From Pseudomonadota bacterium (GTDB lineage: Bacteria; Pseudomonadota; Gammaproteobacteria; Burkholderiales; REEB80): a DNA stretch of 64,000 bases. Shown piece by piece: positions 1-64,000 of this stretch. Every line of letters starts with the position of its first letter. Position 1 is the first letter of the stretch. The DNA lies in assembly GCA_018971485.1 (NCBI GenBank), contig JAGXAQ010000002.1:1-64000 (forward strand), in the 5' to 3' direction. The notes beneath the pieces were generated by a model, which did not search any database, had not been told where the DNA came from, and worked only from the letters and a program-made list of their open reading frames with translations. The translations under genes and the position numbers were made by a program.

Positions 1-144
1 TTCCAGCAGCTTGCGCTGCCTGTTCGCTTCGCGCTCCATTACTACAGAGCACTTCATCAATCGAGCTTCAAGAGAGCCAAAACTCCCTCACCCCTCCATC
101 AACAAGTGCCCACACTTATCGGCTATACCTTTTTAAAGAACGGT
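1..144 (-). promoter_or_regulatory. Probable rRNA operon leader (boxA-like), 16S gene off the left edge
   Basis: Read on the minus strand, the sequence after tRNA-fMet begins with GTTCTTTAAAAA (about 131-142), a boxA-like antitermination element. A GATAAGTGTGGGC segment follows (about 110-122), of a kind I know from betaproteobacterial rRNA leaders and spacers. No protein frame is convincing here. I infer that transcription from the promoters at 241-379 passes through tRNA-fMet into a 16S rRNA gene just outside the window. The 16S gene itself is not visible, so this could also be a solitary tRNA with a similar trailer. Confidence 0.5.
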
Positions 145-221
<77 letters not shown>

Positions 222-240
222 CCACTGGTTAGAGGTGAGA

Positions 241-379
241 AGCTTACGTTAAACCCGCCTCACTGTCAACCCTAAATCATCTTGCCACCCTGCCAAATAC
301 TACATCCAGCGCGACTTTCAAGCGCTTTAGCCATTTGGCGAAAGAGCGACACTATACCGGCTGAATGAATGGATTGCAA
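241..379 (-). promoter_or_regulatory. Tandem sigma70-type promoters for tRNA-fMet / rRNA
   Basis: The distal promoter has TTGCAA at 374-379 and TATAGT at 351-356 (complement), with an exact 17-nt spacer. The proximal one has a perfect TTGACA at 264-269 with a weaker TAAGCT at 241-246, also 17 nt apart, putting a start about 10-15 nt before the tRNA. Tandem promoters are usual for stable RNA operons. The element boundaries are seen in the sequence; activity is inferred. Confidence 0.6.
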
Positions 380-420
380 CTTAAATTTAACAGCAAAAAT
401 ATCTGGACTTTTCTGGATTT

Positions 421-1020
421 TTACAGATAGCGCCGTTCAATAAATGCCTGCGCCAATGTGCCGCTATCAACATATTCCAACTCACCTCCGACAGGCAGGC
501 CCCGGGCAATTCGACTAACGTGTAACCCCCTGCCTTTTAATATCTCCATCACATAATGTGCAGTTGCTTCACCTTCAACTGTAAAGTTTGTAGCAAGGAT
601 GACCTCTTCAACCTCATCATCAACCCTCTTGAGCAAACGGTCCAGATGGATTTCCTTAGGGCCCGCACCATCAAGGGGGGATAATCGCCCCATCAAAACA
701 AAATAAAGCCCGGAATACGCCTGTGTCTGCTCCATCACCATTAAATCAGCAGGCATCTCAACAACGCATAACAGCTTTCTATCCCTTTTAACATTCGAGC
801 AAAGCGAACAAACATCCATCTCTGAAAAACTATTACACCATTGACAGTGACGCAAATGCTCCAAGGCATATATAATTGATGAGGCCAAACCTCTTGCCCC
901 TTCAACATCATGCTGCAAAAGATGATAAGCCATACGCTGGGCCGATTTTGGGCCAACCCCAGGCAAACAGCGTAATGCCTCAACAAGAGATAAAAGACTA
1001 GATGGTATTTCCATTAACAT
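421..1020 (-). CDS. recR: Recombination mediator protein RecR
   Basis: RecR works with RecF/RecO to load RecA at gaps in DNA. The 199-residue product has the family's normal length. It carries an N-terminal helix-hairpin-helix segment ([19 protein letters not shown], about residues 17-35), a four-cysteine zinc module (CQWC and CSLC, about 59-75) and a Toprim domain ([13 protein letters not shown] onwards). Two ATG codons lie two codons apart. The second, at 1014, is better spaced from the AGGG upstream and gives the typical short N terminus, so the true start may be 1014. It is the last gene of the dnaX-ybaB-recR run, 48 nt after ybaB. Confidence 0.95.
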
Positions 1021-1068
1021 ACCCTGGCATTATGAGAACTTAAACGCTGGCAGAAAAACAATGATGGC

Positions 1069-1395
1069 TTAAAAGGGCAATTTAAAACCCGGCGGCAACC
1101 CCATCCCGGATGTAAGCGAAGACATCTTCTCCTGAGTCATGGCTTCGGCTTTTCTTATTGCATCATTAAATGCCGCTGCCACGAGATCTTCGAGCATATC
1201 CTGATCATCCTGTAAAAGTGTTTTATCAATTTTTACACGCCGCACATCGTTACGGCAGGTCATGGTCACTGAAACCATCCCACCGCCAGACTGGCCCTCA
1301 ACCTCAACGCTACCCAACTGCTCCTGCATCCGGGCCATGTTTTCCTGCATCTGCTGAGCCTGCTTCATAATATTGCCCAAGCCACCTTTCATCAT
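1069..1395 (-). CDS. ybaB: Nucleoid-associated protein, YbaB/EbfC family
   Basis: A small DNA-binding protein (108 aa) of the YbaB/EbfC family, dimeric and nucleoid associated. It has the typical methionine/glutamine-rich N-terminal helix ([17 protein letters not shown]), the central [21 protein letters not shown] beta strands and a C-terminal helix ending in a proline-rich tail (LPPGFKLPF). It lies between dnaX (6 nt upstream) and recR, its standard proteobacterial position, and is probably co-transcribed with both. Confidence 0.95.
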
Positions 1396-1401
1396 TCCCC
1401 C

Positions 1402-3009
1402 TTATTCTCGGATTACAATCGATTCATCAATAACTGTCGCATCACACTCAGCCTGTAACTGCTGTATCAGTGGATCAGCATAAATAGCATTCTTAGCATC
1501 CTGTCTTGATTTTTCTTTACGCTTTTCACGTTGCTTAACAGGAGTCCTATCACGTTGGCTTGCATCTCCTAACACAATCTCGACCTTCTTAAAATATGGC
1601 TCAAGATGGATTAACAGTTTTTCCCGATAGGATCCATCCAGCAAATGAGCATGAGTTTGTGGTAAAACCAAACTCAGACACTCATTTTCATAAGCGTCTA
1701 CCGCACAGTGCTGAGCAAGCATCCGGGCCATCCCCCCCAAATTCAATTTTTCAATAAAACCTTCCCAGTCCCCTAAAAATTTTATGGGTCCAATCACTTC
1801 AGTTTCTGGCAAGCTTTCATCAACATCAGAATCAGGTTGAAGCCGGGTAGCCCGCATTTCCCTGCTTTCAACAGATTGAGATGGGGGCTGAGAAACAGCC
1901 GACATCACTTTCTTTTCATTAACTGTAACAGGAGTAAACGCCCACAAGCGTAACAATGTCATCATAAAACCAGCCGCTTCATCTGGTGCAACTGACAAAT
2001 CTTTTCGGCCATTCACCAGAACCTGGTAATAAAGCTGTATGTCAGTAGCATTAATCTTTGATGCCAGGGAAAGAATTTTAGGGCCATAGGGATCATTAGG
2101 ATCCATCGAATCCGGCAAAACCTGAGCCAAAGCTACACGATGCAAAATTCTCGACATATCAGCGAGCGCGGCATCCAGGGAAAGCCCCCCTGCCACAAGC
2201 TGCTCCCCATGGCGCATAATTTCTTGGCCTGAATTGTCTGCCAGGGCCTCAAGAAGCTCATAAAACAAACCCTGATCGGCAACCCCCAGCATATTCTGAA
2301 CAGACTGGAAACTAACCTCTCCTGCCCCAAAAGCAATAGATTGATCTAAAAGACTTAATGCGTCTCGCATTGAGCCATGCGCATTCTTGGCTATAAGCTT
2401 AACCGCTTGCTCCTGATAAGAGATTTGCTCTTCGTGAAGAATCCGGCTTAAATGGTAAGCAATGTCCTTTTCGGCCATCAGGCGCAGACTTAACTGTAGA
2501 CAACGGGACAAAACGGTAATGGGAATTTTTTGAGGATCGGTTGTCGCCAGAATGAACTTAACATGTTCAGGGGGCTCTTCAAGCGTCTTGAGCATAGAAT
2601 TGAATGCACTCTTGGATAGCATGTGCACTTCATCAATCAGATACACTTTATAGCGGCCACGAGTAGGAAGATATTTAGCGTTATCGATTACTTCCCGCAT
2701 ATCATCGACACGTGTATTAGATGCCGCATCCATTTCAAGAAGATCGATAAATTTTCCCGAATCGATTTCAATGCAAGCAGAACACTTGCCGCAAGGGTGG
2801 GAGGAAACGCCTAGCTCACAATTTAAGGCTTTAGCCAAAATCCGGGCGATTGTTGTCTTTCCAACACCTCGTGTACCCGTCAGCAGCCATGCATGATGCA
2901 GTTGTCCACGGTCCAGAGCATTGGCAAGAGCCTGAACCACATGCTCCTGGCCTACAAGCTCGGACAACGTTTTGGGGCGCCATTTTCTTGCAAGAACCAG
3001 ATAAGTCAT
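1402..3009 (-). CDS. dnaX: DNA polymerase III subunit tau/gamma (DnaX)
   Basis: Clamp-loader ATPase. From the start MTYLVLARKWRPKT (535 aa) it has Walker A GTRGVGKTT, a four-cysteine zinc module in which a first Cys is followed by CGKCSAC, Walker B DEVHML, and a sensor region with SRCLQLSLR. A lysine-rich linker (KREKRKEKSRQ) follows near the C terminus. I chose ATG 3009 because it matches the family N terminus; the frame extends 13 codons further but lacks a ribosome site there. A strong AGGAGG instead precedes a 7-codon frame whose TGA overlaps this ATG. No clear A-AAA-AAG slippery site for a gamma form was seen. The product is shorter than E. coli tau. Confidence 0.96.
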   Translation of the reverse strand: MTYLVLARKWRPKTLSELVGQEHVVQALANALDRGQLHHAWLLTGTRGVGKTTIARILAKALNCELGVSSHPCGKCSACIEIDSGKFIDLLEMDAASNTRVDDMREVIDNAKYLPTRGRYKVYLIDEVHMLSKSAFNSMLKTLEEPPEHVKFILATTDPQKIPITVLSRCLQLSLRLMAEKDIAYHLSRILHEEQISYQEQAVKLIAKNAHGSMRDALSLLDQSIAFGAGEVSFQSVQNMLGVADQGLFYELLEALADNSGQEIMRHGEQLVAGGLSLDAALADMSRILHRVALAQVLPDSMDPNDPYGPKILSLASKINATDIQLYYQVLVNGRKDLSVAPDEAAGFMMTLLRLWAFTPVTVNEKKVMSAVSQPPSQSVESREMRATRLQPDSDVDESLPETEVIGPIKFLGDWEGFIEKLNLGGMARMLAQHCAVDAYENECLSLVLPQTHAHLLDGSYREKLLIHLEPYFKKVEIVLGDASQRDRTPVKQREKRKEKSRQDAKNAIYADPLIQQLQAECDATVIDESIVIRE

Positions 3010-3029
3010 GGGATTAGAGTGTTGCGCAT
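3006..3029 (-). other. Seven-codon leader frame overlapping dnaX start
   Basis: On the minus strand AGGAGG is followed after four bases (TTTC) by ATG CGC AAC ACT CTA ATC CCA TGA. The TGA overlaps the dnaX ATG as ATGA. The ideal ribosome-binding site therefore serves a mini-ORF (MRNTLIP), and dnaX would be reached by termination-reinitiation. Alternatively the site simply sits too far upstream of dnaX. Translation is not proven. Confidence 0.4.
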
Positions 3030-3105
3030 GAAACCTCCTGTTTATCAATGCCTAAAAATATAAACAGATTCATTAAAGTTCCACATGCATCCACTTTCAA
3101 ATAAG

Positions 3106-3203
3106 GTGGCGAGCCTAACCCCCGGCACTTACGGAAACAGGCTGTGGCTGCTTCCTTCCGGACCTGACCAGATTTACCCAGCCGTAATGCGAGGAGACCC
3201 GCC
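3106..3203 (-). ncRNA. ffs: 4.5S signal recognition particle RNA
   Basis: The minus strand contains the invariant SRP RNA apical segment GGTCAGGTCCGGAAGGAAGC. It is flanked by complementary arms: the 5' end GGCG pairs with the 3' CGCC, with internal CGGCTGGG and CCGGGGG segments. The length of about 98 nt fits the small bacterial 4.5S type. It lies just upstream of dnaX on the same strand, a common arrangement. The ends are approximate. Confidence 0.95.
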
Positions 3204-3221
3204 ATAAGTATTAAGCGATTT

Positions 3222-3230
3222 AGTATAACA
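3222..3230 (-). promoter_or_regulatory. Extended -10 promoter for SRP RNA
   Basis: The minus strand reads TGTTATACT (3222-3230), a TGn-TATACT extended -10. It places the start near 3214, about ten bases before the conserved RNA. No good -35 is visible at normal spacing. Confidence 0.5.
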
Positions 3231-3365
3231 TGTGAGCCAATCCAATAGGCATTGATTTTTAAATAATGGAACTTGACTCAAATAGCCAAGTAATTCACTC
3301 CCTAACTCTTTCCAGCCTTGGGCTTTTACCTCAAAACATCGTCACCTACTACCTGGCATTTATTA

Positions 3366-3374
3366 TGGTATACT
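3366..3374 (+). promoter_or_regulatory. Extended -10 promoter for tRNA-Ser(GGA)
   Basis: TGGTATACT (3366-3374) is a TGn-TATACT extended -10 motif, 16 nt before the tRNA 5' end. No recognisable -35 is present. Confidence 0.5.
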
Positions 3375-3390
3375 TTCGCACTTTCAAAAC

Positions 3391-3480
3391 GGAGATTTGC
3401 CCGAGCGGTCGAAGGGGCGTGCCTGGAAAGCACGTATACGCGCAAGCGTATCGAGGGTTCGAATCCCTCAGTCTCCGCCA
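3391..3480 (+). tRNA. tRNA-Ser (GGA)
   Basis: A 90-nt class II tRNA with encoded CCA. Acceptor arms GGAGATT and AGTCTCC pair, the anticodon stem-loop GTGC-CTGGAAA-GCAC gives GGA, and the long variable arm (TATACGCGCAAGCGTATC) forms its own hairpin. The T arm carries GGTTCGAATCC. It reads UCC/UCU serine codons. Confidence 0.97.
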
Positions 3481-3541
3481 CACCATGCTTGTCCTCCAGA
3501 ATTTATAAACTAACATTTCACATCAAACCCCATCATCATAC

Positions 3542-3941
3542 TTACCCCTGATATTGTTCATCAGTGACGTTCTCCAACCAATCAACAACCCTGCCATCCA
3601 AAGCTTCCTGAATCGCAACATGGGTCATAGCAGTGGTTAATGTCGCCCCATGCCAATGTCTATGGCCAGGTGGACACCAGATAGCATCTCCAGCATGAAT
3701 TTCCTGTTAAGGCCACCCCTGCATTGCGTCCAACCACAACCAACAGTAACAATCAATAATTGACCCAATGGGTGGGTATGCCAGTTTGACCGTGCGCCAG
3801 GCTCAAAAGTCACACTCCCTGCACCTAATCTGGACAAACCCGTTGGTGAATGAACGGGATCAATCCAAACATCACCGGTAAACCAGTCTAAGGACCCTTT
3901 TTGTGAAGCCCGGGGCCATTGCGCTTAAGTATCGCAACCGT
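3542..3941 (-). pseudogene. Decayed cupin-domain protein
   Basis: On the minus strand a cupin can be rebuilt only by joining frames. The N-terminal piece KRNGPGLHKKG shifts into SLDWFTGDVWIDPVHS and then SVTFEPGARSNWHTHPLGQ, the metal-binding HTH cupin motif. After GWTQCRGG (about 3706-3712) the frame shifts again into [20 protein letters not shown] and ends EQYQG-stop at 3542. Two frameshifts are therefore present. The codon after the ribosome site AGGAG at the expected start is ACG (3939-3941), not ATG. The gene sits seven bases downstream of an intact alcohol dehydrogenase on the same strand, a pairing common in oxidoreductase clusters. Only a 66-codon central piece remains open. Confidence 0.8.
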
Positions 3942-3948
3942 TCTCCTC

Positions 3949-5010
3949 TCAGGCCTTAAGGGTGGTCATATCGATAACAAATCGATATTTCACGTCCCCC
4001 TTTACAGTACGATCATAAGCAGTATTCACATCCTTTATCGCAATTTTCTCAATATCACAGACAATATTATGCTTGCCACAAAAATCCAGCATTTCCTGGG
4101 TTTCCGGCAAACCACCAATCAACGATCCAGCCATGGAACGGCGCCGGAATATTAGGTTTATTCCATTAACTTTCTTTAAAGGCTCAACTGACCCAACAAT
4201 CACCATTGTGGCATCCCGTTTCAATAATTCCATATATGGGTCAACATCATGCCCTACAGGAATTGTATTAAGCAGAAAATCAAAGCTGCCCTGCGCTTTT
4301 TGCATCGCACCAGCATCAGAAGAGATGAGCACTTCATCAGCTCCCAATTTTCTGGCATCTTCACCTTTCCTAGGTGAAGTTGTAACCATTACGACCCGAG
4401 CACCCATGGCATGGGCGAATTTCACACCCATATGCCCAAGTCCGCCCAGGCCAATAATTCCAACTTTCTGCCCTGGACCCACTTTCCAGTGCTTTAGCGG
4501 TGAATAAGTTGTGATACCAGCGCACAGTAATGGCGAAGCAGCGGCAGGATCAAGATTTTCTGGGATATGAAGCACAAAACGTTCATCCACAGTGATGATG
4601 TCCGAATATCCTCCAAAGGTTACCGAATGAGGTGTGCCACCAATTTTATCCTCACCACCATAGGTACCCGTAAACCCATTATCACAATATTGTTCCAAAC
4701 CTGCATCACATGAAGGACAAGTGCGGCAGCTATCAACCAAACAACCGACTCCGACTAACTCGCCTGTCTTAAATCCCAGAACCTCACTGCCGACCGCTCT
4801 TACCCGCCCAACAATTTCATGGCCAGGGACAAAAGGATAAGTGGTCCAACCCCACTCATTGCGAGCCGAATGAATATCAGAATGACAAATGCCACAATAA
4901 AGGATATCAATCACCACATCCTGTGGTCTCGGATCGCGACGCACAAATCTAAAGGGGGACAATTCAGTTGTTGCAGAGTGAGTAGCATACCCTTTGGCTT
5001 GAATGGTCAT
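3949..5010 (-). CDS. NAD(P)-dependent zinc alcohol dehydrogenase (YahK/cinnamyl-ADH-like)
   Basis: Cytosolic medium-chain dehydrogenase/reductase. From MTIQAKGYATHS the product is 353 aa. The catalytic zinc site is visible in CGICHSDIH and GHEIVG, the structural zinc site in CRTCPSCDAGLEQYC, and the nucleotide fold in GIIGLGGLGHMGVKFA. These features match the YahK/cinnamyl alcohol dehydrogenase branch, reducing aldehydes or oxidising alcohols; the natural substrate is unknown. ATG 5010 was chosen because AGGAG lies just before it; the open frame continues 12 codons upstream without a site. Its downstream cupin partner and divergent LysR gene are both broken, so this may be the last working part of an older locus. 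Confidence 0.9.
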   Translation of the reverse strand: MTIQAKGYATHSATTELSPFRFVRRDPRPQDVVIDILYCGICHSDIHSARNEWGWTTYPFVPGHEIVGRVRAVGSEVLGFKTGELVGVGCLVDSCRTCPSCDAGLEQYCDNGFTGTYGGEDKIGGTPHSVTFGGYSDIITVDERFVLHIPENLDPAAASPLLCAGITTYSPLKHWKVGPGQKVGIIGLGGLGHMGVKFAHAMGARVVMVTTSPRKGEDARKLGADEVLISSDAGAMQKAQGSFDFLLNTIPVGHDVDPYMELLKRDATMVIVGSVEPLKKVNGINLIFRRRSMAGSLIGGLPETQEMLDFCGKHNIVCDIEKIAIKDVNTAYDRTVKGDVKYRFVIDMTTLKA

Positions 5011-5165
5011 GTTCTGCTCCTTTATAAAAATAAATGGCCAAATCATTCCTTAGATCTCTTTGATTAGCTTCCAAAAGTTCCCAAGAATGACTGATTCGAT
5101 GTAAATTCGCCCGAAAACTTAACTCTAAATACCATCCTATCAAACCATGAACCCGATTATGAACT

Positions 5166-5180
5166 GTTCAATGATTGAAC
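5166..5180. promoter_or_regulatory. Perfect 15-bp palindrome, possible relic operator
   Basis: GTTCAATGATTGAAC is a perfect inverted repeat around a central G. It is located between the alcohol dehydrogenase and the divergently oriented LysR pseudogene. Its placement suggests the former LysR-type operator. No protein binding can be inferred from sequence alone. Confidence 0.35.
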
Positions 5181-5311
5181 GACCTGTTCGATAACCAAGA
5201 CCATAATACCCAAGACACGGACAGGTTATCGTTTCAGCTATACAGCTTACATTTCTATTCTATTAAGATTAATCTCATATATCTTTGATGAACCAATAAG
5301 TAGAGCTTAAC

Positions 5312-5885
5312 AATGAACCTAAACCAGCTTGATGATTTGCTTTCCCTTAAGGTTGCTGCCCACACCAGAAATTCAGGGCGGCCTCCGGAATTTTCGACGT
5401 TTCACCTTCTGTGGTCAGCTGAACGATTAAACAGCTTGAACAACGCCTAGGAGTTGCACTGCTATCACGAACAACCCGTAACACCAGCCTGACTAAGGCT
5501 GACGAAAGGTTTTTAACCGGGTGGGCAGCCTTGGAACATATTCTTGCTGTCTTGGAAGACAGTGGATAGATATGCAGAAAAACCTTCCGGACTTCTTCGT
5601 TTAAATTTGCCACGACAAATTTATCCCTACTATACGGCTCCACTCATCACAAGCTTCAAAAAAATATTCTGACATCAACATTGAATATTCATTGAGGATC
5701 AACAATCAGATGTTGTTAAAAATGGTTTTGATGCAGGTATTCGCCTATCGACATTTTAACCCAAGATACAGTAGCAATAAAATTACAAGAGCCAGCACGT
5801 TATGTAACTGCTACCTTACCCAATCAAGAGCGAAAATAAACAGATTGCACCCATGTAAAACTGATCCGACCCATCCCAACAAAAC
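5312..5885 (+). pseudogene. Decayed LysR-family transcriptional regulator
   Basis: Starting at ATG 5312 (MNLNQLDDLLSL) a LysR helix-turn-helix can be followed only across frame changes and stops. After VAAHTRN the frame shifts to RAASGIFDVSPSVVS, then an in-frame TGA, then TIKQLEQRLGVALLSRTTRN with SLTKADERFL behind it. Further on, LRLNLP, TAPLITSFKKIF and DVVKNGFDAGIRL match the effector-binding domain of the family. No intact reading frame covers the gene. It is divergent from the alcohol dehydrogenase at 3949-5010, which it probably once controlled. The 3' limit is uncertain. Confidence 0.75.
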
Positions 5886-5893
5886 CAAATGAT

Positions 5894-6700
5894 TCATGAA
5901 TCTGCACCCTTTAATTTAGGCTTCACAAAACCACTACGGGGGTCAAGAGCTGAAAAATCCATATTGAAAGGACGCAACTCGGGAGCAACTGTAAATCCCC
6001 TACCCTCTCTGTGCTGCCTGCTGACCAATTCTCCCTTACGCACAACCAATGTAGTAAATCCCTTGTGATAGTTTCTCAAATTAAGGCCTGCTGTTTGAAA
6101 CGTTGAAATCGGATAATCATCCGTATCATATCCACGCAGCACAGAGATCCAATGCGAAGTCGGAGCACATCGAAAACAACTATTTGCTCCGCCTGCCATC
6201 ATTACTGAAACACGATTAATATCAACAATATAATACGAACTACCTTCCTCAATAGGTTTCAATGCCTCAAAATAGGCATCACCCCAACAAAACGGGCAAG
6301 CAGTAAACAAGCCATACCGGAGTCCATTCGGCGAAACCTGGCCATAATATCGCTTCATGGCTTCAGTCATTTCAGTTATCAAGCCAGAATGAAATCCATG
6401 ATCATCCTCAATCATGCAAATAAATGTGGGGGCATAAAGCTCTATTCCTACCCACATAGCCATATTCCGCGCCAAACCCATCGAAACCGGATCAGTTTGC
6501 ATGAAAAAAAAATCATATTGCTTCTTCAGATCAAGGATAACTTCTTGCATCTGGGGGCGATTCTTGATACTGGAATCATGAACAACAACAGCCGAGCCAG
6601 TTCGTTTTGACTCTGCAAGCACACCAGGCAACATTCTGGAAACAAGTGCCGTATCTTCATAGCAACCATAGATTGTCATAAACTCAACAGGCGTAGTCAT
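5894..6700 (-). CDS. Putative glycosyltransferase-like protein (DXD-type)
   Basis: A 268-aa protein with no signal peptide or membrane segment. The N-terminal half resembles a nucleotide-sugar-binding GT-A fold: an initial beta strand (EFMTIYGCYED), a segment naming positions over time (LARNMAMWVG) and a metal-binding-like acidic motif in FICMIEDDHG (about residues 93-102). The C-terminal half contains several cysteines (CPFCW, CFRC) of unknown role. I do not recognise the exact family. The next gene upstream on the same strand (7886) is also glycosyltransferase-like, 187 nt away, so they may share a role in cell-surface sugar transfer. The start MTTPVEF has no strong ribosome site. Confidence 0.5.
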   Translation of the reverse strand: MTTPVEFMTIYGCYEDTALVSRMLPGVLAESKRTGSAVVVHDSSIKNRPQMQEVILDLKKQYDFFFMQTDPVSMGLARNMAMWVGIELYAPTFICMIEDDHGFHSGLITEMTEAMKRYYGQVSPNGLRYGLFTACPFCWGDAYFEALKPIEEGSSYYIVDINRVSVMMAGGANSCFRCAPTSHWISVLRGYDTDDYPISTFQTAGLNLRNYHKGFTTLVVRKGELVSRQHREGRGFTVAPELRPFNMDFSALDPRSGFVKPKLKGADS

Positions 6701-6887
6701 AATTCCATTCCAAACGGCTCGTTAAGAAACAAACAGACTGCCCTGTCTTTTACAGGGCATACCCAACCCGGCCAAATCAAATCAACACACCCCCATAACT
6801 AATTCCAAGTCAGGAAATAAACACTGCTTATAACCTTTATTCTTCGCCCCATATCAAAAAAAATAACGCATCAGCTATTGTTTTCCT

Positions 6888-7886
6888 TTAAACAAGTTCC
6901 ATAAAATCAAACCAGGCATTCATTAACTCCATCTCAGCCTCACAAATAAAGTGCTCCTCCAGCAAAGCCTGCCATAAACTCTGAACAATAAAGCTAATGG
7001 GCAATGACGATGGGATGACCTGAGCTGCAGACCGTAATACCTGGATGATTTTTTTATTGCCAAGATAACCCGGTATTTCCTCTGAAAAATCCTTCATGAG
7101 ATTATGCTCATTTCTCACTTGCCTGACTGTTGCAGGACGAAAAACAATATTTTTGTTTTTGATCCAAAGCGCCTGCTGCGCCACAAAGGAACGCCAGATA
7201 TCCGTCATTCTGAAACTAACATGGCAAGGCAGATACATAAGTGAAAAAGCAGCAGAATAAAACAGCGTATTCTGTGAATTAAACGGCACCCAGCAACCGG
7301 CTGCGGGCGAAAAATTACCCGCGTTGCGAAAAGTTACAGGCTGGTTCAGCACCAAACGATAAATCGCATCTACATCTGGATCCTCATCAGCCAGAAACTG
7401 GTGCACGGGGCAGTCCATCATAACAGGTTCTATCGATGCATAACCTATCGACTGGATTTCATCTAACGGCAATCCACGTGGCCAGACTATTTCTTGACTA
7501 AAATAACGGTATATATTGACCCACTCTGCCCCCTTAACCAAATGCACCGATAGAGTTGAATCAAGGTTTTTTCCAAAGCTGTCATAAGGAAGATTGTCAT
7601 CATCTGTATCCAGAATCAAGGTGGCTCCATGCATCATGGCGTAAAGATAACCCAAGTTCTTTCGCGCATAATGATTATAAGGCAGATTCCGGGACAACTT
7701 TCCGAATAAGCGATGCTGCTCCTGGATCGAAAGATAAATCACATCAGGAACAGACCAGTCCAAAGGTGTTTTAACATCCCCGACAACGAGAACAGACCAT
7801 CCTTCCCTGGACATTTGAGCAAAAGCCTTAACCGCTGGAGTCGGATGATGAATGCTTGTCAAGACAATCCACTGGCCATTCGACAT
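6888..7886 (-). CDS. STELLO-like (DUF288) putative glycosyltransferase
   Basis: The N terminus WIVLTSIHHPTPAVKAFAQM followed by GWSVLVVGDVKTPLDW matches the opening of DUF288/STELLO proteins, which are glycosyltransferase-like in plants and occur sporadically in bacteria. An acidic cluster, LILDTDDDNLPY (about residues 90-101 from this start), would suit a metal/nucleotide-sugar site. The PYNHYARKNLGYLYAMMHGA segment just before it is also typical of the family. The product is 332 aa from ATG 7886; another ATG six codons upstream (7904) is possible and neither has a good ribosome site. No membrane anchor is seen. The acceptor and donor are unknown. Confidence 0.6.
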   Translation of the reverse strand: MSNGQWIVLTSIHHPTPAVKAFAQMSREGWSVLVVGDVKTPLDWSVPDVIYLSIQEQHRLFGKLSRNLPYNHYARKNLGYLYAMMHGATLILDTDDDNLPYDSFGKNLDSTLSVHLVKGAEWVNIYRYFSQEIVWPRGLPLDEIQSIGYASIEPVMMDCPVHQFLADEDPDVDAIYRLVLNQPVTFRNAGNFSPAAGCWVPFNSQNTLFYSAAFSLMYLPCHVSFRMTDIWRSFVAQQALWIKNKNIVFRPATVRQVRNEHNLMKDFSEEIPGYLGNKKIIQVLRSAAQVIPSSLPISFIVQSLWQALLEEHFICEAEMELMNAWFDFMELV

Positions 7887-8100
7887 TGTGTTATCTGAAA
7901 TCATCAGTTCAATTGTCCAGGTTATCCCGTATCATATGCGGAGGTTCTGCACGCATTCTTTGTAAAAACAACCTCATCCATCCCCGGTTTCGGAACGGTT
8001 CAAGCCGGATTCCCGTAGCGTTTTTTATGTGGTTCATTCAAACAACAACATAATATTTTCCATCAATCCGCTTTTCAAATGACACATTCCTTTCAAAAAA

Positions 8101-8730
8101 TCATTTCCTGGTTCTCACACCTTCGATCTCTACCTTGATTGTTACGGTATTCGATAACCCGGCAGGCAAATCAGCCTTCATGCCATAATCTGACCTATGA
8201 ATAGCCGTAGTCGCCACGAATCCTGTCAAATACCCGCCCCACGGCTTAGGAAGATAAGATACCTCACCTGCACCTATCCTTGTCACATAAAACACAACAG
8301 GCCGGGTCACGCCATGCAGGTCCAGGTTACCGTAAAGCTCTCCCGAACGGGTATTGATGGGGACATACTTCGTGCTCTTGAATGCAATATCAGGATATTG
8401 GGACATATCAAAGAAATCTTTTCCTAAGAGGTCGTGGTTTCTTGCAGGAAAATCAGTATTGAGACTGGAAACAGGTATCGTCACAGCTACCTTGTCCTTA
8501 CCCGGATTTGCACTATTAAAAGTATAGGTACCGGCAATCTTGTCAAACCGTCCTGTAAACTCTGTAATTCCAACGTGCCCTATTGTAAAGAATACATTCG
8601 AATGCTGTGAATCAACGGTATAAGTGCCATCAGGATTGCCATTAAGCGGCTGATATCGACTCGCTGCCTCGGATATAACTGGTAAACCCAGCATAAGCAC
8701 GGTAAAAGAAACACCCAGAATAAAACGCAT
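8101..8730 (-). CDS. YceI family periplasmic protein
   Basis: A 209-aa secreted lipocalin-like beta-barrel protein. Residues 1-22 form a signal peptide (RFILGVSFTVLMLGLPVISEA, cleavage after EAA). The mature part begins with YTVDSQHSNVFFTIGHVGITEF, the YceI signature, and continues through LGKDFFDMSQYPDIAFKS and GNLDLHGVTRPV. Members bind long isoprenoid or amphiphilic lipids in the periplasm; the ligand here is unknown. The gene stands alone, divergent from the GNAT gene at 8862. Confidence 0.9.
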   Translation of the reverse strand: MRFILGVSFTVLMLGLPVISEAASRYQPLNGNPDGTYTVDSQHSNVFFTIGHVGITEFTGRFDKIAGTYTFNSANPGKDKVAVTIPVSSLNTDFPARNHDLLGKDFFDMSQYPDIAFKSTKYVPINTRSGELYGNLDLHGVTRPVVFYVTRIGAGEVSYLPKPWGGYLTGFVATTAIHRSDYGMKADLPAGLSNTVTIKVEIEGVRTRK

Positions 8731-8861
8731 CAGACTTGTCCTCCAGTTTCAGAAATAAATTATCCCAAGACCTGCAATTTACATCCTTTGGATCCGCTTA
8801 TAAAGTATTGCCTGTTGCAGTGTGGCCGTGTTTGAATCATGAGACCAATAAAGGAACACTT

Positions 8862-9263
8862 ATGCCGGACATTTCATTCAAAATCAATATTCCCCTTAAG
8901 CCTTCAGAGGTTGCCCAGGTCTTTTCACAATCCGGGATTCACCGCCCTACAGCAGATCTAGACAGGATCGAACGCATGCTACACCATGCCAATTTAACCT
9001 GCTCAGCCTGGGACAAAACCCACCTCATCGGTATCGGACGTGCCCTGACTGATTTTAGCTACTGCTGCTATCTCTCCGATTTGGCAGTGGCGAAAGCCTA
9101 TCAGCACCAAGGTATTGGACGTAAAATCGTAGAACACATCCAGAGCATAATTGGGGATGAAGTCACGCTGATTCTTCTCTCATCAGTCGAAGCAATGAAT
9201 TATTATCCCAAAATCGGCTTTTCAGCCATCAATAATGGTTTTATGATTAAACGAAAGAAATAA
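8862..9263 (+). CDS. GNAT family N-acetyltransferase
   Basis: A 133-aa acetyltransferase of the Gcn5-related fold. The acetyl-CoA binding motif is in LAVAKAYQHQGIGRKIVEHI (about residues 77-96), preceded by the usual strand and followed by a C-terminal YYPKIGFSAINNGF. The substrate cannot be told. ATG 8862 follows AAAGGA at good spacing; the frame is open 42 codons upstream, but that part lies in the intergenic region and overlaps the yceI promoter. Confidence 0.85.
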   Translation: MPDISFKINIPLKPSEVAQVFSQSGIHRPTADLDRIERMLHHANLTCSAWDKTHLIGIGRALTDFSYCCYLSDLAVAKAYQHQGIGRKIVEHIQSIIGDEVTLILLSSVEAMNYYPKIGFSAINNGFMIKRKK

Positions 9264-9463
9264 ACCCCAAACCAAACCCGATCAGCATGCGCAAATGCTG
9301 AAACAGTTTTGCACTTAAGATTGGCAGGATTCTTACTGATTGACAAATAAGAAGTAACCCATTGGTATGGTTGATGTGTTCTGTTAGCCTTCATAAAATG
9401 AGCAAGCCATTCAGATTCTGACAGTCAATCGCCTTAACCTTTTTTAATCACACGAGGCTCACC

Positions 9464-10498
9464 ATGAAATATCATTTATTAGGACGAACAGGGCTTTATG
9501 TCTCTGAAATGTGCCTTGGAACAATGACATTTGGAAATCAAGGATTCTGGGAGGTCATGGGCGGCCTTGATCAGGCCTCGGTCACCGAACAGGTTAAGTT
9601 CGCCTTTGATAAAGGCATCAACTTTATCGATACAGCCAACGTCTATTCTCTGGGACAATCAGAAATGCGGATAGGTGAAGCCATCAAAACATTGGGCCTG
9701 CCTCGTGATGAACTGGTTATCGCCACCAAAGCCACAGGGATCATGAATGAGTTGCCTAATGGCAGGGGACAGTCACGCTACCATCTCATGAATGAAGTGA
9801 ATGCCAGCCTACGCCGTCTACAACTTGATCATATTGATTTATACCAGTTACATGGTTTTGATCCATTAACACCGCTTGAGGAATCACTTGAAACACTCAA
9901 TGATCTAGTCCGTTCAGGGAAGATCCGGTACATCGGGGTGTGCAACATGGCCTCATGGCAAATCATGAAAGCCCTGGCTATTTCAGACAGCAGGAACTGG
10001 TCCCGTTTCATTAGTGTTCAGGCTTATTATACCCTGGCAGGCCGAGATCTTGAACGCGAGGTTATCCCGCTTATTCAGGATCAATCACTCGGACTCATGG
10101 TCTGGAGCCCTCTAGCTGGTGGACTACTCAGCGGAAAATTCAATCAACAAGGAAAAAATCTAGAACAAAGCCGGCGAAACAGTTTTGACTTTCCAATAGT
10201 TGACAAAACCCGTGCCTCAAACTGCATTAAAGCCATGCAACCCATTGCTGAACGGCTACAGGCCTCTGTGGCCCAAATCGCCCTGGCCTGGCTTCTGGGC
10301 CAGCCTTCAGTTACGTCTGTTATCATTGGCGCAAGAAAACTGTCCCAGCTCAAGGAAAACATTGCTGCCACATCGATTAATCTTTCCGATGAAGACAGGA
10401 ATACCTTAAACAAGGTCAGCACACTTCCTCCCGAATATCCAGGCTGGATGCTGGAAACACAGGGAAAATACAGGGCAACCCCCCCTTTAAAGGACTAA
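9464..10498 (+). CDS. Aldo/keto reductase
   Basis: A 344-aa NADPH-dependent oxidoreductase with TIM-barrel fold. Visible are the catalytic residues of the family: D and Y in FIDTANVYSLGQSE (Asp about 52, Tyr about 57), the Lys in IATKATG and the His in YQLHGFDP. The cofactor segment is IIGARKLSQLKENIAA near the C terminus. It resembles the YajO/Tas-like subgroup, which acts on aldehydes and sugars. It is monocistronic, with ACGAGGC before the ATG. Confidence 0.92.
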   Translation: MKYHLLGRTGLYVSEMCLGTMTFGNQGFWEVMGGLDQASVTEQVKFAFDKGINFIDTANVYSLGQSEMRIGEAIKTLGLPRDELVIATKATGIMNELPNGRGQSRYHLMNEVNASLRRLQLDHIDLYQLHGFDPLTPLEESLETLNDLVRSGKIRYIGVCNMASWQIMKALAISDSRNWSRFISVQAYYTLAGRDLEREVIPLIQDQSLGLMVWSPLAGGLLSGKFNQQGKNLEQSRRNSFDFPIVDKTRASNCIKAMQPIAERLQASVAQIALAWLLGQPSVTSVIIGARKLSQLKENIAATSINLSDEDRNTLNKVSTLPPEYPGWMLETQGKYRATPPLKD

Positions 10499-10769
10499 TT
10501 CCAGGCCTGCCAGCTTCCTATCGAAGATTCTACAGCCTGTAAACCTCGAACAGGTTCAAGCCAAAATAAATGCCTGCTGCCTCGTTTAATAAAATTTGGG
10601 TTAAACCTGCCCTGATTGAATGCTAGAATCATGATGACATGGCTAAAGGAACAATAATGTCTTAAGACAAAACGCGCGCTTTCGTATTGCTTTAGAGTTC
10701 CAGTTGATTTATTTCAGAAACAACCTGTTTATATAGCATCATCATATTGTTTATTATTAAGGAAATTAT

Positions 10770-11219
10770 ATGGTTGACATGGTGTACTGCAGAGGCTGCG
10801 GAAAAGAGCTGCACGTTTCTGCCCCAATCTGTCCAAGCTGTGGTGCGCCACAACCCATAAAAATGTATGGCTATAAAAACCGCTTTATTGCCGCAGCCCT
10901 CGCTTTTCTGGTTGGCGGCATGGGAATACACCGGTTCTATCTTGGGCAATGGAGAGGTCTATGGTATCTGCTTTTTTGCTGGACCGGCATTCCTTCAATT
11001 GTTGCATTTGTAGAAGGAATTGTCTTTCTCATGACCAACCAATATAGCTGGGATCACCAATTCAACAATAATGATCTGTCTCATCCAGGCGGACTTCTTC
11101 TCGCCCTTTTAATCCTAGCCGCCCTGTTTGGCCTGACAGTGTTTATCAGCCTGATTAGCCATGTTTTATTACCGGCAATCCATGTCTTTGTGAGCTCAGG
11201 GGGGCAGGCGTCTATCTAG
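10770..11219 (+). CDS. TM2-domain membrane protein with zinc ribbon
   Basis: A 149-aa membrane protein. Residues 6-25 form a zinc-ribbon (CRGCGKEL and CPSCGAP). A TM2 domain follows: FIAAALAFLVGGMGIHRFYLGQ with the DRF-like turn, then a second helix GLWYLLFCWTGIPSIVAFVEGI. An additional C-terminal helix (LLLALLILAALFGLTVFISLI) is present. Family function is unknown. AAGGAA lies just before the ATG. Confidence 0.85.
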   Translation: MVDMVYCRGCGKELHVSAPICPSCGAPQPIKMYGYKNRFIAAALAFLVGGMGIHRFYLGQWRGLWYLLFCWTGIPSIVAFVEGIVFLMTNQYSWDHQFNNNDLSHPGGLLLALLILAALFGLTVFISLISHVLLPAIHVFVSSGGQASI

Positions 11220-11371
11220 AGCGTGGCCATGCCCTGATTCTTGCCAGACATAAAAACAACCTATTCAATCTGTTATGATACTGTTATGACACACCTTACC
11301 CCTTTCTGCCCTGGACTGAAAAAATCAACTCCATCAAAATCCATCCCCACCTTTTTAGGTTGTCATATTTT

Positions 11372-11380
11372 TGATATAAT
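11372..11380 (+). promoter_or_regulatory. Extended -10 promoter upstream of ClC gene
   Basis: TGATATAAT (11372-11380) is a perfect TGn-TATAAT motif in a T/A-rich stretch, about 80 nt before the GTG start of the ClC gene. Confidence 0.4.
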
Positions 11381-11459
11381 TAAAAAAACTATTTTAAACC
11401 CGGTTCTCCTTAAAAGCCCACTTTACACAAGCCCTCCCTGAGCTTGTCAGGACATTGAT

Positions 11460-12794
11460 GTGACTGACTTATCAAGAAACCTGAAATATATCCGCATGCT
11501 GACCCGCATGTGGCCCAGTTATATCATTTTCTGGGGAGGAGCTGTCAGCATTGCTGTGGCTGCTGCCATTCTGGCCCAAGGTGGGGAGTATGCTTATCTG
11601 GCAATTCATCGCCTCATCGACATCAGCCCCTATATTCCGCTCATTCTGGCGCCCTGTGGTTTTGCATTATGCGCCTGGCTGACCCGCCAGTATTTTCCTG
11701 GAATCCAGGGAAGCGGGATACCCCAGACTATTGCTGCTCTCAAAATTGAAAGCCGAAATGAACGTAAGAACCTCTTATCCTTAAAAATTGCCTTCAGCAA
11801 AATGCTGGTTACTCTTCTAGGGCTTTTCGCTGGTGCTTCAATTGGAAGGGAAGGCCCAACCGTTCAAGTCGGTTCTTCCATCATGTATGCCATTGGAAGC
11901 CGGATGAACGTCCGTCAACGCACCCTGGAGAAAGCCATGATTCTTGCAGGGGGAGCTGCAGGGATTGCCGCGGCATTCAACACGCCACTGGCCGGGGTGG
12001 TATTTGCCATTGAAGAACTTAGCCGGAACTTTGAGGAACGAACCAGCGGCACGGTGATTACTGCCATTATTATTGCCGGTATTACTTCTTTGGCCCTAAT
12101 GGGCAATTACTCCTATTTTGGCCACACACCAACTGCGTTGGTCGCACCCCGCGACTGGGTTGCAGTCCCTTTATGCGGAATTATTGGCGGATTACTGGGT
12201 GGATTATATAGCCGGATCCTTCTGACAGCGGCCAAAGGAATCCGAGGTAAGCTAGGTTACTTCATGCGGGACAAGCCTATCCTGTTTTCTCTTGTCTGTG
12301 GCCTCATCATTGGCATCATCGGTATCCTGTCCCACAATACAACTTACTGTACCGGATACAATGAGGCCAAAACCATTGTAGAAGGCAAAGGGATCATGCC
12401 GGCCAGTTTCGGCATCCTCAAGATGCTCGCTTCCATAGTTTCATATGTCAGTGGTATCCCAGGCGGGATCTTCTCACCTTCCCTGGCTGTCGGTGCCGGA
12501 TTTGGTGCAAACCTATCCCAGCTGATTCCATATGCTCCGGCTGCGGCCACTATCCTGTTAGGCATGGCTGCCTATTTTGCCGGTGTCGTGCAGGCGCCAA
12601 TTACCGTATTTGTCATCGTGACTGAAATGACAGATAACCATAACATGGCCATTCCCCTCATGGCTGTATCCCTTATTGCAACAGCCACTTCTAAGCTTGT
12701 ATGCAGGGAGCCCATCTATAAAGCCCTCTCTGATCGCTTCGTACAGCAGCAGCAAAAACCAGAACCAACTGATCTGAGCAAGGAAATGGGCTGA
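11460..12794 (+). CDS. ClC-family chloride/proton antiporter
   Basis: A 444-aa polytopic inner-membrane protein. The chloride-selectivity signatures are present: GSGIPQT, GREGPTVQVG with the gating glutamate, and GGIFSPSLAVGAG. The glutamate pair in FAIEELSRNF corresponds to the internal proton glutamate of E. coli ClcA, so a Cl-/H+ antiporter rather than a channel is expected. There is no C-terminal CBS pair. Such antiporters aid extreme acid resistance in enterobacteria. The start is GTG 11460, behind AGGA with about 7 nt spacing. Confidence 0.93.
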   Translation: MTDLSRNLKYIRMLTRMWPSYIIFWGGAVSIAVAAAILAQGGEYAYLAIHRLIDISPYIPLILAPCGFALCAWLTRQYFPGIQGSGIPQTIAALKIESRNERKNLLSLKIAFSKMLVTLLGLFAGASIGREGPTVQVGSSIMYAIGSRMNVRQRTLEKAMILAGGAAGIAAAFNTPLAGVVFAIEELSRNFEERTSGTVITAIIIAGITSLALMGNYSYFGHTPTALVAPRDWVAVPLCGIIGGLLGGLYSRILLTAAKGIRGKLGYFMRDKPILFSLVCGLIIGIIGILSHNTTYCTGYNEAKTIVEGKGIMPASFGILKMLASIVSYVSGIPGGIFSPSLAVGAGFGANLSQLIPYAPAAATILLGMAAYFAGVVQAPITVFVIVTEMTDNHNMAIPLMAVSLIATATSKLVCREPIYKALSDRFVQQQQKPEPTDLSKEMG

Positions 12795-13298
12795 GCCTGC
12801 CATTGCATTACATCCGGCAGGGTTATCCAAACCTGAACACGTTGCCTGCAAGCTCAATCTCTTTTCATCTTTTTTCTGTTCTTCAACAATTACAATTAAT
12901 TGAATATCGAAATAATTCCCACTGTTTATTCAAAACAACATTTGTATAAAATTATTTTTCATAATAGAATCTAAAGGTGTTCCGTAATTAAATGAGAGAT
13001 GGAACATCCCACTACAGATTAGCCCAACGTTCATGCCTGCTTTTTTTAGCCTGATTTTGCCACAATCTCAAATAAAAGCAGGACTGATTCCTTAAAACAT
13101 CTTGAATAAATTGAATACGTAAATTACAGGAATATATGATTCAAAAGCCGCAAGCCACTTTCAAACAAAAAGCACCCATTAAGCTTATTGACTCAAAGTT
13201 AACCCAGCGCTGAGCTTAAGGTTGAACGCCTCAAAAAAATAAGGAGCACACATCAATAGCAGAACCGATCAACCCACATGTCAACCTCTTGATTGATT
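12795..13298. other. AT-rich intergenic region upstream of sucrose operon
   Basis: About 500 bases without a credible gene, clearly AT richer than the neighbours. It contains the inverted repeat TTAAGCT (13179-13185) / AGCTTAA (13213-13219), a possible operator. An AAGGAG at 13241-13246 is followed by no ATG within range; the nearest plausible start of the fructokinase is 50 nt further. No clear -35/-10 pair stands out, though several T/A-rich -10-like stretches occur around 12945-12970. Confidence 0.4.
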
Positions 13299-14255
13299 AT
13301 GGAAACTACCCGCCTACAGGACAACGAAACCTTTTTTAAAATGCAGCAACAGAACCACACGATTATTCTATTTGGCGAAGTCGTCGTAGATGAATTCCCG
13401 GAAAAAAGCCTCCTCGGAGGGGCCCCCTTCAATGTGGCCAGACATTTACGTGCATTTGGGCTTAATCCCATCCTGATTACACGCACAGGAAATGACAAAG
13501 CCCGAAAAATGCTCATGAAAAGCATGGAACAGTTTCACCTGGATGTGCGTGGCATACAGTCTGACACACGCTATCCAACCGGTCGGGTCGTCGTTCAGGA
13601 GGAAAAACAGGGGCATTCCTTCAATATTCTCCCCAACCAGGCTTATGACCATATTCATGCGGGGCTTGCGCGCCTGGTCAGCTTGTCTGTCCATCCAGAA
13701 CTGCTTTATTTTGGCACCCTTGCCCAACGCACAAGACCCTCCAGGCGAGCACTTAATCTGCTCACCCACAGCCTTGCAATTCCCAAGATCCTTGATGTGA
13801 ACTTACGGGCTCCCTGGATTGATCCCCACATCCTTCACCGTTCCTTGCAACAGGCCGACATCCTTAAAATCAATGACGAGGAGCTGGAAGTCACTGCAAA
13901 ACTCCTGCAGCTTAGACAAGGGCATAACCCTGATCATGCCTATCAGCTGATGCAGCGTTACCCCTTACAGCAGCTCATTGTTACCTGCGGTAAAAATGGG
14001 GCATGGCTGCTAAATCAGGATGGAACCGAATGCCATGCTGACCAGACTATCCAAAACAGCTCGATCGTTGATACAGTAGGTGCCGGAGACGGTTTTTCTG
14101 CTGCGTTTATCCTGGGCTTACTCTCCAAATGGCCTGCGCCTCTTTCGCTCGCCCGGGCCAACCAGTTTGCCACCTCCATTTGCACCATCCGCGGAGCCAT
14201 TCCGCCTGATCTTGAATTTTACCTCCCCTTCCTTAAAGAATGGGGCGTAACTTAA
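13299..14255 (+). CDS. Fructokinase (PfkB family)
   Basis: ATP-dependent sugar kinase of the ribokinase/PfkB fold, 318 aa. Visible motifs are the N-terminal substrate lid with GGAPFNVARHLRAFG and the catalytic anion hole DTVGAGDGFSAAF with the general-base aspartate. Its place as first gene before sucrose-phosphate synthase and sucrose synthase points to fructose: it would phosphorylate fructose released by sucrose cleavage to fructose-6-phosphate. Start ATG 13299 is preferred over TTG 13293, but no ribosome site is obvious at either. Its TAA overlaps the next ATG as TAATG. Confidence 0.88.
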   Translation: METTRLQDNETFFKMQQQNHTIILFGEVVVDEFPEKSLLGGAPFNVARHLRAFGLNPILITRTGNDKARKMLMKSMEQFHLDVRGIQSDTRYPTGRVVVQEEKQGHSFNILPNQAYDHIHAGLARLVSLSVHPELLYFGTLAQRTRPSRRALNLLTHSLAIPKILDVNLRAPWIDPHILHRSLQQADILKINDEELEVTAKLLQLRQGHNPDHAYQLMQRYPLQQLIVTCGKNGAWLLNQDGTECHADQTIQNSSIVDTVGAGDGFSAAFILGLLSKWPAPLSLARANQFATSICTIRGAIPPDLEFYLPFLKEWGVT

Positions 14256-16444
14256 TGTCTGACTCCTTAAAAAAACAACCCCTCTACATCATGATGCTCA
14301 GCCTTCATGGTTTAATACGGGGACATGATCTGGAACTTGGGCGAGACGCAGATACCGGAGGGCAAATCACCTATGTCATAGAACTGGCCCAAGCGCTTGG
14401 ACGCAGCCCTGATATTGACCGTGTAGATCTGGTCACCCGCCTCGTCGAAGACCCATCCATCTCAAAAGATTACGCGCAGCCTGAAGAGTCTTTAGGCTCC
14501 AAGGGCCGTATTATCAGGCTCCCATTCGGACCGAGACGCTATCTTCAGAAAGAACTCTTCTGGAGCCATCTCGATCTCATGGTTGACAAGTGTTTAAACT
14601 GGATGCGCGAGCAAGACCGCCTGCCTGATCTCATTCACTCCCATTATGCAGATGCAGGCTATGTAGGCCTTCAGCTTTCGAAGCTTCTGGGTATCCCCCT
14701 CGCGCATACAGGACACTCACTGGGGCGATGCAAGAAAGCCCGCCTTATGGCTGCTGGACGTAAAGAGCAGGCCTTGGACAAACAGTTCAATTTCCCAAAA
14801 AGAATCGAAGCTGAAGAAGCTGTTTTGGCCGGCGCATCCATTCTGGTCACCAGCACAAGACAGGAGGCTAACGATCAGTATGGGCTTTATGACAATTTCA
14901 GACCCAAAATTGCAGCAGTCATCCCTCCAGGAATTGATCTTTCCCGGTTTTCTCCACCACCCAGGGCCTTTACTGCGCACCACGTTCAAGCCATGGTTGA
15001 CCGCTTTCTTCAAGACCATGAAAAACCGATAATCCTGACCATCTGCAGGCCAGATGCCCGAAAAAACCTTCATCGACTCATTACAGCCTACGGCACCAGC
15101 AAGCAGCTGCAGGACATGAGTAATCTTGTCATTATTGCCGGAAACCGCGATAACGTACTCAAAATGGGTGAAGATGAACAGGCCGTGCTGTCCAATCTAC
15201 TTTTTAGTATTGACGAGCATGATCTGTACGGCAGGGTTGCCATCCCGAAACACCATACAAACGATGATATCCCGGAATTATATCGCCTGGCCGCAAAACG
15301 CAGGGGGGTGTTCGTCAATCCTGCTCTCACGGAACCTTTCGGACTAACCCTGATTGAGGCTGCAGCAAGCGGGCTTCCAATCATCGCGACAGAAGATGGA
15401 GGACCAACCGATATCATAGCCAATTGCCAGAATGGATTACTGGTAAACCCCATGGATCCAGATGATATTGCCCGCACTCTTTTAATGGCGTTGTCTAATC
15501 GCGCCCAATGGAAAAAATGGTCCAAAAATGGTATCAATGGAGTCAAACGACACTACAGTTGGGATGCCCATGTCAAAAAATACCTTAAACAGCTTTATCA
15601 CACCCTCCGTCGTGAACGAAAACAAATCCGGCGAAACAGTCTCCTGTTCCAGCATCAAGGAGAGTCCGCGCCTCCTTTTAACCAGCACGTTCTGGTATCC
15701 GACATTGACAACACCTTACTTGGAGACCGTAAAAGTCTCTCCAGCCTCGTTGAATGGATTAGACAACAAAGCAGGGCCATGGCTTTCGGTATAGCAACAG
15801 GTCGCTCTCTTGACAGTGCCCTGCAGACACTTAAAGAGTGGAAAGTACCCACACCCGATCTGCTCATTACATCTGTTGGGAGTGAAATCCATTATGGCAA
15901 CACTCTTCAGCCCGATTTGAGCTGGAACCATCATATCCGTTTTAAATGGCGCCGATGTGCCATTGAAGAAGCGCTTCAGGGCTTATCAGGGCTTAGGCCC
16001 CAGCCAGAGGCGAACCAGCGCGAATTCAAATTAAGCTATTATATGAATCACAATGAACCAGGGTTGATTGAAGAGATTAAAAAAATCCTAAAAAACCTTA
16101 ACCTGCATGCCAACCTCATTCATTCCCATGGTGAGTTTCTTGATATCCTTCCTGTACGGGCATCCAAGGGGCAGGCCATTCGATACCTGGCCTATAAATG
16201 GGGGCTCCCACTCCAGAACTTTCTGGTTTCAGGCGATTCAGGAAATGACACAGAAATGCTAATCGGCGATACACTTGGAATCGTGGTAGGCAACTATAGC
16301 CCCGAACTTCACCGTCTCAAAGGCCAGACCCAGATTTATTTTGCCCGGCACCATTATGCTGCCGGGATACTTGAGGGGCTGGCACATTATGGATTCATTG
16401 ATACAGACAAATACCCCTCACTTCTGGAATATACCCATGATTGA
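14255..16444 (+). CDS. Bifunctional sucrose-phosphate synthase / sucrose-phosphatase
   Basis: Makes sucrose-6-phosphate from an NDP-glucose and fructose-6-phosphate, then dephosphorylates it. The N-terminal part is a GT4 glucosyltransferase: [19 protein letters not shown], the acceptor motif in [19 protein letters not shown], and the donor motif [16 protein letters not shown]. From about residue 480 a HAD phosphatase domain follows with nucleophile motif [11 protein letters not shown] and [11 protein letters not shown], so both activities should be intact. ATG 14255 was chosen because it overlaps the fructokinase stop (TAATG); an in-frame ATG lies five codons upstream. The stop overlaps the next gene by eight bases. 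Length about 729 aa. Confidence 0.93.
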
Positions 16445-18839
16445 AGATCTCATTCAATTTACCGAACAGCACCGTGACCCGCTGTATGCACTCCTGCGCC
16501 GCTATATAGCCGTAGGGCGCCCTTTCATTCTGCATTCTGAACTCATCAAGGAATTCAACCTGATCTCAGAATCTGATGAGAACGCCATATTAAAGGATTC
16601 CGTTTTCGAATCCTATGTCCATAATTTTCAGGAAGGAATATTCCATTCCCCCTGGGCATACTTTTCTATCAGGGAACATATTGCCAAATGGCGCTATATT
16701 CGCATCCATATCGAACACCTTGTTCCAGAGGAAATCAGCGTATCAGAATTCTTGAGGTTTAAGGAAGCCCAGGTCATTCCAGATGAAGCCACCCATCAAA
16801 CCCTTGAAATAGATTTTGGTCCATTCAACCGGGATTTTCCCCATCTTCAAGAAACCCGGTCCATTGGACAGGGGGTATCCTTCCTTAACCGCCAGCTATC
16901 CAGTCAAATGTTCAACCCCTCCAAGGATCTGGAATCAAAACTGCTCCACTTTCTCGAAGTACATGCCATCAATGGCCAGCCACTCATGCTCCACGAGCAT
17001 GGCCAGTCAAAAAATGGCACACATCTACGTGAGGCTTTACGGGCAGCAGAAAAAAGACTGTCTGCCCTGGATGACAATCTGCCCTGGGAAGAATTTGCCC
17101 ATGATCTGCACAAACTGGGATTTGCTCCCGGGTGGGGCAATACCACAGAAAGAGTATTAAGAACAATGGGGCTGCTTTCAGATATCCTGGAAGCACCCTC
17201 CCCTGACGCACTGGCTGCATTTCTCGCCTGTGTACCCATGATTTCCCGATTACTCATCGTCTCTCCACATGGCTATTTTGGTCAGGATCACGTTCTGGGC
17301 TTGCCCGATACAGGTGGGCAGGTCGTCTACATTCTTGACCAGGTAAGGGCCCTTGAAAAAGAAATGCGTGAGCGTCTTGTCCTGCAAGGAGTGCAGGCAG
17401 ATCCCAAAATACTCATCCTGACCCGATTGATTCCAGAGGCAGGGGAAACAACCTGTAATCAACGTCTCGAAAAAATTAGCGGATGTGAAAACACCTTTAT
17501 TCTCCGGGTTCCTTTCCACCAGGAAAATGGTGAAATCATTCCCCACTGGATCTCCCGTTTTGAAATATGGCCCTATCTTGAAACATTTGCTCTGGATGCA
17601 GAGCGCGAGGCCCTGTCAGAGCTAGGCGGGCGACCCGATCTCATCATTGGAAACTACTCTGATGGAAATCTGGTGGCCACTCTACTGAGTAAACGTCTTG
17701 GAGTCACACAGTGCAATATTGCCCACGCACTGGAAAAAACCAAGTATCTTCATTCAGCCGTATATTGGCAAAAACATGATAGCCAGTATCACTTTTCCTG
17801 CCAGTACACGGCAGATCTCATCGCCATGAATTCTGCCGATTTCATCATCACTAGCACCTATCAGGAAATTGCCGGAACCGAAACCAGTATCGGTCAATAT
17901 GAAAGCTATCGATCCTATACCATGCCAGGACTTTATCGGGTTATCAATGGTATCAACCTGTTTGATCCAAAATTTAACATTGTCTCACCTGGAGTAGATG
18001 AAAAAACCTATTTTCCCTATACCGATTCCTCCCAAAGAATGAACTCTCTCACACCTGAAATTGAATCCCTGCTCTATGGTTCTGAGCCCAACCCCTCTAT
18101 TCGGGGAAAGCTGGCAGATCAGGATAAACCCATTATTTTCATGATGGCCAGACTGGATCATGTCAAAAACATGACGGGTTTTGTCCGATGGTATGCCACC
18201 TCAGAGCAACTAAGAAACCTTGCGAACCTCGTTGTGGTAGGTGGCTATATCCAGCCTGAAGAATCAAAGGATCATGAAGAGCGGGATCAAATCAACCACA
18301 TGCATGAACTAATGAACCAGTTTAACCTTGATGGCCAGATGCGCTGGCTAGGCATGCGACTGGATAAAAACCTGGCCGGTGAGCTATACCGTACAATAGC
18401 TGACAAACGTGGCATATTTGTCCAGCCTGCCTTATTTGAGGCTTTTGGCTTAACTATCCTTGAAGCAATGTCATGTGGATTGCCCACATTTGCCACCCGA
18501 TATGGGGGGCCTCTTGAAATCATACAGGACAAAAAATCCGGATTCCATATTGACCCTTCTGACGCAGAAACCAGCATCAAAACCATCATAAATTTCCTGG
18601 AGCGCTCTACAAGTCATCCTGAAGAGTGGGAGCAAATTTCCAAAGGAGCGCTTGCCAGAATCAAGTCGCGCTATACCTGGAGCCTTTATGCCGAACGAAT
18701 GATGACCCTTTCAAGAATTTATGGTTTCTGGAAATTTGTAAGCGGACTGGAACGGGAGGAAACCATTCGTTATCTCGACATGTTTCACCATCTGCAACTG
18801 CGTCCATTAACGACCGCCATGGCACAACACCAGTCCTGA
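16437..18839 (+). CDS. Sucrose synthase
   Basis: Reversibly converts sucrose plus NDP to NDP-glucose and fructose. The 800-aa product matches full-length sucrose synthases: a non-catalytic N-terminal regulatory part (residues 1-260), then a GT4 domain starting [13 protein letters not shown] with [32 protein letters not shown] and the donor-site [16 protein letters not shown]. The start ATG 16437 overlaps the SPS stop as ATGATTGA, implying translational coupling; the frame extends further upstream inside SPS without support. Enzymes from Nitrosomonas and Acidithiobacillus caldus of this type are known. With fructokinase and SPS/SPP it forms a synthesis-and-recycling set. Confidence 0.95.
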
Positions 18840-18864
18840 AAAAAAGAGTATTGCAGAACAGGAA

Positions 18865-18906
18865 GCGGTGTCATTCAGGCTTTTCGCGAACGACACCGCC
18901 TTTTTC
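18865..18906 (+). terminator. Rho-independent terminator of the sucrose operon
   Basis: GCGGTGTC (18865-18872) and GACACCGC (18892-18899) form a perfect 8-bp stem with a 19-nt loop, followed by CTTTTT. It lies 26 nt after the sucrose synthase stop. Confidence 0.85.
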
Positions 18907-18980
18907 CCCTAATTCCAAAGGGGTCTTCCCCTTGCTTTTTGCCTGTCAAACAGCGACGAACCGCTTCCTTTTCCCCGGAT

Positions 18981-19532
18981 TCAGGAATTCCCTGCCGGAG
19001 GAAGGCTTAAATGGTTGGTTACCCGCTTCCATACCTTTTCCGGGGCAGGGGGTAGATGATCCATATTCTTAAGGAACAAGGCCAAGGTCCAAATCTGCTG
19101 CTTGGTCAAGGTATAGCGAAATGAGGGCATGGCTGTAAGACGGATACCATGATATACCTTCCAGAAGGTCACTCCGGGGGGATCATCTTCCACACCGGCA
19201 GAAGCCAGTTGTGGCGGTTTCTGGTATAACCCCCTGGCAATATTCGAGGCAGCCGGATTACCTTGCGCCGTGCCATGGCAGATGGCACAGTTTTGCTGAA
19301 AGAGCTGAATGCCAGCAATCAGGTTGCTATCTGTCAGGGGGACCGGATCTGGTACTTTGGGAGACTCCCGCTTCAGGGTTGCCCTGAGTGAGGTTTTTGC
19401 CATCCAGTACTCAAGCTTGCTCGGCGTAGCATCTGCATTAGCCGGAATATAGCCACTAATCACCAAAAGATATCCACCAATCAGCAACACTAACAGGGTA
19501 GCCCCCACTCCCAATGCAAAGCCCTTTTTCAT
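18981..19532 (-). CDS. Membrane-anchored c-type cytochrome
   Basis: A 183-aa single-haem cytochrome c. Residues 5-27 form an uncleaved signal anchor (FALGVGATLLVLLIGGYLLVI). The haem attachment motif is CAICH in LFQQNCAICHGTAQGN; the likely methionine ligand is in LTAMPSFRYTLT. The protein would face the periplasm and carry electrons between membrane complexes; its partner is not evident. ATG 19532 follows AAGGAGG, better than the frame's upstream start. It is convergent with the sucrose operon. Confidence 0.9.
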   Translation of the reverse strand: MKKGFALGVGATLLVLLIGGYLLVISGYIPANADATPSKLEYWMAKTSLRATLKRESPKVPDPVPLTDSNLIAGIQLFQQNCAICHGTAQGNPAASNIARGLYQKPPQLASAGVEDDPPGVTFWKVYHGIRLTAMPSFRYTLTKQQIWTLALFLKNMDHLPPAPEKVWKRVTNHLSLPPAGNS

Positions 19533-19822
19533 GCTTTCCTCCTTAAAATCGAACAAGACTTTTATTATGCACCCTAGAATTTTTCCATATCAACTTACAG
19601 GCAGCTCACCCAACCAAGCAGACCAGAGTCTTTTCAAAATCCTAAAACATAAAAATTATGCTCAACCAAGCTGAAGCGAATCTTAAGAAACCGCAAAATT
19701 TACGCAACTGTTAAAAAGTATCAGAACACCTCAACCTGACTCTTCTTAAATCCATCCAATTCAGCCAGAATACTCCATTGCCAAACAAAACCAACCTATC
19801 ATTATTTCTTGGCGTCTACAAC

Positions 19823-20488
19823 ATGCGTTTACTATTGATCGAAGATGATAACTTGCTAGGAAATGGCATTGAAGCAGGCCTCAGGCATGCCGGCTTTGCC
19901 CTGGACTGGGCAAAGGATGGACGAGAAGCTCAGCTGGCCCTGAAAGCGACTCCTTATGAATTACTCATTCTGGACATTGGCCTTCCCATCCTCAATGGCC
20001 TGGATATCTTGCGCCATTTTCGCAAAGAAGGGCATCACACTCCTGTACTGTTACTCACCGCACGCGATTCCATTCAAGATCGTGTCGCCGGATTTGATGC
20101 CGGCGCAGACGATTACCTGCTCAAACCTTTTGATCTGGCTGAACTAATCGCCCGGATTCATGCCCTCATCAGACGGTCTCACGGCAGAAGCACTCCCTTA
20201 ATTCAATATCAGGATCTCGTTTTTGATCTCAAAAACCATCAAACCCGAAGAGGACAGGACATCATAAACTTGTCACAGAAGGAATGTGCCATTCTGGAGG
20301 CCCTGCTGAATCATTGCGGTACCGCCCTATCCAGGGCCCGGCTTGAAGACAGCCTGTATGGATGGAATGAGGAAGTAGAGAGCAATGCGGTTGAAGTGCA
20401 CATCCACAACCTTCGCCGAAAACTTGGTAGCAGTCTCATCAGGACTGTAAGAGGTGTTGGCTATCTCATACGAAAATCTAATACATGA
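19823..20488 (+). CDS. Two-component response regulator (OmpR/QseB family)
   Basis: A 221-aa transcriptional regulator. Receiver domain: acidic pair EDD at residues 7-9, phosphoacceptor Asp in LLILDIGLP (about 51), Lys in LLKPFD. The C-terminal winged helix runs from about 125, with NAVEVHIHNLRRKLG recognition helix and RTVRGVGYLI. It resembles QseB/PmrA. ATG 19823 gives the family N terminus MRLLLIEDD; 15 upstream codons are unsupported. Its TGA overlaps the kinase ATG (ATGA). Targets are unknown; the spacing suggests the pair is autoregulated, which is not shown. Confidence 0.93.
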   Translation: MRLLLIEDDNLLGNGIEAGLRHAGFALDWAKDGREAQLALKATPYELLILDIGLPILNGLDILRHFRKEGHHTPVLLLTARDSIQDRVAGFDAGADDYLLKPFDLAELIARIHALIRRSHGRSTPLIQYQDLVFDLKNHQTRRGQDIINLSQKECAILEALLNHCGTALSRARLEDSLYGWNEEVESNAVEVHIHNLRRKLGSSLIRTVRGVGYLIRKSNT

Positions 20489-21852
20489 AATACTTTTCCA
20501 TCAAGCGCCGGCTCATCCTGTTAATTCTAGGCAGCACGCTCCTGGTTTGGCTAGTCGCCCTGCTTTTGAGTTTCTTCGGTGCAAGACAGGAGATTAACCA
20601 GCTCGTGGATGTGCAGCTCGAACAGAGCGCACAAACCCTGGCTTTGCTGGATCTACACAAACTCACGGCCCTCGCCCACACAACCGAACGAATTCATGCC
20701 CAAAAGGACAAGGATAGGGACAATGATGATCTCAACATGGAATTTCAGGTCTGGACAGATTCTGGCAGACTCATAACCCATAGCCCGAGTACTCCTAAAT
20801 TCGCTTATCACCCCCAGGATGGCTACCAGACCATCCGGGTTCATTCCGTTTATTGGCGCACGTACGCACGACATGATATCAACCATGCCTATCAAATCCG
20901 GCTATTCGAGAGCATTCATTCACGTAACAACCTTATCAATTCGGGTGCATGGCATATTGCGCAGTTCATGCTCATCGTCCTGCCCCTCTCAATATGGCTT
21001 ATCTGGCTCAGTGTCGAAAAAGGCCTCCTGCCACTTCAAAACATTTCAGGCATGCTTACGAGCCGGAACGCCCAAAACATGGAACCCATCAATCCAGACA
21101 AAATTCCTGCAGAAGCCGTGGAACTGGTTCATTCCATCAACCGCCTGCTCGAACGTCTCAAACAGTCCATTCTGCATGAACGGGCCTTTACTGCAGATGC
21201 AGCGCATGAATTACGTCACCCTCTTGCTGCCATCAAAATACAGGCAGAAGTCGCTTTGACCTGTACGCACCCCGCCCAGCTTGAAACAACCATCCACCAG
21301 ATTATAAACGGCGTTAACCGACTCTCACACCTCGTCCACCAGATGCTTCTTCTGGCACGACTTGACCAATCCAGCCAGATAGTTGCCGAGCCTGTTAATC
21401 TGAGTCAAATCGTGACAGGATGTAGCAGCATGCTCGCCGATCGAGCCCTTTCTAAAAATATTTCCCTTGAAGTCCAGGCCAAAGCCGATATATGGATACT
21501 CGGCCATGCGCCATTGCTGTCTATCTTGGTGGACAATCTGATTGACAATGCCATTAAATATGGCAGGAAGAACGGGCATGTTCTTCTAAATGTGCTGATA
21601 GAATCCAATAAAGCCCTTATGTCGATCGAAGATGATGGGCCAGGAGTATCGACTCAGGAATACCAAAGACTAACAGACCGGTTCTATCGATCAACCCATC
21701 ACCCGGATGTAGAAGGCAGTGGCCTGGGACTATCCATTGTCAGCAAGATTGTCAAAATACATCATGGCATGCTTGAGATTCATTCAGGTCATCAGGGTCA
21801 AGGGCTTAAAATCAATATTTTCCTTGAGGCCTATAATCCTGCCAAGGACTGA
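20485..21852 (+). CDS. Sensor histidine kinase (QseC-like)
   Basis: A 455-aa inner-membrane kinase paired with the regulator upstream. TM1 (residues 9-30) and TM2 (about 159-180) bracket a periplasmic sensor loop of about 130 residues. Then come a HAMP-like linker, a HisKA box FTADAAHELRHPLAAIKIQAE with the phosphorylated His, N box LIDNAIKYGR, and G boxes DDGPGV and GSGLGLSIV. All catalytic motifs are present. The signal is not predictable from sequence; the loop is rich in His and Asp (HAQKDKDRDNDD). Confidence 0.92.
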   Translation: MKYFSIKRRLILLILGSTLLVWLVALLLSFFGARQEINQLVDVQLEQSAQTLALLDLHKLTALAHTTERIHAQKDKDRDNDDLNMEFQVWTDSGRLITHSPSTPKFAYHPQDGYQTIRVHSVYWRTYARHDINHAYQIRLFESIHSRNNLINSGAWHIAQFMLIVLPLSIWLIWLSVEKGLLPLQNISGMLTSRNAQNMEPINPDKIPAEAVELVHSINRLLERLKQSILHERAFTADAAHELRHPLAAIKIQAEVALTCTHPAQLETTIHQIINGVNRLSHLVHQMLLLARLDQSSQIVAEPVNLSQIVTGCSSMLADRALSKNISLEVQAKADIWILGHAPLLSILVDNLIDNAIKYGRKNGHVLLNVLIESNKALMSIEDDGPGVSTQEYQRLTDRFYRSTHHPDVEGSGLGLSIVSKIVKIHHGMLEIHSGHQGQGLKINIFLEAYNPAKD

Positions 21853-21910
21853 TAACGGAAAGGAACATCCTGTAAAATCGGGTTTTTGCTCTTGCTGTAC
21901 CTTTTCCAGG

Positions 21911-22345
21911 TTACTGGCTCCTTCTGGTGATTTGCCGCCGGCGCATAGACTCAACCGTAAACTCCTCCAACTCAGGATCCAATGCATTCCGGGCTGAAAC
22001 CATACCTACAATCTGGCCATTCTCCAAGACTGGCAGATGGCGAAACCCATTCTCATGCATCAGGACAAGAGCATAACCGAACAAGTCATCCGGGCTCACT
22101 GTCATGGGTGAATGGGTCATCACATCAGCTAAACAGGTTGTTTTTACATCGAGGCCCCTGGCTACTACCCGAAATACAAGATCCCGTTCTGTAAAAATCC
22201 CTACCAGTTCCTGCTGTTCAACAATCAGCACTGCGCCAACCCCCCTTCTGGACATCATTATTGCCGCCTGATCAACAGTTGTACCCAGACAGGCAATCAG
22301 TATCTTTTTTTGCTCCATAACATACCTTATACGTTGTCCAAACAT
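21911..22345 (-). CDS. CBS-domain protein
   Basis: A 144-aa protein made of two CBS motifs: residues about 10-65 (TTVDQAAIMMSRRGVGAVLIVEQQELVGIFTERD) and about 75-130 (DVMTHSPMTVSPDD, MHENGFRHLPVLENGQIVGMVSARN). Such stand-alone pairs bind adenine nucleotides and regulate partners, none of which is evident nearby. MFGQRIRYVME at 22345 matches the family start; 27 upstream in-frame codons look non-coding. Confidence 0.88.
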   Translation of the reverse strand: MFGQRIRYVMEQKKILIACLGTTVDQAAIMMSRRGVGAVLIVEQQELVGIFTERDLVFRVVARGLDVKTTCLADVMTHSPMTVSPDDLFGYALVLMHENGFRHLPVLENGQIVGMVSARNALDPELEEFTVESMRRRQITRRSQ

Positions 22346-22426
22346 GATTGCCCCTACAGTTACACATGCATCAAAGGATGCATTATGGTAAAAGGTCTTT
22401 AATCTGCGTGGTTTGACCTGCATCAA

Positions 22427-22810
22427 ACATCAAATGATAATTGCAGCAGTTTAAAATTTTCAGGCCAAAACCCGGATCTGGCAAAAGTCCGGACGAGATC
22501 GCACCAAGCCAGAACAAGTGCCAGGCTATTCTTTAATATAGGATGTTTTTTGATTATGGAGCCAATTCATGCTAAAACGGAACTATAATGACTTTAATCA
22601 TGAAGTTAATCTTGAACAGACAGGCCTGGCCGCCATTCGGACATGGAAATAAATGATATTCAGTCAATTCTGGCAACTGGCCATTATAAAAGCTCAACTT
22701 TTTTAAACCGCAGGCTCAAAAAATCCTGACAACATCCATAACAATTACCATGAAATCAAACCACTACCTGCCTGGAAACCACAACTTTTAAAATAAGGTA
22801 CAACAACAAG
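22427..22810. other. Intergenic region with one possible 27-codon ORF
   Basis: About 380 bases with no established gene. A small frame from ATG 22569 to TAA 22652 is preceded by GGAG at good spacing; it is listed separately. The rest shows only AT-rich stretches, such as TTTAATATAGG near 22532-22542, that might act as promoters. Nothing else was recognised. Confidence 0.4.
22569..22652 (+). CDS. Possible small ORF (27 aa), unknown
   Basis: Reads MLKRNYNDFNHEVNLEQTGL and then seven more residues ending TWK. TATGGAG stands nine bases before the ATG, so translation is plausible. The peptide is hydrophilic, without signal or membrane segment. It may be a real small protein or the N-terminal stub of a lost gene. 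Confidence 0.25.
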   Translation: MLKRNYNDFNHEVNLEQTGLAAIRTWK

Positions 22811-23017
22811 ATGGCCACCAACATAACCGAGGACTGGGAAAAACGCGAAACTGCCACAGAACTGGCTGATATTATCCATGTATCTCAGGAAATGGGTCAA
22901 AGACTGGCACTGGAAGTTACCCCCGATCTGTACGGGGATGTCCAGGATCTTAACCACTTACTACAGGAAGCCTACTTCAAGGCCACTTCCATTCGCCGGA
23001 AACTAGAGCCACAATAG
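22811..23017 (+). CDS. Small hypothetical protein (68 aa)
   Basis: An acidic, mostly helical 68-aa protein (TATELADIIHVSQEMGQRLA, then LNHLLQEAYFKATSIRRKLE) without cysteines or membrane segments. AAGGT lies about 14 nt before the ATG, a loose ribosome site. It is 68 nt ahead of the glutathione transferase gene on the same strand. I do not recognise the family; codon choice looks like its neighbours, which supports a real gene. Confidence 0.5.
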   Translation: MATNITEDWEKRETATELADIIHVSQEMGQRLALEVTPDLYGDVQDLNHLLQEAYFKATSIRRKLEPQ

Positions 23018-23085
23018 AACCTGCAGGACACGGCGCAAGACGGACCCGCTTCTAATCAGGCATATTTTCTGTAAAGGCATCAGTC

Positions 23086-23760
23086 ATGGGGTTGGAACTT
23101 TATATTGGAAATAAAAACTATTCTTCCTGGTCCTTAAGGGCCTGGATACTTCTAAAGCATCTGAATCTTTCCTTTACAGAACACCCGGTTTCAGTTGCAG
23201 GACGTGAGTACAACCCTGAACTGAAACCGATTTCTGGAAACGCACGGGTGCCTTGCCTGCATGTTGAAGGTTTTCAAATCTGGGAGAGTCTTGCCATTGC
23301 TGAATATCTTGCTGAGCAATATCCGGCATTATGGCCTGAAAACGCCTTGGCCCGAGCGCGGGCAAGAAGTATTTCTGCAGAAATGCATGCAGGATTCATG
23401 AACCTGCGCAAAGCCATGCCAATGAACCTGAAACTCAAGCTGAAGGGAAAGCCAGCAGATCCGGCCGTTCAAAGAGATATCAACCGAATCAGCGAGATCT
23501 GGACTGAAGCGCGGGAGCTATTTTCAAATAATAGCGGACCCTATCTTTTTGGCCGTTTCTGCATTGCCGATGCCATGTTTTCACCAATTGTCTGGCGCTT
23601 CCATATTTACAATGTCAGGTTACCTCCAACCGCTTCTGCCTATATGGAAGTCATGCTCAACCACGAAGCCATGAAGGAATGGCACGATGCAGCCATCAAA
23701 GAAACCGAAGCTCACGCCCATTACGACAGCCTGGCCGAAGAATACGGTGGAAGCCGCTAA
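23086..23760 (+). CDS. Glutathione S-transferase
   Basis: A 224-aa cytosolic transferase. The thioredoxin-like N domain begins LYIGNKNYSSWSLRAWILLKHL, with the catalytic serine in NYSSWS as in the zeta/YfcF-like bacterial group. ARVPCL carries the cis-proline and WESLAIAEYLAEQYP the glutathione-gamma-glutamyl contact. The helical C domain includes FCIADAMFSPIVWRF. The substrate is unknown. It converges on the LysR gene at 23779. Confidence 0.9.
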   Translation: MGLELYIGNKNYSSWSLRAWILLKHLNLSFTEHPVSVAGREYNPELKPISGNARVPCLHVEGFQIWESLAIAEYLAEQYPALWPENALARARARSISAEMHAGFMNLRKAMPMNLKLKLKGKPADPAVQRDINRISEIWTEARELFSNNSGPYLFGRFCIADAMFSPIVWRFHIYNVRLPPTASAYMEVMLNHEAMKEWHDAAIKETEAHAHYDSLAEEYGGSR

Positions 23761-23778
23761 ACCTGGCGGCCCGTCCAG

Positions 23779-24708
23779 CTAATCTTTCAGTTCGACATGG
23801 GCGGCAGGGGTCAGCTTTTTCTGCAGGTGATCGCGCAAAAACTGGATAAAAACCTTCAACGGAGCCGAGTATTGACGATTGGCATAATAAAGATACCAAC
23901 TGTCATAAGTAGGTGACCAATCTGTTAACATTGGAACCAGCCTGCCTTGTGCAATATCTTCACTTACGTAGGCCTCAGCCATATAGCCTATTCCGATCCC
24001 GTCTCGAACCGCATCAACCATCAAATCAACATGATTGACAATCAGGGGCCCTTTTACACCAACTTCGATTTTTTTCTTGTTCTTTTCAAAACTCCAGGGT
24101 AAAACCTGCTGATTTCCAAGCCGAAAACGGATACAGGAGTGATGCTGCAAATCCTGGGGAACCCTGGGAACGCCATGTTTTTCAAGATAGCATGGCGAAG
24201 CCATGGCAACAATACGGGAAGGAATGCTGGCCCGGACCATGACCATATCCTGAGCAATGAGCCTGCCATAACGAATCCCTGCATCAAACCGTCCCTTTAC
24301 AATATCTGCATTGACGTTATCAACTACAATATCCAGACTGATGGCAGGATATGACAACAAAAAGGATTTCAGGATAGGTGCCACAATCATTTGAGCAGGA
24401 ATAGATGAAATGCTCAAACGCAAAGTACCCATCGGGGCATCACGAAAATCATTAATCGACTCGACAGCACTCTGGAGATCCTCGAAAGCAGGACGGATTT
24501 TACCCAAAAGATGTTCGCCTGCCTCAGTCAGGGACACGCTACGTGTCGTTCGATGAAGCAAACGAACACCAAGCTTTTCTTCCAAAGACCGTATGGTCTG
24601 ACTCAATGTGGAAGGTGCAAGCCCCAGAAAAGCAGATGCACGCGCAAAATTCCCCTGCTCGGCAATTTCGATAAAGGCACGTAACTGGGCAAATTCAGAT
24701 CCCCTCAT
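23779..24708 (-). CDS. LysR-family transcriptional regulator
   Basis: A 309-aa regulator with an N-terminal winged helix-turn-helix (FIEIAEQGNFARASAFLGLA, then STLSQTIRSLEEKLG; residues 10-50). An effector-binding domain starts about residue 90 (GTLRLSISSIPAQMIVAPIL, then GRFDAGIRYG). It belongs to the PecT/YafC-like group. It is divergent from the efflux operon at 24903 with 194 nt between, so it most likely controls that operon. AATCGATT (palindromic) and an AT-rich core lie in the shared spacer. Confidence 0.92.
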   Translation of the reverse strand: MRGSEFAQLRAFIEIAEQGNFARASAFLGLAPSTLSQTIRSLEEKLGVRLLHRTTRSVSLTEAGEHLLGKIRPAFEDLQSAVESINDFRDAPMGTLRLSISSIPAQMIVAPILKSFLLSYPAISLDIVVDNVNADIVKGRFDAGIRYGRLIAQDMVMVRASIPSRIVAMASPCYLEKHGVPRVPQDLQHHSCIRFRLGNQQVLPWSFEKNKKKIEVGVKGPLIVNHVDLMVDAVRDGIGIGYMAEAYVSEDIAQGRLVPMLTDWSPTYDSWYLYYANRQYSAPLKVFIQFLRDHLQKKLTPAAHVELKD

Positions 24709-24779
24709 TTTTTATCCTCGTCATTTCATATGCGCATTAAAAGGAATCCATTCAAGATTGGCTGGTAAAAATAAATTAT

Positions 24780-24840
24780 GACATCAATCGATTATTCATT
24801 TTTATAAAATAATGTATATATATTATTAGGTATTATCATC
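24780..24840. promoter_or_regulatory. Divergent promoter/operator region between LysR gene and efflux operon
   Basis: A strongly AT-rich stretch contains the palindrome AATCGATT (about 24787-24794) and several -10-like hexamers (TATATA, TATTAT; about 24815-24830). LysR proteins typically bind such T-N11-A sites in divergent spacers; the exact boxes cannot be fixed here. Confidence 0.35.
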
Positions 24841-24902
24841 GCAATATGACTCCATTACAATTCAGCTTCATCTACTCCTGATCCCATGTGAGAACTTCAT
24901 CC

Positions 24903-25946
24903 ATGAGCACGTCCTCCAACAACAGAAACCTATTCCGCCAGTATCTCTTTATTGGGGGAGCCGTGATCTTTGTCATTCTTGTCGCAATCTTTTATTTTAC
25001 CGGTGGGCGGGTCATGTCAACAGATGATGCCTATATCCAGGCTGCCCGGGTCAACATCAGCAGTGATATTGGTGGGCGCGTCGCGAAACTTTTCGTACAC
25101 GATAATGAAACCGTACATCGGGGTGAACCTCTTTTTGAACTGGATAATCGCAAGCAGGTCATCGCCATCCAGTATGCCAAAGCCCGGCTCGCCGAAGCCC
25201 GCTTACGGATTGAAGCATTAAAATCCACCTATCTGCAGCGCAAAGCCCAGACTCTTGCAGCACTGGCAAAGCTCAACTATCAAACACATGAATTCAACCG
25301 ACAGATGAGACTGGAAAGCCGGGGTATCTCATCCCGTGCAAAACTCGATCTTGCCAGGCAGGCCTTGGCCAGTGCCCGGCAAAAACTTGAAGCCGCCAAA
25401 CAATCCGAAAAAAATGTTCAAACCCTTCTGGACAACAATCCAGACATCCCTGTTGAGAACCACCCAGCTGTCCAGCAGGCCCAAGCCCGGCTCGAGCAGG
25501 CGAAACTTGACTTGTCACACACCCTCATCAAGGCTCCAATGAGTGGGATCGTCTCCAAGGTAGACACCTTGCAGCCCGGGGATCACATCGAAGCTGCCTC
25601 CCCTGTCTTTTCGCTCACTGCCACGCAACACGCCTGGATAGAAGCCAACTTCAAGGAAACCGAGTTAACTTACATGCGCCCTGGACAAAAAGCCACAATT
25701 GATATCGATGCCTATCCAGAGCACACCTTTCATGGAACTGTTCAAAGTTTAAGCTCTGGAACCGGATCAAGCTTTTCGCTTCTGCCTCCAGAAAACGCTA
25801 CTGGCAACTGGGTCAAGGTTGTCCAGCGGCTTCCCGTTCGAATCAGCATTGATGATGCCGGGCCCAGTTGGCCCCTGCATTCTGGATTAAGCGTCGTAGT
25901 GAATGTTGATACCCACCATAGTCGACTGGATAATTTCTGGAAATGA
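24903..25946 (+). CDS. Membrane fusion protein of a multidrug efflux pump (EmrA/HlyD family)
   Basis: A 347-aa periplasmic adaptor. One N-terminal transmembrane helix (residues 14-33, LFIGGAVIFVILVAIFYFTG) precedes a split lipoyl domain (DDAYIQAARVNISSDIGGRV ... LIKAPMSGIVSKVDTLQPGD) and a long coiled-coil hairpin (about 85-190). It would link the MFS transporter encoded next with the outer-membrane channel. ATG 24903 is preferred to GTG 24888; neither has a strong site. Its stop overlaps the next start (ATGA). Confidence 0.92.
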   Translation: MSTSSNNRNLFRQYLFIGGAVIFVILVAIFYFTGGRVMSTDDAYIQAARVNISSDIGGRVAKLFVHDNETVHRGEPLFELDNRKQVIAIQYAKARLAEARLRIEALKSTYLQRKAQTLAALAKLNYQTHEFNRQMRLESRGISSRAKLDLARQALASARQKLEAAKQSEKNVQTLLDNNPDIPVENHPAVQQAQARLEQAKLDLSHTLIKAPMSGIVSKVDTLQPGDHIEAASPVFSLTATQHAWIEANFKETELTYMRPGQKATIDIDAYPEHTFHGTVQSLSSGTGSSFSLLPPENATGNWVKVVQRLPVRISIDDAGPSWPLHSGLSVVVNVDTHHSRLDNFWK

Positions 25947-27541
25947 GTGAACACACTCCCATTGAAAAAGCTGGTGAAGAGCCTGAAAAAGGACTGGGGC
26001 TTCCTCATTCCAATCATGCAAGCCTGAATGCATCAGGGCTAAACCGGTCCCTGATCACCTTTTCCATCATGGCGGCTACCATCATGCAAGCCCTGGATAC
26101 CACCATCGCCAACGTCGCGTTGCCGAGGATGCAAGGAAGCCTGTCTGCAACCCAGGATCAAATGGGTTGGGTCCTGACGTCTTACATCATAGCAGCGGCT
26201 ATCATGATTCCACTGACAGGCTGGCTTGCTGGCCGCTTCGGCCGAAAAAAAATTTTCATGCTCTCGGTTATCGGGTTCACCCTCACCTCTGCACTATGTG
26301 GCCTCTCAACCACTCTTGCCGAGATTGTCCTGTTCCGGTTTTTACAGGGCATATCCGGGGCTGCGCTAGTCCCCCTGTCGCAGGCTGTCCTATTTGATAT
26401 CAACCCACCAGAAAACCACGGCAAAGCAATGGCAGTCTGGGGCGTTGGAGTCACCCTTGGCCCTGTTCTTGGTCCACTTCTTGGAGGGTGGCTGACCCAG
26501 AACTACAGTTGGCACTGGGTCTTCTTTATCAATGTCCCTATCGGTATAGTCGCCCTTCTCGGGCTATCTACATCCATGCCGGAAACTGAAAAGAAGCACA
26601 CCAGCTTTGATTTTTTTGGATTTATCACCTTAAGTCTTTGTATAGGCGCCTTGCAGCTTTTCCTGGACCGTGGGGAACTCAAGGACTGGTTTAGTTCGAC
26701 CGAAATTATCATTGAAGCGATGGTGGCAGGTCTGGCACTATATTATTTCCTGGCCCACTCCCTGACTCACCCTCACCCCTTTTTTAATCCAGCCTTGTTT
26801 GCAGATCGTAACTTTGTCACAGCCAATATCTTTATTTTCCTGATAGGGGTTGTTTTATTCGCCACTTTGGCTCTTATCCCTCCCATGCTACAAAACGAAA
26901 TGGGCTATCCCGTCATGATAAGCGGACTAGTCACTGCACCGCGAGGTGCAGGAACCATGATAGGCATGATAGTCGTCGGCAGATTGATCGGGAGAATTGA
27001 TTCCCGGCTCATCATGGCTACAGGTCTAGGCCTCACCGCTTTTTCCCTTTGGCAAATGACGGGATTTGACCTGCTCATGAATGAAAAACTCATCGTTGTT
27101 TCAGGTATTATCCAGGGGTTTGGCGTTGGTCTAGCTTACGTGCCCCTGTCCACCTTTGCATTTGGTACGCTACCCATTTCCTTTCGAAATGAAGGCACGG
27201 CATTCTTCAATCTCCAGCGCAACCTCGGAAGCGCCATTGGAATTTCCGCTGTCGAAACACTTCTGACCCGGAATACACAAATCGCACATGCTAGTCTTGC
27301 CGAACACATTACTTCCTATAATCTTGGAAATCCGGCTTTTATGGCCAGCCATATTCATCCAACAACCCTTACAGGGCTCCTATCCCTGAATCATCTTATT
27401 ACCAGCCAGGCAGCCATGATCGCCTATCTTGATGACTACAAGCTAATGATGGTTCTCACAATAGCCGTCATTCCCCTTCTCTTCCTGATGCGACCTCCCA
27501 CCCGGTCCCATAGTACAAATGAAATGGCGGTAATGGAATGA
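25943..27541 (+). CDS. MFS multidrug transporter, DHA2 family (EmrB-like)
   Basis: A 532-aa inner-membrane drug/proton antiporter with 14 predicted helices. Visible signatures are the DHA2 opening MAATIMQALDTTIANVALPRMQGSL, motif A GWLAGRFGRKK and motif C in WGVGVTLGPVLGPLLGGWL. It forms the middle of a three-gene operon with four-base overlaps at both ends. The exported compounds are unknown. About 40 hydrophilic N-terminal residues precede helix 1. Confidence 0.93.
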   Translation: MSEHTPIEKAGEEPEKGLGLPHSNHASLNASGLNRSLITFSIMAATIMQALDTTIANVALPRMQGSLSATQDQMGWVLTSYIIAAAIMIPLTGWLAGRFGRKKIFMLSVIGFTLTSALCGLSTTLAEIVLFRFLQGISGAALVPLSQAVLFDINPPENHGKAMAVWGVGVTLGPVLGPLLGGWLTQNYSWHWVFFINVPIGIVALLGLSTSMPETEKKHTSFDFFGFITLSLCIGALQLFLDRGELKDWFSSTEIIIEAMVAGLALYYFLAHSLTHPHPFFNPALFADRNFVTANIFIFLIGVVLFATLALIPPMLQNEMGYPVMISGLVTAPRGAGTMIGMIVVGRLIGRIDSRLIMATGLGLTAFSLWQMTGFDLLMNEKLIVVSGIIQGFGVGLAYVPLSTFAFGTLPISFRNEGTAFFNLQRNLGSAIGISAVETLLTRNTQIAHASLAEHITSYNLGNPAFMASHIHPTTLTGLLSLNHLITSQAAMIAYLDDYKLMMVLTIAVIPLLFLMRPPTRSHSTNEMAVME

Positions 27542-28956
27542 AAACAAGGCAACCTTATCTGGCTTTCAGCCTGCTGGCCCTACTTTCAGCCTGCAGTACC
27601 GGCTTGCACATCAATACCCCACCTCTGCCGCACACCCAAAACTATCTTTCAAAGAAAGACGCCATCCCACTCCACCAGCAAATGGAACTGGGGAAACAGA
27701 TCGATGCCAGTTGGTGGCGCCTTTTTGGGTCAGGCACACTTGACCACCTCATTCAACAATCCCTTAAGACCAATTACACGCTGGCTTCTGCCAGGAATAC
27801 CCTCATGCAAGCCAGGGAAGCTGTCAAAGCAGAACAAGGAATAGCGTACCCGCAGGTTTCACTAGGTTTTCTCGCAGGACGTCAGAAATATGGTGCAGCC
27901 ATGTTTGGACCAAGCAACTTTAATATCCCTCCTTTTAACTATTATGAAGCAGGGCCATCTATGACCTGGACACCTGATCTGTTCGGGGAAGACCACTATA
28001 AAATAGCTCGAGAACAAGCTTTCGCCCGCTATCAACTGCATCAGCTTAAAGCCCTTGATCTGGCTGTGGCTGGCAACACCCTTTCAACAGCCATTGATTT
28101 GGCTTGTGCCCATACCGAAATTGCAGTTCTCAAAAAAATGAAAACTGGTGACAAAGAAACATTGGCCCTCATTCGCCAGGCCTATCATAATGGTTCTGCA
28201 ACGCGGCTGGATATCCTTTCAGCCCGTAACCGGCTGATTAACGACCAGGCCCTGCTTCCACCCATTGAACAGCGTCTTAGCCTTGATCGTCATATGCTTT
28301 CGATTCTGGCAGGGACCCCCCCCTCCAGATGGGTCCCTATCAAACTGGATCTGCATAATATTAAACTTCCAAAAGCCTTGCCTGTAAGCCTTCCTTCAAA
28401 ATTAATCAGAACACGGCCTGATATTCTCGCAGCCCAAGACAGCCTGGATGCGGCAGGAGCAACCCTGGGCATTGCTTCGGCCCGTCTTTACCCGCAGATC
28501 ACCTTGACTGCAGACATGATGCAAGAAGCCCTGACTCCTGCCGGATTATTCAAGGGAGCCAGTTCTGCCTGGTCACTTGCAGCTGGACTAAGTGCACCCA
28601 TTTTTAATGGGGGAACGCTTCACGCTGAAAAAAGAGAAGCCGAGGATGCTTATCAGGCTGCCCTAGCCCAATATCAGCAGACTATCCTGTTTGCTTTCAA
28701 ACAGGTTGCTGACAATCTCACGGCATTAGCCCATGATGAAGAGGAAACAGTACTAATGAATCAAGCTCTACAAATGGCCAAGACCTCAGTACGGCTTGCA
28801 ATGGTGAACTATCAGGCAGGTGCGAGCGGGTTACTTAACCTTCAGAAAAAACAACGCGTTCTCAATCAGGCCCGATTAAACCAGATTCGAAGCATCAACC
28901 AGCAAGACCTCGACTGTATTCGATTATTTGTTTCTCTGGGAGCGGGGAAAGACTAA
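27538..28956 (+). CDS. Outer-membrane efflux lipoprotein (NodT/TolC family)
   Basis: A 472-aa outer membrane channel subunit. The signal peptide ends in a lipobox (LLALLSACST, Cys at about 19), so the protein is lipid anchored. Two OEP repeats follow: SWWRLFGSGTLDHLIQQSL with NYTLASARNTLMQA, and RPDILAAQDSLDAAGATLGI onwards with YPQITLTADM. Overlap ATGA with the MFS gene shows translational coupling. Together with the two genes before it this makes a complete tripartite pump. Confidence 0.92.
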   Translation: MKTRQPYLAFSLLALLSACSTGLHINTPPLPHTQNYLSKKDAIPLHQQMELGKQIDASWWRLFGSGTLDHLIQQSLKTNYTLASARNTLMQAREAVKAEQGIAYPQVSLGFLAGRQKYGAAMFGPSNFNIPPFNYYEAGPSMTWTPDLFGEDHYKIAREQAFARYQLHQLKALDLAVAGNTLSTAIDLACAHTEIAVLKKMKTGDKETLALIRQAYHNGSATRLDILSARNRLINDQALLPPIEQRLSLDRHMLSILAGTPPSRWVPIKLDLHNIKLPKALPVSLPSKLIRTRPDILAAQDSLDAAGATLGIASARLYPQITLTADMMQEALTPAGLFKGASSAWSLAAGLSAPIFNGGTLHAEKREAEDAYQAALAQYQQTILFAFKQVADNLTALAHDEEETVLMNQALQMAKTSVRLAMVNYQAGASGLLNLQKKQRVLNQARLNQIRSINQQDLDCIRLFVSLGAGKD

Positions 28957-29094
28957 CCCGGGAGGTTATGAATCGCTCGTGTCTATATCAAAGTCACCCA
29001 GCCCCAGGCGGCTTCACACAACTTCTGCTTTTACATTACGCATTCAGGAAGTTCAGATTCTGGAAATCCAGATAAGTCCCGTTTTTATTCCACC

Positions 29095-29535
29095 TCATCT
29101 ATTTTCACGAAGCAAGGCTCCTGCCAGTATCAATAACCCTCCAATAAGTAACATGGCCCACCCCCAATCAAGCTCAATCGAGTGGCTTGCCACATGGGCC
29201 AACTCCCGCAGAAAACCGGAATCTGAATGTCCCGACATACGTTCCTTTAAATGAGAAATATACAATTGTTCCCGAATAAACAGATCAAGGATAACACCCA
29301 ATATGGCCAGCCCCATTAAACCCATACCCAGATATCGCCTCATAACAGAAAAAAGAAGGGCTATTACGGCTAAAACCAGAATAATCGCCCCCATGCTTCT
29401 GCCATTCTCGAAAGCACTTACTGTTCCAGTCAATGGGGTGGAAACAAAAGGACAGAACACGCCTATAAGGGTTATTACAGAACCAATTAGTCCAAGCATC
29501 TGTTTTAAGTTCAATTCACTATCCTCTGAAATCAT
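29095..29535 (-). CDS. Hypothetical four-helix membrane protein
   Basis: A 146-aa inner membrane protein, four hydrophobic helices: LIGSVITLIGVFCPFVSTPL, MGAIILVLAVIALLFSV, MGLMGLAILGVILDLFI and a last one, MLLIGGLLILAGALL. A loop of about 35 residues with His and Ser lies before the last helix. I do not recognise the family. MISEDSELNLKQM at 29535 follows a weak site; a start seven codons upstream is possible. It stands alone, convergent with the efflux operon. Confidence 0.6.
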   Translation of the reverse strand: MISEDSELNLKQMLGLIGSVITLIGVFCPFVSTPLTGTVSAFENGRSMGAIILVLAVIALLFSVMRRYLGMGLMGLAILGVILDLFIREQLYISHLKERMSGHSDSGFLRELAHVASHSIELDWGWAMLLIGGLLILAGALLRENR

Positions 29536-29556
29536 ATCAATCACCAATAAACCCAA

Positions 29557-30054
29557 TCTCTCGCTCCCACCGCCTGGATTGTCACATCAGATTATACCCC
29601 GTGCCCTTATCTGTCCTGAAGACAAAACGACTACACATGCGCCACCAATATTTTTATCTATCTCATTACCTTCTTACCAACTTACCAATAAAATGTAAAA
29701 CCTGTTCAATTCAATCCATTTCAGGCCAAACAAATCACACTATTGCCAAGGCCTTCAAACGAAGGCAATCTTTCGTTAGGATTAGTTGCTTTTTTAAGCC
29801 CAGGACCCAAAGATTCAGCCGGTGTTAAAGTTGCGATTTATAACAGGCAAAAAAGTAAAAGGGCTATTTTCATGAACATTCTGCTTGCCGAAAAAAGTTT
29901 ATTCGCTATAGTGAGATATTAAGCCTTTTAAAAAACCCAAACAAAAAAGGTATTGGCCTTTGGATTTAACATGGCAGGCTTTTAAAATAGCCTTATTGGC
30001 ACTACTTGCCACCACACTGATCACTAACGTGTTCTTATTTTCTGATTTTGCACC
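29557..30054. other. Intergenic region upstream of diguanylate cyclase
   Basis: About 500 bases. No gene was recognised in 29557-29910. From 29918 to 30058 a plus-strand open frame with a basic N part and one hydrophobic helix runs into the next gene; it is listed separately. TATAGTGAGA at 29907-29916 might contain a -10 (TATAGT). Confidence 0.4.
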
Positions 30055-30058
30055 ATGA
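29918..30058 (+). CDS. Possible small single-helix membrane peptide overlapping diguanylate cyclase start
   Basis: An open frame with no ATG: candidate starts are ATT 29918 and TTG 29960. Read from 29918 it has a lysine/arginine-rich segment (KPFKKPKQKRYW) followed by a hydrophobic helix (FKIALLALLATTLITNVFLF) and ends ...SDFAP-TGA, the TGA overlapping the diguanylate cyclase ATG (ATGA). Charge pattern and coupling look like a real small inner-membrane protein, but the missing normal start codon argues for caution; it may be a relic. Confidence 0.3.
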   Translation: MKPFKKPKQKRYWPLDLTWQAFKIALLALLATTLITNVFLFSDFAP

Positions 30059-31776
30059 TGAAATTAAGAACACGCTTCTTATTGCTCATGTCCCTTATTT
30101 TCCTGTGCTTCATGCTTCTGACATGGTACTTATCTTTACGCTGGATGAACCAGGTTAACTTTGCCTGGGGACAGCAGTTTTCCGAACGCCAGGTCATTTT
30201 TGACAAATACCGGATCCTGCTTCCCCTGCTTCCTGAAATTGCTCTTGCCCGAAAAATGGCCTCTGACCCAGCTATCATCAATATGGCACTTCATGAAAAC
30301 AATACCGTAATCAGGGAAGCTGGCTTAACTACACTGGAAAATTACCGCCTTCATTTTAAATCCCATGATTATTTTGCGGCCATGGCCAACTCTGGCGACT
30401 ATTATTTCAATAACCGGGAGAATCAATACAAGGGCAAGCAGTTACGCTATGTCCTGTCACCGAACAATTCACATGACAGATGGTTCTATGCCACAATTAA
30501 AGATAATAAAATCTTTCAAATCAACATCAATCCAGATGTTCATCTCAACGTCACCAAAGTCTGGATCAACGTTTTAATCAGGCATGACAAAAAGGTTCTG
30601 GGTATTGTCGGAACAGGAATCAACCTGAAACACTTCCTTAAAGAAAGCGTAAGTGTGTCAAAACATGGCATACACAACCTAATCATCGATAAAAGCATGT
30701 CTATCCAGCTTGATACGGATCCCACCCTCATTGATTACATGAGTGTAGCCAAGCGGCCTGACCAACACATTAAAGTCGCTATCCTTCTCAAGAAGGAGAA
30801 GGATATCACCCGGTTACAGCAGGCTATGGACTATCTTAAAATCCATCCCCATGACATCAGAACATTCTGGGTTGATTATGCTGGAACCAGACATCTTCTC
30901 GGCGTAGCCTATCTACCCGAAATTGGCTGGTATGATCTTACATTCATGGACGTCAAGAATGTACTGCTGATTGAACATAATCTATTCATGCCTCTTTCAC
31001 TAGGCGCACTTTTCCTGGTAGCGCTTATCATTATGGGACTAGCCTTGCGTCAGTGGATCATTCGTCCTATTGTGACCCTTCAGGCATCCAGTGACAGTAT
31101 CAGGGAAGGCAACCTGGATTTTGAACCACCCCTGGTTGGCCAAGGCGAAATCCGTCAACTGGCGGAATCCTTTTCCAGTATGGCCAAACATATACGTGAC
31201 ACCAACCATGAACTCGAAAACAAAGTAATCGAACGCACTGCTGAACTAACCCATCTGACTGAAATTGATCCGTTAACCGGACTGCTTAACCGGCGAGGAA
31301 TGACCGATCGTCTTGAAAAAGAAATCCCCCGCCATGTGCGAACGGGACATTCCTTTGGACTGTTGCTGCTTGATATCGATTATTTCAAACGGATTAACGA
31401 TACTCTAGGACACGCTGCAGGCGATTTGGCCCTATGCGAAATAGCCAAGGTCATTCTAACTCTTATACGCGACTATGATTATGCTGCCCGTTGGGGTGGA
31501 GATGAATTCCTGATCCTGTTACCAAATTATGGCAAAGAAAACTTGCTGGCCATCAGCAACAGGATTCATGATGGAATTAACCAAAAACCCATTGAAACTC
31601 CCATAGAGCCTTTTTTCATTACAGCTAGTATTGGTGCACATTATTCCAATGGAGATGAAAGCCTGGACGAGGTTCTTCAAAAAGCCGATGAAGCCTTGTA
31701 TATAGCAAAAAAAACAGGACGAAACCAAGTATACATGTCCAACCACCCCAATCCTTCAAAGCCAGAAAATATATAG
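30055..31776 (+). CDS. Membrane-bound sensor diguanylate cyclase (HAMP-GGDEF)
   Basis: A 573-aa inner membrane enzyme making cyclic di-GMP from two GTP. TM1 is at residues 8-27 and TM2 at about 311-332, with a periplasmic sensor of about 280 residues between them that looks double-Cache-like (MASDPAIINMALHEN ... GIVGTGINLKHFL). A HAMP domain and short coiled coil follow, then the GGDEF domain: DPLTGLLNRRGM, DIDYFKRINDTLGHAAGD and an intact RWGGDEFLI active site. RDYD five residues before GGDEF is the product-inhibition I-site. No EAL domain. The sensed ligand is unknown. Two ATGs stand at the start. Confidence 0.93.
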   Translation: MMKLRTRFLLLMSLIFLCFMLLTWYLSLRWMNQVNFAWGQQFSERQVIFDKYRILLPLLPEIALARKMASDPAIINMALHENNTVIREAGLTTLENYRLHFKSHDYFAAMANSGDYYFNNRENQYKGKQLRYVLSPNNSHDRWFYATIKDNKIFQININPDVHLNVTKVWINVLIRHDKKVLGIVGTGINLKHFLKESVSVSKHGIHNLIIDKSMSIQLDTDPTLIDYMSVAKRPDQHIKVAILLKKEKDITRLQQAMDYLKIHPHDIRTFWVDYAGTRHLLGVAYLPEIGWYDLTFMDVKNVLLIEHNLFMPLSLGALFLVALIIMGLALRQWIIRPIVTLQASSDSIREGNLDFEPPLVGQGEIRQLAESFSSMAKHIRDTNHELENKVIERTAELTHLTEIDPLTGLLNRRGMTDRLEKEIPRHVRTGHSFGLLLLDIDYFKRINDTLGHAAGDLALCEIAKVILTLIRDYDYAARWGGDEFLILLPNYGKENLLAISNRIHDGINQKPIETPIEPFFITASIGAHYSNGDESLDEVLQKADEALYIAKKTGRNQVYMSNHPNPSKPENI

Positions 31777-31979
31777 CCTTCAAAATCCGGGCGGGCTCAT
31801 TCCAAAAAATTCCCCAAGCAGCCTATCTGCCAACTCAATTCCATCACAAACCTGGTTTGCTTTGTTCCCTCCCAGAACACAGACTCTGTTGCCTCCTGTC
31901 ATGAGGAACACAACCTGACAACATGATATACCCTACTGCACCCAAAGTAATAATGCCCCTGACGGGAGTGATTTCTCTC

Positions 31980-32383
31980 AGGGCCGGATAATCCTTCCGC
32001 ACTGCTTGCAACGGGGAAGCCTGTCCAGAATCAGCGCGCACTGGCTGATGAGGCATTGATAATCGACATCAGACAGTTTTTCGGAGACAGCCATGGCATG
32101 TACGGCCGTCCACGCATTCATCCTGATCTGCGTGAGGCTGGCACACGCTGTGGTGTACAACGGGTAGCGCGGTTGATGCGCCAGATACAGATTAAACCGG
32201 TTCGCGGGTATAAGCGGCCTCGTCACAAAGCAGGCAAGCCTGCCGTTGCAGCGCCCGGCTGGAGCAGCAAGTTACCTTTACGGCGCCTGACGTGCATGGG
32301 GCGCTACCGATAGTACGTATATACGCCCCTGTGAAGGTTTTGGCCTATCTAGCGGTCGTGATTGATCTTTATTCTCACAAGGA
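31980..32383 (+). pseudogene. IS3-family transposase (OrfB) remnant
   Basis: Pieces of an IS3 OrfB can be read in two frames. FGDSHGMYGRPRIHPDLREA followed by QRVARLMRQIQI is the HTH_21 region. After a frameshift near 32260, RLEQQVTFTAPDVHGALPIV leads into YLAVVIDLYSH, the start of the DDE integrase core. The match stops abruptly at about 32383, where integrase-derived sequence on the other strand begins. No inverted repeats or intact frame were found. The 5' limit is uncertain. Confidence 0.7.
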
Positions 32384-32552
32384 AAGGAGTTTTTCCTTAC
32401 CGGCCTGCCAGTAGCGAAGCGCCAATACTTGGGCCATCCAGATAGACCCAGAGATACAGCCCGTCATCCTCATGAAGCTTACGTATGCCGGCTCCCTTGC
32501 TTGTAGCGTTCTTGCATTCAACAGCAGATAACAGGTTGGTTGGCATCGTAGT
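32380..32552 (-). pseudogene. N-terminal fragment of a P4-type tyrosine integrase
   Basis: On the minus strand MPTNLLSAVECKNATSKGAG leads into RKLHEDDGLYLWVYLDG, which matches the N-terminal (DUF4102-like) domain of P4-family integrases. After a frameshift PKYWRF and then RYWQAGKEKLLSL continue the motif in two other frames, followed by TGA. Catalytic Arg/His/Tyr regions are absent. It begins about 140 bases beyond the 3' end of tRNA-Ser(CGA) on the same strand, the standard position for an integrase that uses that tRNA as its attachment site. Confidence 0.7.
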
Positions 32553-32692
32553 AATATTCTTATCACTGAAATTACCACGAAAATACCACTGATACAGTAG
32601 GGTTTTATCAGATACTCTTGGACATTTACTATTTCTATTACTATGTATTTATTAGTATTTTATGGATATATTGGACATTACTGGATGCCAAA

Positions 32693-32783
<91 letters not shown>

Positions 32784-32794
32784 CTATTTTTGGC

Positions 32795-32803
32795 ATTATA
32801 ACA
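32795..32803 (-). promoter_or_regulatory. Extended -10 promoter for tRNA-Ser(CGA)
   Basis: The minus strand reads TGTTATAAT (32795-32803), a perfect TGn-TATAAT. The predicted start is about 5 nt before the tRNA. No -35 is evident. Confidence 0.55.
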
Positions 32804-32857
32804 GCCACAACCCTACCTTAATAGCCAAATTCCACTAAGCCCAAAATGAGCTCTATA

Positions 32858-34153
<1,296 letters not shown>

Positions 34154-34391
34154 TTAATAGCATGGGATTATACGCATATTATGCTGCCCATTCAGTAATC
34201 ACCCATTGCAATTTCAAACGAACACGCTGGACAGGGGACACCGAACAATCCAGTCGCAGTCTGTGCTTCCTGGATAATAACTACGCCAGGCCAACTTTTT
34301 ACCCTGTCTGAATAATGCCTCATTCAGACAATCCCATGTGTTCCACGTATCATTTAAAAACAGAATAAATCAGATTACACGGCACTGATTT

Positions 34392-35732
34392 TCATTTTAG
34401 TGGATCTGGATTAATCTTTTCATTTCTAGCAGCTTCATCCAAAGACAGTAATAAAGCGAGTTTTTCTGCAATTCTAACTTCCATGCCACGCTGTACTGGC
34501 CGATACCAGCAAGGCTCGTTCATGCCGTCCGGTAAATACCGCTCGCCAGCAGAATAGGCATAAGGTTCCTCATCATGGGGATAACGATAAAATTTACCAT
34601 GACCTAATTCCTTCGTTAGCCTGGTAGGAGCATTACGTAAATGAACGGGCACAGGTCGTGACTGATCCTGACCAACAAATGCCCTTGCTTCATTATAAGC
34701 GTTATAACCCGCATTACTCTTGGGGGCGATAGACAGATAAATCGCCGCCTGGGCAAGAGCCAGTTCTCCTTCAGGACTCCCCAGCCGTTCATAGGTAGAT
34801 AAAGCATCTAACGCAATCTGGCTCCCACGCGGATCGGCCAGGCCAATGTCTTCCCATGCCATACGAACAAGGCGTCGCGCCAGATAGAGAGGATCTGCGC
34901 CTCCATCCAGCATACGACAAAGCCAGTAAAGCGCTGCATCCGGGTGAGACCCGCGCACAGACTTGTGCAATGCTGAAATTTGATCATAAAATACATCGCC
35001 TCCCTTATCAAACCGACACCCAGACTGCGACAAAGATGCCTTGACAAAATCAGCATCAATTATCTTCACCTCTGCATATTGAAGAGTTGCCTGTAATTGC
35101 TCCACAAGGTTAATCAAACGACGGCCATCCCCGTCGGCATATTCTGCAGTAAGCTGTCTTGCTTCCTCCGTAACCGGCATCTCCAAAAACGCGACTTTGG
35201 CTGCCCGATCAAAAAGCTGGCCTAATTCCATCTCATTCAAGGAGTTAAGCTGATAGACCTGAGTCCGGGAAAGAAGCGCACTATTCACTTCAAAACCAGG
35301 ATTTTCTGTAGTTGCACCAATAAAGATAAGCAAGCCGTTTTCAACGTAAGGCAAAAAGGCATCCTGCTGAGCCTTGTTGAAACGATGCACCTCATCAACA
35401 AATAAAATGGTCGGTTTCCCGAACTGCGACAAGGCCTGCTGGGCCTGATCCACAGCCAGGCGAATTTCTTTCACACCAGAAAAAATTGCGGACAGGGCAA
35501 TGAATTGAGCATCACACCCCTGCGCGGCCAAACGGGCAATTGTCGTTTTTCCCGAACCAGGAGGGCCCCATAACAACATGGAACGAGGCCTGCCAGATTC
35601 AAAAGCCAGACGAAGAGGCCGGCCTTGCCCCAAAAGATGCTGCTGCCCTATGATTTCATCTAGAGTCTTAGGCCTTAGCTGTTCTGCCAAAGGAACATGA
35701 ATAGGATAAGCGGTGAAAAGATCATCAGTCAT
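34392..35732 (-). CDS. rarA: Replication-associated recombination protein A (RarA/MgsA)
   Basis: AAA+ ATPase (446 aa) related to clamp loaders that acts at stalled replication forks. Walker A GPPGSGKTTIARLAA (about residues 55-69), Walker B ILFVDEVHRFN (about 109-119), sensor-1 FIGATTENP, and the C-terminal tetramerisation part with NAPTRLTKELGHGKFYRYPHD region are all present. It follows lolA on the same strand in the ftsK-lolA-rarA-serS order common in proteobacteria. AAAGG precedes the start region. Confidence 0.95.
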   Translation of the reverse strand: MTDDLFTAYPIHVPLAEQLRPKTLDEIIGQQHLLGQGRPLRLAFESGRPRSMLLWGPPGSGKTTIARLAAQGCDAQFIALSAIFSGVKEIRLAVDQAQQALSQFGKPTILFVDEVHRFNKAQQDAFLPYVENGLLIFIGATTENPGFEVNSALLSRTQVYQLNSLNEMELGQLFDRAAKVAFLEMPVTEEARQLTAEYADGDGRRLINLVEQLQATLQYAEVKIIDADFVKASLSQSGCRFDKGGDVFYDQISALHKSVRGSHPDAALYWLCRMLDGGADPLYLARRLVRMAWEDIGLADPRGSQIALDALSTYERLGSPEGELALAQAAIYLSIAPKSNAGYNAYNEARAFVGQDQSRPVPVHLRNAPTRLTKELGHGKFYRYPHDEEPYAYSAGERYLPDGMNEPCWYRPVQRGMEVRIAEKLALLLSLDEAARNEKINPDPLK

Positions 35733-35909
35733 TCACATTCAACCTTTCCTTTTCACTGTTCATATTTCCCGCCTCCAGGCAACTGGTATGGGTAATGTGC
35801 CCTATCTATTTCTGGCAACGATTCAAATCCGGAAATTCAGTCCTGCCAGGTTTAGTATGATGGGCTGGCCTCCATATCCCAAGGTTCACGGCATTGACAC
35901 TCGACAAGG

Positions 35910-36542
35910 CTAGGACGAAGGGGTTCCGCCCACAACGTCAACTCCTTTGGGGGGTATAAATTGAAACAGGGACTGTGAAGGGTGGCTATTGAGCTTTAAT
36001 CGACTGAATTGAATAATGGTCGTTTGCCCCAGCTTGTCCTGGAGTCGCATTACCCTTAATATTTTTCCTTCAAATCCAATCATGATACGACTAAAGGATG
36101 TATCATGGCTTTTAGGAGTCGCTTCGAGCCAGTCCACCCCTTTTTTCACGCCAGCATCCATCAAGTTAAAGCGGGTCTCGATCGCATTGTCTCCCGCGAG
36201 CAAAGCTGCGGGAGTATTTCCCAATGCTTCATCAAGAGGCTCAATGGTCACCTGGGCCAGATCCACATCATAAATCCATAGCTTGTGGCCATCCCCTACC
36301 AGGATTTGCGGATAAGGTTTCACATAAACCCAGCGAAATTTTCCCGGCCTTTTAAAGACCATGCTTCCACTTGCCTGCTGCATCAACTGTTTTTTGGCAT
36401 TATAGACAGTCTGGGTAAAATCAGCCTGCATGCTATGCGTCTGACTCATGAACTGACGCAAATCTCCCAGGCTGTCGCTAGCCCAGGCCAGCTGCGCATC
36501 CATCAGGCCAATTATGGCCAACAGGAAAATTCCTGCCTTCAT
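35910..36542 (-). CDS. lolA: Outer-membrane lipoprotein carrier protein LolA
   Basis: Periplasmic chaperone that takes lipoproteins from LolCDE to the outer membrane. 210 aa with a signal peptide (GIFLLAIIGLMDAQLAWA, cleavage after AWA near residue 21). The mature part shows the family's half-barrel pattern: MQADFTQTVYNAKKQ, GSMVFKRPGKFRWVY, LWIYDVDLAQVTIEPL and a late IQFSRLKLNSHPSQSLFQFI. It is 67 nt after ftsK, same strand. Confidence 0.95.
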   Translation of the reverse strand: MKAGIFLLAIIGLMDAQLAWASDSLGDLRQFMSQTHSMQADFTQTVYNAKKQLMQQASGSMVFKRPGKFRWVYVKPYPQILVGDGHKLWIYDVDLAQVTIEPLDEALGNTPAALLAGDNAIETRFNLMDAGVKKGVDWLEATPKSHDTSFSRIMIGFEGKILRVMRLQDKLGQTTIIQFSRLKLNSHPSQSLFQFIPPKGVDVVGGTPSS

Positions 36543-36609
36543 CTGAATTTCCTTCTACGAACACATTGAAAAACCAGGCCATGACATACAGGTTTCATTT
36601 GCGCCACAA

Positions 36610-38889
36610 TCAAGACTCTGATCTGGATGGAACCAGCACTTCACGATTTCCATTGCTTTGCATGGAAGAAACCAGCCCGGCTCGTTCCATCTCTTCAATC
36701 AATCGAGCCGCACGGTTATATCCAATCCTCAGATGGCGCTGTATGGAAGAAATGGAAGCCCGCCGTGATTTAATGACAATAGCGACCGCCTCATCATACA
36801 GCGGATCAGCTTCAAAGCTCTCCTGCATCACCGACTCAGCATCGGAGTCAGGTTCCTCAAGAATGGATTCGACATAGTCAGGTTCACCCAAGGTCTTCAG
36901 GTAATCAACCACACGATGCACTTCCTGGTCAGCCACAAAAGCCCCATGGACACGTTGGGACAGCCCTGTCCCAGGAGGCAGGTAGAGCATGTCACCCTGC
37001 CCCAAAAGGGTTTCCGCCCCCATCTGATCCAGAATTGTTCTGGAATCAATCTTGCTGGAAACCTGAAAAGCGATCCGGGTAGGAATATTTGCCTTGATTA
37101 ATCCTGTAATCACATCAACCGATGGTCTTTGGGTGGCCAGCACAAGATGAATGCCTGATGCTCGGGCTTTCTGCGCTAGCCTGGCAATCAGCTCTTCAAC
37201 TTTCTTGCCTACTACCATCATAAGATCGGCCAGTTCATCAATCACGACTACAATATAAGGTAATTCCTGCAAAGGTTCCGGCTCATCCGGGGTAATTGAA
37301 AATGGATGAGTTAAAGGAGCACCCTGTTTCTCCGCATCACGAATTTTTTGATTGCAGCCTGCGATATTGCGAACACCCAGATAACTCATCAGCTTATAAC
37401 GCCGCTCCATTTCAGCTACACACCAGTTTAGCGCCAATGCTGCCTGTTTCATGTCCGTTACCACCGGAGCAAGCAAATGGGGGATACCCTCGTAGATAGA
37501 TAGCTCAAGCATTTTTGGATCCACCAGGATAAGCCTCACCCGACTCGGATCAGCTTTATAAAGAAGACTTAGAATCATGGCATTAATTGCAACGGATTTA
37601 CCTGAACCCGTCGTTCCTGCAACCAGCACATGAGGCATCCTGGATAAATCTGCAACCACAGGCTTACCGGCAATATCCTTTCCCATGGCAATAGTCAGTG
37701 GTGAAGCCATATCCGCATAGATCTTCGCACTCAATATTTCAGACAATCTTACAACCTGGCGTTTGGGGTTAGGGATTTCAAGGCCCATACAGGATTTCCC
37801 GGGAATGGTTTCCACCACACGAATACTGGTGACTGAAAGTGCACGGGCCAAATCCCGGGTCAGATTTGTAATCTGGCTACCTTTCACGCCTGTTGCCGGC
37901 TCAATCTCATAACGGGTAATCACAGGGCCAGGATAGGCAGCCAGAACCTGCACACTGACACCAAACTCCTTGAGTTTGCGTTCAATCAGCCGGGATGTAA
38001 ATTCCAGAGTCTCGTGGCTGATGATTTCAGCATTGGGCTCTGGTTCATCCAATAGATGAAGGGGCGGCAGGGGGCTGTCTGGAAGAATGGTAAACAGGGG
38101 GGCCTGTTTCTCTTTATCCTGGCGCGAAGACCGTGGAATCTCCAGAACAGGCACTTCAATATGGATAGGGGGCTGCTCTTCCAGACGCTTTTTCTCCACC
38201 ACTACCCGTTCAGTTCGTTCAATCTGGGCTGCCTTGCCGATACGGTGATCACGAAACTGCTGCACCCATCGGGCAATACTGGAAAAAGACATTTCAGAAA
38301 ATGTCCCGAGACGTTCCATGATCCAGAGCCAGGACTGTCCGCTCAACATGCTGTAACCTATTGCCATCATGAGTATCATGAAAAGGGTTGAACCGGTAAA
38401 TCCCATGAAATGCGATAAATAGCCCCCCACAAGGGATCCAACGATACCTCCTGGCATCAATGGCAACTTCATGTGTAATGTGGACAACCGCAGATATTCC
38501 ATGCCAGAACTACCTAACAGCAGAAGAATAAAGCCTGACCACCTGAACCAGGCATGCGTCCCTGGTTCCCGTGCATGCTTTTTGTTCTGATAGCTACGCC
38601 AGACACTAAAGAAAATGAATAATACCCACCAATAAGCCGACACACCAAAAAGATAAAGAAACACATCTGATATCCACGCACCCAGGGTGCCTCCAGCATT
38701 ATGCGGAACAGGATTAGTACCGCTGAAGGACCAGCTCGCATCATGGGGATCGTATGTTATCAATGCAAGAAGAAAATAACCCCCAAGAGCCAAAAGACAA
38801 AGCCAGCCTGCTTCCTGCAGCAGCCCAGCCATCCTGGGAGTCATGCTACGGGAAGATTGAGCGGAAGCACCTTTGCCGGAAGTCGCCAT
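36610..38889 (-). CDS. ftsK: DNA translocase FtsK
   Basis: Divisome-linked DNA pump that aligns chromosome dimers for XerCD at dif. 759 aa, short-linker type. The N terminus has four to five membrane helices (residues 27-200). A moderate linker follows, then the motor: alpha/beta domain with [19 protein letters not shown], Walker [18 protein letters not shown] (about 410-426) and Walker [13 protein letters not shown]. The C-terminal winged-helix gamma domain recognises KOPS ([20 protein letters not shown], about 705-724). It is divergent from trxB. Confidence 0.97.
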
Positions 38890-39061
38890 AAATTATGGGT
38901 TTCTGTAATCAGGATATAAAAGACGATTATAGCAACTTCAGCCCCCCGCACAATACAGCACCTGCAGCTTCACCCAAATAACGGCAAATCCATTCAGGTT
39001 TTGCAGACTAGCCATCTGTCAATGATCACGAAGTCATCCTTCATGAAAACTGCTACAATAA

Positions 39062-40048
<987 letters not shown>

Positions 40049-40058
40049 CTGATGCATT

Positions 40059-40655
40059 ATGGCTAACAAACCTTCGCCCCCGCTGGATGACTCCGCCATC
40101 AAGTTATTCCGAAGCGCCATATCCGGCACGCGGCGACTGAAGGATCCTGGGCGCTCACATATCCAGTCCACCCCGCCCTTACCTGTTCCAAAGCATTTTC
40201 TTGCCGATGAGCGCCAAGCCATCATCGACTCTTTAAGCGATTATCTACCAGCAAGCGAGATGGAAAAAGATGAGGATCTCCCCTATGCAAGACCAGGCGT
40301 TCCGAACCAGATTCTAAGAAAAATGCGCAATGGCCAGCTGGTCGTTGAAACAGAACTTGATCTTCATGGACTAACTTCAGATGAAGCCCGAAAACAGCTG
40401 GTTCATTTTCTGGACCGGTGCAAACTTCGCGAAATTCGCCTCATCCGGATCATCCATGGAAAAGGTCTAGGCTCGCCCAATCGGGAGCCTGTGCTAAAAC
40501 AACGTGTCAGGGCCTGGCTCATGCAACGTGATGAAGTCCTCGCGTACTGTCGCGCCCGGCCAGCTGATGGAGGCGGAGGCGCTCTCATTGTCCTCCTTAA
40601 ACGTCACTCTACTGGCAAAAACAGGGCAGCCAGCCTTGGCGATTTAGAGGATTAA
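40059..40655 (+). CDS. Smr/MutS2-domain protein (putative endonuclease)
   Basis: A 198-aa protein with a C-terminal Smr domain: ELDLHGLTSDEARKQLVHFL (about residues 104-123), RLIRIIHGKGLGSPN and a final GGGGALIVLLKR. The LDLH and HGKG motifs of the nicking-type Smr family are present. The first hundred residues are basic and low in structure. Stand-alone Smr proteins such as E. coli SmrA/SmrB act on nucleic acids; SmrB-type ribosome rescue is possible but not demonstrable here. It is tightly linked to trxB. Confidence 0.9.
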   Translation: MANKPSPPLDDSAIKLFRSAISGTRRLKDPGRSHIQSTPPLPVPKHFLADERQAIIDSLSDYLPASEMEKDEDLPYARPGVPNQILRKMRNGQLVVETELDLHGLTSDEARKQLVHFLDRCKLREIRLIRIIHGKGLGSPNREPVLKQRVRAWLMQRDEVLAYCRARPADGGGGALIVLLKRHSTGKNRAASLGDLED

Positions 40656-40681
40656 AGTTACACTAGGCACAGGAGAATCTG

Positions 40682-41146
40682 ATGCTGCAAGAAAATGATA
40701 TTGTCCCCAATTTCAAGCTACCTGCCACTGATGGAAAGGTTTTCGAGCTTGCTGCCCTGGAGAAACAAACCCTTATTCTCTACTTTTATCCCAAAGACGC
40801 TACCCCAGGATGCACGACAGAAGCCGAACAGTTTCGGGATCTGGCAGAAGAATTCCGTCGAAACAACTGCCTTATCGCAGGTATTTCGAGAGACTCCATT
40901 GCCTCACATGAAAAATTCAAGGCCCGCTACAACCTGCCTTTTGATCTGCTTAGCGATACAGAAGAAACTGTTTGCACCCTATTCAGTGTCATCCGGATGA
41001 AGAATATGTATGGGAAACAAGTTCGAGGCATTGAACGCAGCACATTCATCATTCGCCCAGACAGAACCCTTGCTCACGCCTACCGGAACGTAAAAGCCCC
41101 TGGGCATGCAGCCGAAATCCTTCGTATCATCCAATCATCTGACTAA
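40682..41146 (+). CDS. bcp: Thioredoxin-dependent peroxiredoxin (Bcp/PrxQ)
   Basis: Reduces peroxides using thiols, 154 aa. The peroxidatic Cys is in YPKDATPGCTTEAEQFRD (about residue 44). The resolving Cys that normally lies five residues later in this family is glutamate here; other Cys residues occur at NNCLIAG and ETVCTLF, so a different resolving residue or a 1-Cys mechanism is expected. The Arg in GIERSTFII is present. It lies in the trxB-smr-bcp-phoH run, so thioredoxin reductase is near its likely electron chain. AGGAG precedes the ATG. Confidence 0.93.
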   Translation: MLQENDIVPNFKLPATDGKVFELAALEKQTLILYFYPKDATPGCTTEAEQFRDLAEEFRRNNCLIAGISRDSIASHEKFKARYNLPFDLLSDTEETVCTLFSVIRMKNMYGKQVRGIERSTFIIRPDRTLAHAYRNVKAPGHAAEILRIIQSSD

Positions 41147-41170
41147 CTTTCTGCCACTCAAGGATTGTTT

Positions 41171-42571
41171 ATGGCCAAAAAACATGTACAGGATACCAAG
41201 CTGTTTGTACTGGACACAAATGTGCTTCTGCATGATCCATCAAGCCTGTTTCGTTTTGAAGAACACGATATCTATGTACCCATGATGGTACTGGAAGAAC
41301 TGGATAACCATAAAAAAGGGGTGACTGAACTTGCCCGGAATGCCCGTCAAGCAAGCCGATATCTTGATGAATTGGTCTCAGAAAACACCCGGATTGAATC
41401 CGGTATCGATCTTAAAGCCCATAGTCTTTCGCAAGCTAACGGAAAACTGTTTCTCCAGACCCAGACCTATATTGAGGATTTACCTTCTGCTTTACCAGGA
41501 AACAAGGCAGACAATGAAATACTGAATGTTGTCTTAAACCTTAAGAAAGCACAGCCTGCGCGCCAGGTCATTCTGGTGAGCAAAGATATCAACATGCGGA
41601 TCAAGGCCCGTGCCCTGGGATTTGATTCCGAAGACTACTTTAATGACAAGGTACTGGAAGATACTGACTTACTCTATACAGGCGCGACAGAACTGCCAGA
41701 AAATTTCTGGGATGTCCAGGCCAAAGATATCAAATCGTGGCAGGAAAACAGCTCTACCTTTTACCGGGTCGAAGGACCTTTATGCGCTAATTTTCTCATT
41801 AACGAATTTGTCTACCTCGAAACCGGCCCCCGACCTTTTTTTGCCCAGGTCAGACAGATTGAAGCCTCCAGTGCCGTACTCCAGATTATCAAGGATTACA
41901 GTCATGCCAGGAACAACGTATGGGGAATAACAGCACGAAACCGTGAGCAGAATTTTGCCCTGAACGTGCTCATGGATCCCAATATTGACTTTGTCACTCT
42001 GGTTGGACAGGCCGGAACCGGAAAAACCCTGCTGACTCTTGCCTCAGCACTTGCCCAGATACTTGATGAAAAAATCTATTCTGAGGTCATCATGACCCGT
42101 GCGACTATCCCTGTCGGGGAGGATATCGGATTTCTCCCCGGCTCTGAGGAAGAAAAAATGGCACCCTGGATGGGAGCCCTTGAAGACAACCTGGACGTGC
42201 TCAACCATACAGAACCCGAAGCGGGTGAATGGGGCCGTGCGGCAACCATTGACATCATTCGTTCACGCGTAAAAATAAAATCCCTCAACTTTATGAGGGG
42301 ACGCACCTTTCTCAACAAATTTCTGATTATTGATGAAGCGCAGAACCTGACACCCAAGCAAATGAAAACCCTCATCACTCGCGCAGGGCCTGGCACAAAA
42401 GTCGTCTGTCTGGGCAATATCGCCCAAATTGACACCCCATATCTGACAGAAGGCAGTTCAGGTTTAACCTATGTCGTAGACCGTTTCAAAGGATGGGAAC
42501 ATGGCGGACATGTCACTTTGATGCGTGGAGAACGCTCACGACTAGCTGATTATGCAACTGAAATCCTCTAA
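41171..42571 (+). CDS. PhoH family ATPase with N-terminal PIN domain (PhoH2/YlaK-like)
   Basis: A 466-aa fusion. Residues 10-150 are a PIN nuclease domain (LFVLDTNVLLHDPSSLFRF with its first catalytic Asp, LEELDNHKK, and NDNEI-like TADNEIL region, VLVSKDINMR). Residues about 235-460 are a PhoH P-loop domain with Walker A LVGQAGTGKTLLTLA and Walker B KFLIIDEAQNLTP. The family is linked to RNA unwinding and cleavage. ATG 41171 follows AAGGA. A strong hairpin (42583-42623) ends the unit. Confidence 0.92.
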   Translation: MAKKHVQDTKLFVLDTNVLLHDPSSLFRFEEHDIYVPMMVLEELDNHKKGVTELARNARQASRYLDELVSENTRIESGIDLKAHSLSQANGKLFLQTQTYIEDLPSALPGNKADNEILNVVLNLKKAQPARQVILVSKDINMRIKARALGFDSEDYFNDKVLEDTDLLYTGATELPENFWDVQAKDIKSWQENSSTFYRVEGPLCANFLINEFVYLETGPRPFFAQVRQIEASSAVLQIIKDYSHARNNVWGITARNREQNFALNVLMDPNIDFVTLVGQAGTGKTLLTLASALAQILDEKIYSEVIMTRATIPVGEDIGFLPGSEEEKMAPWMGALEDNLDVLNHTEPEAGEWGRAATIDIIRSRVKIKSLNFMRGRTFLNKFLIIDEAQNLTPKQMKTLITRAGPGTKVVCLGNIAQIDTPYLTEGSSGLTYVVDRFKGWEHGGHVTLMRGERSRLADYATEIL

Positions 42572-42582
42572 AATGAAGACAT

Positions 42583-42623
42583 CATTACGGAATGGAGCTT
42601 TATGCCAACTCCATCCCGTAATG
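42583..42623. terminator. Long hairpin after phoH, probable bidirectional terminator/attenuator
   Basis: CATTACGG-A-ATGGAG pairs with CTCCAT-C-CCGTAATG around a 10-nt loop, a stem of about 15 bp with one mismatch, between the convergent phoH and holD-like genes. No long T run follows on either side, so termination efficiency is uncertain. Confidence 0.5.
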
Positions 42624-42671
42624 TCCAGCCAGGTGTTTTTGCAGGCCACATCAAGGCTCATGACACTGAAA

Positions 42672-42703
42672 CCTGCCTAAAGTACTCCGACTGATAAGGC
42701 AGG
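42672..42703 (-). terminator. Second hairpin downstream of the yoaA-tsaB-rimI operon
   Basis: CCTGCCT (42672-42678) and AGGCAGG (42697-42703) form a 7-bp stem; on the minus strand it is followed by TTTCAG. It lies just after the last gene of the minus-strand operon. A weak T tract makes the call tentative. Confidence 0.35.
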
Positions 42704-42710
42704 AACACAC

Positions 42711-43175
42711 TCAAACGACAGAAGAACATCCCTTCAGACCTTCTTTTATCCTGATCCAGTCATGCCATGCTTTTACCTTATATTCAGGATGATGAAGCAG
42801 ATACCCCAGTGCATAACTTGACTGCCTTGGAATCGACCCACACCTGGAAAAAATTTCATCCGGCAGAGGATCCTCACCCTGAGTCAAAACCAGAATAAGC
42901 CGGACATGCTGCAACGGCATGTACTGTAACTCTTCTCCCGAATCACCTAAGTCAAACTCCAGCAAGTCAACTTCCTTACCTAGCTCCAGACCAACCGCCA
43001 TTAGAATGGCATGAAGCAGGCTACTTGCGTCATGGTCAAGCTTTGAGGTCAGAATAAAACACGGAGCATGGCCTGATCCAGTCAAATTAAAGCGAACAAA
43101 CGGTGAGCAGATCCCTTTTTCTCGCCGTTTCCATAAAGGCAGCAAACCAAGTTCCCTGAAAACAAGCTCTCTCAT
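42711..43175 (-). CDS. Hypothetical protein resembling DNA polymerase III psi subunit (HolD-like)
   Basis: A 154-aa protein not recognised by strong motif. Its pattern fits HolD. An N-terminal RELGLLPLWKRRE resembles the QQLGITQWSLRRP peptide of E. coli psi, the part that contacts chi. A central VDLLEFDLGDSGEELQYMP aligns with the alpha/beta core. The end, YALGYLLHHPEYKVKAWHDW, resembles the psi C-terminal LRANPTARAALWQQI region. In E. coli holD also neighbours rimI. Its start overlaps the rimI stop (ATGA). The similarity is judged by eye and is weak; the alternative is an unrelated small protein of the operon. Confidence 0.45.
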   Translation of the reverse strand: MRELVFRELGLLPLWKRREKGICSPFVRFNLTGSGHAPCFILTSKLDHDASSLLHAILMAVGLELGKEVDLLEFDLGDSGEELQYMPLQHVRLILVLTQGEDPLPDEIFSRCGSIPRQSSYALGYLLHHPEYKVKAWHDWIRIKEGLKGCSSVV

Positions 43176-43624
43176 AAATCCAGTCCCATCACAAGAGCAT
43201 TTTCCCGACCAGACACCATCATAGGATAATAATTACGTCTAACATGAATCCTGTAAAACCCTGCACGCTCATATAACCTGATAGCTTTAAGATTGGATAC
43301 CCTTACTTCCAGAAGCATCAGACGCTTTCCCGTTGACCTTGCCTCCTGAACCGCATAATCCAGAAGCATCCGGCCAACCCCTTGGCCCTGCATTGTCAAG
43401 CTTACTGCCAGGTTAAGCAAATGAGATTCATCCAGCACATCCATCATGACACTATAACCGGCCAGTCTCCCATCCTGAAGGGCTATGCGGGAACTGTAAC
43501 CCGATTTAAAGCAGTCCAGAAAATGTCCGGATGTCCAAGGATGGCTATAGACCTCATTTTCTATTTGAAGGACCTCCTTCAAATCTGAAGAACACATCGC
43601 TCTGAAAACGGGTAGGGAAGACAT
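43172..43624 (-). CDS. rimI: Ribosomal protein S18 alanine N-acetyltransferase RimI
   Basis: GNAT enzyme (150 aa) that acetylates the N terminus of protein S18. Acetyl-CoA site LTMQGQGVGRMLLDYAVQEA (about residues 74-93), family signature EVRVSNLKAIRLYERAGFYR, and an N-terminal IENEVYSHPW typical of RimI. The start overlaps the tsaB stop as TAATG. tsaB-rimI adjacency is widespread. Confidence 0.92.
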   Translation of the reverse strand: MSSLPVFRAMCSSDLKEVLQIENEVYSHPWTSGHFLDCFKSGYSSRIALQDGRLAGYSVMMDVLDESHLLNLAVSLTMQGQGVGRMLLDYAVQEARSTGKRLMLLEVRVSNLKAIRLYERAGFYRIHVRRNYYPMMVSGRENALVMGLDL

Positions 43625-44301
43625 TAACGTTTGGAACGCTCTGACATTTTCAAGGCCACCTTGTTCCTGATATAGACAGGTGCTGCATCAGCTGCATCCA
43701 CCTGTTCATTCCGCATAAACTGTTCCCGGCCCAGCAACAACACTTCACGTGCATGAGGATATTCACCTGCCCGGATTGAAATCAGCTGGGGGCCATACAT
43801 TTCAGTCACTTCCGGGTAATGATCAAATCCATTGCCAATAGCCACCCAACCATTCCCTGATAAAGCTGGCACGGACTGTGGTGCATAAACGCCAGGACCC
43901 AGCCCTACTTTCCAGATACCGTTAATCCGCTCATAGGCACCAAGATAAATCTCTCCCATCCTTGCATCAATAGCAGCCACAACTTTTTGCACACCGGCTA
44001 ATTCAGCCAGCGCAAGCAGGGTTGATACCGGGGCTACCTTAAGACCCATCCCCAGAGCCAAGCCCTGAGCCATACCACAGGCTATCCGAAGGCCAGTAAA
44101 AGAGCCTGGGCCAGAACCAAAACAGATCCCGTCCATATCCTGCAAATCCAAGCCGGCCTCAACCAGGGTTTGGTTAATCATGGGCATCAATCGAAGTGAA
44201 TGGTTCTGTCCTGCCATCTCCTGATTAAAATAAACCAGTTCACCTACACCTACCGCAACAGACAATTGTTCAGTTGAGGAATCAAACGCCAGAAATTTCA
44301 A
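43624..44301 (-). CDS. tsaB: tRNA threonylcarbamoyladenosine biosynthesis protein TsaB
   Basis: Partner of TsaD in forming t6A37 of ANN-decoding tRNAs. The start is taken as TTG 44301, because GGAGG stands just before it and it yields the canonical MKFLAFDSSTEQLSVAV. The frame's upstream ATGs lie inside the helicase gene and lack support. From there 225 aa, with GQNHSLRLMPMINQTL and FGSGPGSFTGLRIACGMAQGL, the hallmark of the family. It overlaps the helicase stop by 20 bases. Confidence 0.93.
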   Translation of the reverse strand: MKFLAFDSSTEQLSVAVGVGELVYFNQEMAGQNHSLRLMPMINQTLVEAGLDLQDMDGICFGSGPGSFTGLRIACGMAQGLALGMGLKVAPVSTLLALAELAGVQKVVAAIDARMGEIYLGAYERINGIWKVGLGPGVYAPQSVPALSGNGWVAIGNGFDHYPEVTEMYGPQLISIRAGEYPHAREVLLLGREQFMRNEQVDAADAAPVYIRNKVALKMSERSKR

Positions 44302-46249
44302 TATGCCCTCCAAACCCGGAATAGAAATCCACCACTTCATCAAGATGGCGACTGCGTGTCATAGGCGGCAGGCTGCGCCAGATACGTTTGCCATATGATT
44401 TTTCAACAATCCTTGGATCACAGATCATCAACACACCCCGGTCTGAGACATCGCGTATAAGACGTCCGGCTCCCTGCTTCAAGGTCAATATAGCCTGAGG
44501 CAGCTGATAAACCATAAAGGCATTTTTTCCCTGTAGCCTCAAATCATCCATTCTGGCCGACAAAACAGGATCATCTGGCGGTTCAAATGGCAGCTTGTCA
44601 ATAATGACCAAAGACAATGCTTCACCCCTGACATCAACTCCCTCCCAAAAGCTCTGGCTTGCAAGCAGGACAGCATTGCCAAGATGCCTGAATTCTTCGA
44701 GAAGGAGGCTTTTTGGGTTCTCTCCTTGCATCAGGAGTGGAAAGCTGATGTTGTTCTGGAGGAAAATCTCGCGAAGGTATTCCTGGGCCTCACGCATGGC
44801 CCGCAAACTCGTAAAAAGAAAAAAGGTCTTCCCACCTGCGGCCTGAATGACCGGCAGGGCGGCGTTAACCACCTGCCGGGTATATCCTGCCGCTCTCGGA
44901 TCCGGCAAACCCCGAGGAACATAGAGCATGGCCTGACTCGTATAATCAAAAGGACTTTCCCACCTTAATGTCTTGGCATCCAGCAGGCCCATTTGCTCCT
45001 GATAATGCGTAAAATCTTCCTCAACTGCAAGGGTTGCAGAGGTAAAAATCCAGGAACGAGAATTTGATTCTATTTTCTGGCCAAAATAACCGGCAATGGA
45101 AAGCGGAGTGGCATGAAGCTGAAGCGACTTCCCGAAAACCTCCATCCAGCGTATCCAGCTGTCTTCAACCGATTCAGTCCAGCCATCCAGCAGATCCAGC
45201 AAAGCTTCTGCCCGCTCCAAACAGTTATGCAGACCTGTTGATCGTTCCTCGTGGAGCTGCAAAACCTGTCTTGTCTCTTCAAGACACAGCTGAAGTTTCA
45301 TTAATGCCCCATCAAACCCTTCCAGTTTTTTCGCCTGGTTAAAAGATAGGCGCAGACTCTCCTCAGGCAACACCAGCCGCAGATCACGGGCAGCATGCTC
45401 CAGTGCATCTGCAGTCTGTGGAAGGGATTTGGAATCTTTTGCCGAAGTCCTGGCTTCAACCAGCAGATCCTGGGCAAACTGCACCAACTGGCTTGTACCC
45501 AATGACTGTCCAAAAAAAACAGATGCAATCTGTGGCAGCTGATGGGCTTCATCAAAAATGACTGTCGTACTCGCAGGCAGGATTTCAGCTACACCTTCAT
45601 CCTTGAGCATTAAATCCGCAAAAAAAAGATGATGGTTCACAATTACGATATCAGCAGCCTGGGCTTTGCGCCTTGCCTCTAGAACGAAACAGGACTTGTG
45701 ATGGGGGCAGTTCTGGCCCAGGCAATTATCACGGGTGGAGGTCACCTGCATCCAGACAGAAGCATCTTCGGGCACATCAGTCAATTCACTTTTATCCCCC
45801 GTATCTGTCACCTGGGCAAACCGGTCAATCAATCCCAGCCAGATCACCTCTTCCCTTGAGGAAAATCGACCCTGATCCTTGGCCCGCTCCAGATAATAAT
45901 GACAGACATAATTGGCCCGACCCTTAAGCAGGCTTACCGTAACGGATACATTCAATGCACGTCGAACCTGTGGAACATCCCGATAAAAAAGCTGATCCTG
46001 CAACGTCTTGGTTCCAGTGGAAATCACCGTCTTTCCCCCGGCTAACAGTGCGGGCACAAGATATGCGTAGGTTTTCCCGGTTCCGGTTCCAGCCTCGGCG
46101 ATCAGAATGTCATGTTTCTCAATAGCCCGTAAAATGGCCCGGGCCATCTCCTGCTGCTGGGGGCGAACACGAAATCTCCCCGTAACCTGAGCCAGGGGGC
46201 CGCCTTCAGAAAATATTTCATCTAGGGTCAACATCTGATCTTCATTCAT
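44282..46249 (-). CDS. ATP-dependent DNA helicase, DinG/YoaA family
   Basis: An XPD-like superfamily 2 helicase (655 aa). Walker A IAEAGTGTGKTYAYLVPALL (about residues 50-69). Four cysteines that could hold a 4Fe-4S cluster: one in NYVCHYY, then CLGQNCPHHKSC. DEAH box VIFDEAHQLP, and the C-terminal motif VI GAGRLIRDVSDRG. Its place directly before tsaB matches yoaA in E. coli, so YoaA is more likely than DinG. YoaA is known to bind the chi (HolC) subunit of DNA polymerase III. The gene heads a four-gene minus-strand unit. Confidence 0.93.
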   Translation of the reverse strand: MNEDQMLTLDEIFSEGGPLAQVTGRFRVRPQQQEMARAILRAIEKHDILIAEAGTGTGKTYAYLVPALLAGGKTVISTGTKTLQDQLFYRDVPQVRRALNVSVTVSLLKGRANYVCHYYLERAKDQGRFSSREEVIWLGLIDRFAQVTDTGDKSELTDVPEDASVWMQVTSTRDNCLGQNCPHHKSCFVLEARRKAQAADIVIVNHHLFFADLMLKDEGVAEILPASTTVIFDEAHQLPQIASVFFGQSLGTSQLVQFAQDLLVEARTSAKDSKSLPQTADALEHAARDLRLVLPEESLRLSFNQAKKLEGFDGALMKLQLCLEETRQVLQLHEERSTGLHNCLERAEALLDLLDGWTESVEDSWIRWMEVFGKSLQLHATPLSIAGYFGQKIESNSRSWIFTSATLAVEEDFTHYQEQMGLLDAKTLRWESPFDYTSQAMLYVPRGLPDPRAAGYTRQVVNAALPVIQAAGGKTFFLFTSLRAMREAQEYLREIFLQNNISFPLLMQGENPKSLLLEEFRHLGNAVLLASQSFWEGVDVRGEALSLVIIDKLPFEPPDDPVLSARMDDLRLQGKNAFMVYQLPQAILTLKQGAGRLIRDVSDRGVLMICDPRIVEKSYGKRIWRSLPPMTRSRHLDEVVDFYSGFGGHIEISGV

Positions 46250-46381
46250 TGAATCAGTGAGATTATAGCAGAAAGCGGAGCCAGTCCCTGCCTGGAACAG
46301 TTGCGGCCTGGATAGCGATAGGGTAAATTATGCCCATTGAACTCACAGGTACGTTCCTCACAATTTGAATAACAGATCACT

Positions 46382-46915
46382 ATGAAACCGGGGATTTTTC
46401 AATTAATCATGGCTACCATCCTGGCCACGACGGTGACTTGTGTTTACGCTGACACAAGTCACCCCGCGCCTGAAGGATCCCATAAAAACGCCTATTTTAC
46501 CCAGGCAGAAGCTGCAACCGATCTTATCAACTATGCCCTTTCCCTGGTTGGCGTTCATTACCGGTTTGGTGGCGACAGGCCTGCAACGGGCCTAGACTGC
46601 AGTGGCCTGGTAAAAGTCGTATTCCATCATGTCGACAACATCCTGCTTCCGCATAATGCCAGGCTGTTAAGCCATGAAGGAGAACCGGTCAACATCCATC
46701 AGTTACGTCCAGGAGATCTCCTGTTTTTTCACATGATACGTCACGCAATCAATCATGTGGGAATTTACATTGGCCATAATCAGTTTATTCACGCACCCGG
46801 GATAGGTCAGCCCGTTCAGGTAGCCAGCTTGCATAACAGTTTCTGGATGAGGCATTTTGGTGGAGCCCGCCGCATTCTGGATACAGCTTCCATCAATAAC
46901 GACAAACTACGCTAG
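46382..46915 (+). CDS. NlpC/P60 family cell-wall hydrolase
   Basis: A 177-aa secreted peptidase of the C40 family that would cut peptidoglycan stem peptides. Signal peptide at residues 1-23 (IFQLIMATILATTVTCVYA). Catalytic Cys in GLDCSGLVKVVF (about 73), followed by the His in NHVGIYIGHNQFIHAPG. No binding domain (SH3b or LysM) is fused. Its substrate specificity is not predictable. The gene is divergent from the helicase gene. Confidence 0.92.
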   Translation: MKPGIFQLIMATILATTVTCVYADTSHPAPEGSHKNAYFTQAEAATDLINYALSLVGVHYRFGGDRPATGLDCSGLVKVVFHHVDNILLPHNARLLSHEGEPVNIHQLRPGDLLFFHMIRHAINHVGIYIGHNQFIHAPGIGQPVQVASLHNSFWMRHFGGARRILDTASINNDKLR

Positions 46916-47099
46916 ATTCGTTTCTCCCCCTGTCATCAATACTGCGTAAATCGAAGTATTTTCTTAAAATATCATTCTTGCCGACAGTCGGGAGTGCTCG
47001 CTCAGCCCGGCCTTTTCCGACTCTAATCCCATTTCCCTCCTGTCTTGGCATTAATGGTCCTGCCGGGGGCACCCAAAACTCGCCGCCTGAATCATAAAA

Positions 47100-49679
47100 T
47101 TAACGCAGTTTAAAAACCAGCTGATGTCCTTCAAGGGCTACACCAATTGTCTGGCCTGGCCCAAAATGTCCGGAAAGAATTTCCTTGGCCAGCGGATTTT
47201 CAAGTGCAGTCTGAATCGAGCGCTTCAAAGGCCGTGCGCCATATACCGGATCAAAACCCGACCGGGCCAGCCAGTCAAGGACTGCCTCATCAATCTCAAG
47301 ATGAATATCCATCTTATGCAGCCTGGATTCCAGGGAACGAAGCTGGATACGGGCAATCAAACGAATCTGTGCAGATCCCAATGAATGAAAAACAACCACC
47401 TCATCAATCCGGTTAATAAATTCCGGACGAAAATACTGTTTTACATCCTCCATCACAGCCGCTTTCATTACTGCATAGGATTCATCTGCCATGGACTGGA
47501 TATTCTGGGAACCCAGATTTGACGTCATGACTATAACTGTATTCCTGAAATCAACCGTTCTTCCCTGACCATCCGTCATTCGTCCATCATCAAGGACCTG
47601 CAGCAAAACGTTAAACACATCAGGATGCGCTTTTTCCACCTCATCCAGCAAAATAACCGAATAAGGTTTTCGACGAACCGCTTCCGTCAGGTATCCACCT
47701 TCCTCATACCCAACATACCCGGGAGGGGCCCCAATTAGACGAGCGACAGAGTGTTTTTCCATAAATTCCGTCATGTCAATACGAATCAGATGTTCCTCAG
47801 AGTCAAACAGGAAGCTCGCCAAAGTCTTGCACAGCTCGGTCTTGCCTACTCCAGTTGGCCCAAGAAACAGGAATGATCCATATGGTCGATTGGGATCAGA
47901 AAGGCCGGCACGGGAGCGTCGAATGGCATCTGAAACAAGGCTTACCGCTTCATCCTGCCCAACAACCCGTTCATGCAGGGCAGCTTCCATCTGCATCAGC
48001 TTGTCCCGTTCACCTTCCATCATTTTGGAAACCGGAATTCCAGTCGCACGGGAAACAACTTCAGCAATTTCTTCAGCGCCTACTTCCGTTCGAAGAAGCT
48101 TATGCACCGGTTTCTCGCTGATGGCCGAATCGGCTGTTTTCAGCTGGGCCTCAAGCTCGGGAATCCGGCCATACTGCAATTCAGAAACCTTTTGCCAATC
48201 GCCTTTTCTTCGTGCAGCATCCATGTCAACCCGAACCTTCTCCAATTCTTCCTTGATATGCTGACTACCCTGAACCTGGGCTTTTTCAGCCTTCCAGATT
48301 TCCTCAAGATCAGCATATTCACGACTTAAGTTTTCAATCTCATCATTAATGAGAGCCAGGCGCTTAAGACTTGCTTCATCCTTTTCCTTTTTAACTGCTT
48401 CCCGTTCAATCTTAAGCTGAATCAGTCTCCGGTCAAGCCTGTCCATAACCTCAGGCTTGGAATCTATCTCCATCCTGATTCTGGAAGCAGCCTCATCAAT
48501 CAGATCAATGGCCTTGTCAGGCAAGAACCGGTCCGTGATATATCGATGCGACAGTTCAGCTGCAGCCACAATCGCGGGATCCGTTATGCTCACACCATGA
48601 TGAACCTCATACTTTTCCTGTAGCCCACGCAATATGGCAATCGTATCCTCTACAGTAGGTTCATTGACCAGCACTTTCTGGAAACGACGCTCAAGTGCTG
48701 CATCCTTTTCAATATATTTCCGGTATTCATCAAGTGTAGTCGCTCCTATACAATGCAACTCCCCTCGGGCAAGGGCAGGTTTGAGCATATTCCCTGCATC
48801 CATCGCTCCTTCGGCCTTGCCGGCACCAACCAGCGTATGGATTTCATCAATGAAAAGAATTACCTGGCCCTGGGCACGGGCAATTTCCTTAAGGACAGAC
48901 TTAAGCCGTTCCTCAAAATCTCCCCGGTATTTTGCACCGGCAAGTAACGCAGCCAAATCCAGAACAAGCAACGACTTGTTTCGCAGGGTTTCAGGAACCT
49001 CATTATTGATGATACGCTGGGCAAGTCCTTCTACAATCGCCGTTTTCCCTACGCCAGGCTCACCAATAAGCACCGGGTTATTCTTGGTTCGCCTTTGGAG
49101 CACCTGAATGGCCCGCCGGATTTCATCATCACGGCCAATCACGGGATCCAGTTTTCCTTCACGGGCCCGTTCGGTCAGATCCAGGGTATATTTGCGCAAG
49201 GCTTCACGACTTGATTCGGCTTCGGCATTCTGCACGGTTTCCCCCCCCCTGACCTGATTAATTGCCGCTTCAACAGCCTTGGCAGTAGCTCCCATCTTCT
49301 TAAGAAGACGGCCAGCCTCGCCTTTATCTTCAAGCAGCGCCAACAAGAAAAGCTCTGATGAAACATACTCATCGTGACGTTTCTGTGCTTCTTTTTCAGT
49401 CAGGTTCAGCAGGCTGGCCAGCTCACGGGACAAAGAGACCTCTCCTCCTTGCCCACTAACCTTGGGCATACCATTCAGAACCTGATTCAAAGCATCACGC
49501 AATCCTTGAATATTTATTCCAGCTCGTCCCAGTATTGATCGGGCCACTCCCTCCTTCTGTTCCAGCATGACACTCAGGACATGCTGGGGCTCGATATAAG
49601 CATGATCAAGGCTCAAAGCAAGGCTTTGTGCATCACCTAACGTTTCTTGAAAACGGGTTGTCAAACGATCCATGCGCAT
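47100..49679 (-). CDS. clpB: Chaperone disaggregase ClpB
   Basis: Hexameric AAA+ unfoldase that works with DnaK to rescue aggregates, about 859 aa. The N-terminal double Clp_N repeat is at residues 3-145. NBD1 has Walker [16 protein letters not shown] and [10 protein letters not shown]. The coiled-coil M domain runs about 405-525 and distinguishes it from ClpA. NBD2 has [15 protein letters not shown] and [12 protein letters not shown]. There is no ClpP-binding loop. ATG 49679 is used; another ATG two codons later is possible. A sigma32-like promoter lies upstream. Confidence 0.96.
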
Positions 49680-49714
49680 CACTCTATCCTTGTCTCAAAT
49701 GGTTCACTTTCAGG

Positions 49715-49743
49715 AAAATGGGGGGGATCCTACTCAAAATCAA
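49715..49743 (-). promoter_or_regulatory. Sigma32-like heat-shock promoter of clpB
   Basis: The minus strand has TTGATT (49738-49743) and CCCCATTTT (49715-49723), close to the sigma32 -10 consensus CCCCATNT. The spacing of about 14 nt is right for sigma32. A second CTTGAA further upstream (about 49780) may take part. The start would fall about 25-30 nt before the clpB ATG. Recognition by sigma32 is inferred. Confidence 0.5.
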
Positions 49744-49796
49744 CTGCTGGTCTACAATAAAGGGACCTGATAGGATCGCGCTTCAAGGAGACTGAC

Positions 49797-50675
49797 ATGT
49801 TAGATGAGCTACTCGAAGAAGTGCAGCGCAACGTTAGGGCAGCCTTAGCAGAAGATATCGGGTCAGGAGATGCCACAGCCCGTCTGATCCCCCCCAAAAA
49901 AACGGGAACTGCCATCATACGGACCCGGCAAAAAGCCATTCTTTGCGGGACTGGGTGGGCCCAAGCCTGTTTTAGGCAGGTTAACCAGGACTGCAATATG
50001 CACTGGCTTGCGGCAGACGGAGATGAAATTGAGGCCGGATCCATATTATGCCGCATCCAGGGTCCGCTACGTGATCTCTTAACCGCAGAACGGACCGCCA
50101 TCAATTTTCTGCAGACCCTGTCAGCAACATCAACCCGTACCCGCCAGTATGTCGATGCGATCAAAGGGACACCAGCTCAAATTTATGATACGCGAAAAAC
50201 ACTTCCAGGGCTGCGCCTGGCCCAGAAATATGCTGTCAGGATTGGGGGAGGAAACAATCAAAGAATCGGACTCTACGATGCCATTCTCATCAAGGAAAAC
50301 CACATTTCAGCTGCGGGTGGCATTCAGGAGGCCCTGGCTCAAGCAGGCCGCTTTCCCTATCCAGTCCAAATAGAGGTTGAAACATTAAGCCAGATGGAGG
50401 AAGCCTTAAGGCACGGGGCCCAATCCATCCTGCTCGACAACTTTACGCTCCAGCAACTCCATGATGCCGTACGATTAAACCAGCATCAGGCTATCCTTGA
50501 GGCCTCTGGTGGGGTGAACCTCGATACTGTACGACAGATTGCCCTGACCGGTGTCGACCGTATCTCTGTCGGCCAGTTAACCAAGGATATCGGCGCTATC
50601 GATCTATCCATGAGGCTGGAAACGAGCCAGGCCGATTCAGCTTTCTTCGACATCAGTCCATATTCGAAAGGATGA
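49797..50675 (+). CDS. nadC: Nicotinate-nucleotide pyrophosphorylase (quinolinate phosphoribosyltransferase)
   Basis: Converts quinolinate and PRPP to nicotinate mononucleotide in NAD synthesis, 292 aa. Visible are ALAEDIGSGDATARLI at the start, the active-site TERTAINFLQTLSATST, DTRKTLPGLR and KYAVRIGGGNNQRIGLYDAI with the key Arg/Lys, and the C-terminal LEASGGVNLDTVRQIALTGV. AAGGAG precedes the ATG. It overlaps the 3' end of thrC by 23 bases (convergent). Confidence 0.96.
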   Translation: MLDELLEEVQRNVRAALAEDIGSGDATARLIPPKKTGTAIIRTRQKAILCGTGWAQACFRQVNQDCNMHWLAADGDEIEAGSILCRIQGPLRDLLTAERTAINFLQTLSATSTRTRQYVDAIKGTPAQIYDTRKTLPGLRLAQKYAVRIGGGNNQRIGLYDAILIKENHISAAGGIQEALAQAGRFPYPVQIEVETLSQMEEALRHGAQSILLDNFTLQQLHDAVRLNQHQAILEASGGVNLDTVRQIALTGVDRISVGQLTKDIGAIDLSMRLETSQADSAFFDISPYSKG

Positions 50676-51765
50676 CTGACTCGATTGCCTGCCGGGTTGC
50701 ATCCACAGACACTGGACGGCTACTTTGGGCAATAGCGGTATCAGGATCTTTTAGCCCATGACCCGTCAAGGTACAGACTATAGTTGAACCAGATGGGATA
50801 CGGCCTTCCTCGAGATCCCGTAACACCCCAGCAACCGAGGTAGCTGAAGCCGGTTCACAGAACACTCCTTCGTGCCGTGCGAGCAACTTCTGTACCTGGA
50901 GAATTTCTTCATCGGAACGCTCCCCGAACCAGCCGGATGATTCTTCCCTGACTTTCCAGGCCTGGGTCCATGACATGGGGTGACCAATTCGGATAGCTGT
51001 TGCGACAGTTTCTGGGTGAGTTACCATCTCACCACGCATAAAGGGGGCCGAACCGGATGCTTGATACCCCAGCATCATGGGTCTTTTGCTCGAAAAGACC
51101 CGTTTGTCTGAAAAAGACATGTTATCAGGTGCGGTAGCTGTAGCGAGGGCAGCAGCTTCTGAATAACCAATCCAGTGAGCAGTGATATTACCTGCATTTC
51201 CAACCGGCAACGCATGAAAATCGGGGGCATCACCCAGTTCTTCAATAATTTCAAAAGCAGCTGTTTTTTGTCCCTGGAGACGATAGGGATTAATGGAATT
51301 GACAATGGTGACAGGAACATCTCGCGCAACTTCCTGGACCAGTCGCATACCATCATCAAAATTGCCCCGTATCTGAATGACAACCGCCCCATGCATCATC
51401 GCCTGAGACAGCTTGCCAAACGCAATCTTGCCTTCTGGGATCAGCACAAACGAAGTAATCCCGGCGCGCGCGGCATAAGCTGCAGCTGAAGCCGAGGTGT
51501 TTCCGGTAGAAGCACAGATAATTGCCTTGGAACCTGCTTCAACCGCCTTTGTCACAGCCATTGTCATTCCACGATCCTTAAACGACCCTGTAGGATTCAA
51601 TCCTTCAAACTTAACCAGGATACGCGCATCAAAATGAAGCAAACGGGATAGATTTTTCAGCTCAATAAGCGGGGTATTCCCTTCACCCAGAGCAATTACA
51701 GGGGTAGACGCAGACACAGGGAGACGTCCACGATAGCGTTCGATAAGTCCGGTATAATGTTTCAT
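50653..51765 (-). CDS. thrC: Threonine synthase
   Basis: PLP enzyme turning O-phosphohomoserine into threonine, 370 aa. PLP lysine in LNPTGSFKDRGMT (about residue 62). CASTGNTSASAAAYAARAG binds substrate phosphate and GNAGNITAHWIG the cofactor. The length fits the short threonine synthase class rather than the roughly 470-aa type common in many proteobacteria. It follows hom by 31 nt on the same strand, with AGGA before the ATG. Confidence 0.94.
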   Translation of the reverse strand: MKHYTGLIERYRGRLPVSASTPVIALGEGNTPLIELKNLSRLLHFDARILVKFEGLNPTGSFKDRGMTMAVTKAVEAGSKAIICASTGNTSASAAAYAARAGITSFVLIPEGKIAFGKLSQAMMHGAVVIQIRGNFDDGMRLVQEVARDVPVTIVNSINPYRLQGQKTAAFEIIEELGDAPDFHALPVGNAGNITAHWIGYSEAAALATATAPDNMSFSDKRVFSSKRPMMLGYQASGSAPFMRGEMVTHPETVATAIRIGHPMSWTQAWKVREESSGWFGERSDEEILQVQKLLARHEGVFCEPASATSVAGVLRDLEEGRIPSGSTIVCTLTGHGLKDPDTAIAQSSRPVSVDATRQAIESVILSNMD

Positions 51766-51796
51766 ATCTTTAATCCTAGATTAAGTGTCTGGCGCT

Positions 51797-53110
51797 TCAA
51801 TCCTGATCGAGGGATTCCATCCGAATCCGTGTGATTTTTCCTGAAATACTCTCCAGGGCTTCCATACGGACAATCGCGGCATTGATTCGCTTCTCGACTG
51901 TCATATGGGTCAACATAACGATATCCACCCATTGGGCACTGGCAGAAGGTTCCTTTTGCAGCATTGCTTCAATGGAAACCTCAAGATCTGCCAGGATACG
52001 GGTAATATCAGCCAGTACCCCAGGCCGATCATAGACGCTCAAGCGCAGATAATAGGCCGTTCTGACCTGATCCATTGACAGGATAGGCACTTCACACAGG
52101 TATTTGGGCTGAAAAGCCAGATGGGGAACGCGATGTTCCGGATCAGCCGTATGCATCCGGGTCACATCTACCAGATCGGCCACCACGGCCGAGGCGGTCG
52201 GCTCAGATCCGGCCCCTGGACCACACAATAAGGTCGCCCCTAATGCATCTGCCTTTACCAGCACTGCATTCATGACGCCTTCAACATTGGCCATTAACCG
52301 TTTTGCAGGAATCAGGGTAGGGTGGACCCGAAGCTCAACGCCTTCAGATGTCCGGCGTGTTATGCCAAGCAGCTTAATCCGGTAGCCCAGTTCTTCAGCA
52401 TACTGGATATCCTTGCCGGTAAGCTGGCTAATACCCTCTGTATAAACGGATTCAAAGTGCATCGGCATCCCAAATGCAATGGCTGCCATTATGGTCAGCT
52501 TGTGTGCGGCATCAACCCCCTCAATATCAAACGTTGGATCAGCTTCAGCATACCCTAGATCCTGGGCCATCCTGAGCACATCATCAAACGTTTTTCCATC
52601 GGAACGCATCTGCGAAAGAATAAAATTGCTGGTTCCATTAATAATTCCCGCAATCCATTCAATTCGATTTGCAGTCAGCCCTTCCCGCAATGTCTTGATA
52701 ATCGGAATCCCTCCAGCAACAGCTGCCTCAAATGCAACCATGCCTCCAGTTTCCTGGGCTACTTCAAAAATCTCATTGCCATGCTCTGCCAACAGGGCCT
52801 TGTTGGCAGTAACAACATGCTTACCTGACCGCAGTGCACGCAGAATCAGCTCACGGGTTGGCTCGATTCCACCCATGACCTCCACGACAATATCAATATC
52901 CGGATGATCGACCACCTTGAACGGATCAGCCACAATCTCTATATCAGAGGCAAAATTTTGTGCTTTCGCCAGGTTTCTAGCCGCTGCCATCCTGATTTCA
53001 ATACCACGTCCGGCACGCCGGGTAATGTCATCCTGATTGCGACGCAAAACCGTAACCGTGCCACGACCTACTGTACCTAAGCCTAACAAGCCTATCCGAA
53101 CTGGATTCAT
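51797..53110 (-). CDS. hom: Homoserine dehydrogenase
   Basis: Reduces aspartate semialdehyde to homoserine with NAD(P)H, 437 aa. Cofactor site RIGLLGLGTVGRGTVTVL at the start, catalytic region AAVAGGIPIIKTLREGL and GIINGTSNFILSQM, substrate-binding EADPTFDIEGVDAAHKL with the catalytic Lys. A C-terminal ACT domain (YYLRLSVYDRPGVLADITRI) indicates threonine feedback. It is monofunctional, with no aspartokinase. In the alaC-hom-thrC run. Confidence 0.96.
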   Translation of the reverse strand: MNPVRIGLLGLGTVGRGTVTVLRRNQDDITRRAGRGIEIRMAAARNLAKAQNFASDIEIVADPFKVVDHPDIDIVVEVMGGIEPTRELILRALRSGKHVVTANKALLAEHGNEIFEVAQETGGMVAFEAAVAGGIPIIKTLREGLTANRIEWIAGIINGTSNFILSQMRSDGKTFDDVLRMAQDLGYAEADPTFDIEGVDAAHKLTIMAAIAFGMPMHFESVYTEGISQLTGKDIQYAEELGYRIKLLGITRRTSEGVELRVHPTLIPAKRLMANVEGVMNAVLVKADALGATLLCGPGAGSEPTASAVVADLVDVTRMHTADPEHRVPHLAFQPKYLCEVPILSMDQVRTAYYLRLSVYDRPGVLADITRILADLEVSIEAMLQKEPSASAQWVDIVMLTHMTVEKRINAAIVRMEALESISGKITRIRMESLDQD

Positions 53111-53168
53111 GTTCTATACCACGAGAGACAAATCCCGCGCTCCATATTAAAATCCACACATACACCCA

Positions 53169-54365
53169 TTACCCCAGTTTTCCTAAGGTTTCATCACGCC
53201 GGAACATGTCTCTTAACCCCCTCAACGCCTGGCGGGTACGGGATTCATTTTCAATCAGTGAGAAACGGACATGATCATCACCATACTCCCCAAACCCGAT
53301 TCCCGGGGAAACAGCCACCTGGGCTTCAGCCAGAAGTTTCTTGGAAAACTCCAGCGAGCCCATTTCAATATAGGGCCGAGGAATTTTTGCCCAGACAAAC
53401 ATGGTTGCCTTCGGAATCTCCACTGCCCAGCCCAATCGCAGCAAACCCTGACACAGCACATCCCGCCGGCTTTGATATGTAGCCCTAATCTGTTCCACAC
53501 AGTCCTGGGGTCCTTCCAGGGCTACAATGGAAGCAACCTGTACAGGTGTAAAGGCACCATAGTCATGGTAGCTTTTCATACGCGCCAGAGCCGAGACAAG
53601 CTTCGGATTGCCCACCATAAAACCGACCCTCCACCCGGGCATGTTATAGCTTTTGGACAAGGTAAAAAATTCAACGGCAACCTCTTTTGCACCTGGCACT
53701 TCCAGAATGGAAGGCGCACGATAGCCATCATAAACAATATCGGCATACGCCAAATCCTGGACAACCCATATCCCATATTCTTTTGCCAGGGCAACCACCT
53801 TAACAAAGAAATCCAGATCAATGCATTGTGTGGTAGGGTTCCCAGGGAAATTAAGAATCAGCATCTTCGGCTGGGGATACGAATCACGTATGGCCTTTTC
53901 AAGTTCCTCAAAAAAATCAACCCCGGCTATCATGGGAACATGACGAATATCTGCACCAGCAATCACAGGTCCATAGATATGAATGGGGTAACTCGGGTTG
54001 GGAACGAGCACAACATCCCCCCGATCAAGGGTTGCCAAGGCAAGATGGGCAATCCCTTCCTTGGAGCCAATAGTCACAATTGCCTCGGTTTCCGGATTCA
54101 ATGTAATACCATAACGGCTTGAGTACCAGTTGCAAATGGCACGTCTGAGCCGGGGGATCCCTTTGGAAACGGAATAGCGATGGGTATCTCCCCGCTGCAC
54201 GGTTTCAATCAGTTTATCAACTATGTGCCGGGGAGTTGGCTGATCCGGATTTCCCATCCCGAAATCAATGATATCTTCGCCCCGCTGGCGGGCCGCTGCC
54301 TTAAGCTCGCCAGTAATATTGAAAACATAAGGCGGCAATCGCTTGATTCTCTCAAACTCGTCCAT
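53169..54365 (-). CDS. alaC: Alanine/glutamate-type aminotransferase (AlaC-like)
   Basis: Class I PLP aminotransferase, 398 aa, thought to make alanine from pyruvate and glutamate. PLP lysine in [18 protein letters not shown] (about residue 237), pyridine-Asp region [12 protein letters not shown] and NFPGNPTTQ, Arg for carboxylate near the C terminus in [20 protein letters not shown] 54365 yields [15 protein letters not shown], the AlaC start, and GGAT precedes it. Upstream of hom in an order widespread in betaproteobacteria. Confidence 0.9.
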
Positions 54366-54626
54366 ATCAGGATATCCGGTCAGCAAAACTTAAAACGATT
54401 GATTTTACTCGACCAAACGCTTGCGGGCAATTAGGGAATGCAACACTGGTTTCAGCCCCCTGAACAACCCGGTCTGCCCCAGTTTGCATCTCCTGCCAAA
54501 TCCAGTATCCTAAGAAGGGAGGACCAATGCCTGAGCCCGGATTAACCTTCTGCGTCCTTCTGGGCCACCTAACAGTCTCATCCTTGTAACCTTGTCATCA
54601 GGAGGGAGCGCTGCTCTTCTTAATCC

Positions 54627-55028
54627 ATGAAACTGCATCTGACAAATGATCCGACAACGAACATGATTACCGGATACGGAAAAGATTATGTTCTCATCAA
54701 TCAAGAACGCCATGACTACGATCTGCTGGTGTTACCCCATGAAATCCTGCCCTGGAGAACCGAATGCCTGGAAGAATTGACAGGGGGGGACTTTGAGACC
54801 GTAGCTCACCTGGATCCGGAAGTGGTCCTGGTAGGCACCGGCCAGGAGCACCGCTTTGTGCATCCTAAACTTTATGCCACATTAAGCAAACGACAGATCG
54901 GGGTAGAAATCATGGCCAACGGTGCTGCCTGCAGAACCTACAACATCCTGGTCGGGGAAGGACGAAGAGTCGCCTGCGCCCTTATTCTTAACGAATCAAC
55001 CTTCCTGCCTTCAAGACCTGTCAAATAA
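54627..55028 (+). CDS. Mth938-like domain protein (DUF498)
   Basis: A 133-aa single-domain protein of the Mth938/NDUFAF3-like fold: ITGYGKDYVLINQERHDYDL, LVLPHEILPWRTE, PEVVLVGTGQEHRFVHPKLY, and VEIMANGAACRTYNILVGEG. The family is widespread and its bacterial role is uncharacterised; the mitochondrial relative helps assemble complex I. No clear ribosome site is present before the ATG. It is divergent from alaC. Confidence 0.88.
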   Translation: MKLHLTNDPTTNMITGYGKDYVLINQERHDYDLLVLPHEILPWRTECLEELTGGDFETVAHLDPEVVLVGTGQEHRFVHPKLYATLSKRQIGVEIMANGAACRTYNILVGEGRRVACALILNESTFLPSRPVK

Positions 55029-55068
55029 TAAACCCGATTGTGCCGGTCTTCATCCATTCTGACAGATC

Positions 55069-55854
55069 CTACGGCCCGGCAATCGGTAAAAACTGCATGG
55101 GATCGACCGGCGTGCCTGATTTTCGAATCTCAAAATGCAGTTCCGGGATATTCTTATCCGGCTGCTGGCCCATCAAGGCGATAGCCTGGCCTTTCTTGAC
55201 AGTCTCTCCCTCCTTGACCAGAAGCTTGCTATTAAAGGCATATGCACTCAGATAATGGTCCTGATGTTTGACAATAATCATCTTGCCATATCCACGCAGC
55301 CCTGATCCACTATAAACCACCTTACCTGCAGCAGCAGCATGAACAGGCTCTCCCTCCTTGCCCTCTATCTCTATCCCCTTGTCTCCTTGTCCAAAATTAT
55401 CGATCACCTTGCCTTGTGCAGGCCACTGCCATGTACCCGGGGCAAGGCTGGGCCGGGGTGAGGAAGAAACATGCGGCCGGGAAGAAGGAGCCTGTTTTAA
55501 GGCTGCTCCCCTGGCAGGTAATGCAGATGCTGCAGGCGGCTGGGCCGGAGAAGATATCGGCTGCCCACCTGAAAGGGATTTCCCTTGTAACGGTGGGGTC
55601 AAGGCGAGCGGTTGAGTCACTGCCTGGGTCTGGGTATTTTGTCGGGAGCGGGCCACTACAGATGGAATTGGGGGTGATTTCACAAAGGATTGAACGGTCT
55701 GGGGAGTTAGCCCGTTAATAATCAGGGCATGATGGTTTGACGCGCAACCCGACAACCCGACAAGGACAGCAACAAGAGCACCTGTCCTAATCCGTGATGG
55801 CAACCCTAGGAGCGACCCGGTAACAAAGGTACAAACTTTACTGATTCCAGACAT
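55069..55854 (-). CDS. nlpD: NlpD-like M23-family lipoprotein without LysM
   Basis: An outer-membrane lipoprotein likely to activate the amidase at division. Lipobox VGLSGC (Cys about residue 37). A 110-residue Pro/Ser/Gln-rich linker follows, then a degenerate M23 domain (GKVIDNFGQGDKGIEIEGKE to LHFEIRKSGTPVDPMQF). The first zinc ligands are missing, as in NlpD/EnvC activators. No LysM domain is seen, unlike E. coli NlpD. A TTG at 55803, just after the pcm stop, would give a normal short signal peptide (MPSRIRTGALVAV) and may be the real start; the ATG used here overlaps pcm by 49 bases. Confidence 0.85.
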   Translation of the reverse strand: MSGISKVCTFVTGSLLGLPSRIRTGALVAVLVGLSGCASNHHALIINGLTPQTVQSFVKSPPIPSVVARSRQNTQTQAVTQPLALTPPLQGKSLSGGQPISSPAQPPAASALPARGAALKQAPSSRPHVSSSPRPSLAPGTWQWPAQGKVIDNFGQGDKGIEIEGKEGEPVHAAAAGKVVYSGSGLRGYGKMIIVKHQDHYLSAYAFNSKLLVKEGETVKKGQAIALMGQQPDKNIPELHFEIRKSGTPVDPMQFLPIAGP

Positions 55855-56471
55855 GTTTCCTTGAATTCCTGTGGTGTTCTTTCTATAAGATATAAATGCT
55901 GCTGCTGCGTCCCTACGGGGATCACCATTCGTCCGCCTACATCCAGCTGACCCAGCAAATCCTGGGGAATATGCGTCGCAGCTGCTGTCATCAGGATACA
56001 GTCAAACAGTCCCATATCCGGAAACCCCTGGCTTCCATCTGCATGCTGCGTACGAACATTGGAACACTTGATTTCCACTAGTTTTCGTCGCGCCTTGGTC
56101 AACAAGGGCCCGATTCTTTCAACCGTATAAACCTCCTGGGCAAGCCTGGAAAGTACCGCAGTCTGGTAGCCACATCCCGTGCCAATCTCCAGCACCTTTT
56201 TTATGGGTTTACCCGATCGGGCCAGTTCGCTCATTCTAGCTACCGTATAAGGACTCGATATGGTCTGGGCAAAACCAATCGGCAGCGGGCAATCCTCATA
56301 AGCCCGGCTTGCCAGGGCATTATCAACAAAGATATGCCGGGGAATTTCCCTCATGGCGGTCAAAACGATTTCATCGGTAATTCCCTGCTGGCGAAGCCGC
56401 TCGATCATCCGCATGCGGGTACGATCTGATGTCATACCGATTCCGGTCAGTTTTTGATTCATCACATTCAT
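55806..56471 (-). CDS. pcm: Protein-L-isoaspartate O-methyltransferase
   Basis: Repairs isoaspartyl residues using S-adenosylmethionine, 221 aa. Substrate-side [20 protein letters not shown] followed by [10 protein letters not shown], and SAM motif [20 protein letters not shown] (about residues 91-109). It overlaps surE by four bases (ATGA), the standard surE-pcm-nlpD arrangement, here without a visible rpoS after nlpD. Confidence 0.95.
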
Positions 56472-57229
56472 ACCGGATCACGAACCGGCTGGACCAGCCA
56501 ATCACTAATAAGACCAATTTGTCCATAATAAGTCAGATCCAGTTGCAGGGGGGTTACCGATATCCGGTGATGGGCCACGGCATAAAAATCAGTCCCTTCC
56601 CCTGCGTCCTGGGCTCCACCGGCCGCACCAATCCAGTAAATAGGCTGGCCGCGGGGGTTTTTACTGCGAACGACAGGCTCAGCCTTATGACGCTTTCCAA
56701 GACGGGTGACTTCCACTGCGATGACCTGATCAGCCGGAATATCGGGAACATTGACATTAAGTAACGTTCGGGGATTCAAAGGATGCATGCAATGACGCTT
56801 AACCAGTTCCACCACCGCATTTGCGGCGGTTGCCAGATGTTCCGGAGCATGACTGTTTATTGACACGGCAATCGAGGGAACGCCGCACAGAAACCCTTCT
56901 GTGGCAGCAGCCACCGTACCCGAATAAACCGTATCATCCCCCATATTGGCGCCATGATTAATGCCTGATATAACCATATCAGGCGGCACATCAAGCATAC
57001 CTGTTACAGCCAGATGCACACAGTCCGTTGGAGTGCCATTTACATAATAAAACCCGTTAGCCGAACGGGACAGTGTCAAGGGACGATCCAAAGTCAATGA
57101 GTTACTCGCACCACTCCTGTCCCGTTCAGGCGCAACAACCGTTATCATGGCATAAGACTCCAGTGCCTTGGCCAGACAGGCAAGCCCTGGTGAAATATAA
57201 CCATCATCATTACTCAGCAGAATATGCAT
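56468..57229 (-). CDS. surE: 5'/3'-nucleotidase SurE
   Basis: Metal-dependent nucleoside monophosphate phosphatase, 253 aa. Starts [20 protein letters not shown] with the metal-binding DD pair, then [37 protein letters not shown] and a C-terminal [12 protein letters not shown]. All conserved residues are visible. First gene of surE-pcm-nlpD. Confidence 0.96.
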
Positions 57230-57747
57230 CTACAGCCACTGTTTCACAGACATATCAATTCAAGATTACGGACATCAGGCAGGCCCTGTTATCTGGCTTT
57301 CACACAACAGTCCTGACACGGGCCTGTTTCACCCACCCACAGCTACTCAAAATACCAAAACCCATCATCCATCTTCCTTCAAACGTGGATTTTCAGGCAC
57401 TTTTAACACTAAAAGGCAAAGAATAAACAAAAACCCATGTAGCGTCTAGGAAAAATCGACAAGTCTCCTGCGGAAACCACTATACTCCGTCAGACAGGTT
57501 TTGACGTCACCTGATGTTTAAGCATAACATGACTTTTGAATGGAAACGGAGAAGAAAACACCCTGGCAAGGACAGTGCCATTGTACCTCACCATCCGGAT
57601 AGTGCAGGAACTGTGGCAGCCATCAAGACAGCTTTAAAATGAGCCAGCTTGGCATCTTCATACAGCAAGCAACATCAGGACATTTCATCATTAATTCTAA
57701 TTTGCCACATCCCATCAACAGGCCAGAGTGCTCCACTCAAAACACCC
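57230..57747. other. Intergenic region upstream of the PLP/ATP-grasp operon
   Basis: About 520 bases between divergent surE and the decarboxylase. TATACT at 57481-57486, with TCGACA at 57456-57461 (19 nt apart), is a possible promoter for the operon. A small basic ORF at 57529-57642 is listed separately. Nothing else was recognised. Confidence 0.4.
57529..57642 (+). CDS. Possible small basic ORF (37 aa) at the head of the operon
   Basis: From ATG 57529 it reads MTFEWKRRRKHPGKDSAIVP followed by 17 more residues ending TALK. Strongly basic at the front, with no cysteine or membrane segment. No ribosome site is evident, so coding status is doubtful. Its place between a candidate -10 (57481) and a biosynthetic operon containing an ATP-grasp protein is the only reason to list it. 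Confidence 0.2.
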   Translation: MTFEWKRRRKHPGKDSAIVPHHPDSAGTVAAIKTALK

Positions 57748-59235
57748 ATGACTAAGCCAACCCATCAAAACCGGACCCTGCCCGAATCAGGCCAGCATGG
57801 CCTGGACCCGCAGGACTGGAACACCTTCTGCCAGCAGGCCCATACCATGCTGGACGACATGCTTCAGTCCATCGAGACCATTCGCGAACGACCTGTCTGG
57901 CAACCCATCCCCTCATCAGAAGAGGCCCTGTTTCATTCGGACCTGCCCCAATTACCAGAAGACATAAAAACTGTACACGAGCAGTTCATGAATCATATTC
58001 TTCCCTTTGGAGTTGGCAACATCCATCCCCGGTTCATGGGATGGGTTCACGGTGGGGGGAACATGGCTGGCATGATGGCTGAAATGCTAAGTGCAGGGCT
58101 TAATGCCAATCTTGGCGGCCGAAACCAAATCCCGATTTCTGTTGAGCAGGAAGTCATTGACTGGATGCGGCAATTATTTGGTTTTCCCGACGGTTCAAGC
58201 GGAATTTTTGTAACCGGCTCATCGTTGGCCAATCTCATCGGGCTATGGGTTGCCCGCAATACCGCCCTGGGTGACTCAATCAGGAAAAATGGGGTGCCTG
58301 CCGGAAAACTCACCGCCTACACTTCCAGCGCAGCTCACGCCAGTATCGCTCAGGCCTTTGATCTGGCAGGACTGGGGACGCACTGTTTAAGGACTATCCC
58401 TGTCAATGATCTCCACCAGATGGATCTGACTGCCCTTCAAATGGCAATTGATCAAGATCGGAAACAGCATCTCAAGCCATTTTTCATCGCAGCTACTGCA
58501 GGAACTGTCGATGTAGGTGCAATTGACAATCTTTCCGCCTTGGCACAACTGGCCAGAGCAGAAAAACTCTGGCTGCATGTGGATGGCGCACTAGGGGCCA
58601 TAACCATGCTGGCACCAAATCTGGCTCCCCTTCTGCAAGGCATCGAACAGGCAGACTCCCTGGCATTTGATCTCCACAAGCTTGGCCAGGTCCCTTATGA
58701 TGCAGGCATAATCCTGGTTCGCAATGGCCGTCAACATTACGAAACTTTTGCCTCGCAGGCCAGCTATCTTCACCGGGAACAGCAAGGCGTGGCAGGAGGC
58801 ACATTCTGGCCTTGTGACTATGGTCCGGATCTGTCACGCAGCTTTCGGGCCCTCAAGGCCTGGTTTACTTTCAAGGTCTATGGTGCAAAAAAAATGGGGG
58901 ACATGATCGCCCATGCCTGTGCTCTGGCCCAGTATATGGCAGCGTGCATCCGTTCCCAGCCTGATCTTGAACTATTGGCTCCGGTTACACTCAACATTGT
59001 CTGTTTTCGTTTCTGCTGCACAAACCCTGATGAAATCAACACACAGATTGTTCTCAGACTTCAAGAATCGGGCATTGCTGTACCTTCTACCACAAAGATA
59101 CACGGGAAACTGGCCATTCGCGCTGCCATCACCAACCATCGTACAACCTCGGAAGATATCGACATCCTGATCCAGTCGACCCAGACCCTGGGTCATGCAC
59201 TCTGCCAGGACAACCAGAAAAAGACTCCATCATGA
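57748..59235 (+). CDS. PLP-dependent group II amino-acid decarboxylase
   Basis: A fold-type I decarboxylase of the aromatic/glutamate group, about 495 aa. Visible: substrate region GNIHPRFMGWVHGGGNMAGM, FGFPDGSSGIFVTGSSLANL, catalytic HAS in SSAAHASIAQAF, cofactor Asp in LHVDGALGAI, and the PLP lysine in FDLHKLGQVPYDAG (His-Lys). The exact substrate amino acid cannot be read off. ATG 57748 (MTKPTHQNRTL) is chosen; the frame extends to a TTG 33 codons earlier. First main gene of the operon; its stop overlaps the next start (ATGA). Confidence 0.9.
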   Translation: MTKPTHQNRTLPESGQHGLDPQDWNTFCQQAHTMLDDMLQSIETIRERPVWQPIPSSEEALFHSDLPQLPEDIKTVHEQFMNHILPFGVGNIHPRFMGWVHGGGNMAGMMAEMLSAGLNANLGGRNQIPISVEQEVIDWMRQLFGFPDGSSGIFVTGSSLANLIGLWVARNTALGDSIRKNGVPAGKLTAYTSSAAHASIAQAFDLAGLGTHCLRTIPVNDLHQMDLTALQMAIDQDRKQHLKPFFIAATAGTVDVGAIDNLSALAQLARAEKLWLHVDGALGAITMLAPNLAPLLQGIEQADSLAFDLHKLGQVPYDAGIILVRNGRQHYETFASQASYLHREQQGVAGGTFWPCDYGPDLSRSFRALKAWFTFKVYGAKKMGDMIAHACALAQYMAACIRSQPDLELLAPVTLNIVCFRFCCTNPDEINTQIVLRLQESGIAVPSTTKIHGKLAIRAAITNHRTTSEDIDILIQSTQTLGHALCQDNQKKTPS

Positions 59236-60485
59236 CTTTCATCCCGTCCCTAAGCCTACACCAGCCTTCAACTGAATCCGGTTCATTGAAAGGGTTAGCC
59301 CACTGGATGAGGCTTGCCCTGTCCGGACAGGATCTTGCCCCTTGCGCCCAGGAACTGATTGCCCGTGCTCAAGCACATCCGGATGATGCAAATGCCTTAA
59401 TGGACCTATCCATCATCCTTCAGTTAAACCACAGTCGTGAACTGGCCCTTGAACTTCAAAACGAAGCCCTGTCAATCAAACCGCTCTATCATGTCTGGTC
59501 AGATCGGCCTCACCGCATCAGGCTTTTAGCTTTATGCACACCCGGCGATCTCATGGCGAACACACCCCTTGAATGCCTTCTGGAAAATTCAGACATCAGC
59601 CTGGACCTGCTCTATGTTGCCTCCCATCTCCCGCTGCCCAAGAATATTCCAGAGCATGATGTGGCTTTTATGGCCATCGCGGAATCCGATCCGAACCGGG
59701 CCATACTGACCCGGATGCAGCCCATCGTCCAGAACTGGCCCCGCCCATTCATCAATCGACCCTTACCCATTCTCAATCTTGCCCGGGAAACAGCCTATAC
59801 ATTGGTTAGGGACGAACCACTGATTGAATACCCTGCAACATTCCGGATTCAAAAATCGTCCCTGGAACAGGTCATCCTTCAACAGCAACCCTTACCCGGG
59901 CTGATTAACGGACCAGGATTCCCCATTATTATCCGGCCCATCGCTTCCCATGCCGGGCATGGTCTGGCCAGAATCAGCAGCCTGACAGAACTGGCTCACT
60001 ACCTTAAGAACCAGACCCAGCAGGAATTCTATGTTTCTCGATTCATCGACTACAGTTCAGCTGACGGGCTATTCCGTAAATTCAGGATTGTTTTCATTGA
60101 AGACAGGCCTTACCTGTGTCATATGGCCATTTCGGAACACTGGATGATACACTACCTTAATGCCGGAATGGAAAATAGCGAGGCCAAACGCCTGGAAGAA
60201 GCCTTGCACATGAACAGCTTCGACCATGATTTCGCCCTTCGCCATCAAAAGGCCTTCTCAATTCTGACCCAGCGCATCGGGCTTGACTATTTTGGAATGG
60301 ATTGTGCCGAAACCCGGGAAGGCAAGCTGCTTATTTTTGAAGTTGCCAGTGCCATGGTCGTTCATGCAATGGATCAAGGCGATGCATTTGCCTACAAATT
60401 ATCACCCATGAACAAGGTATTCTCAGCTTTTCGGGATCTGCTTATCCGAAAAAAACTCGAGGCATCCTCTCCTCCTGGCGACTAA
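59232..60485 (+). CDS. ATP-grasp family protein with TPR-like N terminus
   Basis: A 417-aa protein. Residues about 20-85 look like a tetratricopeptide pair (CAQELIARAQAHPDDANALM, then LSIILQLNHSRELALELQNEA). The C-terminal half is an ATP-grasp ligase fold: FPIIIRPIASHAGHGLARI, FYVSRFIDYSS followed by RKFRIVFIEDRPYLCHMAIS, and LDYFGMDCAETREGKLLIFE. Related uncharacterised TPR/ATP-grasp proteins of rhizobia and methylobacteria are remembered with E-A-N in the last metal motif; here it reads E-V-A, so one metal-binding Asn is replaced. It probably forms an amide bond to an amino-acid-like product. Overlaps the decarboxylase by four bases. Confidence 0.7.
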   Translation: MTFIPSLSLHQPSTESGSLKGLAHWMRLALSGQDLAPCAQELIARAQAHPDDANALMDLSIILQLNHSRELALELQNEALSIKPLYHVWSDRPHRIRLLALCTPGDLMANTPLECLLENSDISLDLLYVASHLPLPKNIPEHDVAFMAIAESDPNRAILTRMQPIVQNWPRPFINRPLPILNLARETAYTLVRDEPLIEYPATFRIQKSSLEQVILQQQPLPGLINGPGFPIIIRPIASHAGHGLARISSLTELAHYLKNQTQQEFYVSRFIDYSSADGLFRKFRIVFIEDRPYLCHMAISEHWMIHYLNAGMENSEAKRLEEALHMNSFDHDFALRHQKAFSILTQRIGLDYFGMDCAETREGKLLIFEVASAMVVHAMDQGDAFAYKLSPMNKVFSAFRDLLIRKKLEASSPPGD

Positions 60486-60486
60486 A

Positions 60487-62121
60487 ATGCACTCAAAACC
60501 CGCTTGCCTGCATTCACCTACCCCTCAGGAGAATCAATCTGACTGCACTGCTGCACTGCCCAGACTGAAAACACTGCTTATAAGTGGTGGAGATGAGCGA
60601 CTTCTTCTGAACCCGGAAACTGGCTACAACCGCTATTACTGTCCTCCTTACCCGGAAGACTGTCAGGCGGCCTTCGGCTCAACTACTGCATCTGCCATTT
60701 CCAGATCCAGCTATGACAAGCTGAAGCAATACCGGAACCATCTTCTGCGCCAACTTCCCTGCTTACACTCCACAGGGCTCTATGAACAGGAAATGCAGCA
60801 ATTAAGGCTGTCCTTCCTGGACACGGGAGAATTTGAAACAAACAGCAGGCCTGACCTGATTTTTGCCGCCTCCGGAACAGATGCCCTCTACATCGCGGCC
60901 AGGCTCTGTGCCAGCCTGAACAACCAGCCTTTGTCCATTCTTATGATTGAACCCACCGAATCCGGGCGGGGAGTGCCTGATGCATTAAAAGGACAATGGG
61001 GGGCCCATCAACCTACCCTGCATTCTGACTCCCCACCCTCTTCTATCACCCGCACCAATCTTCCTGACGTTTACGCCATCCCCTTCAGGCAGCCTGATGG
61101 CTCCTTGCGGAATTCCCAGGAGATAGACGCCGGATTTGTTACCTTGGCGGAAAAAGCAATCGCAAGCAACCGGCGGGTTCTCATTGTCCTGACGGATGTC
61201 TCAAAAACAGGTGGCCTGGCTCCAGGCCTTGCCTGCTGCCTGAAACTGGCCCAGCAATACCCGAACAATATCCACCTGCTGGTAGATGCCTGCCAGTTCA
61301 GAATATCACCTCAAACCCTCAAAACCTATCTCAGCCATGGATTCATGATTGCCCTGACCGGATCCAAGTTTCTGACAGGGCCTGCCTTCAGCGGAGCACT
61401 TCTTATCCCTGACAGGCTCAAGGAACGCTATCGGCAAGGCCCCTTTCCTGAAGAACTGGCCGGATATGGCGCCAGGGGGGACTGGCCTGAAAACTGGCCC
61501 TGGCGCTCAAAACTTCCTGAAAGAGCCAACTTCGGCCTCCTCTTTCGATGGACAGCAGCGCTGGAAGAATGGAAAGCCTTTCTTGAACTACCCCATACCA
61601 GCCTTGTCCCCTTCCTGTTCCAGTTCAGGGAAGCCCTCCTCAAACGATTTCACAAGGACCCATTATTCGAGCTTTTACCCGTGCCAGATATCCACAGGCA
61701 ACCCCTGTCCATCCAAGACAGCTGGGACAGCATCCAGACCATCTTCCCATTCAGGCTGTATCACAACGGGCCTGATCCTATCCATCTTAGCAGGCATGAG
61801 ACCCAGCAAACCTACAAATCCTTGCAACTCGCCCATTCCCATCCCCAATCAACACAGGCTGGCTCCAAGGGATCAGGCCTTGCCCGCTATCAGCTAGGCC
61901 AACCCGTATACTGGGGGGCCAACCCGGATGCATGCCCCGGCGCCCTTCGCCTGTCCCTGAGTTCAAGACTTATCATTGAGGCAGTATCAGGGGGGGCGTT
62001 ATCCAGGGATAACGTTATTCAAAGAGCCCTGAACACCCTCGACAGAATAGCCGTCACGATTCATTCCCTCCAGGCTTTCACTTCGGACCGCCCCAATCAA
62101 GACCTCGATCCTGTGCAATAA
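60487..62121 (+). CDS. PLP-dependent transferase-fold protein of unrecognised subfamily
   Basis: A 544-aa protein starting one base after the ATP-grasp stop. Fold-type I PLP features: AASGTDALYIAARLC for the phosphate cup (about residues 127-141), LLVDACQFRIS with the cofactor Asp (about 262), and a lysine in IALTGSKFLTGPAFSGALLI (about 292) as Schiff base. The N-terminal segment LLISGGDERLLLNPETGYNR is distinctive and unknown to me. Aminotransferase, lyase or condensing enzyme are all possible. Operon position links it to the decarboxylase and ATP-grasp protein. Confidence 0.6.
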   Translation: MHSKPACLHSPTPQENQSDCTAALPRLKTLLISGGDERLLLNPETGYNRYYCPPYPEDCQAAFGSTTASAISRSSYDKLKQYRNHLLRQLPCLHSTGLYEQEMQQLRLSFLDTGEFETNSRPDLIFAASGTDALYIAARLCASLNNQPLSILMIEPTESGRGVPDALKGQWGAHQPTLHSDSPPSSITRTNLPDVYAIPFRQPDGSLRNSQEIDAGFVTLAEKAIASNRRVLIVLTDVSKTGGLAPGLACCLKLAQQYPNNIHLLVDACQFRISPQTLKTYLSHGFMIALTGSKFLTGPAFSGALLIPDRLKERYRQGPFPEELAGYGARGDWPENWPWRSKLPERANFGLLFRWTAALEEWKAFLELPHTSLVPFLFQFREALLKRFHKDPLFELLPVPDIHRQPLSIQDSWDSIQTIFPFRLYHNGPDPIHLSRHETQQTYKSLQLAHSHPQSTQAGSKGSGLARYQLGQPVYWGANPDACPGALRLSLSSRLIIEAVSGGALSRDNVIQRALNTLDRIAVTIHSLQAFTSDRPNQDLDPVQ

Positions 62122-62158
62122 TACAACTACCGATATTTAATTCCTGTAGGATTTTGCC

Positions 62159-63889
62159 GTGCAGTTTGATACTGAAATGCAAAAAAGAGGGCTTCGATAC
62201 CTTAGGGCCTTAACCCGATGGGATATTCTGGCTATCCTTCTTATCCTGACCCTGTTGCTGATTCTCGGCCTGATTGTCCGCCAAACCATCTCCCCTTTTT
62301 CTGTGGCAGCCCAACCCGATATTTCCCTGTCTGTCTGGAAACTGCCTGGATACACCCTTAAAACCACTTTCAGGATGCTGACCGGCTTACTGGCTTCTAT
62401 CCTGTTCACCTTCGGTTATGCCACCCTTGCCGCCAAGAACCGGCGCGCAGAAATGATCCTCCTGCCCATCCTTGATGTACTGCAGTCTGTTCCTGTTCTA
62501 GGCTATCTCTCATTCATATCGGTGCTGTTTCTTGATCTGTTTCCCCACACCTGGCTTGGGCCGGAACTGGCGGCCATTTTTGCCATCTTTACCGCCCAGG
62601 CCTGGAACATGACGTTCAGCTTCTACCAGGCCCTAAAAACGATCCCCCATGATCTGGATGAAGCCTGCCGATGCTTCCGGCTGACAGCCTGGCAAAGATT
62701 CTGGCGTCTCGAAGTACCATTTGCCTTTCCTGGTCTTGTCTGGAACATGATGATGTCCATGGCAGGAGGCTGGTTTTTTATCGTAGCCGCTGAAGCGATC
62801 ACCGTGGGCCACCTGCACATCGTTCTTCCCGGGCTTGGTTCTTACCTGGCCAAAGCCATTTCAACCCGGGATCTTCCTGCTGTAGGATGGTCCATCCTGG
62901 CTATGGCTATCGCAATTATCCTGTGTGATCAACTCCTTTTCAGGCCTTTGGTCGTATGGGCCGATCACTTTCGTTTCGAGCAGGAGCAAACTAGGATCCA
63001 CCCTAAAAGCTGGGTATGGAGACTGTTCAGAAAGGCAAGAATGGTTCGCATGGCCACCCGGCCAGCCCGCCAGGGGTTACGCTGGCTCATGAAAGCCCCC
63101 TTGCCCCAACTCTCCCGCCGGAACCGATCTGCCCGCCTCAACCACAAGCTTGATGGCACTATCGGATGGGCACTATTAACAGGCCTTCTAATACTGATGG
63201 CCTGGAAGCTATACTGCCTCATCCGGCCAGGTCTCACCTGCCAGGATGTACTGATTGTTCTGGAAAACGGAGCCATCACATTAACCCGGGTCATTATCCT
63301 GACCGCCCTGGCCAGCCTCGTCTGGGTTCCATTAGGCATCGAGATAGGCCTTCGTCCCAGACTCAGCCAGTGGGTTCAGCCTATAGCCCAGTTTCTGGCT
63401 GCCTTTCCCGCCAACCTTTTTTTTCCGGTTGCAGTACTGCTTATTGTCAAATACCACCTGACCCCTTCAATCTGGCTTAGCCCACTCATGATTCTAGGCA
63501 CGCAATGGTATATCCTCTTTAACGTGATAGCAGGAGCAAGCGCTTTTCCAAAGGATCTGAAGGAAGCCGCAGAAATGCTGCGTGTCAAAGGATGGAAACG
63601 TTGGCGCAAGATCCTTATTCCTGGCATCCTGCCCTATTATGTTACCGGAGCCATTACAGCCTCCGGTGGTGCCTGGAATGCAAGCATAGTATCTGAAATC
63701 GTTAATTGGGGACCAACCACGCTTAATGGATCAGGATTAGGGGCCTACATCGCGCAAATGACCATCAACGGAGACTATCCCCGGATTGCCCTGGGTATTG
63801 CCGTCATGTCCTCTATCGTCATGGCCACCAACCATCTTGTCTGGCGACCCCTTTATACCTTTGCTGCACGGCACAACCAGCCTGGATAA
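62159..63889 (+). CDS. Fused two-domain ABC transporter permease (NitT/TauT-like)
   Basis: A 576-aa inner membrane protein with two BPD-type permease domains in one chain. Each half carries the EAA loop that contacts the ATPase: PHDLDEACRCFRLTAWQRFW (first, about 163-182) and PKDLKEAAEMLRVKGWKRWR (second, about 464-483). About twelve membrane segments, with a basic cytosolic linker in the middle (RKARMVRMATRPARQGLRW). Such fused permeases usually pair with an ATPase bearing an extra C-terminal domain, and lack a known binding protein. Start GTG 62159 behind TAGGA; ATG 62177 is the alternative. Confidence 0.88.
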   Translation: MQFDTEMQKRGLRYLRALTRWDILAILLILTLLLILGLIVRQTISPFSVAAQPDISLSVWKLPGYTLKTTFRMLTGLLASILFTFGYATLAAKNRRAEMILLPILDVLQSVPVLGYLSFISVLFLDLFPHTWLGPELAAIFAIFTAQAWNMTFSFYQALKTIPHDLDEACRCFRLTAWQRFWRLEVPFAFPGLVWNMMMSMAGGWFFIVAAEAITVGHLHIVLPGLGSYLAKAISTRDLPAVGWSILAMAIAIILCDQLLFRPLVVWADHFRFEQEQTRIHPKSWVWRLFRKARMVRMATRPARQGLRWLMKAPLPQLSRRNRSARLNHKLDGTIGWALLTGLLILMAWKLYCLIRPGLTCQDVLIVLENGAITLTRVIILTALASLVWVPLGIEIGLRPRLSQWVQPIAQFLAAFPANLFFPVAVLLIVKYHLTPSIWLSPLMILGTQWYILFNVIAGASAFPKDLKEAAEMLRVKGWKRWRKILIPGILPYYVTGAITASGGAWNASIVSEIVNWGPTTLNGSGLGAYIAQMTINGDYPRIALGIAVMSSIVMATNHLVWRPLYTFAARHNQPG

Positions 63890-63895
63890 AAAATC

Positions 63896-64000
63896 ATGCC
63901 CCGAATCGAAAACATTCCCGTAATCGAAATGAGCCGGATCTGCATGGGATTCGCAAAATCATCCGGTGAATCCCTGCCTGTACTGACCAACATCAGCCTG
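63896..64000 (+). CDS. ABC transporter ATP-binding protein (partial, cut by right edge)
   Basis: Only 35 codons are inside the window: MPRIENIPVIEMSRICMGFA and then a segment ending VLTNISL. The pattern of a strand, ..SICMGF.., then VL..ISL, matches the opening of an ABC ATPase just before Walker A. It begins 6 nt after the permease stop, so it should be the ATPase of the fused permease. Confidence 0.75.
   Translation, partial: MPRIENIPVIEMSRICMGFAKSSGESLPVLTNISL

Follow-up and report, generated by a model that had tools for sequence, protein, structure and literature searches.

A conserved decarboxylase, ATP-grasp and PLP-enzyme gene module is linked to bacterial flagella

At the right-hand edge of the DNA analyzed here, a window of 64,000 nucleotides (contig C1, positions 1-64000) from a 1.93 Mb Pseudomonadota genome, five plus-strand genes are packed closely together, and the question arises as to whether they constitute one pathway and what they might make. 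The first-pass annotation had proposed a single operon for the synthesis, or use, and transport of an amine- or amino acid-derived small molecule. The five reading frames, listed in Table 1, are all present as it described them, and the tight spacing of the entire set is indeed operon-like: DEC and ATG overlap by four bases, and the gaps that follow are 1 nt (ATG/PLP2), 37 nt (PLP2/permease), and 6 nt (permease/ATPase). The closest named relative in the scan is the metagenome-assembled genome Pseudomonadota bacterium REEB109; small genome size, gene content, and relatives together hint that the source may be Ferrovum or a neighboring genus.

Table 1. Genes of the array at the window edge.
Gene	Description	Position	Strand	Remarks
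DEC	495-aa PLP-dependent group II amino acid decarboxylase	57748..59235	+	First gene of three-gene module
ATG	417-aa ATP-grasp ligase, TPR-like helices at the N terminus	59232..60485	+	Module core gene
PLP2	Class V fold PLP-dependent enzyme, 544 aa, family without name	60487..62121	+	
ABC permease	Fused (duplicated) permease, 576 aa	62159..63889	+	Two PF00528 stretches (Pfam)
ABC ATPase (start)	ATPase with C-terminal AAA-associated domain	63896..64000	+	Complete protein of 437 aa; reading frame stops at contig position 65209

Pfam searches confirmed the assignments of the decarboxylase (PF00282), the two-part permease (two BPD_transp_1 domains), and the ATPase, the complete reading frame of which (L002:7896-9209) contains both ABC_tran (PF00005) and AAA_assoc_C (PF09821). 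The absence of a substrate-binding protein, noted previously up to the edge of the window, holds beyond it as well: in the sequence inspected past the edge none lies 3' of the ATPase, and the next genes are convergent. By sequence reading, these convergent genes (L002:9314-17752; contig 65314-73752) form a nitrate assimilation cluster with an MFS transporter, a NirB-like nitrite reductase, CobA, and a nitrate-reductase-type molybdoprotein.

The permease was found in 15 of 100 relatives, and is linked to the upstream genes only in G000 and G001, both belonging to one genus, the order being kept in the two genomes. The ATPase adjoins the fused permease in all 12 loci checked, and in five genomes (G033, G045, G077, G097, and G098) the ABC pair and the enzyme genes are both present but far apart. 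The pair has the same domain content and gene order as the duplicated-permease TauC/NrtB-type ABC pairs with an AAA_assoc_C ATPase; it differs in its linkage, in this genus only, to the enzyme genes. The five packed genes are thus two units, namely an enzyme module (DEC, ATG, and PLP2) and an independent, conserved ABC pair joined to it in a single genus. A five-gene unit including transport was rejected as a general arrangement because other genomes have the pair by itself; as for transport, the earlier proposal therefore describes an arrangement local to one genus.

DEC scores 217.9 bits against PF00282 (cut-off 27, E=2.4e-64). Lys 311, His 197, and Asp 279 are invariant among 15 diverse homologues, for which the mean column identity is 69%. 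The closest sequence in the PDB is that of a tryptophan decarboxylase (4obu), and the score against the L-2,4-diaminobutyrate decarboxylase equivalog NF052646 is 185 bits, with a cut-off of 900. The family profile and the catalytic lysine, histidine, and aspartate mark DEC as a group II PLP decarboxylase.

No Pfam family matched ATG above cut-off. Among the curated family profiles, the RimK/LysX-type matches all fall below their thresholds, with the RimK-type ligase model TIGR00768 giving 18.8 bits against a cut-off of 143.4. The AlphaFold model (pLDDT 91.4) reveals an ATP-grasp fold preceded by TPR-like helical hairpins, and it matches the D-Ala-D-Ala ligases (Ddl), LysX, and ArgX with E values of about 1e-11. 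The predicted fold places ATG, which is conserved across 60 homologues, within the ATP-grasp superfamily. The TPR_12 profile gives 13.6 bits for the window protein (cut-off 30.1); helical hairpins are present in its model, and TPRs are clear in the relatives at L090 and L138. With RimK, LysX, ArgX, and the D-Ala-D-Ala ligases ATG shares the fold and, presumably, acyl-phosphate chemistry; it is unlike them in scoring far below their family cut-offs and in carrying the TPR-like N-terminus.

The second PLP enzyme, PLP2, likewise had no Pfam match above cut-off, PF00266 (aminotransferase class V) included. NCBIfam yielded a sub-cut-off match only, and a profile of 16 relatives found no sequence match in the PDB. 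Its model (pLDDT 86.5) displays the class V architecture of PLP fold type I, and the nearest folds retrieved with Foldseek are those of Egt2, SufS (both with E values of about 1e-12), and LolT. The residues invariant in 72 relatives are Ser 129-Gly 130-Thr 131, Asp 267, Gln 270, Lys 294, and Arg 488. On the basis of the modeled fold and the invariant Lys 294 and Asp 267, PLP2 is assigned to fold type I, class V; by analogy, Lys 294 would be the Schiff-base lysine and Arg 488 the presumed carboxylate-binding arginine. The overall fold and invariant PLP-site residues are common to Egt2, SufS, and LolT, from which PLP2 differs in its 12-16% identity, its long insertions, and the lack of a sequence-family match. 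The earlier reading of an ATP-grasp protein followed by a second PLP enzyme, neither belonging to a named subfamily, is borne out by the predicted structures and by the Pfam, NCBIfam, and PDB profile searches. In the Sulfuricella lineage, PLP2 and a C-terminal methyltransferase domain are contained in one protein of 837 aa (L057:7025-9538, minus strand).

When named genomes were scanned with the PLP2 profile, 80 loci emerged, and their contents were determined by six-frame profile searches. DEC, ATG, and PLP2 occur together in 58 of them, a recurrence far beyond chance. PLP2 stands alone in 13 loci, 12 of which are rhizobial, and accompanies ATG without DEC in the remaining nine, several of these being on short contigs. 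Even where DEC is not linked to the cassette, the genome still has it, as in G034, in which it lies on another contig. The first-pass annotation had suggested that co-occurrence of the two unnamed families with the decarboxylase and permease be examined: the association with the decarboxylase extends across many taxa, and that with the permease is confined to this genus. Among relatives of the same order, PLP2 was found in 13 and ATG in 19 of 100 genomes. The module is distributed among the Burkholderiales, Methylococcales, deltaproteobacteria, Caulobacteraceae, Riflebacteria, and Fibrobacteria, and environmental carriers include Gallionella, Sulfuricella, Methylobacter, Variovorax, Geobacter, and Caulobacteraceae. 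The commonest order is DEC-ATG-PLP2. In Rhizobium tumorigenes it is ATG-PLP2-DEC, in two Caulobacteraceae loci (L104 and L144) PLP2 lies opposite ATG-DEC in a divergent layout, and at L060 and L130 DEC and ATG are fused into a single reading frame. Some modules are plasmid-borne. Proteins of 215 aa (L115:11639-12286, Mangrovitalea) and 263 aa (L122:11538-12329, a Geobacter metagenome-assembled genome), neither with a Pfam match, adjoin the module.

The DEC-ATG-PLP2 set is a real and widespread module that has apparently not been described before; no account of this combination of genes turned up in searches of open-licence papers. A graspetide or other RiPP pathway was considered and rejected, for no conserved precursor reading frame lies near the cassette, and the recurrent short flanking frames proved to be the FlgM/FlgN genes of one clade and the end of PLP2. 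A survey of graspetides mentions neither a decarboxylase nor PLP (PMC8939145).

In some genomes the partners are exchanged. ATG is paired with a SerC paralogue, SerC', in eight loci (L058, L065, L067, L068, L069, L072, L187, and L205), and in the three scanned it is of the PRK12462 type. A canonical second SerC scores above the curated cut-off in five of six SerC' genomes, the sixth (G090) being an incomplete assembly, which rules out SerC' as the sole SerC of those five. DEC is missing from five of the six. L138 and L141 contain, in place of ATG, a longer TPR-ATP-grasp protein after DEC and PLP2. G016 harbors a compact cluster (L074:8102-18857) with an ATP-grasp protein (ATPgrasp_ST), PLP2, an Orn/Arg-type decarboxylase, a two-module NRPS with a thioesterase, and a PPTase-like gene. 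Such replacements support a shared logic, and the PLP2 relatives beside NRPS genes in rhizobia and G016 suggest that its part in small-molecule chemistry is broader. On rhizobial plasmids these relatives lie directly behind giant NRPS genes (L051:15028-16563, L052:15085-16620, and L054:14971-16467), and are followed in L052 by a weakly SerK-like protein and in L051 by SagB-type dehydrogenase and PPTase genes.

The flanks of the module loci showed flagellar genes, and a panel of 30 flagellar proteins was therefore built from these loci and searched in all of them by tblastn; ten proteins from the loci, nine of them panel members, were checked with Pfam. Flagellar genes lie within 10 kb in 22 of 67 non-rhizobial loci, often less than 1 kb away. 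When modules flanked by 8 kb or more are compared with 20-kb segments taken at random from carrier genomes, the corresponding values are 20/49 and 1/20 (Fisher p=0.002, with related loci non-independent because about eight Gallionella-type loci have one common layout). In the lone random match, fliP and flhB lie close to an FlhA that scores below cut-off, possibly representing type III secretion. The arrangements differ between lineages: the cassette is found between flgM and flgA in flgN-flgM-cassette-flgA, near fliT-fliS-fliD-flaG-fliC, between fliE-fliF-fliG-fliH and fliS-fliD, or, in Riflebacteria, beside fliC-flgK. Loci missed by the panel include three adjoined by FlaG (L098, L134, and L143), one by FliT (L106), and two (L125 and L132) with nearby MCP genes, assigned by sequence reading. 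The class sample contributed L184, where a DEC-ATG pair adjoins fliC genes, and L187, where ATG-SerC' adjoins fliS-fliD-fliC; none of the seven ATG-SerC' loci of the order sample is flagella-linked. In G034, two divergent TPR-ATP-grasp proteins lie directly upstream of flhB-flhA-flhF. They comprise 832 and 543 aa (L157:7052-12352) and are accompanied by a Ser/Asn-rich protein of 211 aa and no known family. The proteins that take the place of ATG in L138 and L141 are relatives of this kind.

The association extends to entire genomes. FlhA is present in 19/19 ATG genomes of the order versus 53/81 others, and in 8/8 ATG genomes of the class sample, in which its overall frequency is 148/274. The window genome is in both samples. 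All 26 sampled ATG genomes, spanning 18 families, contain FlhA versus 191 of 345 others (pooled Fisher p=4.5e-7, a value uncorrected for phylogeny); FlhA is itself common. The module is linked to flagella, and this link is new, lying beyond the scope of the first-pass annotation. Note that over half of the modules, including the window and plasmid copies, are without flagellar neighbors. The flagellar cluster of the window genome is located on contig C22, where flgM and flgA are close together with no module between them. A search upstream of the modules for a common sigma-28, sigma-54, or sigma-70 promoter found none beyond a few loci; L087 has a perfect sigma-28-like site.

Given that the module is conserved, seen only in flagellated sampled bacteria, and often situated beside flagellar genes, it probably makes and attaches a group linked to swimming. 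Our preferred reading, held tentatively and at somewhat under even confidence, is a flagellum-associated modification module in which ATG ligates an amine or amino acid provided by the PLP enzymes, perhaps onto a filament protein. DEC would decarboxylate an amino acid to an amine, and PLP2, or SerC' in other genomes, would make or remodel an amino acid-type building block. ATG, guided by its TPR-like domain, would then activate a carboxylate with ATP and join it to the amine or to an amino group. The flagellum is the likeliest setting, and the target might be a protein of the filament region, flagellin or FlaG for example, or a group carried by such a protein. The observed part comprises the genes and their association, fusions, replacements, and flagellar link, together with the modeled folds and the conserved catalytic sites; we infer that they make up one pathway, what bond is formed, and that the target is flagellar.

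Precedents for such a target exist. FlmG of Caulobacter crescentus is a TPR-guided flagellin modifier in which TPRs are joined to a glycosyltransferase (PMC7591256). It resembles ATG in that an N-terminal domain of TPR type (TPR-like in ATG) is fused to a modifying enzyme; FlmG transfers a sugar to flagellin, whereas ATG belongs to the ATP-grasp ligases and has PLP enzymes as partners. In Shewanella oneidensis, the ATP-grasp protein encoded by sfmE of sfmABCDE (412 aa) is needed for full flagellin modification (PMC3765264). That operon directs a nonulosonic acid-type modification without a PLP decarboxylase or PLP2. The type B flagellin-modification cluster of Clostridioides difficile contains an ATP-grasp gene, CDR20291_0245 (PMC5207246), but is glycosyltransferase-based and without the DEC or PLP2 families. 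The linkage to flagellar genes of known flagellin modification systems is found for the module as well, the window copy being unlinked. FlmG and the ATP-grasp genes of these clusters make a flagellar protein, or its attached group, a reasonable target. The unlinked modules, the plasmid copies, and the PLP2-NRPS context of rhizobia and G016 count against it, as do the lack of a general sigma-28 promoter and the unlinked ATG-SerC' loci of the order sample. The narrower proposal of a new flagellar modification, in which a TPR-guided ATP-grasp enzyme attaches a PLP-made amine or amino acid to flagellin or FlaG, is possible but rather doubtful.

Equally doubtful is a free small-molecule pathway, in which ATG would couple the amine from DEC to the amino acid from PLP2, giving a dipeptide-like amide for storage or secretion, with the ABC pair moving it in this genus and flagellar proximity reflecting insertion hot spots or co-regulation with motile growth. 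The NRPS and phosphopantetheinyl transferase genes beside rhizobial-plasmid PLP2 relatives, the G016 cluster with its different ATP-grasp protein and different PLP decarboxylase, an AMP-binding enzyme behind the module in L145, and the tight spacing of module and ABC pair in the window are all consistent with this. Most modules, however, have neither transporter nor NRPS, every sampled ATG carrier is flagellated, and in other genomes the ABC pair stands on its own. Several unlinked modules have chemotaxis, MCP, PAS, or sigma-54 regulator genes in their vicinity, which would fit the production of a cytoplasmic signal, cofactor, or stress metabolite for the control of chemotaxis or motility rather than a covalent modification. 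This is improbable, as filament and hook genes are commoner neighbors than signaling genes, and an ATP-grasp enzyme with a domain of the protein-binding type is atypical for a signal synthase. Least probable is a single catabolic or import operon, in which an ABC pair resembling nitrate and taurine systems, in an order conserved in both genomes of the genus, would import an anion such as a sulfonate for processing by the PLP and ATP-grasp enzymes, since the pair is module-linked in only two of 15 genomes, a binding protein is absent, and ATP-dependent ligation suits synthesis, not catabolism.

The module contains a PLP family that stands apart by sequence from those in Pfam, NCBIfam, and the PDB. 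Cultured carriers exist, and so the idea of a flagellar role is directly testable; non-pathogenic ones in which the module adjoins flagellar genes or lies near them are Sulfuriferula multivorans TTN, Sulfuricella sp. T08, and Undibacterium griseum, the last with flaG next to it. If the modification reading is true, a ligation route employing ATP-grasp and PLP enzymes would be added to flagellar modification, beside glycosylation, and two unnamed families, ATG and PLP2, would gain a testable role.
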